This document shows positions 1 through 40,787 of a stretch of DNA of 40,787 nucleotides, piece by piece. Position numbers and translations under genes: made by a program. This DNA is from Christensenellaceae bacterium (GTDB lineage Bacteria > Bacillota > Clostridia > Christensenellales > DTU072): assembly GCA_031278175.1 (NCBI GenBank), contig JAITLB010000149.1, forward strand, positions 1-40,787. Direction: 5' to 3'. The notes under the pieces are model-generated. The model made no database searches. It worked only from the letters and a program-made list of their open reading frames with translations, and was not told where the DNA came from. Position 1 is the first letter of the stretch; every line of letters begins with the position of its first letter.

Positions 1-174
1 TTTTTGCACTTGAGTTGTGTTAACAATTAACGGCAACGATGTATATGTGTAAACGGCATCAGTATTAGTTAACTTGTTCGGTTTCCCTAAAAAGACGAAA
101 AAAGACGTGACAAAAAACAGACTCAATAAAATTATTGAGGCGATTTGAAAGAGTATAGTAAATGCCTTTTTCAT
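1..174 (-). CDS. Membrane protein N-terminus, possible ABC permease subunit (partial, runs off left edge)
   Basis: Reverse complement reads MKKAFTILFQIASIILLSLFFVTSFFVFLGKPNKLTNTDAVYTYTSLPLIVNTTQVQK, an N-terminal TM segment directly after the permease gene in the same operon. Confidence 0.55.
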   Translation of the reverse strand, partial: MKKAFTILFQIASIILLSLFFVTSFFVFLGKPNKLTNTDAVYTYTSLPLIVNTTQVQK

Positions 175-189
175 ATTTCTCTCTTTCAT

Positions 190-1431
190 CTATGTCACCT
201 TAAGTAAGTTAACTATTTTCGATTTACTAAACACAAGCAACGGTATTAGTGCCAAAACGCAAATAGTTAACGTAATGACGGCTATTGGGAAAATAAATAT
301 GTCCCAATTTAATGGGAAAACAAACGTATTTAGATTTTTACTTATGTTATGCGAAATAAACGTCATTATTATCGTAGCAACAGGAAGACCATAGCAAACA
401 GCAATAAATATACCCACAACAACTTCGCTCAGAAACATCGCGACGATATTAGTTGTTGTAGCGCCGAACGACTTACGAACGGCAATTTCGCTTGCACGCT
501 CCTTAATCGATATAAATATGATAATCGTTGAAATTATGCAGAGGATAACGGTAACAATGTTTAGTGAAATATCAATAATGCCGCTACTTGCTGTGCCACT
601 GTATGATTTGTTAACGATTTGGTATTCCGCCGTTGTTAAAAAAACATTTTCAAGATTCGAATTATTTATCGTTTTTTGCATAGACCCCAGCGTATCTATT
701 TTGATTGATCCATCGAAAAACAAAAGCACATCTCCGACATGAGATGATTTGCCACCATAAATAATCAACGGTATTTTTGTCCAACTTGAAGCGTACTTTA
801 CGTTGTCGTAATTAAACATTTTAATCAGACGCAGTATGTCGGGCGTGTCGTTTAATATCCCTACAACCTCGTAAACAATTCCGCTTAATTCAATCTTTTC
901 GCCGACAATCGGTGAGCCGTTGCCAAACACAAATTTCCCAATGGCATTATGAACCAGTATAAAATTACGCCCAAGCGCAATATCGTTACCGTTTACCAAT
1001 CGACCTCCAATCAGTTTTGTATATTCGGTTGCCCCGTATTGGGTAAATGACGGCAAAATCATTTTTTCTTGTAACTTGCCAACTTCTAATGACTCGAACA
1101 AATAACTCATTTGCCCTAATACCGCACTGCCTAAATCATTTTTGCTGAAATAATTATAAGAGGAAGCGCTGAAGTATTCGCCGACTTTTGAAACGTTTGA
1201 GCTGTTAATGTTCGAATTTGTGACGTTAGCAAAGACGGTATTATTGCTTGTATTCGCAAATTGCAAAGTGTCAGTTTCTTTTACGGTATATGATATAAAT
1301 CCGCTTATTGTTAAGCAGACAATAGCAACCGCTAAGCTAAATATCACTAAGAATGTACGCGATTTGTTTACATTAAGCCTTGCGAGTACGGAAGTATTAA
1401 GTGATTTTTTACTCATAAATGCCTCCGTCAC
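190..1431 (-). CDS. ABC transporter permease, FtsX/MacB-like
   Basis: N-terminal TM, extracytoplasmic domain, C-terminal TM bundle with 'KERASEIAVRKSFGAT' signature; next to ABC ATPase. Confidence 0.85.
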   Translation of the reverse strand: MTEAFMSKKSLNTSVLARLNVNKSRTFLVIFSLAVAIVCLTISGFISYTVKETDTLQFANTSNNTVFANVTNSNINSSNVSKVGEYFSASSYNYFSKNDLGSAVLGQMSYLFESLEVGKLQEKMILPSFTQYGATEYTKLIGGRLVNGNDIALGRNFILVHNAIGKFVFGNGSPIVGEKIELSGIVYEVVGILNDTPDILRLIKMFNYDNVKYASSWTKIPLIIYGGKSSHVGDVLLFFDGSIKIDTLGSMQKTINNSNLENVFLTTAEYQIVNKSYSGTASSGIIDISLNIVTVILCIISTIIIFISIKERASEIAVRKSFGATTTNIVAMFLSEVVVGIFIAVCYGLPVATIIMTFISHNISKNLNTFVFPLNWDIFIFPIAVITLTICVLALIPLLVFSKSKIVNLLKVT

Positions 1432-2074
1432 GTATGACTAATTTCCGTTTTGTAATACCCGCGACTTCGGGGTCGTGAGTAACGATGGCTATAGCGATAT
1501 TTAAGCTCGTATTCAGCTCTTGCAATAACTTTAATACGGAATTGCGAGAGTTAAAATCAAGGTTTCCAGTTGGTTCATCAGCGAAAATAATTGACGGGTT
1601 ATTGACCAATGCCCTTGCTATTGCAACCCTTTGTTTTTCTCCACCCGAAAGATTATCTATTTTTTCATCTTTTAAGGTGTCAATATCCAGTTTCCTGAGC
1701 AAGATTGCAACGTACTGTAAACCTGGACTTTTGCGCTCTTCGCTTGCATATTGTAAAGGCATTGCTATATTTTCTTCAACGCTTAGTCCAGATAAAAGAT
1801 TGAAACTTTGGAATATGAATCCGAACTGCTCATTTCGAAGCTTTGCAACTTTGCTTTCTTTTTTAGGTATGGGCGAATTGTCAAAGTAATAGACTCCGCT
1901 CTCAGGTCTTTCAAACAAAGCCATTATGTTAAGCAACGTGCTTTTCCCTGCTCCCGACTGCCCCATAATGGATATAAAGTCTCCATGGTTTATTTGGAGG
2001 CTAACCTCGCGAAGTATCTCACGACCGCCGTACGACTTAGAAATGCCCTTTAATTCAATTAGCGGATTTAACAT
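1409..2074 (-). CDS. ABC transporter ATP-binding protein (LolD/MacB type)
   Basis: Walker A GQSGAGKST, signature LSGGEKQR, Walker B IIFADEPTGNLD. Confidence 0.95.
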   Translation of the reverse strand: MLNPLIELKGISKSYGGREILREVSLQINHGDFISIMGQSGAGKSTLLNIMALFERPESGVYYFDNSPIPKKESKVAKLRNEQFGFIFQSFNLLSGLSVEENIAMPLQYASEERKSPGLQYVAILLRKLDIDTLKDEKIDNLSGGEKQRVAIARALVNNPSIIFADEPTGNLDFNSRNSVLKLLQELNTSLNIAIAIVTHDPEVAGITKRKLVIRDGGIYE

Positions 2075-2927
2075 AAAGTTTACCCCCCGCTAATTCAAAG
2101 TCGCTAAAGTCACACATTACATAAACAATCTCGGCATAGTCGTAATAACAAATGCCAAACTGAATGTTTATCTTATATGCCTCGTTATTCTTTATATATA
2201 TAAATTCATAGGTTTTATCCAACACTTTATAGGTATCATCGTATATTTTCAGCGCGTTTTTCTTGACGCATAATGCCGTTCTAACCTCGTAGTTTATCGG
2301 CGAAAACTCAATATAAGTGTCGCTTATAAAATATAGTTCATCGTTGTCGATTTTAATCGTTGCCGCTACGTAATCCTCATTAACTTGCAAATAATCAATG
2401 TGAACGATTTCTGCCGTTGTAACTTTCCTCCCGTTTTTATATACATCAAACTTATCTCCTACAAAATATGTAGTGTAGTCGTAGATATTGAAATAAAATT
2501 TGGCATACATTTCGGTCAAGATCTTAACCGTTACCTTTGTTCCGTCTATTAAAACAATAAGACCATCTACTGTGCTTAAATAATCTACTCCTCCTAACTT
2601 GCCCAAAATATCGCCGACTTTTATTTTATCACCTATGCCTACTCCTACCTCGTCAAGAACAACATCTTCAAACGAAAGCTCAGTATCATAATATGTGTTG
2701 GTCTGCTTTAAGTCGTAGAACACTTGAAAGGTATGCTCACTCACCGCAACCTCGGTATAGCCGTCGAGAGATGGATCTGCGTTATCGTCGCCGCCATTCC
2801 CTGAATGCATTGGATAATAATCGGAAACATTCTGATTAGGCATGTTTGTTTTTGCAACCCAAATGAGTCCGCCCATGCCGACAAGAAGTACCGCGATTAT
2901 AATTAGTTGAAATATTGATTTTTTCAT
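2055..2927 (-). CDS. Membrane-anchored adaptor-like protein (possible short MFP/HlyD-like) of the ABC exporter
   Basis: N-terminal TM anchor, lipoyl-like segment 'GIGDKIKVGDILGKLGGVDYLSTVDGLIVLIDG', overlaps the ATPase gene. Confidence 0.55.
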   Translation of the reverse strand: MKKSIFQLIIIAVLLVGMGGLIWVAKTNMPNQNVSDYYPMHSGNGGDDNADPSLDGYTEVAVSEHTFQVFYDLKQTNTYYDTELSFEDVVLDEVGVGIGDKIKVGDILGKLGGVDYLSTVDGLIVLIDGTKVTVKILTEMYAKFYFNIYDYTTYFVGDKFDVYKNGRKVTTAEIVHIDYLQVNEDYVAATIKIDNDELYFISDTYIEFSPINYEVRTALCVKKNALKIYDDTYKVLDKTYEFIYIKNNEAYKINIQFGICYYDYAEIVYVMCDFSDFELAGGKLYVKSAN

Positions 2928-2938
2928 AACCTACCCCA

Positions 2939-3742
2939 TCAATTCACAATTAATGCCCACGCGACAAAGATAATTGGCATCATCGTGCAATGTGCGATAA
3001 ATATCAAAAAAGAATGTTTCCCGCAAAATTGTATCGCAACATCTTTGCATAACGGAAAATTAGGTATAATACTCTTTTTATTTTTGTAAACAGTTTTTCC
3101 AAGCAATGTCCCTCCAATAAAACAAATTAGAAACGGAAATATAGGAAAGTCATCACGCCAACCAGTTTTGAGCCTTTGCGGCAACCCAATCCAACGAATA
3201 GGGCTGGAGGTTAACTTCGGACTAAAAAACAAGATAAAAATTCCAATTACAACTATTGCCACACATATGACCAAATACCATCTAAAAGGAATTTTTCTTA
3301 CAACAACGTATATAGTTGAGCATAATGCAAAGCAAAAAAAGAACCCATAACTGGACATGACTGGATATTTAATCGTTTTAATTGTTATTATGTCAGCAAC
3401 AAACATCAACAATGGATAACCCCACATTACGATGAGCCTGACGCTTATTTTCTTTGAAAAGGTTGTCGATATTCCCGATATTAAGAAAAAAAGACAAACA
3501 TTGCATACCCTGAAAATATCTCTCCAAACAAAATCAATCTGCAATTGTTTGCACCACACTGAAAAGTGGTATAGTGTACTATCAAAATCTATGCCAATTA
3601 TCTCTTGCAAATAAATATACCTGTAAAACCACCATGCCGTATGGTCTAATATCATCATTACTACGAGTATTCCACGAATAAAGTCTATTTCCCATATGCG
3701 GCTTCTGGAAATAGACTTTTTGTCATTAGATGCCATAATCAA
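2939..3742 (-). CDS. Multipass membrane protein, DUF1624 / heparan-alpha-glucosaminide N-acetyltransferase-like
   Basis: 'RIWEIDFIRGILVVMMILDHTAWWF' N-terminal motif typical of DUF1624 proteins; multiple TM segments. Confidence 0.75.
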   Translation of the reverse strand: MIMASNDKKSISRSRIWEIDFIRGILVVMMILDHTAWWFYRYIYLQEIIGIDFDSTLYHFSVWCKQLQIDFVWRDIFRVCNVCLFFLISGISTTFSKKISVRLIVMWGYPLLMFVADIITIKTIKYPVMSSYGFFFCFALCSTIYVVVRKIPFRWYLVICVAIVVIGIFILFFSPKLTSSPIRWIGLPQRLKTGWRDDFPIFPFLICFIGGTLLGKTVYKNKKSIIPNFPLCKDVAIQFCGKHSFLIFIAHCTMMPIIFVAWALIVN

Positions 3743-3744
3743 GG

Positions 3745-4728
3745 TTATTGTCCAAACAGTTGCTCTAACGCAATGTTACGACAGTGTAATTGAATATTTG
3801 CCACAACAACTTTATGACTATTCCCATTGTATTCAATTTCGAAAATCAAATTGTCGCCAATAAATAAAAAATTGGCGCAGTCAACTGTTTTCTCTAAATT
3901 AAAATCAAGAGTATCTATCCTTTGTGAAAGCGTATACTCAAAATCTAATGGATTTGCAATCGCATAATCGATAAAAATCGGACTATCAATTGGATGATAA
4001 TACAAATTCAAGTCACATAAAGAGAACGCCCCATTCTCGAAATATCCCGATTTTATTGTTGCAAATTTAGAAAAGTCTGTAATATCTTCTGAGCCCCACG
4101 CTGCGCAGTCCCAATAAAATGTCATCGGATAGGGAAATGAGTTTATATTATCATTGTCAGTTTCAGTCTTTGTTACATACTTTGTATTGTTTCTTATAAT
4201 TGACAAGTTGTTTATTAATTCATACGGTGCAGAAGGGGTAGCATTGATATTTACATCAACGGCAAAATCGGAAACGTTGTTTTCATAAGAAAATCTTAAT
4301 GATGTAATTTTTCGCTCTTTTTCGGATAAATCAAAGCCCTCTTTTTGTGACAAAGTAAATTTAAAAACATAAATAGAGTTAAACTTGCTATCGCAAGATA
4401 CCCAATCCAACACCACCAAAAAATTAACATCACCAATGTTTTTCCCATTCGCCGAAACAAACTTAATAGGGAAGTCTACAGCTGTTTCTTCTATAAATTT
4501 GTTCGTAAATACAGGCATGCAAAAAGAAACTGTTTCGCCTGAAATGAGATACAAATTATATTTTGAAAAGCACTCATTATCTTTCAAAAACGAGAATTCA
4601 ATTTCATCAGCACTTCTATCATCGTTATTAGGTTTTAATTTATTACAAGAAGTGAATGCAAACAATGCTACTATTAATAGTAGCATTGTAAAAACACTTC
4701 TTGAAAGAAAGCTCTTTCTTTTCCGCAT
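3745..4728 (-). CDS. Putative lipoprotein of unknown function
   Basis: Signal peptide and lipobox 'LFAFTSC'; operonic with neighbours. Confidence 0.7.
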   Translation of the reverse strand: MRKRKSFLSRSVFTMLLLIVALFAFTSCNKLKPNNDDRSADEIEFSFLKDNECFSKYNLYLISGETVSFCMPVFTNKFIEETAVDFPIKFVSANGKNIGDVNFLVVLDWVSCDSKFNSIYVFKFTLSQKEGFDLSEKERKITSLRFSYENNVSDFAVDVNINATPSAPYELINNLSIIRNNTKYVTKTETDNDNINSFPYPMTFYWDCAAWGSEDITDFSKFATIKSGYFENGAFSLCDLNLYYHPIDSPIFIDYAIANPLDFEYTLSQRIDTLDFNLEKTVDCANFLFIGDNLIFEIEYNGNSHKVVVANIQLHCRNIALEQLFGQ

Positions 4729-4739
4729 TTGTTATTCTC

Positions 4740-5483
4740 CTATCGAGGTGTGACTAAAATATTGAAGTTCAAGTCTTCATATGAAATATAATCTCCTGAT
4801 AAATCATAGTTAATCGAGACACTATAATTTTTGTAACCAACAACATCCTTGTCGGAATTTTCAGTGACTAAATCCCTTTTTACTTTTAGTGTTAAAATGT
4901 AATACGTATACATATAACCCGAAGCTTCTGCCTTAATGTGCTTATTTGCCGTAGTTTCACTTATGCCTATTGTGTCGCCAATTTCGCGGGAGCTTTCATT
5001 AGAATTTCCCCAAGTGTTTCCTCCGCCAATGTTAAACGCAACTTTAGCATATTTGCATCCTCCAGCAATAGTAAAGTCAGCCTCAACAGAATACGTGTAC
5101 TCCTCCTCGGTTAACAATCGATTGTAAATTGTAAGAGCCGTAGCTAATCCTTTTGTATGGTCAGCTTCAACCGCATATAATTTGCAATACTTTGCTTGCA
5201 CATTGGTTCTTCTATAAATAACATAAATTGTCGCCTCGGTTTCCCTTTCTCCCGCTCCGAAACCCCCAGAATACTCGATATATTCCATTTTGTTGTCTTT
5301 TCCATATTTGGAATAATCCCAAACACCTTTGAATTTCAAATCCAATAGGTTTACCTGTTCGGAATATGCATGGACGACCATACTTGAAGTGCTTGAAACA
5401 ACCATAAACACAGACACAAGCAGAAAGACGACTGCGATAGGAATGCTGATTTTAACTTTTTTGTTTTGTACAATATTGTTCAT
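4740..5483 (-). CDS. Secreted protein of unknown function
   Basis: Signal peptide ending near VVHAYS; operonic spacing. Confidence 0.6.
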   Translation of the reverse strand: MNNIVQNKKVKISIPIAVVFLLVSVFMVVSSTSSMVVHAYSEQVNLLDLKFKGVWDYSKYGKDNKMEYIEYSGGFGAGERETEATIYVIYRRTNVQAKYCKLYAVEADHTKGLATALTIYNRLLTEEEYTYSVEADFTIAGGCKYAKVAFNIGGGNTWGNSNESSREIGDTIGISETTANKHIKAEASGYMYTYYILTLKVKRDLVTENSDKDVVGYKNYSVSINYDLSGDYISYEDLNFNILVTPR

Positions 5484-5504
5484 TTTTTATTACCTCCATA
5501 TGAA

Positions 5505-6290
5505 TTAGGCTTTCGCCCACGTGAAATATTGGGTTTCGATAGAGTAAAATTTCTCGTTAGAGTAAATTTTAAATGCATAGTGGTCATGAACTTGCTTCGT
5601 GCCAGTAACGTTTCCCGAGTTGTCTTTTACATCTTCGGTTCGAGTAACTGAGCCAGCTCTAAACTTTAGCAAAATATATTCACGTCCCGTGTTTCTTTGA
5701 ATTAAAGCATATGTGCCAACGTTCGCGCTTGTCACATTAGGAATAGTGTATGCCACAAGACAACCATTTCCAGTTGTATTTGTTCTAGTTATTTCTTGAT
5801 TAAACACCACCATCAGTTCAAGGTCGACATAATCGGTAGTAATTGTCCCTCCGCCGCCGACGTGGTACAAGCCTCCTCTCATTTGCGATGTTGTAGCACC
5901 ATCTCCTACACTAAACGAATACGAATGTCCAATTTGAGATGAACTAATTGTTCTGGTCGAGATAGTTTTGTCCTTTTGACTTACCGTTTTCTTTTTAAGA
6001 AGAACTTGTAATTCTTTTGCACCGTCAGAGCCGTTGATATAGACAACTTTGTATCCGTTGGTCACAACAGAAAAAGAACCATATTTAACCTCGGATAAAT
6101 TATCAACATAGGCTTTTGCCTCCGCAACAGTAGGGTCATTTGCACTTCCTGACCCAGTTCCCACCGTTAAGGTTGCCGCTACGCTTGCAACACCTCCAAT
6201 TGGGACTTGAAATATTAGCAAAGTTGCGAAAAACAACAGTACCAACCCTATCGTAGTTAGACAAAGTTTTGAAGTAATTTTCTTAGTCAT
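5505..6290 (-). CDS. Secreted protein of unknown function
   Basis: N-terminal signal peptide; RBS-like ggaggtc upstream (minus strand); first gene of operon. Confidence 0.6.
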   Translation of the reverse strand: MTKKITSKLCLTTIGLVLLFFATLLIFQVPIGGVASVAATLTVGTGSGSANDPTVAEAKAYVDNLSEVKYGSFSVVTNGYKVVYINGSDGAKELQVLLKKKTVSQKDKTISTRTISSSQIGHSYSFSVGDGATTSQMRGGLYHVGGGGTITTDYVDLELMVVFNQEITRTNTTGNGCLVAYTIPNVTSANVGTYALIQRNTGREYILLKFRAGSVTRTEDVKDNSGNVTGTKQVHDHYAFKIYSNEKFYSIETQYFTWAKA

Positions 6291-7300
6291 TTTTGACCTC
6301 CTTGGGTAGTCATATTTGCAAGAGTGTTTGGTAGCAATTTCTATTATTCTCTCGCACCCTCACTACGACTGCTCTAATTTTACAACATAAACTGAAGGTT
6401 TGTCAATACGACGCAACGCTATTTTTAAGATAAATCCTAAATTCCCAGGGACTATGTGTACTCTGGGCAAATATTCAAGGTTTTCATGTGTTTTCATAAC
6501 GATCTTTTATGATTGGTTAATATGCCAAAAGTATTTTGAGTTGGTTCATTATGTAAATTTAAATTATATAATCATACATTAAGCCCATAAAAATTTGAAT
6601 TAATATAGTTTTTATGATATAACCCGACTTACGCAGATGTCATGTGAATAGCAACCGAGAGTGAAGGCTTTTTTTTCAGAAGATGTAGAAAAGCACGATG
6701 TTTTACGAGAAAAACGGGAAAAAAGAGAAAAAACCATCGTATTTTTAAATGTCCCAGGCATGAGGAAATGTTTTAAACTTATTACTTGAGTCACATATGC
6801 TTAAAACTTTGTTGTCAATTCTATATGCTTGTTATATAATTATATATCGTGCTGTACAATTATAGACAAATAACACTGATTTGTGTTTAAGCAAAATTCT
6901 AATTGTTGTACCCAGCTTTTATACTTATGTGCATCTAGATGTGTAATTAGACTAGAGGGTTTACATTGTTGCTCTATTATGTTATATTCTATCTATGCAC
7001 GAGTGCAGCTTGTATCTTATGATCTAAAATGAGCCAGACAACATCAATTACAGACTCGACAATGCATTTTGCTTTAAAATGTTAAATCTGATTTGTTTTT
7101 TGATTCCGTTTGCAAACTATGGGGTTCAATTTATCTGCCAGCTAATAACTTGACAGTAGAACTTTTGATCTCTAAACAAATTGACACAATATTGTATTTT
7201 GTTACTCGCTCATTAAGTAGTGCTAAGCTAAAATAAGTATATGTCAAGTGTGACAAGTGTCTTTAGGGCGCAAACACATGAGAACGTGATCAAAACGCTT

Positions 7301-7365
7301 AGGGGATCTTAGACATGCGCAATTGCACAACGTAGTATGTGCATAGCAGGTTAGCAAGATCCTCT
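7301..7365 (+). ncRNA. Candidate structured leader RNA
   Basis: AGGGGATCTT(7301-7310)/AAGATCCTCT(7356-7365), 10 pairs with one G-U; inner ATGCGCA(7315-7321)/TGTGCAT(7338-7344), 7 pairs with one G-U; upstream of the 7471 gene. Confidence 0.3.
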
Positions 7366-7470
7366 CAATATAATAACGTTAATCCAAAATGCACTTATGC
7401 ATTTAGATTGCGACAAACCAAGTAGCAGTCCAACCAAATAATGCAGGATTAACAATGTGGAGTAATATCG

Positions 7471-7668
7471 ATGTCAAAAAAAAATTGTTATGTGTGTAAC
7501 AAACAAGGGTTAAGCAGAAAAGAAATCGGTTTAACAAAAAAGCTGTTAGATGAGAACGCTACACGTTTCTATTGCATCGATTGCCTAGCAGAATATTTGG
7601 AAGTTGATAAAGAATTCCTACTCGACAAAATTGAAGAATTTAAAGAGCAAGGATGCACAATGTTCTAA
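7471..7668 (+). CDS. Small Cys-rich (putative zinc-binding) protein
   Basis: CYVC...FYCIDC cysteine pairs; next to cysteine desulfurase. Confidence 0.7.
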   Translation: MSKKNCYVCNKQGLSRKEIGLTKKLLDENATRFYCIDCLAEYLEVDKEFLLDKIEEFKEQGCTMF

Positions 7669-7680
7669 GGAGAAACACTA

Positions 7681-8829
7681 GTGATTTATGTCGACAACGC
7701 AGCTACAACTAAATTATCAAGCAGTGTCTTAGATAAAGTTCTTCCTTTTATGGCAGATGAATATGGCAATCCATCCAGTCTTTATTCCATCGGGGTAAAG
7801 GCAAAACGTGCTATAGATGTAGCCCGCAATCAGATTGCTATCGCAATTGGCGCATCGCCAAACGAAATTCTCTTTACATCTGGCGGTTCAGAATCTAACA
7901 ATTGGGTTTTTCAGAGTATTAAAGATTGTTACCATAATCAACCACTACATATCATAACAACAGAAATTGAACATCATTCCGTTTTAAATATCTGCCACGA
8001 GTTAAGCAAAAATGGTGTCGAAATTACATTTATACCAGTTAATAGAAATGGTCAAGTTTCTCCTGTTGCAATTGAAAATGCATTAAAACCACATACTAGA
8101 TTAGTCTCAGTCATGTTTGCTAATAATGAAATAGGGGCAATTCAACCTATCCTTGAGATTGGCAACATCCTAAAAGAGAGACAAGTCTTATTTCATACCG
8201 ATGCGGTGCAAGCCGTTGGACATCTTCCCTTAAATGTTTCAAACTTAAATATAAACTTTCTAACAGCGTCTGCGCACAAATTCAATGGAATAATGGGTGT
8301 AGGTTTTTTATTCAAGCGGGCAAATATTAAATTTCAGCCATTAATACTAGGTGGATCTCAAGAGCAAAACAATCGTGCTGGCACAGAGAATGTCCCTGGA
8401 ATAGTTGCAATGGGTCATGCACTTGAAGAAAGCATGTCAATATTAGATACAGAGTATCAAAGACTGCGCAAAATGACGGAACTTACTATTGAGGGTTTAA
8501 AGTCAAAAATTTCAGGCATTAGAGTCAATGGTTGTAGTGATCGATTGCCTGGTTTGATTAATATCGGTTTTGACGGCATATTGGGTGAGTCGCTAATGCA
8601 CATGCTCGACCTAAAAGGGATTTGTGTATCTACTAGTGCTGCTTGCACGGCAGGTGAAAATAAAATCTCTCACGTGCTACGTGCGATTGGTCTATCCGAA
8701 GAATGCGCAAGAGCTTCAATTAGAATTTCTTTCGGCAGATATAATACTTTTGAAGAGGTGGAAATGATAGTTAATGCTATATGTAGTGCATATGCTAAAA
8801 TTAAAGGAATATCGCATCAAATCATTTAA
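7681..8829 (+). CDS. Cysteine desulfurase / class V aminotransferase (NifS/IscS family), GTG start
   Basis: MIYVDNAATTKLS, SGGSESNN, PLP-Lys motif 'SAHKFNG', 'STSAACTAG' active-site Cys loop. Confidence 0.95.
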   Translation: MIYVDNAATTKLSSSVLDKVLPFMADEYGNPSSLYSIGVKAKRAIDVARNQIAIAIGASPNEILFTSGGSESNNWVFQSIKDCYHNQPLHIITTEIEHHSVLNICHELSKNGVEITFIPVNRNGQVSPVAIENALKPHTRLVSVMFANNEIGAIQPILEIGNILKERQVLFHTDAVQAVGHLPLNVSNLNINFLTASAHKFNGIMGVGFLFKRANIKFQPLILGGSQEQNNRAGTENVPGIVAMGHALEESMSILDTEYQRLRKMTELTIEGLKSKISGIRVNGCSDRLPGLINIGFDGILGESLMHMLDLKGICVSTSAACTAGENKISHVLRAIGLSEECARASIRISFGRYNTFEEVEMIVNAICSAYAKIKGISHQII

Positions 8830-9429
8830 AATTTAGAATCAAAGGATCTAAGGCATCCCAAGCTAGCTTTTAATTTATCTCTAATGCGGATATAATTGCG
8901 CTGATATGAAATACTATCTAAACAAGACACGTTTCGAAACAACAAATCATCCCTAAATGCCAGTAAAACTCATCTTGCTTTGTGTTACAATTCTGCAACA
9001 GAAACGCTTTTTGTCACGAATGCCGAGTTTTATCGCCTCCAAACTAAGCATGGTTTGATACTAGATTTTAACAGGAATGCTAACATGTCGTATCATCCAT
9101 CACGCTTTGTCTGGTGATTTGAGATCCACTAACAAAACGACTTACAGTGCGCTAGACTAAGTTACAATTTTAGCACTGTAGACTTGAAAATTAACTGTGA
9201 TTCTAAAACTTTTACTAAATACGCTCGCAACTCCGCTACTATAATAGTGATTATGTTGATTTTCATTACTATTAATGCTATCATATTTAGGATAACTAAC
9301 GGCTTTGCTATTTGCAATAATTAAGTGTCTACTATTTATTTATTCGTATTCAAGATCGCTAATGAGTTTTATTCTATAATATACTCAGTGACTGCCGTTA
9401 AGGAAAATCTATATAAGGAGACTTGAAAA

Positions 9430-9942
9430 TTGTCATATAAACCGTTTGAATGGAAAGACTTAGGTGATATCAGCACTGGACGTACCAATCTAGGACCTGA
9501 AATGCCTGTAGCCGTATACAGATTGTTTGAATTCACCACTAAGGATGTTTTAACACGTCGTTATGGTGCCGAAACAGCAAAAGAAATAATAAGAGAATGT
9601 GGGTTTATAGCTGGAAGCGAGTTTTATAAAAACGTTATTCAAGAAGACAACTTAACTTTCGATAATTTCATTTCCAAACTGCAAAAAGCAATACTCCAAT
9701 ATAAAATAGGTGTTCTTAGAATAGAGTCAGCCGATATTGCACGCAAGCGCATAACTTTAACTGTTGCAGAAGATATAGATTGTTCGGGTTTAGACGTTGC
9801 TGATGAGGCAGTATGCAATTACGATGAAGGATTCATTGCTGGGATATTGAAATGCTATACAGGTTGCGATTGGGACGTTTTAGAAATCGACTGCTGGGCC
9901 ACTGGTGATCGTGTCTGTCGCTTTAAAGCTATCGGTCGGTAG
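9430..9942 (+). CDS. V4R (4-vinyl reductase) domain protein, TTG start
   Basis: C-terminal 'CYTGCDWDVLEIDCWATGDRVCRFKA' typical of V4R domain; aaggag RBS. Confidence 0.85.
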   Translation: MSYKPFEWKDLGDISTGRTNLGPEMPVAVYRLFEFTTKDVLTRRYGAETAKEIIRECGFIAGSEFYKNVIQEDNLTFDNFISKLQKAILQYKIGVLRIESADIARKRITLTVAEDIDCSGLDVADEAVCNYDEGFIAGILKCYTGCDWDVLEIDCWATGDRVCRFKAIGR

Positions 9943-10228
9943 TAACTAAAGCAAGTGTTCTAATGTTTATTTAGAATATCAGTACAGCTCAGAATACAAC
10001 CTTTTCTCAAAACCATAAAGGGATTGGTTTCACAGGTCGTCTGTAAATAAAATCGATTCGCTTTTAATTAACTAATCTCTTATTGCTCTTTCAAATACCA
10101 ATTTGAAATAAATATTCGCGTTGCTTAACAGCAAAGAACCATTTGCAATTTAACTTTGATCCGTTTCTTTCCGTCAAAGTTTTAATGATGTTGCCACTAT
10201 TATACTATCCCTAGGAAGCATTAGATGA

Positions 10229-11527
10229 ATGAATCAAAATGACATTAAATCCGACATATCTTTAATATTTGATCAAGCTTTAAATTCGCTTCTTGTAGGA
10301 CGCATTCCAGATCCTGTCAAGGTTGAAACTGCAGACACAAGTGTCCTTGCTTTAATCGAAAAATTTAATTCGCTCTTAGTTTATCTAAAGGAATTGCGTT
10401 CTTTTGCTATAGCTCTAGCTGATGGAAACCTTGAAAGTGAAACACCCAGCAGAAAAAATTTCTTGGCATCACCTCTAAAAGATTTACAATCAAAAATGAG
10501 ACATATTAGCTGGCAAGCTTCACAAGTTGCAAAAGGCGATTTTACACAGACACTCGACTTTATGGGTGAATACACTAACAGTTTCAACGAAATGATTTCT
10601 AAAGTCAGTGAACGAGAATCAACTCTTAAGTCAGAACTCATGCGCATTGACACTGAACGGGATGCCTTAAGCCAATCACAACATATTTTAAGCATAATGT
10701 TAGAAAACATTCCCGATATAGTGTTGGTAATAAAAGATGGAGACATTATATTCGAAAACGCTAGAGCACGTAGCATAATGTTGCAATTGGAAAAGAAAAA
10801 TTCAACTGATAATATCATCACTTTCATAACTAGTTATAATAAAAAGAATCTAAATACCAATGTTGGATTTGATTATTATGACAAATCTCAAAAACGCTGG
10901 TTTCATATTGCGCATAGCAATTTTATGTGGAACGATGACCAATATGCTGATATGTTTGTAATAGGTGATATAACCGAGTCAAAGAAAATCGAAAAGAGAT
11001 TAAAAAAGGACTCTGAGTATGACATGCTGACAGGTTTAGGTAACAGAAAACACGGTTTGAGAATTTTAAAAGAGGCATTATCGCAACATGGAAGTTATCC
11101 TATTTCCTTATGTTTTATTGACTTAGATAAACTGAAAAAAGTCAATGATCTACATGGACATGCTGCGGGCGATGAATACATAAAAGAATTTACAAATCGC
11201 TTTGTTAAATTTTTGGATCGTGGCAAATTAATGACACGATTTGGCGGTGATGAGTTTTTAGTGATGATGCGGCGCACCTCAAAAGTTGTAGCGAAGAGAC
11301 TTCTCGATACTATTGAAAACGACCTGCTTGCTAATCCGTCTATTGGAATCCCTTTTACTCCGCAATTTAGTTATGGACTATTACCGATCGAGAAAGATAA
11401 CACATTAGATTCCGAAGCACTTATTGAAAAAGCTGACTCTCTAATGTATTCTCACAAGAAGCGAAAAAAATCTTCTGCTGAATCCAATATTGATCCTGAT
11501 GGATATGAGGACGATCGATTAACTTAA
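10229..11527 (+). CDS. Soluble (HAMP-like)-PAS-GGDEF diguanylate cyclase
   Basis: PAS-like 'ILSIMLENIPDIVLVIKDG' and 'RFGGDEFLVMM'; no evident TM segment. Confidence 0.9.
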   Translation: MNQNDIKSDISLIFDQALNSLLVGRIPDPVKVETADTSVLALIEKFNSLLVYLKELRSFAIALADGNLESETPSRKNFLASPLKDLQSKMRHISWQASQVAKGDFTQTLDFMGEYTNSFNEMISKVSERESTLKSELMRIDTERDALSQSQHILSIMLENIPDIVLVIKDGDIIFENARARSIMLQLEKKNSTDNIITFITSYNKKNLNTNVGFDYYDKSQKRWFHIAHSNFMWNDDQYADMFVIGDITESKKIEKRLKKDSEYDMLTGLGNRKHGLRILKEALSQHGSYPISLCFIDLDKLKKVNDLHGHAAGDEYIKEFTNRFVKFLDRGKLMTRFGGDEFLVMMRRTSKVVAKRLLDTIENDLLANPSIGIPFTPQFSYGLLPIEKDNTLDSEALIEKADSLMYSHKKRKKSSAESNIDPDGYEDDRLT

Positions 11528-11611
11528 AACCTCCAACATATCCATATAAGACCACAATAGCTTTTCGTGCAATATTATCGCACACAGACATTCAATTCAC
11601 CTTATCGCTTT

Positions 11612-12436
11612 TTATTTGTTGGATGAGTTGGTTTTACCTGATTGAGCAGTTGTTGTCTTTTTTGTGACTTGTGCTTTTAATTTATACTCGACTATTATAG
11701 ACTCAGTATATCCTTTCAACCTTTCTTCTAGCAGTTTATCCTCTTTTCCCATAGTCGCTTTCATTGCTCTACAAACCATAGGTTTTTTATCTTGAAGCTT
11801 CATTGCTTCATGAACTTCATCCGAATTTAATATTAGTGCTTTTTTAGTAGCATTTTCTGCACTATTCTTCATTTCGTTTATATGTTCAACAATTTCTCTT
11901 TCAGTAATACTAGAAGTCCTGAATTTTTCAGCAATTTGGTCTTTTGTTGATCCATCTTTGCTAGCAAGAAATTGAATGGTAATATTGCTTAGCTTTTCTA
12001 ATTCATCAAGACGTGAAATTATGTAATCGCCTCCCATCGCGGTTGATCGCGAAGATAAATCATAATTCCTTTGCATTTGCTTCTCTAGTGCGCTTTGTAC
12101 ATCAGCCAATCCAGCATCCAGTTTTTTGCTTAAATTTACAACACCTCTAAAATGCTTATTAAGTATTTTTATTTCTTCAACAAATTCTTTCTCTAGAGTG
12201 CTGTTGCCTGCTATTTTTTCCTGTAGTTGCATAATGCTATTAAGCAGTGTCTTTTGCAAATCGTCATGTTCTGTAATTTGACTGTTAACAGCACTACATT
12301 CTTGCATAATGCGTGAAGCTAACATGCCTATCTCGCTTATGCTTTCGAACACTTTGCTCGCAGCTTTTTTAAAGCCACTTAATTGTTCAACTGTCTGTTC
12401 AAATTTTTCAAGTATTAATTTATAATCATTATCCAT
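11612..12436 (-). CDS. Coiled-coil protein with possible winged-helix segment; partner of helicase
   Basis: Heptad-like N-terminal 150 aa; 'GSTKDQIAEKFRTSSITEREIVEHINEM' HTH-like; 7 bp from helicase gene, same strand. Confidence 0.6.
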   Translation of the reverse strand: MDNDYKLILEKFEQTVEQLSGFKKAASKVFESISEIGMLASRIMQECSAVNSQITEHDDLQKTLLNSIMQLQEKIAGNSTLEKEFVEEIKILNKHFRGVVNLSKKLDAGLADVQSALEKQMQRNYDLSSRSTAMGGDYIISRLDELEKLSNITIQFLASKDGSTKDQIAEKFRTSSITEREIVEHINEMKNSAENATKKALILNSDEVHEAMKLQDKKPMVCRAMKATMGKEDKLLEERLKGYTESIIVEYKLKAQVTKKTTTAQSGKTNSSNK

Positions 12437-12443
12437 ATTTAAT

Positions 12444-14858
12444 CTATAGTTCCTTTATTTCATTAAGTAATTTCTCTATCTCGTCATTCCCCTCATCAAC
12501 GTAACCGCTGTTGCAAATGCTTAGAAACATTATTTCATCGAAGTTGGGGTGACTGTTTATTGCTTTTCTAACATCTTCTCTGGCAATTGGCTTTCCTGCG
12601 CACTTTAGTGCTAATAATTCACTGTGATGGTCGCCCATGTGACCAAATAATTCAGCTGACTTCTCGTATTCTTCAACTGCGAAAAACTCTTTAGCAAACA
12701 CGGATTCTTCGCTTATAAATTCAATACCGTTATACATCTCAAATGTTTCTTGCCAATCAATATACATTTGTGAAATGCGCTCACCCTTTTTGTCACCAGC
12801 TCTTTTAAATGCTTCGCGCGATTGCTTGTAACGCTGCTCTGCTTTAAGATGTTGCGCCTCTTTTAACCAATCTTCGGGGTTTTTCGTTTCACTTACCAGA
12901 TTTTTTAATGCGTCAAAATCATTATTGGGTAGTATTTGTTGTTCTGTGAAAAATTTAGATTCTACGCTTTCATCGTATCTTTTATCTTCACAGATAAAAA
13001 TTCTATCCTGGGCACGAGTACAAGCCACATAATATTTATTAAAAACCATACGATGAAATGTGCTTCTTTTTGCTTCGCCTGCAAGCATATCAAGAAAATA
13101 CTGTTCATTATCGCTTATTATGTTATATATGATTACATCACGATATTCTAAACCTTTAATCTCTTGTACTGTAAAAATGCGACCAGTCAAGTCGGGCAAT
13201 CTTTCTTCAAGTGCCGTTTCCGTCATTTCATCGTTGACAATGATAATACATTCTGTCGATTGGTTAGCAAAATCAAGAACTTTTTCGACAACATCGGAGT
13301 CTGTAACATAGCATGCCCAATAACTTTCATCTACACCTTGCCGCATCGATTTTTCGTCTGCGTCATCGCGACTATCCTGCTTGCCTATAAAGACTTGTCG
13401 TAGCCGCGTTAGTCTATTGATATATTCTATTAGGTGTGGACCACTACGCCATGTTTCCTTTAGAACATATTGTGGGATTTTACGCTCTACGTCACTAAAC
13501 CCATCGCGCCCTCTATAAAATATCCCTCCGATTTTTCCAAAATCAACGACAGTAGGATTTATTACTTGGTTAGGATCTCCAAATAAGAATATTTTGTGAG
13601 AAGGACAACATTGGGATAATGCTAAAATTTGAATTTCTGTTAAATCCTGCACTTCATCTACTATTATACAGTCGTATATCTTAGGTTTTTTTAACAGCGC
13701 TGATGCGCAATCATTATCATCATGCCTATTCAATTGATCGAGTCGAGCTTGATATGCTTCGGCCGCGACATATATCTCTCGAACCTCATCCTCTTCCAAC
13801 TTTTCTTTTTTAGTAAATTGCTTAAATTCATCAAAAGATATTAACCCACTAAGATTGTTCCTGTCACCATTTAGTACACCGCCCTTGATAACTCCACGGA
13901 TGTATGTGTAAACGTTTGTTTCAGTTAAATTAGAACATCTGCGTCTTGCTTTTTCTGAAATACTCACTAATCTCTCTGGTCTTGGTTCGATGACACGTGT
14001 GATAATGTTACTCTTTTTAGAGAATTCGTTAAATGTATAACACTGAGGTTCGTCTATGCCCATGGCAACAAGCAACTTACTAGCATGTCTGCGCATATTC
14101 TCAGTTAGTGTTATATACACTATGGACTTAACAACTTTATAAAGTCTGCGATAAAATTCTAAACTTAAAATAGTTTTGCCGCTTCCTGCGCTTCCCCTTA
14201 TTATTACAGGTGGTTCTACTCTTATATACCCTTGTTGCTTTGATGATAGTATTGGAAGATCTGTTGCTGCAAAATAAAGTGGGTGAATAAACTCTATTTC
14301 ATCCCTATAGCAATTTTTGACAACTGCTTTAACTTTCTCTATTATTTTTTCAAATCTTATTTTCCCTTGTTCCAACTCACTACGACTTTCTAAAGCTATA
14401 TCTTTTTGCTCATCATGTATCTCAACGTAAGCTAAAAATATGATATCACTGTCCTTTATAAGTTCATTGTCAATATTTGCACTACTTCCATATACATAAA
14501 CAATGCGAGCTGAGCGCGTTACTCTGAACTTAAACGTTGCAGGGTAAATATCTTTGAATTTTTTAGAATTTCTAGTGTCGAGGCGATCGCGAATCTCTGT
14601 TGGAGAGAGACCACTTAACGACTTAATTATTGCTTTTACCTTGGCGCGCTTTTGCGATTTGAGCGCTTCTACATCGTTTTTAAACCGACTTGAAACAATT
14701 ATGCGACATTCACCATCAGCGGGAATGTCGCTGTCAGTAGGTGTGTCCTCGTACAATGATTCGTATTCTAGCAACTGTTCCTCTTGCAAATCTGCAAAGA
14801 AACTTAATTGATCAAGATCCAAATCGCCTTTTTCTTTTGATGTCTTGTCTTTTATCAT
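12444..14858 (-). CDS. SF1 (UvrD/Rep-like) helicase with N-terminal RelE/ParE-like domain and C-terminal helical-repeat region
   Basis: RelE-like 'IIVSSRFKNDVEALK...FKFRVTRSARIVYVYG'; Walker A GSAGSGKT; 'CIIVDEVQDLTEIQI'; motif V 'TVQEIKGLEYRDVII'; motif VI 'YVACTRAQDRIFI'. Confidence 0.85.
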   Translation of the reverse strand: MIKDKTSKEKGDLDLDQLSFFADLQEEQLLEYESLYEDTPTDSDIPADGECRIIVSSRFKNDVEALKSQKRAKVKAIIKSLSGLSPTEIRDRLDTRNSKKFKDIYPATFKFRVTRSARIVYVYGSSANIDNELIKDSDIIFLAYVEIHDEQKDIALESRSELEQGKIRFEKIIEKVKAVVKNCYRDEIEFIHPLYFAATDLPILSSKQQGYIRVEPPVIIRGSAGSGKTILSLEFYRRLYKVVKSIVYITLTENMRRHASKLLVAMGIDEPQCYTFNEFSKKSNIITRVIEPRPERLVSISEKARRRCSNLTETNVYTYIRGVIKGGVLNGDRNNLSGLISFDEFKQFTKKEKLEEDEVREIYVAAEAYQARLDQLNRHDDNDCASALLKKPKIYDCIIVDEVQDLTEIQILALSQCCPSHKIFLFGDPNQVINPTVVDFGKIGGIFYRGRDGFSDVERKIPQYVLKETWRSGPHLIEYINRLTRLRQVFIGKQDSRDDADEKSMRQGVDESYWACYVTDSDVVEKVLDFANQSTECIIIVNDEMTETALEERLPDLTGRIFTVQEIKGLEYRDVIIYNIISDNEQYFLDMLAGEAKRSTFHRMVFNKYYVACTRAQDRIFICEDKRYDESVESKFFTEQQILPNNDFDALKNLVSETKNPEDWLKEAQHLKAEQRYKQSREAFKRAGDKKGERISQMYIDWQETFEMYNGIEFISEESVFAKEFFAVEEYEKSAELFGHMGDHHSELLALKCAGKPIAREDVRKAINSHPNFDEIMFLSICNSGYVDEGNDEIEKLLNEIKEL

Positions 14859-15475
14859 GCTTTTTTGTATTACTCATACTGACAAATCAAACTATGATTG
14901 TCTCATGCTCCATCTTTTATTGCTTGTTAATATCCTATTTAGAACAATACTTAACAGTTCCGCACATTGAGACTATGGCATTTCCTTCAATCCAAAATTC
15001 AATCGCAATATTGCAAACACCTACACCCAATTTAATGGTAAGCATACTCTATTTATCTAGACATTGCTTTGATATACTTGCTTTATTATCTACAACTATT
15101 GAATTTTGCATCTTGGCTTGGATTAAAATGTATTTTAACTGCAACACTAATCGAAGCCTTGATATAGAACTACATCCGACTTTGACTGAGAATTAAAATA
15201 TCCTCATGTCTAAATTGCCGCAATCAACACCAACACAGAGGTTAAATAATAAACGACAAAAACATCATTTAAAATTAATCCGCTCACTAATAGCACAAAC
15301 TTACAGAGTAGCGTTATATGTCCTTCTCACAGGTCATAAAAATCGCACTCGCAAGAAATTGTGTGGCAACTCACTGCTTGCGCCTTTCAATTTATAATTG
15401 ATTCTTAGACATTACTTGTTTGCCTTGCGGATACATCTAACAAAATCATGTTAATTTGCCAACTGCGTATGCTCC

Positions 15476-15514
15476 GTTCTGAAGCTTCATTTGCAATATA
15501 TGAAGCTTCAGAAC
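15476..15514. promoter_or_regulatory. Perfect 15-bp inverted repeat with two copies of the palindrome TGAAGCTTCA
   Basis: GTTCTGAAGCTTCAT ttgcaatat ATGAAGCTTCAGAAC. Confidence 0.6.
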
Positions 15515-15539
15515 AATTAAACATTAAAAGAGTAGCAAA

Positions 15540-15953
15540 TTACAAACTTGCAAAATCTTTCATGGCTTGTTTGCTTCCAGCATACACAACTTTACCCTGG
15601 CGTTTTGCTCCATATTCATCGCCTTCTTTGGAACTAGAATCTTTAGCAAAATCAGACATCTTTTCTTTCATGTCATTGTAAAATTCTTTTGCTCCTGCCG
15701 ATGTTTTAAACCATATCGCCATAATAATATTAAAATCTTTATCGAGAGCACAATATGTAGCTTCTGCATCAGTATCAAGACCTTTTATCAAAAGAGTAAA
15801 GCCTATATCATATACCGTAGATGAACTGTAACCTAGTTCTTCCATCTTTTCTATTGCGTCTTCCTTGCTCGTGGGAACACAGGCAACCAATAGGAGTGAC
15901 ATAGTTGCTATGACCAATATAATACTCAATGTTATACTTATTTTTTTATTCAC
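15540..15953 (-). CDS. Small lipoprotein of unknown function
   Basis: Signal peptide and lipobox 'LLLVAC'. Confidence 0.7.
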   Translation of the reverse strand: MNKKISITLSIILVIATMSLLLVACVPTSKEDAIEKMEELGYSSSTVYDIGFTLLIKGLDTDAEATYCALDKDFNIIMAIWFKTSAGAKEFYNDMKEKMSDFAKDSSSKEGDEYGAKRQGKVVYAGSKQAMKDFASL

Positions 15954-16262
15954 GCGACCCTCCGCATTTAAAGTCTTAGAATAACTAGACTAAATTACAA
16001 AATTACGTTTAATTCTAAACTTAAGCGCTAATCTTAAACAAACACCTCATAAATTACTAAACGTTGATATCTTGTACTTAAATTATATCAATCTATCAAG
16101 TATTTTGCAATATTATAAGCACTTTTTTCTAAATTAAACTGTCTGCTATCGATTAGTTTGCTTAACTTGATATCACAACCGTTTTTATATCTCGCAAATT
16201 TAGCAAAATCTAATGCCAAAATTCTATATGCAATTATACTATGTATGTCTATCGTGGTTCTC

Positions 16263-16997
16263 TCACAGTGTAAATCCACCATCTACTGCCAATGTTTGTC
16301 CTGTAATACATCTAGCATCTTCACTTGCAAAAAAATATGCTACCCTCGCAACATCACTAACCGTTGCAAGTCTGCCTAACGGGGTATTCGCTATAATATT
16401 TTCAACATCGTCTTGATTAAATTGCGCATTCATTTTGCTGTTTACAAATCCTGGTGCTATACAATTCACCGTAATATTTGATGGCCCTAATTCTTTAGCT
16501 AAAGCTTTTGTAAATACTATAACACCTGCCTTTGTCGCTGAATAAACAGACTCACAAGAAGCGCCGACAATTCCCCATATACTGCTTATATTTATTATAG
16601 ATCCTTCTTTTGCTGATACTAAATCTTGCATGAATGCACGAGTGATCTTTATTGTGCCTGTTAAATTTATGTTTATCGTTTGATCAATTTCACTATCGGT
16701 ATATTCGGATAATAATCCATAAAGAGCGCATCCTGCACAATTGATTATGGCATTAACAGCGCCAAATGCATTCTTGCTAAATTTATACATAGCGTCTATT
16801 TCAGTTTGATTCCTAACGTCAGCTTTAAAAATTTCCACATGACAAAATTTATCGAGTTTTGCCTTTAAGTCTTTTGCTACCTGTGTGGATTTGCAATAAT
16901 TAAGCAACAAGTTGCATCCCGCTACTGCAAATTTCTCAGCAATTGCTTCACCGATTGATCCCGTAGCGCCTGTTATCAAAACTGTTTTATATTTCAT
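16263..16997 (-). CDS. SDR-family oxidoreductase, 3-oxoacyl-ACP reductase-like (FabG-like)
   Basis: TGATGSIG cofactor motif, NAIINCAG, S-Y-K catalytic 'YSATKAG', C-terminal 'ITGQTLAVDGGFTL'. Confidence 0.92.
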   Translation of the reverse strand: MKYKTVLITGATGSIGEAIAEKFAVAGCNLLLNYCKSTQVAKDLKAKLDKFCHVEIFKADVRNQTEIDAMYKFSKNAFGAVNAIINCAGCALYGLLSEYTDSEIDQTININLTGTIKITRAFMQDLVSAKEGSIINISSIWGIVGASCESVYSATKAGVIVFTKALAKELGPSNITVNCIAPGFVNSKMNAQFNQDDVENIIANTPLGRLATVSDVARVAYFFASEDARCITGQTLAVDGGFTL

Positions 16998-17021
16998 GGA
17001 AATTGCCTCACGTGTTTAGAG

Positions 17022-17594
17022 TCATATGCGCGCATATTTGGTTATTATCTCATCTACAATAACACGTTTGCTAACTCTACGATTCATAGCAGTTCGCTCT
17101 ATATACTTATGCGCTTCTTCTTCTGTCATTCTCTCAAATTCAATTAAGCAACATTTTGCTCTGTCAACTCGCTTTATATCTTCGATAACCACTTTGAGTT
17201 CGCTATTGCTGTTTTTCAATCGCGATATCTTATTAAAAGTGGCATTTGCAAGCTTTATTACGCTCCATATCGATTCTCTTGTAAAAGGTTTAGAAATTGT
17301 TAGAACACCTGCCTCTTCAACGTGTGCGCGCGTTTCCTCGAGCTTATCAGCGGCAACAATTAAAATGACCTGGCAAAAATCAATATAGGCTGCTTGCATT
17401 GCAAATCTATTTCCGAATTCGTCTAGCAGGGGTGTATTAACAACGCACAGATCAAATTCCTGCTCCGCCAATAATCTGCGACCGCTTGAGGCATCCGAAC
17501 ATGTTTTAAAATCCTCAAATCCAAACTGCATTAGCAACCGCTTGAATTTAATGGCATTTTCCTCATTTTGGGTTAAAAGCAGTACTCGCCGCAT
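17022..17594 (-). CDS. ANTAR-domain response regulator with degenerate receiver
   Basis: Receiver-like fold 'FDLCVVNTPLLDEFG'; C-terminal ANTAR-like 'CCLIEFERMTEEEAHKYIERTAMNRRVSKRVIVDEII'. Confidence 0.9.
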   Translation of the reverse strand: MRRVLLLTQNEENAIKFKRLLMQFGFEDFKTCSDASSGRRLLAEQEFDLCVVNTPLLDEFGNRFAMQAAYIDFCQVILIVAADKLEETRAHVEEAGVLTISKPFTRESIWSVIKLANATFNKISRLKNSNSELKVVIEDIKRVDRAKCCLIEFERMTEEEAHKYIERTAMNRRVSKRVIVDEIITKYARI

Positions 17595-17961
17595 CCTCTC
17601 GATTGCCTCGCATGTGTTCGCAAACTCAGTAAATATATACTCGGTTAGTCTTATATTAATTTAAGACTAAAACACAAACTTTTATTGTTAAATGTAGAGC
17701 ATGATTATTATACTCTAATATCGCCTAATCTACAAACATAACTTGCTATTATGCTTAACAAATTACAAATGATCTAATTTCTCAAACGCTACATAACGCT
17801 ACATTGCAATTATTAATAACCGATTGCTTAGTATAAAACTTAGTCTAAACACATCAAAACAAGTTGGTTGTCTATTAAACATCTAGGGGTTAATAAATCT
17901 TGCGCAAGATTTTAAACTAAATATGTGAAAATGCAAAATCGTTTTAGGATTGTTCTGTCTG

Positions 17962-18594
17962 TTAATCCTTGACTACACGTGTGCCTTTTTTCATCGCGGC
18001 TTTTAGTGCCATTGTGATTGGTGGTGTCAAAATTAAACATGCGACCAATTCAGCTATAGAATTAGTTATTAAAATAGTCACCATCCATTCCCAACCAATC
18101 ACTACAGACGCGTCTAAATAACCAAATTGCGAGCCAAAATTAAAAAGCAATATAAAACCTATTACACCAACTGTGTTAGTAACAACACCAGCGATTGCGC
18201 CAATTGCAAAAATAATTGGATGCTTTAATTTTGGAAATAATTTGTTTAAACCGTTAATTACTACATAAACGACAACAGGAATTAGTATGCGAGGTAAAAG
18301 CGATATTATGGGATTTCTAAACGCCTGAGCTAAAAGAGACGGTGCTATGAATGAACCTATAAAGCTGATCATACCAAACATCGAGCCAGCTACTAATCCG
18401 TTTTTAAGTCCAAAAGCCGCAGTCGCTACAATTGCTGTTAAAACTGGTAATATCGCAAGCGAGACTGGTCCAAACTGAAGTGGAAATGCAAGTGACAGCA
18501 AAATAATTGCCAAAAATAGCGCGTTAAGTGCTATGAATTGTGTCTTTGATAATTTCTTGTAAACGATTCGCTCACCCATTTGTATAGTCACCAT
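17962..18594 (-). CDS. ECF transporter S component-like integral membrane protein
   Basis: Multipass hydrophobic protein with 'SLAFPLQFGPVSLAILPVLTAIVATAAFGLKNGLVAG' typical of ECF S components. Confidence 0.7.
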   Translation of the reverse strand: MVTIQMGERIVYKKLSKTQFIALNALFLAIILLSLAFPLQFGPVSLAILPVLTAIVATAAFGLKNGLVAGSMFGMISFIGSFIAPSLLAQAFRNPIISLLPRILIPVVVYVVINGLNKLFPKLKHPIIFAIGAIAGVVTNTVGVIGFILLFNFGSQFGYLDASVVIGWEWMVTILITNSIAELVACLILTPPITMALKAAMKKGTRVVKD

Positions 18595-19249
18595 ATCCGA
18601 AAATCAATATTCGCCTGCTAGATAATATAATAAGTATCGCCTTTAAAAAAGCAATTTTATCGATTTAAATAACTAAATCTACCATTCCGTATGCGCACCA
18701 TTCAAGTTTCAAAATGTTTAGCTTAGCATCATCGGATTTCATAACACTAGTTTAAGCTTTGCGGTAGCACAAACTGGCGAAAATTAATCTTATAGCACTT
18801 TATAAAAGCAATATTAAAGCGCACATCTTATATCAAAAGCATCAAATCTTAAAAATCATTACTATATAACTAGTGAGACTGACAACCTAAATTGTAGTTG
18901 CGCACATACAAGCACATACTTTAACACGCAGTCTAGAATACAAAGCTATTTTAAGGAGCAGATCGCATTATGTAACTGTGTTTATTTGAGATCTTTAAAT
19001 ACAATATGCCCCGCACTAGACATTCATTCTCTAAACTATAATTTTGTTGTCTCTATTTATCGCGGTAGTAAAATAATGATAGTAAACTTGCATCATAATA
19101 CACCTACGGTATAGACACAAAAATTGCTACCTCATTCAGGTCGCTATGCATTACACATTAATTTTGTCGCCCTATTAGCAATGATTTTAAACCAACACTT
19201 CCTTGAAACTTCAATTGTGCTCGCTGATGGTCAGTTACTTAATTACTTT

Positions 19250-19323
19250 TGGCAGGAGCAGTAAGAATCGAACTTACATCAGAGGGGTCAGAGTCCGCTG
19301 TGCTACCATTGCACCATGCTCCA
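19250..19323 (-). tRNA. tRNA-Gln (anticodon CTG), possibly degenerate
   Basis: Acceptor TGGAGCA/TGCTCCT, D-stem GTGC/GCAC, T-arm GTAAG-TTCGATT-CTTAC, loop CTCTGAC, encoded CCA; anticodon stem has C28/U42 and A31/C39 mismatches. Confidence 0.75.
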
Positions 19324-19330
19324 GCATTAA

Positions 19331-19531
19331 TTAAGAAACGGCAGCCTCTTCAAGCGCTGCAACCATAACATCAGGATCTATGCCGTGTACATAGGCAGCC
19401 TGCTCAATAGTCTCACCACTTGCAAGAACGCAATGTAAACAGTGCATGCCAAACCCAGCTAGGACTTTTTGCATAGCAAGTGCGTTGCCCATTTTTAAAG
19501 CATCACCAATAACTGTTTCTCTAGAAAACAT
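19331..19531 (-). CDS. DUF1858 domain protein (hybrid-cluster-associated disulfide redox domain type)
   Basis: 'GMHCLHCVLASGETIEQAAYVHGIDPDVMVAALEEA' CxxC motif. Confidence 0.85.
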   Translation of the reverse strand: MFSRETVIGDALKMGNALAMQKVLAGFGMHCLHCVLASGETIEQAAYVHGIDPDVMVAALEEAAVS

Positions 19532-20310
19532 AAACGTATACCTCCAGATAATCTTGAAATATTATATAATATTTGTTCGTTTTTCTCAAGCGTTTTAGTA
19601 CAACTCAAAAATGTAATCCTAAGTTATTTGCAATCGTAGTTAGTTAAGTGCTATTCTTTAGCTAATAGATTGCCTTTACTACTCAACAAGACCATATGTA
19701 TTAATAGCGCAAAGTTTTGCTATTGAATTACTACAACGCTAAAACCTCAAAAACGCATCGCAAATTGTTTTGCATTCTTAGTGAGGTTTACCTATGCTCA
19801 TAATTTTCTAAATGCCTTTTCTACAAAAGGCGGGTGCACTCTCAAATGTGACATGCCACAATTTACAAATAATAGTAGTTAATAAAGACGCAAGTTAGAC
19901 ATATCGAAGTCCATGACTTTTTCTATATGCGCTAACGCGCCTGTTTGCTCTTTAATAGTTATACTTATCACGCACCAACCATCTTAACATTTAACAATGT
20001 TCTCAACTTGTTATCTAGATACTTGTACTATCAAAAATTCTATTGTGAGACCAGTCTACATGCATTTTTTTCGTAATTTGAAACCTTGAGCATGGTTATA
20101 ATCGTTTTTTCTTGATAATATAGCGTCAATAATAGTATAATAACATAGTTAAGCAATGATCAAATGTCTCTTGCTTGAGAGCTGGGCATTATTTATCGCT
20201 ACTTAAAAACTGATCAAACGCTCTAACAAAAAACAATTTCAATAATTGTTTCTTGTACAACTAGACAAACACTTAATTCTTTAAGCTTAGTTGTTAAATA
20301 TTATGCTGAG

Positions 20311-22857
20311 GTGCAATGTATGATTCACTCAATCGATATCTCCAATGACTGGAAATATTCATCTAAAAATCGCTTATTCAAAGGCACTACAAATTTGCCA
20401 ACATGTAATTATTTGGATCTGCTAAAAGATAAATTTATCGGAGACCCGTTTTTTGGCGAAAACGAAGGCAAACTTTTTTGGGTAAGCGAATTAGATTGGA
20501 CCTATGAAAAGTCATTTGAAATCAGGCAAGACGAGTTGCAAAGCAAAATAGTGCGAATTCATTTTGAATCTATCGATACGATAGCCGATATATATTTAAA
20601 CGACGAATTGCTCGACTCGGTCAAAAATGCACATATTCCTTACGACTATGATGTTAAATCTAAATTGAAAGTTGGATTAAATACATTGTCCGTCCATCTC
20701 ACATCACCAGTAAATTATGTAGCAAATAACTATAAAAATATGAATTTCCCTGCTAATTTTGCAGGTGTAAACAGATTTACCACTATCCGCAAAGCCGCTT
20801 ATCAATTCGGCTGGGATTGGGGGCCAAAACTCCCGTGTTCTGGATTCGATGGTCGGGTATATATATTATGTTCTGATGGAGATTTGATTAGTGACTTGCG
20901 TGTTGAACAAGCACTTTCTAGCGATTTTGCAGATTTATCTATTAGTGCTACAATAGAAAGGTATTGTGGCGATGGGACTGTCACTGTAACTGATCCTGAT
21001 GGCTTGCAAGTAGCTCACGCATCGCTCACTGTCACCTCTGAGCGAGATGTATTTACTTGTGTTAGCTGTTCTATTAGAATCGAAAATCCTAAACTTTGGC
21101 ACGCAAATGGTATGAAACTCAATGTTTTGCAGCAACCATTATACACGCTCACGCTAAACTCTGGAGCAACTGAAAAAAGCATTAATATCGGCATCAGAGA
21201 ATTATCTCTATCGACACTCCCTGACAAATATGGTAAAGATTTCTGCTTTATCGTAAACGGCAAAAGAATATTTGGCAAAGGCGCAAATTGGATACCTGCT
21301 GACAGTTTCCCTGCACGTGTCACAAACGAACAAATCGAAGTGTACATAAAAGCTATGGCTGACGCTAATTTTAACATGATTCGCGTTTGGGGTGGCGGTT
21401 TCTATGCTTCTGATTATTTTATGGATTTGTGCGACCGCTATGGAATATTAGTTTGGCATGACTTTATGTTTGCATGCGGTTTATATCCGTTTAGAAAAAA
21501 TGATTTCTTACAATCTGTTACCTCTGAAGTTATCTACCAGGTTAAACGTTTGCGCACGCATCCTTCTCTTGCACTGCTATGCGGTAATAACGAAATCGAT
21601 GCAATGAGTCCTGGGTGGGGATTATTCCCTCAACTTTTAAAAGATAACAAGCTCTTCTTTTATACTACTATGCCATCGGTTATCGAGCCGTTGACATCTT
21701 GTCGGTACTGGCCAACATCACCAAGCGTAGAGAAAGGCATTAAAGCTGATAACGCGGGCGACACACATATTTGGGCAGTTTGGCATGGAATGATGCCTTT
21801 CACTTATTTTATGAAGCGCAACACACGTTTTTGTAGCGAATTTGGTTTTGAATCACTACCACCTGTTGATACTCTTTTAAAGATAGCAAATAATCCTAAA
21901 GAGTTGGATCTTAACTCATCATTAATGAAATCACACCAAAAATGTGGAGCTGGAAACGCACGCATTCTCTATTATATAATTAATAATTATCGCATACCGA
22001 AAAGATACGATCACCTGACATACTTAAGCCAACTCACACAAGCTGAAAGTGTCGAGGCTGCTGTGGATCATTGGCATAGAAATCTCGGTCGTTGTAATGG
22101 CTCGCTATATTGGCAATATAACGACTGCTGGCACACCGCAAGTTGGTCTGGAATCGATTATTTGGGTTCATATAAAGCTCTCCACTATTATGCAAAGGAT
22201 TTTTATGCACCGATCTCGGTTTCATTTTATCGAGATGATAATGATATTTCAGTATATGCTGTTAACGACTCAACCGAGGAATTTAGTTGCAAGCTTTTAA
22301 TCAAAATTACAGACTTTGATGGTGATATACTCTTTAATTCTGAAATAAAGACAACACTGGCTTCATACTCAGCAAACAAAATCGAAACAGTTTCGCTCTC
22401 GCGCATCCCAGATAACAAGATAAATAAGACAGCAATGATAGCAGAATTGTTTGATGATAGCGACACATTAATATCTAGAAAAACAACATTGTTCACGAAA
22501 GATAATGAAGCCGTCTTTAAAAAAGCACAAATCAATGTTACGGTAGAGGAAGATGCCGACCACTTGAATATTCGCTTAAAAGCTAATACTTATGTGCGCA
22601 AGATCATGCTTAACATAGCTGGACTAACAATACCATTCTCAGTAAATTATTTTGACATGGAACCTTCTAGAGAATATTCGGTAAAGCTCTCCCGCGAATG
22701 CAATTTAAGTGCAGCAGAAGTCAAATCGGCATTGCAACTTATCTCATATGCGGACATTGAACCTAAGTATTCACGAAAAATAGAAAAACTAAAAGCTTCC
22801 CAGATAGCATTAATCCCTATAAACTTCTTTGGGCGTATAGCGTATAAATTCTTATGA
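20311..22857 (+). CDS. Glycoside hydrolase family 2, beta-mannosidase-like
   Basis: 'AAYQFGWDWGPKLPCSGFDGRVYI', 'NMIRVWGGGFYASDYFMDLCDRYGILVWHDFMFACGLYP', 'CGNNEID', 'GSLYWQYNDCW'. Confidence 0.93.
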   Translation: MQCMIHSIDISNDWKYSSKNRLFKGTTNLPTCNYLDLLKDKFIGDPFFGENEGKLFWVSELDWTYEKSFEIRQDELQSKIVRIHFESIDTIADIYLNDELLDSVKNAHIPYDYDVKSKLKVGLNTLSVHLTSPVNYVANNYKNMNFPANFAGVNRFTTIRKAAYQFGWDWGPKLPCSGFDGRVYILCSDGDLISDLRVEQALSSDFADLSISATIERYCGDGTVTVTDPDGLQVAHASLTVTSERDVFTCVSCSIRIENPKLWHANGMKLNVLQQPLYTLTLNSGATEKSINIGIRELSLSTLPDKYGKDFCFIVNGKRIFGKGANWIPADSFPARVTNEQIEVYIKAMADANFNMIRVWGGGFYASDYFMDLCDRYGILVWHDFMFACGLYPFRKNDFLQSVTSEVIYQVKRLRTHPSLALLCGNNEIDAMSPGWGLFPQLLKDNKLFFYTTMPSVIEPLTSCRYWPTSPSVEKGIKADNAGDTHIWAVWHGMMPFTYFMKRNTRFCSEFGFESLPPVDTLLKIANNPKELDLNSSLMKSHQKCGAGNARILYYIINNYRIPKRYDHLTYLSQLTQAESVEAAVDHWHRNLGRCNGSLYWQYNDCWHTASWSGIDYLGSYKALHYYAKDFYAPISVSFYRDDNDISVYAVNDSTEEFSCKLLIKITDFDGDILFNSEIKTTLASYSANKIETVSLSRIPDNKINKTAMIAELFDDSDTLISRKTTLFTKDNEAVFKKAQINVTVEEDADHLNIRLKANTYVRKIMLNIAGLTIPFSVNYFDMEPSREYSVKLSRECNLSAAEVKSALQLISYADIEPKYSRKIEKLKASQIALIPINFFGRIAYKFL

Positions 22858-23076
22858 GACTCGCGCCGAGCACTTTAAATGCTAACTAAGTTTCCACGGT
22901 TATTGTCTATATTCTAAATATATAACTACATCCTCTTGGGGGCATCTCGCATCACGCATGCCTTGTACAAAATGCTTATCATCTTAACTTAAATTGCTCA
23001 GGTTTTAAATTTATTTGCGCTGGTCTTTTACCAAAGCACTATCTATGTTCAAAATTAATGCCCCGCTATAGATATG

Positions 23077-23445
23077 TCATTTTTTTGTTCTTGATGAAAT
23101 TATTAACCCCGATAGCAACCCAGCTACCATAACAGCTGAAAGGCAAACCGACACCGTCTCTAGACCACCCGCTATCGCGCCTAATATGCCACGCTCACTG
23201 GCGGCACTCATTGCGCCCTTAGCTAATAAGCTCCCGAATCCTACGATCGGTACAGTTGCGCCTGCATGCCCAAAATCTATTATATGCTGATAAATGCCGA
23301 GCACTTCTAAAACGACACCTGAGAGTAGAAATATAACTAGGATCTTTGCAGCTGTTAATTTCGTTGTATTGATTAATACTTGACCTATTAAGCAAATCGA
23401 ACCACCTACTACAAAGACACGCAAATATGTGATAAGCATAAACAC
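23077..23445 (-). CDS. spoVAE: Stage V sporulation protein AE
   Basis: 'GGSICLIGQVLINTTKLTAAKILV...DFGHAGATVPIVGFGSLLAKGA'; follows spoVAD. Confidence 0.9.
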   Translation of the reverse strand: MFMLITYLRVFVVGGSICLIGQVLINTTKLTAAKILVIFLLSGVVLEVLGIYQHIIDFGHAGATVPIVGFGSLLAKGAMSAASERGILGAIAGGLETVSVCLSAVMVAGLLSGLIISSRTKK

Positions 23446-23447
23446 CT

Positions 23448-24452
23448 CTAAATCCTCTCAAACGACACAGCATGAGCTATAGCTGGTATACTCTGTTTTT
23501 GCAAACACGATGTCTTTGAAATAAGCGCACCTGTGGTGACGAGAAGGACTCGACCAATTGACCCTTCAAGTAGTTTCTTATATACGTAAGCGTTAAATAC
23601 TAGCGCCGAGCAGGCTGGACCACTTCCACCCTGTTCAACTTTTTGTGTTTCTCTGTCAAAAATCAAAACCCCGCAGTCGGTGTAATTTGTTTGATCTAAA
23701 TCGTAAGATCTCTCATACATCAGTTGTTTTAATAGCAAAGCACCAGTATGACCCAGATCACCAGTAATTATCAAGTCATAATAACGCGGTTGCCTGCGCG
23801 TATCTTTGAAATGCCTAATCATAGTGTTCATCGCCGCAGGAGCCATAGCACCGCCCATGTTATTGGCATCTTTAACACCCCAATCAACTACTCTCCCGAA
23901 AGTCACAGACTCTATTCGTATGCGTCCTTCGGTCTTATTTATGAGCATTGCACCTGCACCCGTTACTGTCCATTGAGCGAGTGGTGTTCGCTGTGTCCCT
24001 AATTCAAGTGGAAACCTAAATTGTCGCTCGGCAGTTGAAAAATGACTACTCACAGAACAAATAATTCGTTGCTTAAAGACTGAAGCGTCTATAATTCTAG
24101 CAGCTAATGCAATCGCTGCGCCATATGTCGCACAAGCACCAAAAGACCCTACAAAAGGGATTTCCAGCGTGCGCATAGCAAAGTTAGTGGCATACAATTC
24201 ATCCGTCAAATCGCCAGCAATGCATAAATCTATATCCTGTGGCATGTAGTTAGTTTTGTTTAATAAATATCGTATCGCACTTTCATGGATTTTACTTTCG
24301 GCTAGTTCATAACTTGTTAAACCGAGCAAATCATCTCTTAGCGCTTTGTTGAAATGCTTTTTCAGCGGTCCCTGCGACTCTTTGGGACCTGCTAGAGTTG
24401 CCACAGCACCGATGAGAACACGTGATTTTAGTTGTATCGTGCTTGCTGGCAT
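23448..24452 (-). CDS. spoVAD: Stage V sporulation protein AD
   Basis: Thiolase-fold SpoVAD: 'GPKESQGPLKKHFNKALRDDLLG', 'FGACATYGAAIALAA', 'ITGDLGHTGALLLKQLM'. Confidence 0.95.
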   Translation of the reverse strand: MPASTIQLKSRVLIGAVATLAGPKESQGPLKKHFNKALRDDLLGLTSYELAESKIHESAIRYLLNKTNYMPQDIDLCIAGDLTDELYATNFAMRTLEIPFVGSFGACATYGAAIALAARIIDASVFKQRIICSVSSHFSTAERQFRFPLELGTQRTPLAQWTVTGAGAMLINKTEGRIRIESVTFGRVVDWGVKDANNMGGAMAPAAMNTMIRHFKDTRRQPRYYDLIITGDLGHTGALLLKQLMYERSYDLDQTNYTDCGVLIFDRETQKVEQGGSGPACSALVFNAYVYKKLLEGSIGRVLLVTTGALISKTSCLQKQSIPAIAHAVSFERI

Positions 24453-24455
24453 AAC

Positions 24456-24923
24456 TTAAGTCACGCTCTTCAATACTAATGCTATAATTCCTGAAAGAAC
24501 AGAAGCCACAATGCCAATGACTAGCACAGGTCCCGCAATTTTAAACATATTAGCACAAACACCATTTATTATACCTTCACGCTTGTGTTCGATAGCTGGA
24601 GAGATAATCGAGTTGGCAAATCCTGTAATTGGGATAATTGATCCAGCGCCACCAATTTCTCCAATTTTGTCGTAGATGCCAATACACGTGAGTAGTGTAG
24701 CTAAAACTACTAGAACTAGCGGCACTATCTGCTTGATCGTACTGGGATTTAGTGCTGGGAAAAAATATGCACACAAATCATTAAATGCTTGACCGATGCA
24801 ACATATAAAGCCTCCAACAAAAAATGCCGCTATCATAGTCCTTAGATGTCGCGTTTTGGGTGCCCGTTGTTTAATTAGTTCTAAATACCGCTGATCTTCC
24901 ATATACATCATCCCCGCTAACAT
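24456..24923 (-). CDS. spoVAC: Stage V sporulation protein AC
   Basis: 'FFVGGFICCIGQAFNDLC...GEIGGAGSIIPITGFANSIISPAIEHKREG'. Confidence 0.93.
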   Translation of the reverse strand: MLAGMMYMEDQRYLELIKQRAPKTRHLRTMIAAFFVGGFICCIGQAFNDLCAYFFPALNPSTIKQIVPLVLVVLATLLTCIGIYDKIGEIGGAGSIIPITGFANSIISPAIEHKREGIINGVCANMFKIAGPVLVIGIVASVLSGIIALVLKSVT

Positions 24924-25360
24924 TATCGCCTACTGGAGAAAAAATCTCTTCTCGCTCAGCCGCGTCTTTCCTTGCTACAGTTTTCTTCATATACTATATT
25001 TTTGACAAACTGAATTAAAAATAAACCTAAATCTTTGTTTGCTTCCAAAGTTGCTTTTGCGACTGTGCTTTGCTAAATTGACACATGCTGTTCGTTAATT
25101 ATTGAGTCATACTAAAATTATTTTGCTGGACCATTTGATTTAGTTAAATAATTATTTCTAACGCTCTGGAGTGCTCATGTCAATTGCTACCAGTCAAGTT
25201 TTCTCTTACATCTATATTGCCTAAAGGATAAAACTCGCACGTGTCACCTTTTGTCATACTTTAAGTTTTCGCAAATTGTAAGGCTGCTTACTTTGCTCTA
25301 GGGATTGATATCGATTATTGCGCATTTAGTAGATCGCACTTCTATAACGTCTTTATTCTT

Positions 25361-25397
25361 AAAAAGAGAACATGTAATAACACATGCTCTCTTTTTT
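25361..25397. terminator. Rho-independent (bidirectional-looking) terminator 3' of leuB
   Basis: AAAAAGAGA-A-CATGT aataac ACATG-C-TCTCTTTTTT hairpin with A/T tracts on both sides. Confidence 0.8.
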
Positions 25398-25523
25398 AAT
25401 TTTCTTGCTTGGCTTTCCAAACTGGATTAATAAAACAAGGTTTCTTTATTTAAACTAACAGTTGCTATTATAATCGTACAATCTCGGTGTTTTTAGCATC
25501 TTAAGAGTTGTAGATATATTTGA

Positions 25524-26606
25524 CTATTTGTTTAACAACTCTAGTATTTTCTTCGTTACATCTGTTGTTCTTATTGGCTCAATGCCGTCACTAGTTATAT
25601 CAGCTGTTCTATAACCTAATTCAAGCAACGCTGTTACAGACTCTTCTATTCGCTCAGCCGCCTCACATTCATCAAGCGAAAAGCGCAACATCATTGCAAC
25701 AGATAAAATTGTAGCCATAGGATTTGCGATATTTTTTCCTGCAATATCAGGAGCTGAACCATGAATTGGCTCATATAATCCTAGTTTGCCTTTGCCTAAC
25801 GAGGCAGAAGGCAACATCCCTATTGAACCAGTTATCTGTGAGGCTTCATCGGATAAAATATCGCCAAATATATTGTTAGTCAAAATGACATCAAATTGTC
25901 CTGGATTCCTGACTAATTGCATCGCTGCATTATCGACATACATAGTAGAAAGTTCTACGTCTCTATATTCTTTAGCAACATCGGCTACGGTTTGACGCCA
26001 TAGTCTAGATGACTCTAATACATTTGCTTTGTCGATTGAGCAAACCCTTTTGCGTCTCTTTATTGCTATGTTAAAAGCCACATGTGCAATTCGCACTATT
26101 TCATCAACGGTGTATTCTTCGGTATCATAGGCATATACACACTTATTTCCTATATGTACAGATTTCCTTTGCCCAAAATATATTCCGCCTGTTAACTCGC
26201 GAATTACCATTATATCTACACCATTTGCTAATGCTGAGTCTTTGAGTGGTGATGCATTTTTAAGAGCATTATACACTACAGCTGGTCTCAAATTAGCAAA
26301 AAGTCCAAGCCCAGCACGGATTTTTAAAAGCCCAGCTTCGGGTCTGTGATTCCCTGGTAACAAATCCCATTTAGGTCCACCTACTGCACCCATAAGCACG
26401 GCATTGCACGATTTGCACAACTCTAAAGTTGAATTAGGCAATGGCTCTCCTAGCGTATCTATAGCGTGTCCGCCTATAGGCGCTTGACACATTTCAATCT
26501 GGAATTTATATATTTGCGCTACCCTCTGTAATATTTGAGTAGCTGACTCTATTATCTCTGGACCAATTCCATCACCTGGGAGCAATGCTATTTTGTATTT
26601 TTTCAT
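25524..26606 (-). CDS. leuB: 3-isopropylmalate dehydrogenase
   Basis: '[12 protein letters not shown]', 'ELTGGIYFG', '[21 protein letters not shown]'. Confidence 0.97.
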
Positions 26607-26624
26607 TTTTGCCTCATTATTGAT

Positions 26625-27128
26625 TTATTTGTTTGTCTTTTCTTTCATCGCCCTTATTTTCCCTACTAGTCCTCCAGCGTTTATTATCTCTTGCATAAAT
26701 GCTGGAAACGGCGTAGCGATGTAACTTTTGCCCGTTGTGAGATTTAATATCTCGCCGTTTGAATAATCTATTTCTAATTCATCACCTGCAACAATATCGC
26801 GTGCAGCACTAGCACACTCAAGCGCTGGAAGTCCGATGTTGACGGCATTTCTGTAAAATATGCGTGCAAAGTTTTCAGCAATGACGCAACTAATGCCTGA
26901 GGCTAATATTGCGATCGGTGCGTGTTCTCTGCTAGACCCACAACCAAAATTGACACCAGCAACTATTATATCGCCACTCTTAACTTTTTTAACAAAGTCT
27001 TTATCAATGTCTTCCATACAATGTGCCGCTAGATTTTTGGGATCTGGGTTGTTTAGCACGCGCGCTGGTATTATTACATCGGTATCAACATGATTACCAT
27101 ATTTGTGAACAAATCCTCTACTCTTCAT
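26625..27128 (-). CDS. leuD: 3-isopropylmalate dehydratase small subunit
   Basis: '[16 protein letters not shown]', '[17 protein letters not shown]'. Confidence 0.96.
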
Positions 27129-27342
27129 TTTAATCCTCTAAATAGTCATTTGAAACTATTATTAATATCTTAGTAAAATTCTTTTCGCTTTTTTAGTTTG
27201 CTTAATTTGAATATTCCATTAGGTTGTATTATTAATGTTGCCTTGCATGCCTTTCGGCATTTCTTGCTGAACTTTTTATACTCCCTACTTCTATTGCTAA
27301 TCCAACTACAGAAAGTGTAATTTATCAACATTCCAAATTAAA

Positions 27343-28644
27343 TCAAAGTGCATCGGGACTGCATATTACACCTGTTATTGCAGACGCTGCTGCTATAGCT
27401 GGCGAAGCCAGATATATTTCACTCCTTATATGCCCCATCCTGCCTATGAAATTTCTGTTTGTCGTCGATACGCATTTTTCACCTTCTGCTAGTATGCCCA
27501 TATGACCACCTAAACAAGGACCACAAGTCGGTGTAGATACAGCAGCACCTGCATCGACAAAAACCTGCATAAGCCCCTCTGTGACACATTGCATCCAAAC
27601 GTTTTGCGTAGCGGGAATAACTATGCATCTTAAATACTCACTGACCTTGCGCCCGTTTAATATTTTTGCTGCCATGCGCATGTCCTCTATGCGTCCGTTC
27701 GTACAAGAACCGATTACTACCTGATCAATTTTAATTTTCATCTTCTCTACTTCTTCAATGCTTTTTGCATTTTCAGGCAGATGTGGGAAAGCAACAGTTG
27801 GACTTATATTTGACAAATCCATTTCAATGACCCTTGAATAAATAGCATCATCATCGCCAACGTATTCAGTATAATTTTTGATTCCACGCTCTGCTAAATA
27901 TGCTCTAGTTGCACTATCAACAGGGAAGATACCGTTTTTAGCACCAGCCTCTATTACCATGTTAGCAATTGTAAATCTATCGTCCATTGTAAACTGGGCT
28001 ATATCACCAGTAAACTCTATAGACTGATAGCGTGCCCCGTCAACACCAAGTCTTCCAATAAGCCAAAGTATAGCATCTTTACCACATACATATTTCTTTT
28101 TTTCGCCTTTGATAATCACTTTAATCGCTTCTGGTATCTTAAACCAACATTTACCTGTCGCCATGCCTGCAGCCATATCTGTTGATCCTATGCCTGTCGC
28201 AAACGCATTTAAAGCGCCATGCGTGCATGTATGCGAATCCGCGCCGATAACGGCATCACCTGGTTTGATAAGACCTAACTCGGGCAGTAATGCGTGTTCA
28301 ACACCTACGCGTCCTATCTCATAATAGTGCGTTATTTGATGTTTTTTTGCAAACTCGCGAACTTTCTTTGTCAAAGCTGCTGCTGCTATATCTTTATTAG
28401 GTGTAAAATGATCTGGAATAAGTGCTATCTTATCTTTATCAAAAACATCACCAACGTTCATTTTATAAAATTCATCTATTGCAACTGGTGCGGTTATGTC
28501 ATTAGCAAAAACAAGATCGACACTGCATTCAGTTAATTCGCCAGCTTTTACGCTACTACGACCTGATTTGTGCGCCATGATCTTTTGAGTTGCTGTCATT
28601 CCCATATATATACCTCGTAACTGTAATTTCCTTGCTGTGGTCAT
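27343..28644 (-). CDS. leuC: 3-isopropylmalate dehydratase large subunit (likely start at MGMTATQKI, about 28605)
   Basis: '[11 protein letters not shown]', '[23 protein letters not shown]', '[14 protein letters not shown]', '[12 protein letters not shown]'. Confidence 0.96.
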
Positions 28645-28695
28645 TAAAATGCCCTTATAGCGCTTTCAACATATCTATGCCCTATTTGTTAATGC

Positions 28696-30222
28696 TTAAA
28701 TAATTTGTTTTTCGTCTGTGTCTGTCAATGCTCTATTGACAGAGTCAAGATAAGCTAGTATTGATGCCTCAATAATGTTATGTGAAACGCTTTGCCCTGT
28801 ATAAAGTTTATCATTCTTTCTAAGTCTCACTATAACTTCTCCTAGCGCATCATCACCTTCTGGGATGGCGCGTATATCATACGATGCTAGTTCCCATTTG
28901 CCGTCAGTTATCTTTTCGAGTGCCTCGTATGTCGTTGTAATCGGACCGTTTTCGGACAACGTAGTAGAAATAATTTGATCACCACACTTGACAGAGATTG
29001 ATATTTCAGAGAGATTGTTAGCACTAGTTCGCAACTCGAAATTTTCTAATTTGTATACCTCGGGTACGTTTGCTGTATTATTTAATACTATTGCTTCTAA
29101 ATCCTCATCGGTAATCCTTTTCTTTTTATCAGCAAGCTCTTTAAATTGAGCAAAAGCCTCGTCTATCTTTTCGCGCGAGAGATCGTAACCTAGATTCTTT
29201 AGATGAGCACTAAATGCATGTCGACCTGACAATTTACCTAAAACCAATGTGCTTTCTTGCTTGCCTACAGACTGTGGAGTCATTATCTCATATGTTAGAG
29301 GATTCGTGAGAACACCATGCTGATGTATCCCCGACTCATGCGCAAAAGCATTATCGCCTACTATAGGTTTGCAAACGTTAATAGGAACACCAGTTAATTT
29401 TGAAATTCTCTTACTAGTTCTAAATATTGCTGACGTGTCTATATTATGATTAAGTTGCAAAATATCCTTTCGCGTGGTTAGTGCCATTATTACTTCTTCA
29501 ACAGAACAATTCCCAGCTCTCTCACCGATGCCATTTACCGTGGTTTCCATCTGTCTAGCACCATTTTGCAGTGCGGCTAGAGTATTTCCGACAGCAAGTC
29601 CTAGGTCATTGTGACAATGCACACTGACAACAGCTCGTGAAATATTCGGCACATTCTTTATTATCTCTGCAATCAAATTGCCAAATTCGTTAGGTATTTT
29701 GTACCCAACTGTATCGGGAATATTGACTGTGGTTGCACCCGCATCAATGACACCCTCTAAAACCTTGTATAAAAATTCAGGATCCGTTCTGCTAGCATCT
29801 TCACATGAAAATTCAATATCCTCACATAATGTCTTAGCATATCTTACACACTGTACGGCCTGCTCAAATACTGCATCAGGACTTAGTTTTAGTTTGTATT
29901 TCATGTGTATTTCGGAAGTGGCTAAAAACAAATGCAATCGCGGTTTTTTTGCTTCTTTTACAGCTTCCCAACCACGATCTATATCCGTTCGCACACAACG
30001 ACATAGTGCTGCAACAGAACACTTGACTGCTGACGCGACACCTTGCACAGCTTGAAAATCACCATTCGATGCTGCTGGGAAACCCGCTTCAATTATATCC
30101 ACACCCAACAGTTCTAACTGTTTTGCTATCTCTAGCTTCTCGGACAAATTCAAATTGACACCTGGTGTCTGTTCACCGTCACGCAGTGTCGTATCGAAAA
30201 CTATTACCCTATTTGAATCCAT
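28696..30222 (-). CDS. leuA: 2-isopropylmalate synthase
   Basis: 'VIVFDTTLRDGEQTPGVNLN', 'HCHNDLGLAVGNTLAAL', 'GAGNCSVEEV'-like 'GERAGNCSVEEVIMAL', C-terminal regulatory domain. Confidence 0.97.
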   Translation of the reverse strand: MDSNRVIVFDTTLRDGEQTPGVNLNLSEKLEIAKQLELLGVDIIEAGFPAASNGDFQAVQGVASAVKCSVAALCRCVRTDIDRGWEAVKEAKKPRLHLFLATSEIHMKYKLKLSPDAVFEQAVQCVRYAKTLCEDIEFSCEDASRTDPEFLYKVLEGVIDAGATTVNIPDTVGYKIPNEFGNLIAEIIKNVPNISRAVVSVHCHNDLGLAVGNTLAALQNGARQMETTVNGIGERAGNCSVEEVIMALTTRKDILQLNHNIDTSAIFRTSKRISKLTGVPINVCKPIVGDNAFAHESGIHQHGVLTNPLTYEIMTPQSVGKQESTLVLGKLSGRHAFSAHLKNLGYDLSREKIDEAFAQFKELADKKKRITDEDLEAIVLNNTANVPEVYKLENFELRTSANNLSEISISVKCGDQIISTTLSENGPITTTYEALEKITDGKWELASYDIRAIPEGDDALGEVIVRLRKNDKLYTGQSVSHNIIEASILAYLDSVNRALTDTDEKQII

Positions 30223-30373
30223 TGTTCTCTGCTCCTTGTATACTACTGTGCTTAGCTTTTATTGCTAAGCGTGTGCCTCTTTAACTAATATTTCAGTTTA
30301 TATAGAGACCACTTACTAGTCTTTTATTGTTTTAGCATTTGACTATATAGTATTAAATGAAATGAAAAAGGCA

Positions 30374-30712
30374 TAAAAAATGTCCTTGACATGTCATAAA
30401 ACTGTCAGGACGAAATCAAAATCAATGAAACCGCGGTACCACCCGACTTCGCACATCAAAGAGACGTGCGCACTCATATTACTCACAAGATAAAACCTAA
30501 TGAGACCTCAATTAACGGAGAGTACCCGGCAAGGCATAATTACGTAAAGTGTTCCGCCCGCTACTCCAGGATGAGACACCATCAACACCAATAAATCGTC
30601 ACAGCAACCCGATTCTCTCTGAAATTGGAGAACATTGATGATACGTTTAAACAAACCATGCTCACATAAAACTGTTTACATGCTCTGTCCTCAACGATTC
30701 CTTTCATCGTAT
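30374..30712 (-). promoter_or_regulatory. T-box leader of the leu operon, probable Leu CUC specifier at 30628-30630
   Basis: Minus strand contains GGGTGGTACCGCGG T-box core, 'AGAGAGAATCGGGTTGCTGTGACGATT' stem II-like block, specifier-loop candidate UUCUCCAA between UGAAA/UUUCA and CGUUGA/UCAAUG helices, and terminator GTCCTGACA...TGTCAAGGACATTTTTT. Confidence 0.92.
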
Positions 30713-32204
30713 TTAAATTTATTCAATTTTTATTGCATATTCATGTTGTAAAAACACTCATATATCTATATTCATAATATTAGCACGTATTTCGCACGCT
30801 GTCAACGAATAAAGCAACAGTTATAAATAAAAAAGTATTACTGTTTACTGCATTTCTCGCTGAGAGCAAAAAGCGTACTAGATTCTTTTTGTGCTTAGAA
30901 CTTATGAAAGCTGTTTTATGCGTCTTGCTTGACAGCGATGCATCATTACTATAACACTATAAAAGATAATACCATATAGTCATGAAAAATGCAACAACAA
31001 AATAAATATTACGCATGCTTTGCATAATAAATTTAGTATTTATCTTAAATTGCTGAAAGTTATACCATGATATATTTCATTATCACAAAAACACAATGGG
31101 ATTTGCTACTAAACTAAATTGCAAAACATCCCCATTTTCGCCAAACAAAATGAAAATAACTAGCACACACTATTTATACACTCATAAAAGCGCACCTCCT
31201 TGCTTTTCATTAAATTACCAGTTTTTCGCGCAATTGCTATCTCCTCACTAAATCATATCTATTTCAACACCTTGCTTAGCAAAACATACATGCGACATCT
31301 AGCAAAATATAATTATCACATTTCTCTCCGTTTAATAAAGTTATCAATTGCTTGTTAAGCGTGCAAACGAACATGCGTTCATTAACAAGTAAATGCGCGG
31401 TTCAAAATACTGGTAGCTTCAATAATCAGAGTTGGGCTTTTTAGATCTGCTTACTCCAACAAAACTCTGACGCTTTTATTCTAAATGCATCATTTTTGAA
31501 TCTCTTTTTATGTGTCGCGGCTGGGTTTATATAATTTCAGTGCCGCGATAGCGCGTATTGCACTAGCGGGGCACCAGTACCGAGTTATTTGCTACCTTAA
31601 CAAGCGCTTATAATGCTTTCATAGCAACTGCATCAATTTGTGACTGTTGCTAAACGCCATCACCCCAGCTAGGATAATAAAATAATAAAGCGACCTCGGC
31701 GCACTTAAAATAACAGCATTGTTCGATAGTTTCTACTACAACTAAAGCTAATCAAAATTTTTGCATGCCATAAACCTTATTTTTGTTTGTACTAAAGTTT
31801 AGTTAACAATAAATTGCGTGTTTAGTCTTGATTTTTCGACCAGTAAATGATACTATTATATGTGTTAAATTTAAGTTTGTACAAGGGTTAGTAATATACA
31901 ATTATACAGACTATATAATTGTCACAAACTCGCGCTACTTAAGCAGTTTTCTATTAAATTATATCACTTGTGAACAATTCGATTTAATTGCGAGTTAATT
32001 AACTTGTTATAATTTTAGAAGATGCTAATCAATACAATTAATATCTGAACTAATGCAAAACGCGTTCACGTTCAGTTTCTAGTATGTTCTAATATTAGAT
32101 AGTAGCTGACCCAATCAAGCGCGTTTGAGCTGTTTAGTAGAGCGTTAGTGTAAAACAAAATCGGCACACTAATACATTCTAAAATTATTAGGGAGTAATG
32201 TAAA

Positions 32205-32894
32205 ATGCTATCAATAACAAAAATCCAACACGCGTGTTTTCTTATTTCTGCAGGGAATGCTACTATAGTCACAGATCCGTATTGCACCGATATTGAAAAT
32301 GCTATTAAGCAATTTCCGACAATAAAAAACCCAGATTATATTTTAGTCTCACATGGACATCATGATCACATCGGTAATTTGTTTGATATATTAGGGAATA
32401 AAACAACGGTGATAGCAAATTTTGAGATATGCAATTTCTTAGCAAGAAAAGGTATCACTAAATTGATTCCAATGAACACAGGCGGCCGTCTTGAGTTTAC
32501 TGGTGGGTCTTTTACTATGGTTCACGCTATACACAGTAGCACCATTGAAGACAATGGGGAGTCTCTCTATGCTGGGCTTGCCTGTGGTTATATTATCTCA
32601 ATTGGTGGTAAGACAATATATTTTGCTGGCGACACAGATTTATTTGGTGACATGCAAATAATGGAAGAGCTATACAAACCTCAAATAGGATTATTGCCAA
32701 TAGGTGGAAGGTTCACAATGAATATTGCAAGTGCTGCTTTTGCTTGTAATAACTATTTTAACTTCGAAATTATTATACCTATGCACTACAATACTTTCCC
32801 GCCAATCGCGGTTAATACTGATGATTTTGTAGGTGCAATTAAAAAAAGCAAAGTTGTAGTACTAAACGATTTCACTAGTGCACTTGTGCCATGA
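32205..32894 (+). CDS. Metal-dependent hydrolase, MBL fold (UPF0173-like)
   Basis: 'VSHGHHDHIGN', 'IYFAGDTDLFGDM', 'IIPMHYNTFPPI'. Confidence 0.9.
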   Translation: MLSITKIQHACFLISAGNATIVTDPYCTDIENAIKQFPTIKNPDYILVSHGHHDHIGNLFDILGNKTTVIANFEICNFLARKGITKLIPMNTGGRLEFTGGSFTMVHAIHSSTIEDNGESLYAGLACGYIISIGGKTIYFAGDTDLFGDMQIMEELYKPQIGLLPIGGRFTMNIASAAFACNNYFNFEIIIPMHYNTFPPIAVNTDDFVGAIKKSKVVVLNDFTSALVP

Positions 32895-33005
32895 TGTAAA
32901 CACACATTAAACCCCGTAGCAAAACTTCTTTTGCTCACTTATAGTTTTTAAGCCCATAACGCGCTTATGGCAAGCAATTAAAGCTTTTACACGTCAACGT
33001 TTAAC

Positions 33006-33060
33006 GCCACACCCACTTTCATCGCTGAAGTAGATGTGGCGCTATTGTTTGTTTTTTCTC
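33006..33060 (+). terminator. Rho-independent terminator after MBL-fold gene
   Basis: CGCCACA...TGTGGCG hairpin with inner ACTT/AAGT, then tattgtttgtttttt. Confidence 0.75.
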
Positions 33061-33248
33061 TATATCGACACAAAATCATACAAATCTAAATGGTTTCTAA
33101 ATATATGAGTGCTATGTCTCAATGCGGATTTGTCAGATTTGTTTGTCGCGTCGACTATGAAAACTGATTATGCGTGTTAGTGACAATTTGAACTATTTGC
33201 GCATCTATAGCGCGATGTTATTCATCTCTGGAACAAGATAAATGGGTT

Positions 33249-35330
33249 TTACCTGACCACGTTAGCGGATGCTATGTCTATCAATTCGCCTACAGAAACC
33301 ACTTCTACGTGAGATGCAAGATTGTCTACAAAATAGTTTATCCATGACATTTGGGTTATTGTCCATACATGTACATTTATTAGACTATATGCACCATTAG
33401 TAGTTATGTCAGTTGATTGCATGTTAACTACGTTTGCGACACTCCTTATTATTAACTCAGAAGGGTTTGTATCCCACAAAGAACGTCTCACCGTAATAAA
33501 AGGTTTGTCGTTACTCCAGTATATTTTGCCTTTGTCATATTCGTATTTCGATGGATCCATCAACCATATCCCGCCTTTTATCGCATCTTGTGAAGAATAA
33601 TACCCTGCCTTTTCAAGTATAGACGTTTCACCATTTGCAAACTTATGCTTGTTATCTAAAAGCGTAATTACATCAATATCTGAAGCTCTCATTGCTTTTG
33701 TCGTCTTTTCTACAAAAGCTGATAAAATGTCATTTGGGAAAAGGGAAGAGTTCATGTATCCCGCTCCTGAGGGACCAGTAATAAAGTGGTCATTTTCACT
33801 AGCACTGGCATACACGCGTTGCAAGCTGTATGCATTCAACTCAAATGCTAGAGGAGGGACAGTCCACGTTAGTTTGTAATCGGTACGACCTTTTAATCGT
33901 TGCGCAAAAAGAGAACCATCTAAGAGATACTCCCCTTGGAAATATTGCAAATTGTCGCCATCTGAAAGCAGTAGTGCAACATAGTGTTTACCTTGTTCGC
34001 CAGTAATTTGTCTATCCTCATTAGGTTGAGAAAATGTTGTATGCTCTAGCGCACTTAAATAACTCAAATTGAAAGCATAATCAGAAGCAATTATAAAATC
34101 ACCAAATTTAGATATTTCAATAACAAATTCAAGTTCATCAGAAGACCATCCAAGAATTGGTGTGTTGCTATTTGCCCATGGCAAAACTTCATTTCTCAAA
34201 AAATCAACGTCGGTCTGTTCATCATGTCGAGTAAAGAAAATGAAACAACTATTAGATATGCCATAATCTCTTAGGGCATATGTATCTGCCTCATCACTAA
34301 GCTCGACTGGTTGATGGATTAATAAGTTCTTATTAAGTACATCTTTATAGCGATTAAATATTACACGTTGTTTTTGCGCTCTGTCGCCTTCTATTAAGCT
34401 CATATCCTCGTGAAATTCAAATCCTGCTTGCTCTACTTGCGACCTTAAACTTTCTGGAACCGCTAAATATGACTCTGCTGCAGAAACAGTAGAGGCTAAA
34501 TTAATGCCGATATCGCCGTTAGCGCTATTGTACGTTACAAACTTCTTATCTTTTACATGCGATTCAAACATTTTAAGCAACTCAAACAGATCATTAACCC
34601 TAACTATGTTTATCTCAGGATCGTAACACTGTGCTGTATATAAATAACTAATATCGTTATACCTGTCAATATATATCTCTGCCTTGGTTTTTGCAACTAT
34701 ACCCTGAATATTTATTAAAAGTGCCAGTCTGTCACGATTGAATTTTCTTGCGTCTACGACATATACCGTCTTTGAATATTCTTTCTTCTCAAAATATACA
34801 CTATCAAATGACGTATCAGGTTCAGTAATCTCTTTTTGATATGCCGAAATAGTAAAGTTTATAAGCTTGCCTGTTAGTCCTACAATCACTTTAAAAGTGA
34901 ATTTCAATTCATTTTCATTTACCAAAAAATACACAGTGGGCAAACCATTAGCTGGTCTTTCGAATCCAAGGGTGTCACCTAGTTCCATATATGGAGAGTA
35001 CTCAGTATCTCCATCATCACTAATAAGGGTGACTTGTGACGCATAAATCGTCCGCTGCTCCTGGGTATAATTAACATCAACTTTTATAAGTTTTTTGCCC
35101 GCTTCTGGGCTTGTCACATTTGTTACTAGATATCCTCTTTCAATGCACATTGTGTTACCACCAAGGAAAAAGTATTTACCCAATTGCTCATACTCGTAAT
35201 TGACATCTAGACATCCCAACGGCAAAATAATCAACAATGCAGTTAAAAATACAACTATAGCTAATTTGATTTTTTTCATAATAGTCCTTCCATAATAACG
35301 CAAGACTACGTTATTATCCGAGCCGCGCAT
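33249..35330 (-). CDS. GxGYxYP-type putative glycoside hydrolase lipoprotein (real start likely MKKIKLAIVVF)
   Basis: Lipobox 'LPLGC'; 'VALLLSDGDNLQYF', 'GPSGAGYMNSSLFP' resembling the GxGYxYP family. Confidence 0.75.
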   Translation of the reverse strand: MRGSDNNVVLRYYGRTIMKKIKLAIVVFLTALLIILPLGCLDVNYEYEQLGKYFFLGGNTMCIERGYLVTNVTSPEAGKKLIKVDVNYTQEQRTIYASQVTLISDDGDTEYSPYMELGDTLGFERPANGLPTVYFLVNENELKFTFKVIVGLTGKLINFTISAYQKEITEPDTSFDSVYFEKKEYSKTVYVVDARKFNRDRLALLINIQGIVAKTKAEIYIDRYNDISYLYTAQCYDPEINIVRVNDLFELLKMFESHVKDKKFVTYNSANGDIGINLASTVSAAESYLAVPESLRSQVEQAGFEFHEDMSLIEGDRAQKQRVIFNRYKDVLNKNLLIHQPVELSDEADTYALRDYGISNSCFIFFTRHDEQTDVDFLRNEVLPWANSNTPILGWSSDELEFVIEISKFGDFIIASDYAFNLSYLSALEHTTFSQPNEDRQITGEQGKHYVALLLSDGDNLQYFQGEYLLDGSLFAQRLKGRTDYKLTWTVPPLAFELNAYSLQRVYASASENDHFITGPSGAGYMNSSLFPNDILSAFVEKTTKAMRASDIDVITLLDNKHKFANGETSILEKAGYYSSQDAIKGGIWLMDPSKYEYDKGKIYWSNDKPFITVRRSLWDTNPSELIIRSVANVVNMQSTDITTNGAYSLINVHVWTITQMSWINYFVDNLASHVEVVSVGELIDIASANVVR

Positions 35331-35978
35331 GCTTAAATTCGTGCTAGCGACAGTCTTGCAAAATTACTATTACTGCAATAATATCACCAACACTGATTTC
35401 GGTGTCGTTAAGCATAACATTTTTTATAGGATTTTTCAAGTAAAATGCCAAATATCGACACAATTGCCAATCTGAATAGGGAATTGCATTTGCTCATTAA
35501 CGTATCAATATTACAATTTGTGTTCAAGAATGATGGTGCTTCTTTGTGGTCATATAAATGGATTAATGCAACACTTTGCGGAAAACGTTTATTCTCTAAA
35601 ATTCAGTAACAAGATAATCCAAATTAAAATGTTAAGCTCTAAAATCCCAATGTGATGTTGCTCTTAACTTGCTTTCATAAAACGCAAATATACTACATAC
35701 CACTCTAGTATTTGACAAATTTCGAACGTTTTGATATATTTAATTATATTTACTCACCTAGCTGAGTCAATTATCGTTAGCCCTTGAGTAAATAAAGTAG
35801 TTTTACTACGCTTGTTTGTCTTTAATTAAGCCAAAAAGCGATGTAGTTATTATAAAACAAATTGTAATTTGCGATGTTTAGCAACTTAAGTAACTATCTT
35901 TTGCGCTGGCAACACGTTGCAACGTATAGCAGACTTGATATTTGTACCATCAATAATTTGAAATTGATTTCTTATTAT

Positions 35979-36055
35979 CGAGATGTAGCGCAGTTTGGTA
36001 GCGCGCTTGGTTCGGGACCAAGAGGTCATGGGTTCGAATCCCCTCATCTCGACCA
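35979..36055 (+). tRNA. tRNA-Pro (anticodon CGG)
   Basis: CGAGATG...CATCTCG acceptor, CTTGG-TTCGGGA-CCAAG anticodon arm, GGTTCGAATCC T-arm, encoded CCA. Confidence 0.95.
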
Positions 36056-36082
36056 TCTTAATCAACAGTCGTTGATACCTTC

Positions 36083-36115
36083 AATCCATCGGAGTTCCCG
36101 ATGGATTATTTGTTT
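36083..36115 (+). terminator. Terminator after tRNA-Pro
   Basis: AATCCATCGG agttc CCGATGGATT then atttgttt. Confidence 0.8.
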
Positions 36116-36251
36116 CTAAAGGCGGATAGCACGGGGACTTCGGGGCTTTAGCTATTCGAAAATCTGCACCCATGACTTGGCGGTTTTCGTTCCGATAACC
36201 GCAGGGTCATCATTCAATATGTGCTCTGCTACCACTAAAGCGTACACGCAA

Positions 36252-36515
36252 AAAACAGAACTGTAAAACTTTGAAGGTATCTCATATGAAAAAGAGAAAC
36301 CTTGGTGCAAGTGCTATAAAACTTGCACTATCGCACCTCACTACTGGTCTTATGTCCAGTAGTGAGGTGCGAACTATTGGGGGGTTAGCATTTGCACACT
36401 TTGCAAATGGCAACGGTGCTACGACATGTACGGTATTGATTGTTAGAGTATTTGCAATGGATCCTCATCAAGAGATTTGTACACAAAAACACTACATTTC
36501 AGATAGTTCTGTTTT
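36252..36515. mobile_element. Candidate MITE-like / palindromic mini-element
   Basis: 11-bp perfect inverted repeats AAAACAGAACT (36252-36262) / AGTTCTGTTTT (36505-36515) enclosing three perfect hairpins (8, 16 and 8 bp). Confidence 0.4.
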
Positions 36516-36554
36516 ATAAAGATGGGTTTTATGGTATAATAAGGCATCGAACTC

Positions 36555-36884
36555 ATGGACTACGATCCATTCAAAGGAATTTATCACATGAAAAGCAGAA
36601 ACTTAACAAGTGATGAGAAATTAGAAGTAGTAAAATTTTGCCTTGGTAACAAATTGGACTACAAACTCACCGCTGAACACTTTAAGTTGCCGTATAATCA
36701 AGTTTACCAATGGGTAAAAAAATACAATATAAAAGGCATCGATGGTTTACAAGACAACCGAGGACACCACAAGACTGAAGAGGAAATGACCGAGGTAGAA
36801 CGCCTTAAAAGAGATCTTGTTAAAGCAATGTGCAAATTAGAGTGTTTACAAATGGAGAATGAAATTCTTAAAAAAAGGAAATAG
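36555..36884 (+). CDS. IS3-family transposase OrfA (HTH); likely start at 36588
   Basis: 'LTSDEKLEVVKFCLGNKLDYKLTAEHFKLPYNQVYQWVKKY' HTH and C-terminal leucine-zipper-like 'LECLQMENEILKKRK'. Confidence 0.85.
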   Translation: MDYDPFKGIYHMKSRNLTSDEKLEVVKFCLGNKLDYKLTAEHFKLPYNQVYQWVKKYNIKGIDGLQDNRGHHKTEEEMTEVERLKRDLVKAMCKLECLQMENEILKKRK

Positions 36885-37360
36885 AGGTAAGACAAATTTC
36901 TCAAAAACCAGACAGGAGGAAAAATATCTTGTTGTTAAAGGATTAAGAAGTAAGTATTCAGTTAAATTGCTATGCAAAATACCCAGTTTGCCCCGTTCTT
37001 CGTATTATAAGTGAGCAACCTGGCACGACCTGCCGAGAAAGAAAGTTGTGCGATTTCAAGACTTATCCTAGATTACCGCGAAACTTTCAATAAGATGCTA
37101 GGTTACAGGCGGATGACATTATTCCTGAATACATTAAAACAAAAGAAATACAACAAAAAACGAATTCGTCGCTTAATGAAAATGCTCGGAGTTTCCTCTG
37201 TTATATGTCGCAAACGTAAGGGCTTTATTAAGTGCAAGCCTCAAATTACAGCAGAAAATATTCTAAATAGTGGGTTTAATGCAGTCCCCCAAATGAAAGT
37301 AGCTGACCATTGTAGGCGAATTTAAGAATAAATGTGACATTCAGAGTGCCGTCTCCTATG
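36885..37360 (+). pseudogene. IS3-family OrfB, frameshifted and truncated
   Basis: 'EKYLVVKGLRSKYSVKLLCKIPSLPRSSYYK*' then, in another frame, 'ILDYRETFNKMLGYRRMTLFLN...RIRRLMKMLGVSSVICRKRKGFIKCK...NSGFNAV', then a further frame 'LTIVGEFK'; DDE catalytic core missing. Confidence 0.8.
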
Positions 37361-37569
37361 CCATACAAATCAAAAAATAACACCTGTCGCGCCGCAATCG
37401 AGTAACCGCCTATACAAAAAAATGCGGCAAATAACGAGCTTACACGGCACTCTCGCTCGGGAGTTCAAAGACTGCAACACATAAAGCCCACCAAAAACGC
37501 ATTTAATGTTGCGTTTCCTGATGACTTAAAGCTCAAGGTAGCGGGCGCAAAAGTAGTCAAATTTATAAG

Positions 37570-37823
37570 AGATTGAACCCTGACAAACCTGCCTACACGG
37601 TTACCGCTAGCGGTAGCGGCGGCACGCATATTTATCATTGGGCAGAGCCGCGATCATTAACAAACCATGAAAGGACCAGACTGCAAACTTTCCCCGATAG
37701 TTATATCTTTAAGTGGTCAAAGGAAAGTGTACGTAGGCAAATAGGAATGGCGATACCATGCGATGGGCGAAGATTATCAGCAAGGCAGTGCTTAACAGCT
37801 TCGCAAGGATAGAATATCCTTAG
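37570..37823 (+). pseudogene. DNA (cytosine-5) methyltransferase C-terminal remnant
   Basis: 'LNPDKPAYTVTASGSGGTHIYHWAEPRSLTNHERTRLQTFPDSYIFKWSKESVRRQIGMAIPCDG', then frameshift to 'AKIISKAVLNSFARIEYP*'; catalytic N-terminus absent. Confidence 0.85.
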
Positions 37824-38194
37824 ATAGAATCAAACATAAATGAAGCCGAGAAATTGGATCAACGAAATGATGAATAATTGGTGTATTACAAGACCAAAGC
37901 GGAAATTAAATTCCGTGCCAGATTTGCTAATCACATTTAGCGAAATACAACTCAATCAAGCATGGGGAGGTGCAATGTCAACGCATCTCTCTTGAAAAGC
38001 ACTAGAGAAAGCTGGGTTAAAACGTGTTATGGACAGGACGTAATGTTCAATACCCCCCGAACTATTCCTGGAGTAGAGCAATTGGACAGTTGCTCTTTGA
38101 ACCGTAATGCTTGTTTGACAACGAGACGCGCACACAAAACTCTGTCTTGTTTGAATACACATGAACTACTAATTTGGAAAACATGGTGGTCGTA

Positions 38195-39757
38195 ATGGAT
38201 ATCTGCTATAAAAAATTATGGACACTCCTGCTTGAAAGGGACTTGAGCAAAGATGACTTGCGCAAGCTGACGGGAATTTCAACATCATCCATCGCAAAGC
38301 TTGCCAAATGCGAGAATGTAAACACGGACATCCTTGTGAAAATCTGCTTGGGGCTGAATTGTCAATTGCACGAGATTATGGATCTTGCTCCGATGAAGTC
38401 GCAAATGGCAACAGTTAATCTGGAAATGGAAAGTCAAAACATCGAATGGAAAGAAAAATGGCACGATGAGTATCTCCACACCCTCTGCGCCTTCGCTAAC
38501 GCGAGCGGCGGCATGATTGAAATCGGACGAACAGATAAAGGTGAAATGATCGGCATTTCGGATGCCCGCAAGCTCCTCGAAGCGTTGCCGAGCAAGTTCC
38601 GAAGTTCTATGGGTATTGTTGCCGATGTTGACCTCGCGGAGGAAAACAGCATGCAATTTCTCCGCGTGACGGTCAAAGCTCATCCGCACCCTATAAGTTG
38701 TAACGGCAAGTATTACTACCGCGCTGGTGGAACAACACAAGAGTTGACAGGCAATGCGCTTGACGAGTTTCTGCTTCGCAAGCAGGGTAAAACTTGGGAC
38801 GGCATGCCCGTACCGCACATCGGTGTCAGCGACTTCGCGCGCGATGCTTTTATGATATTCCGCAAGAAAGCGGTCGAGAGTACCCGAATGACCGAAGAGG
38901 ACTTGCAGATGTCAGATGAGTCCCTTCTTGACAACTTGCGCCTCACCGAGGGCAGTTATCTTCGCCGCGCTGCGATCCTGCTCTTTCATCAGGACGCGGA
39001 AAAGTGGGTGACGGGGGCATATGTAAAAGTTGGCAAGTTCGCAAGTGACACAGACTTGGTGTATCAGCACGAAGTACACGGTCCGTTGATTTCCCTGCCC
39101 GACAAGGTTATGGAGGTTATCTACCTCAATTACTTTAAGGGCATTATAAGCTACAACGGGATTCAGCGGGTGGAAACCTATCCTGTGCCACACGCGGCAT
39201 TTCGCGAAGCCATTACCAATGCCATTGTTCACCGCGATTACAGCACAGGCACACCGATTCAAATTAAGGTATTTGACGACCGCGTGATTATATACAACGA
39301 TGGACGTTTGCTGGAAAAATGGACGATTGAGGACTTGTTTCTCACGCACCGATCCGAGCCGCACAACCCGCTCATCTCCAACGCTTTCTTCCGCGCTGGA
39401 ATGATTGAGTCTTGGGGACGCGGCATTGAAAAGATAACCGAAACTTGCAAGAAAGCGGGGAAATCCGCGCCTGTGATTGAATACAAGCACAACCGCGAGT
39501 TTTCGGTGACCTTTTTCTGTGATGTCGCCATCACTGAAAACATCACCAAGAGCAACAGCGTTCGCGAAACGCAAGAGAGAATCATCGCGATTATGGTAGC
39601 GAACCCGACCGTTACAGCAAAGGCATTGTCTGCGGATCTTGGCATAGCGGACAGAGATATAAAGAACCACATCAAGGCACTCAAAGCTGCGGGGCTGGTG
39701 AAACGCGTGGGCATAGTTAAGGGGCGTCATTGGGTCGTGAAACAGGAGGAAAACTAA
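38195..39757 (+). CDS. N-terminal Cro/C1-type (HTH_26-like) HTH fused to AlbA_2 / RecG-like ATP-binding regulator
   Basis: 'MDICYKKLWTLLLERDLSKDDLRKLTGISTSSIAKLAKCENVNTDILVKICLGLNCQLHEIMDLAP' then 'MATVNLEMESQNIEWKEKWHDEYLHTLCAFANASGGMIEIG...FREAITNAIVHRDY...RGIEKI...'; the track ORF begins at 38174. Confidence 0.9.
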   Translation: MDICYKKLWTLLLERDLSKDDLRKLTGISTSSIAKLAKCENVNTDILVKICLGLNCQLHEIMDLAPMKSQMATVNLEMESQNIEWKEKWHDEYLHTLCAFANASGGMIEIGRTDKGEMIGISDARKLLEALPSKFRSSMGIVADVDLAEENSMQFLRVTVKAHPHPISCNGKYYYRAGGTTQELTGNALDEFLLRKQGKTWDGMPVPHIGVSDFARDAFMIFRKKAVESTRMTEEDLQMSDESLLDNLRLTEGSYLRRAAILLFHQDAEKWVTGAYVKVGKFASDTDLVYQHEVHGPLISLPDKVMEVIYLNYFKGIISYNGIQRVETYPVPHAAFREAITNAIVHRDYSTGTPIQIKVFDDRVIIYNDGRLLEKWTIEDLFLTHRSEPHNPLISNAFFRAGMIESWGRGIEKITETCKKAGKSAPVIEYKHNREFSVTFFCDVAITENITKSNSVRETQERIIAIMVANPTVTAKALSADLGIADRDIKNHIKALKAAGLVKRVGIVKGRHWVVKQEEN

Positions 39758-40060
39758 ATAGCGACAGCCAAATCTAAAAAAGAGTCAAGCACGGAAGAAA
39801 CACTATGTAAAGCGAGCACAAGATGCGCGCCTCTGTTGAACCTGCAGAGTATAAGCATGTCGCTCTCAGTCTGTTCTTTCTTAAATTCGCGAACTTTAAA
39901 TTCGACAAGCGGCGGCAGGATCTTATTGACGAGGGCAAAGCGAAATTCGTGGACATCGACTCCTTTTACACGATGGAAAATATTTTTTCTCTGGCCGAGT
40001 CGCGATGGTCGTACATCCTGCAGAACGCGAAACAACCTAACATCGCTTTGTTGATCACGG
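39758..40060 (+). pseudogene. Type I restriction methyltransferase (HsdM) N-terminal remnant
   Basis: 'ATAKSKKESSTEETL' then frameshift then 'RASVEPAEYKHVALSLFFLKFANFKFDKRRQDLIDEG...MENIFSLAESRWSYILQNAKQPNIALLI'; ATA at expected start position. Confidence 0.85.
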
Positions 40061-40082
40061 GTTGTTCTTAAACTTGGTTTGC

Positions 40083-40301
40083 TCTCCGATTTCATTTGGG
40101 GCATGTTGACGGCAAGCCGATTGATAGCAGACTTAAAGATTTGTCAGCTGATCCCGCAAAGACGGAACTATCCGACCGCATAAGCCGCGATATGTCGAAA
40201 CTCGGTTTCAAGTTCGTCGGTAGTACGATAATCTACTCGTATTTGTAGGGATAGGCATTGTGAACAACCATATTGTGAGTTGCGAGTTTAGGAGGAGTTA
40301 A
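40083..40301 (+). pseudogene. DNA-3-methyladenine glycosylase I (Tag) C-terminal remnant
   Basis: 'VDGKPIDSRLKDLSADPAKTELSDRISRDMSKLGFKFVGSTIIYSYL' then frameshift 'VGIGIVNNHIVSCEF' matching the Tag C-terminal pattern. Confidence 0.8.
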
Positions 40302-40302
40302 T

Positions 40303-40787
40303 ATGCGACTTTTTATGGCCATCAACTTCAATGACAGCACCCGTGGACACCTGCTCACCCTCCAGGACGAACTGCGTGCCAAGTCGGATCGCGGGAACTT
40401 CTCCGCGCCAGAGAATCTGCACCTGACGCTTACGTTCCTTGGCGAGTGCAACGACAAGCAAACCACCGCCGCGAAGTCAGTGTTATCTGACGTTAGGTTT
40501 GCGCCGTTCGACATAACCGCCCTGCGTGTCGGACGTTTCAAGCGTGACGGTGGCGACATTTGGTGGGTAGGCTTGCGCGAGGGAAAACCCCTTTTGGCAT
40601 TACAGCGCAATTTGTCGGACAGACTTTATACCGCAGGATTTGCACTTGAAAGCAGGAAATTCAGCCCGCATATTACGCTCGGCAGAGAGGTTTCAACAAG
40701 AGTTGAGCCGTGGTGGATAGAAACATTTGGCGAAATGGTGAACAGTATAGAACTCATGAAATCGGAGCGGATAGGCGGAAAACTGAC
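40303..40787 (+). CDS. thpR: RNA 2',3'-cyclic phosphodiesterase / 2'-5' RNA ligase family (partial, runs off right edge)
   Basis: 'MRLFMAINFNDSTRGHLLTLQDELRAKSDRGNFSAPENLHLTLTFLGE' and 'FSPHITLGRE' (two HxT motifs); aggagg RBS. Confidence 0.9.
   Translation, partial: MRLFMAINFNDSTRGHLLTLQDELRAKSDRGNFSAPENLHLTLTFLGECNDKQTTAAKSVLSDVRFAPFDITALRVGRFKRDGGDIWWVGLREGKPLLALQRNLSDRLYTAGFALESRKFSPHITLGREVSTRVEPWWIETFGEMVNSIELMKSERIGGKL

Follow-up and report, generated by a model that had tools for sequence, protein, structure and literature searches.

A RelE/YoeB-type domain fused to an SF1 helicase, followed directly by the gene for a coiled-coil protein, makes up a two-gene module that we hold, with middling confidence, to be accessory, horizontally moving and directed at translating ribosomes, most likely for defence or stress-triggered translation control. 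The computed basis of this reading is the fold, the catalytic-type residues, the ATPase motifs, the conserved pair, its patchy spread, and the tie between a sister branch of the family and a release factor. The module lies in the window, by which we mean the whole stretch of DNA analysed: one entire contig of 40,787 bases from a 2.7-Mb draft genome. Both open reading frames and the short spacing from stop to start given in the first-pass annotation were confirmed (Table 1).

Table 1. Features of the helicase–partner pair in the window.
Feature	Position	Strand	Evidence
RelE-like / SF1 (UvrD-type) helicase / helical-repeat fusion, 804 aa	12444..14858	-	ORF and translation; Pfam UvrD-helicase 1.5e-12; AF2 full-length pLDDT 80.6; Foldseek UvrD/PcrA/HelD
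RelE/YoeB-fold domain, residues 43–169 as modelled (strands/helices 53–162)	14352..14732	-	AF2, Foldseek, profile matches, conservation
SF1A helicase core, about residues 213–642	12933..14222	-	Pfam, conserved motifs, AF2 model
C-terminal helical-repeat (TPR-like) tail, about residues 661–804	12447..12878	-	All-helical model segment; TPR in relatives L038, L039
Coiled-coil partner, 274 aa, 7 nt past helicase stop	11612..12436	-	ORF; heptad analysis; profile test

The pair stands isolated between unrelated genes, as had been claimed (GGDEF, V4R, NifS-like, SDR, response-regulator, and leu genes), and its wider surroundings are ordinary, with leucine biosynthesis, SpoVAD, GGDEF, and V4R. The same two genes are kept in both congeneric genomes at 59–62 per cent identity. 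Just upstream of the pair in one of these (G001, L026 8280–10357), we saw by eye apparent cytosine-5 DNA methyltransferase fragments and a transposase-like ORF, which suggests a decayed mobile or restriction locus. Both congeners also have a giant lipoprotein-like gene 3′ of the pair (L026 14225–20000, >1900 aa; L027 5594–13294, 2566 aa) that is absent beside the window’s pair. At the far end of the window (38174–39757, +) is a protein with a Cro-type HTH, a Schlafen AlbA_2 domain, and a RecG-C-like HATPase; this region has 48 per cent GC against about 36 per cent elsewhere and was possibly acquired. An rRNA operon was ruled out as the source of the GC rise at 36–41 kb.

The segment that had been likened to RelE/ParE toxins is found at residues 52–124 of the 804-aa protein. 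Single-sequence Pfam and NCBIfam scans of the N-terminal domain did not recognize RelE, so profile and fold comparisons were needed; the PADLOC model CARF_RelE gave a weak single-sequence match to the same residues (E = 0.016). With forty-four relatives aligned (A5), the AF2 model of residues 43–169 (pLDDT 90.6) has the order strand-helix-helix-(helix)-strand-strand-strand-helix, i.e. b-a-a-b-b-b-a, and folds as RelE/YoeB. Its best solved structures in Foldseek are YoeB and RelE toxins (prob 1.00), with TM-scores up to about 0.7 when normalized to the toxin. Single E-values are modest (best 1.6e-3), and the argument lies in the consistency of the match list, which includes, lower down, the ribosome-bound CARF-RelE protein Cami1. 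A profile search with the domain returned RelE3 of Methanococcus (3bpq) at E = 4.3e-4 and then YoeBs. The predicted RelE-type fold of this segment is thus borne out.

Across forty-five homologues from many phyla, R118 is present in all forty-five, H148 in forty-four, and D149 in forty-one, with R118 and H148 the most conserved residues of the domain. Most homologues also carry a basic K or R at residues 99, 100, and 112, and the basic residues 99–102, 110, and 112 occupy catalytic-type positions alongside R118, H148, and D149. In the HMMER alignment, the Arg in YoeB ‘HRLVY’ falls opposite R118; by the usual numbering this is R65 of YoeB and R61 of RelE. H148 lines up with YoeB H83, and the residue roles would correspond. 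No exact counterpart of YoeB E46 was established in the profile alignment or the conservation analysis. R118 and H148 thus match RelE/YoeB catalytic positions. The first-pass annotation had left the toxin as either RNase or gyrase type. Given the conserved basic and His positions the choice narrows to a RelE/YoeB-type RNase, and the gyrase half is disfavoured: the best structural matches are YoeB and RelE, and conservation of R118/H148-type residues would not be expected in a ParE-type gyrase inhibitor. By sequence and model, then, the domain looks like a ribosome-dependent mRNase.

The full UvrD-like helicase core that had been proposed is also present. PF00580 scores above the Pfam cut-off, and the SF1 motifs are intact: Walker A GSAGSGKT (222–229), motif II DEVQD (401–405), motif III GDPNQ (427–431), motif IV WR (470–471), motif V KGLE (568–571), and motif VI YVACTRA (610–616). 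Their key residues are invariant in twenty-nine diverse relatives. UvrD, PcrA, and HelD are the closest solved structures to the full-length model. Residues 661–803 are predicted to be all-helical, with nine or so helices, in keeping with the C-terminal helical-repeat region described earlier. Other relatives carry TPR, and one on a Deinococcus plasmid (L042 7860–10652) has a helicase core followed by ankyrin repeats. This layout of helicase and TPR or ankyrin repeats presumably resembles that of the eukaryotic TRANK1 protein.

The partner was first described as coiled-coil or HTH-like. The coiled coil holds: residues 1–130, which carry the N-terminal helix of the family, show a hydrophobic (heptad) pattern of period 3.5 (z = 17), and residues 131–274 are helical and non-heptad. 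For the HTH-like part, the only match is a winged-helix one of E = 0.07. At 151 and 146 aa, the congeneric partners fall short of the window’s protein, whose residues 130–274 or so (11612–12050, -) have no counterpart in either of them or in their flanks. In thirty-one loci a downstream gene overlaps or abuts the helicase, the gap ranging from -47 to +17 nt and lying mostly between -11 and -4. One or two of the genes counted are unrelated (e.g. L046); the pair recurs in about thirty loci. Using a profile of the partner N-termini of other lineages, held-out partners were separated from unrelated ORFs with an AUC of 0.987, a value that coiled-coil composition may inflate. The window’s own partner is weak in this test (rank 109 of 2459), while that of congener L044 ranks third. 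Across lineages the partners are coiled coils of 150–400 aa with variable tails, some with a membrane helix predicted by eye (L051, L053, L084). A docking helix that stays constant while the tail varies would suit an adaptor or sensor; the sensor or inhibitor role first proposed is likewise putative. Long-form relatives, with helicases of 1000–1400 aa, have no partner.

The thirty or so loci with both genes come from Clostridia, Bacilli, Mollicutes, Elusimicrobia, Negativicutes, and a Calditrichaeota. Relatives of the helicase are spread more widely, over Bacillota, Mycoplasmatota, Elusimicrobiota, Fusobacteriota, Cyanobacteriota, Acidobacteriota, Calditrichota, and a few archaeal bins, and are also found on Shigella/E. 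coli plasmids, which may be virulence plasmids. The helicase occurs once per genome in all three genomes of the window’s genus and in only four other genomes of 391 from the class (E ≤ 1e-20). In the tree, the window’s genus groups with a Tenericutes sequence (100*) and apart from a branch of its own family, so the copy in this genus was probably acquired by transfer. A single-sequence query against genome contigs gave no match. With few genomes, a limitation to one genus within the family, and tree discordance, a housekeeping operon was rejected; the accessory character suggested at the outset is upheld, and by these sequence comparisons the pair is a mobile accessory module. A search of phages and viral contigs found no homologue, which counts against our main reading.

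Another branch of the helicase–partner pair is common in the window’s family, at about 20 per cent identity, with a helicase of about 800 aa and a coiled coil of about 238 aa. Its N-terminal domain shows no RelE signature (hhalign prob 7%; no PDB match), and RelE homology for it is unsupported. This branch is associated with a third class-I release factor, found besides prfA and prfB in 19/19 genomes with the branch and 1/12 without it (19/0/1/11; Fisher 1.4e-7). Phylogenetic dependence inflates this family-wide P-value, so a contrast within one genus is the cleaner evidence: the paralogue is present in five of five genomes with the branch and none of four without it (5/0/0/4), the two being gained and lost together. 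The paralogue usually lies just upstream of the helicase, on the same contig in fourteen of the nineteen tabulated genomes and mostly with 1.3–2.4 kb between match starts; in G006 the helicase is directly downstream of it. It scores 90–182 bits against prfA model cut-offs of 400–423. All eleven paralogues in the alignment have lost the PxT/SPF stop-codon loop and keep GGQ, and their N-terminal domain is full-length. Judged by sequence, loss of the loop with GGQ retained is what one would expect of a codon-independent release factor.

The genes of this branch form a four-gene operon (L029 6728–12939 in G004, with equivalents in L030–L032 and L006–L021), in the order loop-less release-factor paralogue, SF1 helicase, 238-aa coiled coil, and membrane protein. 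At the N-terminus of the last, a ‘FGRFPLLSLCYLY’ segment is conserved; its outer part is large and repetitive. PrfH/RtcB and other rescue release factors (PMC6514570) resemble the sister branch, though not the window type, in that a paralogue sits in an accessory, transferred operon. They differ in that the sister-branch paralogue is partnered with the helicase/coiled-coil pair rather than RtcB, and has a full-length N-terminal domain and a deleted stop-codon loop.

That a sister branch is tied to a rescue-type release factor suggests the ribosome as the site of action, though the tie belongs to a branch of about 20 per cent identity without a detectable RelE domain, which counts against the main reading. 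The paralogue is absent from the genomes of the window’s genus, and no release-factor gene was found near the helicase in any RelE-type locus examined; the two A-site effectors therefore look mutually exclusive. A tentative generalization is that the helicase–coiled-coil pair is a ribosome-clearing motor on which different A-site effectors are mounted. In the window and most lineages this would be a RelE-type mRNA endonuclease fused in cis; in the sister branch, within the same family, a release factor blind to stop codons and supplied in trans.

A somewhat more doubtful possibility is that the module serves ribosome rescue or mRNA quality control and has no immune purpose. The pair would recognize stalled ribosomes and pull the mRNA, with the RelE domain cutting A-site mRNA; in the sister branch the peptide would instead be freed by a release factor that needs no codon. 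RelE-type toxins act in the ribosomal A site, which favours this explanation, as do the linkage and co-inheritance with the loop-less paralogue and the apparent exclusivity of the two effectors. However, the patchy, transferred spread and the defence-gene neighbours fit conflict systems better, and the release-factor branch is distant. Of the two roles offered in the first-pass annotation, defence and RNA quality control, the second may stand equal to the first in light of the release-factor tie.

A defence role is plausible in our analysis because a known defence protein has the same architecture and several relatives adjoin defence genes. In ArmD of ARMADA type II, a UvrD/GajB-like helicase carries a RelE-like predicted RNase at its N-terminus, and deletion of armD or mutation of the Walker A lysine abolishes phage protection (PMC12458937). 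The RelE–UvrD fusion type is thus already known. The likeness between ArmD and the window protein is one of domain architecture. ArmD is the fourth gene in a cluster with ArmA (BrxHII), ArmB (PglX), and ArmC (YprA) (PMC12458937), whereas the window pair has none of these three genes and has the coiled-coil partner instead; the gene order ArmA-ArmB-ArmC-ArmD is absent there. In addition, infected cells carrying ARMADA are metabolically active, with no metabolic shutdown (PMC12458937), and this hardly resembles a general arrest of the RelE type. Known or candidate defence genes near relatives include PDC-M16B and HEC-06/Orf5-like (L085), PDC-M38A/B (L076), a NERD-UvrD protein (L051), LeoA/LeoBC-like (L095), and Mokosh-like helicases (L087), in relatives chosen by eye and without a random control. 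The window copy itself sits among housekeeping genes and outside any defence island, which weighs against the main reading.

Defence directed at DNA is the less likely form. In that case a GajB/ArmD-like UvrD helicase would act on phage DNA, and the RelE fold would be merely a nucleic-acid or protein-binding platform. PADLOC matches GajB to the helicase core, Foldseek returns UvrD/PcrA–DNA complexes, and ArmD works with DNA-acting helicases and a methyltransferase. Yet R118 and H148 are the best conserved residues of the N-terminal domain, no methyltransferase, nuclease, or GajA (the OLD-type nuclease of Gabija) gene lies beside the window pair, and the sister branch is linked to a release factor.

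A type II toxin–antitoxin module, in which the partner neutralizes a RelE–helicase toxin, is very improbable. A RelE fold does lie beside a small co-directional protein gene, but the partner gene comes after the toxin and encodes a 150–400-aa coiled coil with variable tails; the partner matches no antitoxin family in Pfam, PADLOC, or NCBIfam scans; and the long-form relatives do without it. Least credible of all is an RNA-polymerase recycling motor of the HelD/HelR kind, since HelD, though among the top structural and profile matches, resembles the protein in the helicase core only, has no RelE domain, and scores 23.4 bits against an NCBIfam cut-off of 419 with no full-length family match.

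Returning to a module directed at translating ribosomes, the N-terminal domain would be an mRNA endonuclease acting in the A site of the ribosome. By moving along or sensing nucleic acid (mRNA, or single strands of an invader), the SF1 motor may gate or position the nuclease, and the helical-repeat tail and coiled-coil protein may keep the complex assembled and supply the trigger or inhibition. Once triggered, the module would cut mRNA in stalled or invaded ribosomes, and translation of the invader or the cell would stop. The window type would then be a triggered, ATP-gated RelE-type mRNase; its RNase activity, ribosome dependence, trigger, partner role, and anti-phage outcome are what we infer from the features above.

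RelE toxins are normally small free proteins silenced by an antitoxin. The ribosome-dependent mRNases RelE, YoeB, and HigB share with the N-terminal domain the fold and the positions of the conserved Arg and C-terminal His, but they are free toxins of 80–90 aa with an antitoxin, whereas the window’s domain is extended to about 120 aa and forms one protein with an SF1 motor. Cami1 (CARF-RelE, PDB 8phb/8phj) likewise couples a regulatory unit to a RelE domain and, from the structure titles, works on the 70S ribosome; its regulatory unit is a ligand-binding CARF sensor, in contrast to the ATP-driven helicase and partner protein of the window. The SF1A helicases UvrD, PcrA, and HelD have the core fold and motifs in common with the window protein, whose core is preceded by a RelE domain and followed by helical repeats, and whose gene has a conserved neighbour. 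Helicases do not figure in a 2025 review of multidomain RelE/ParE proteins (PMC11980606), and our literature search found no description of the two-gene module, its breadth, or the sister branch linked to a release factor.

Here a RelE nuclease fold and an ATP-driven motor form one protein, accompanied by a separate coiled-coil partner, an arrangement that recurs across several phyla. The module also gives a clue to the possible role of ArmD in ARMADA. If the release-factor link is what it appears to be, the motor works on ribosomes and would represent an unrecognized, helicase-driven way to stop or rescue translation. Should the pair prove to be a general motor for either effector, a new class would be added to the immune or rescue machines that target ribosomes.
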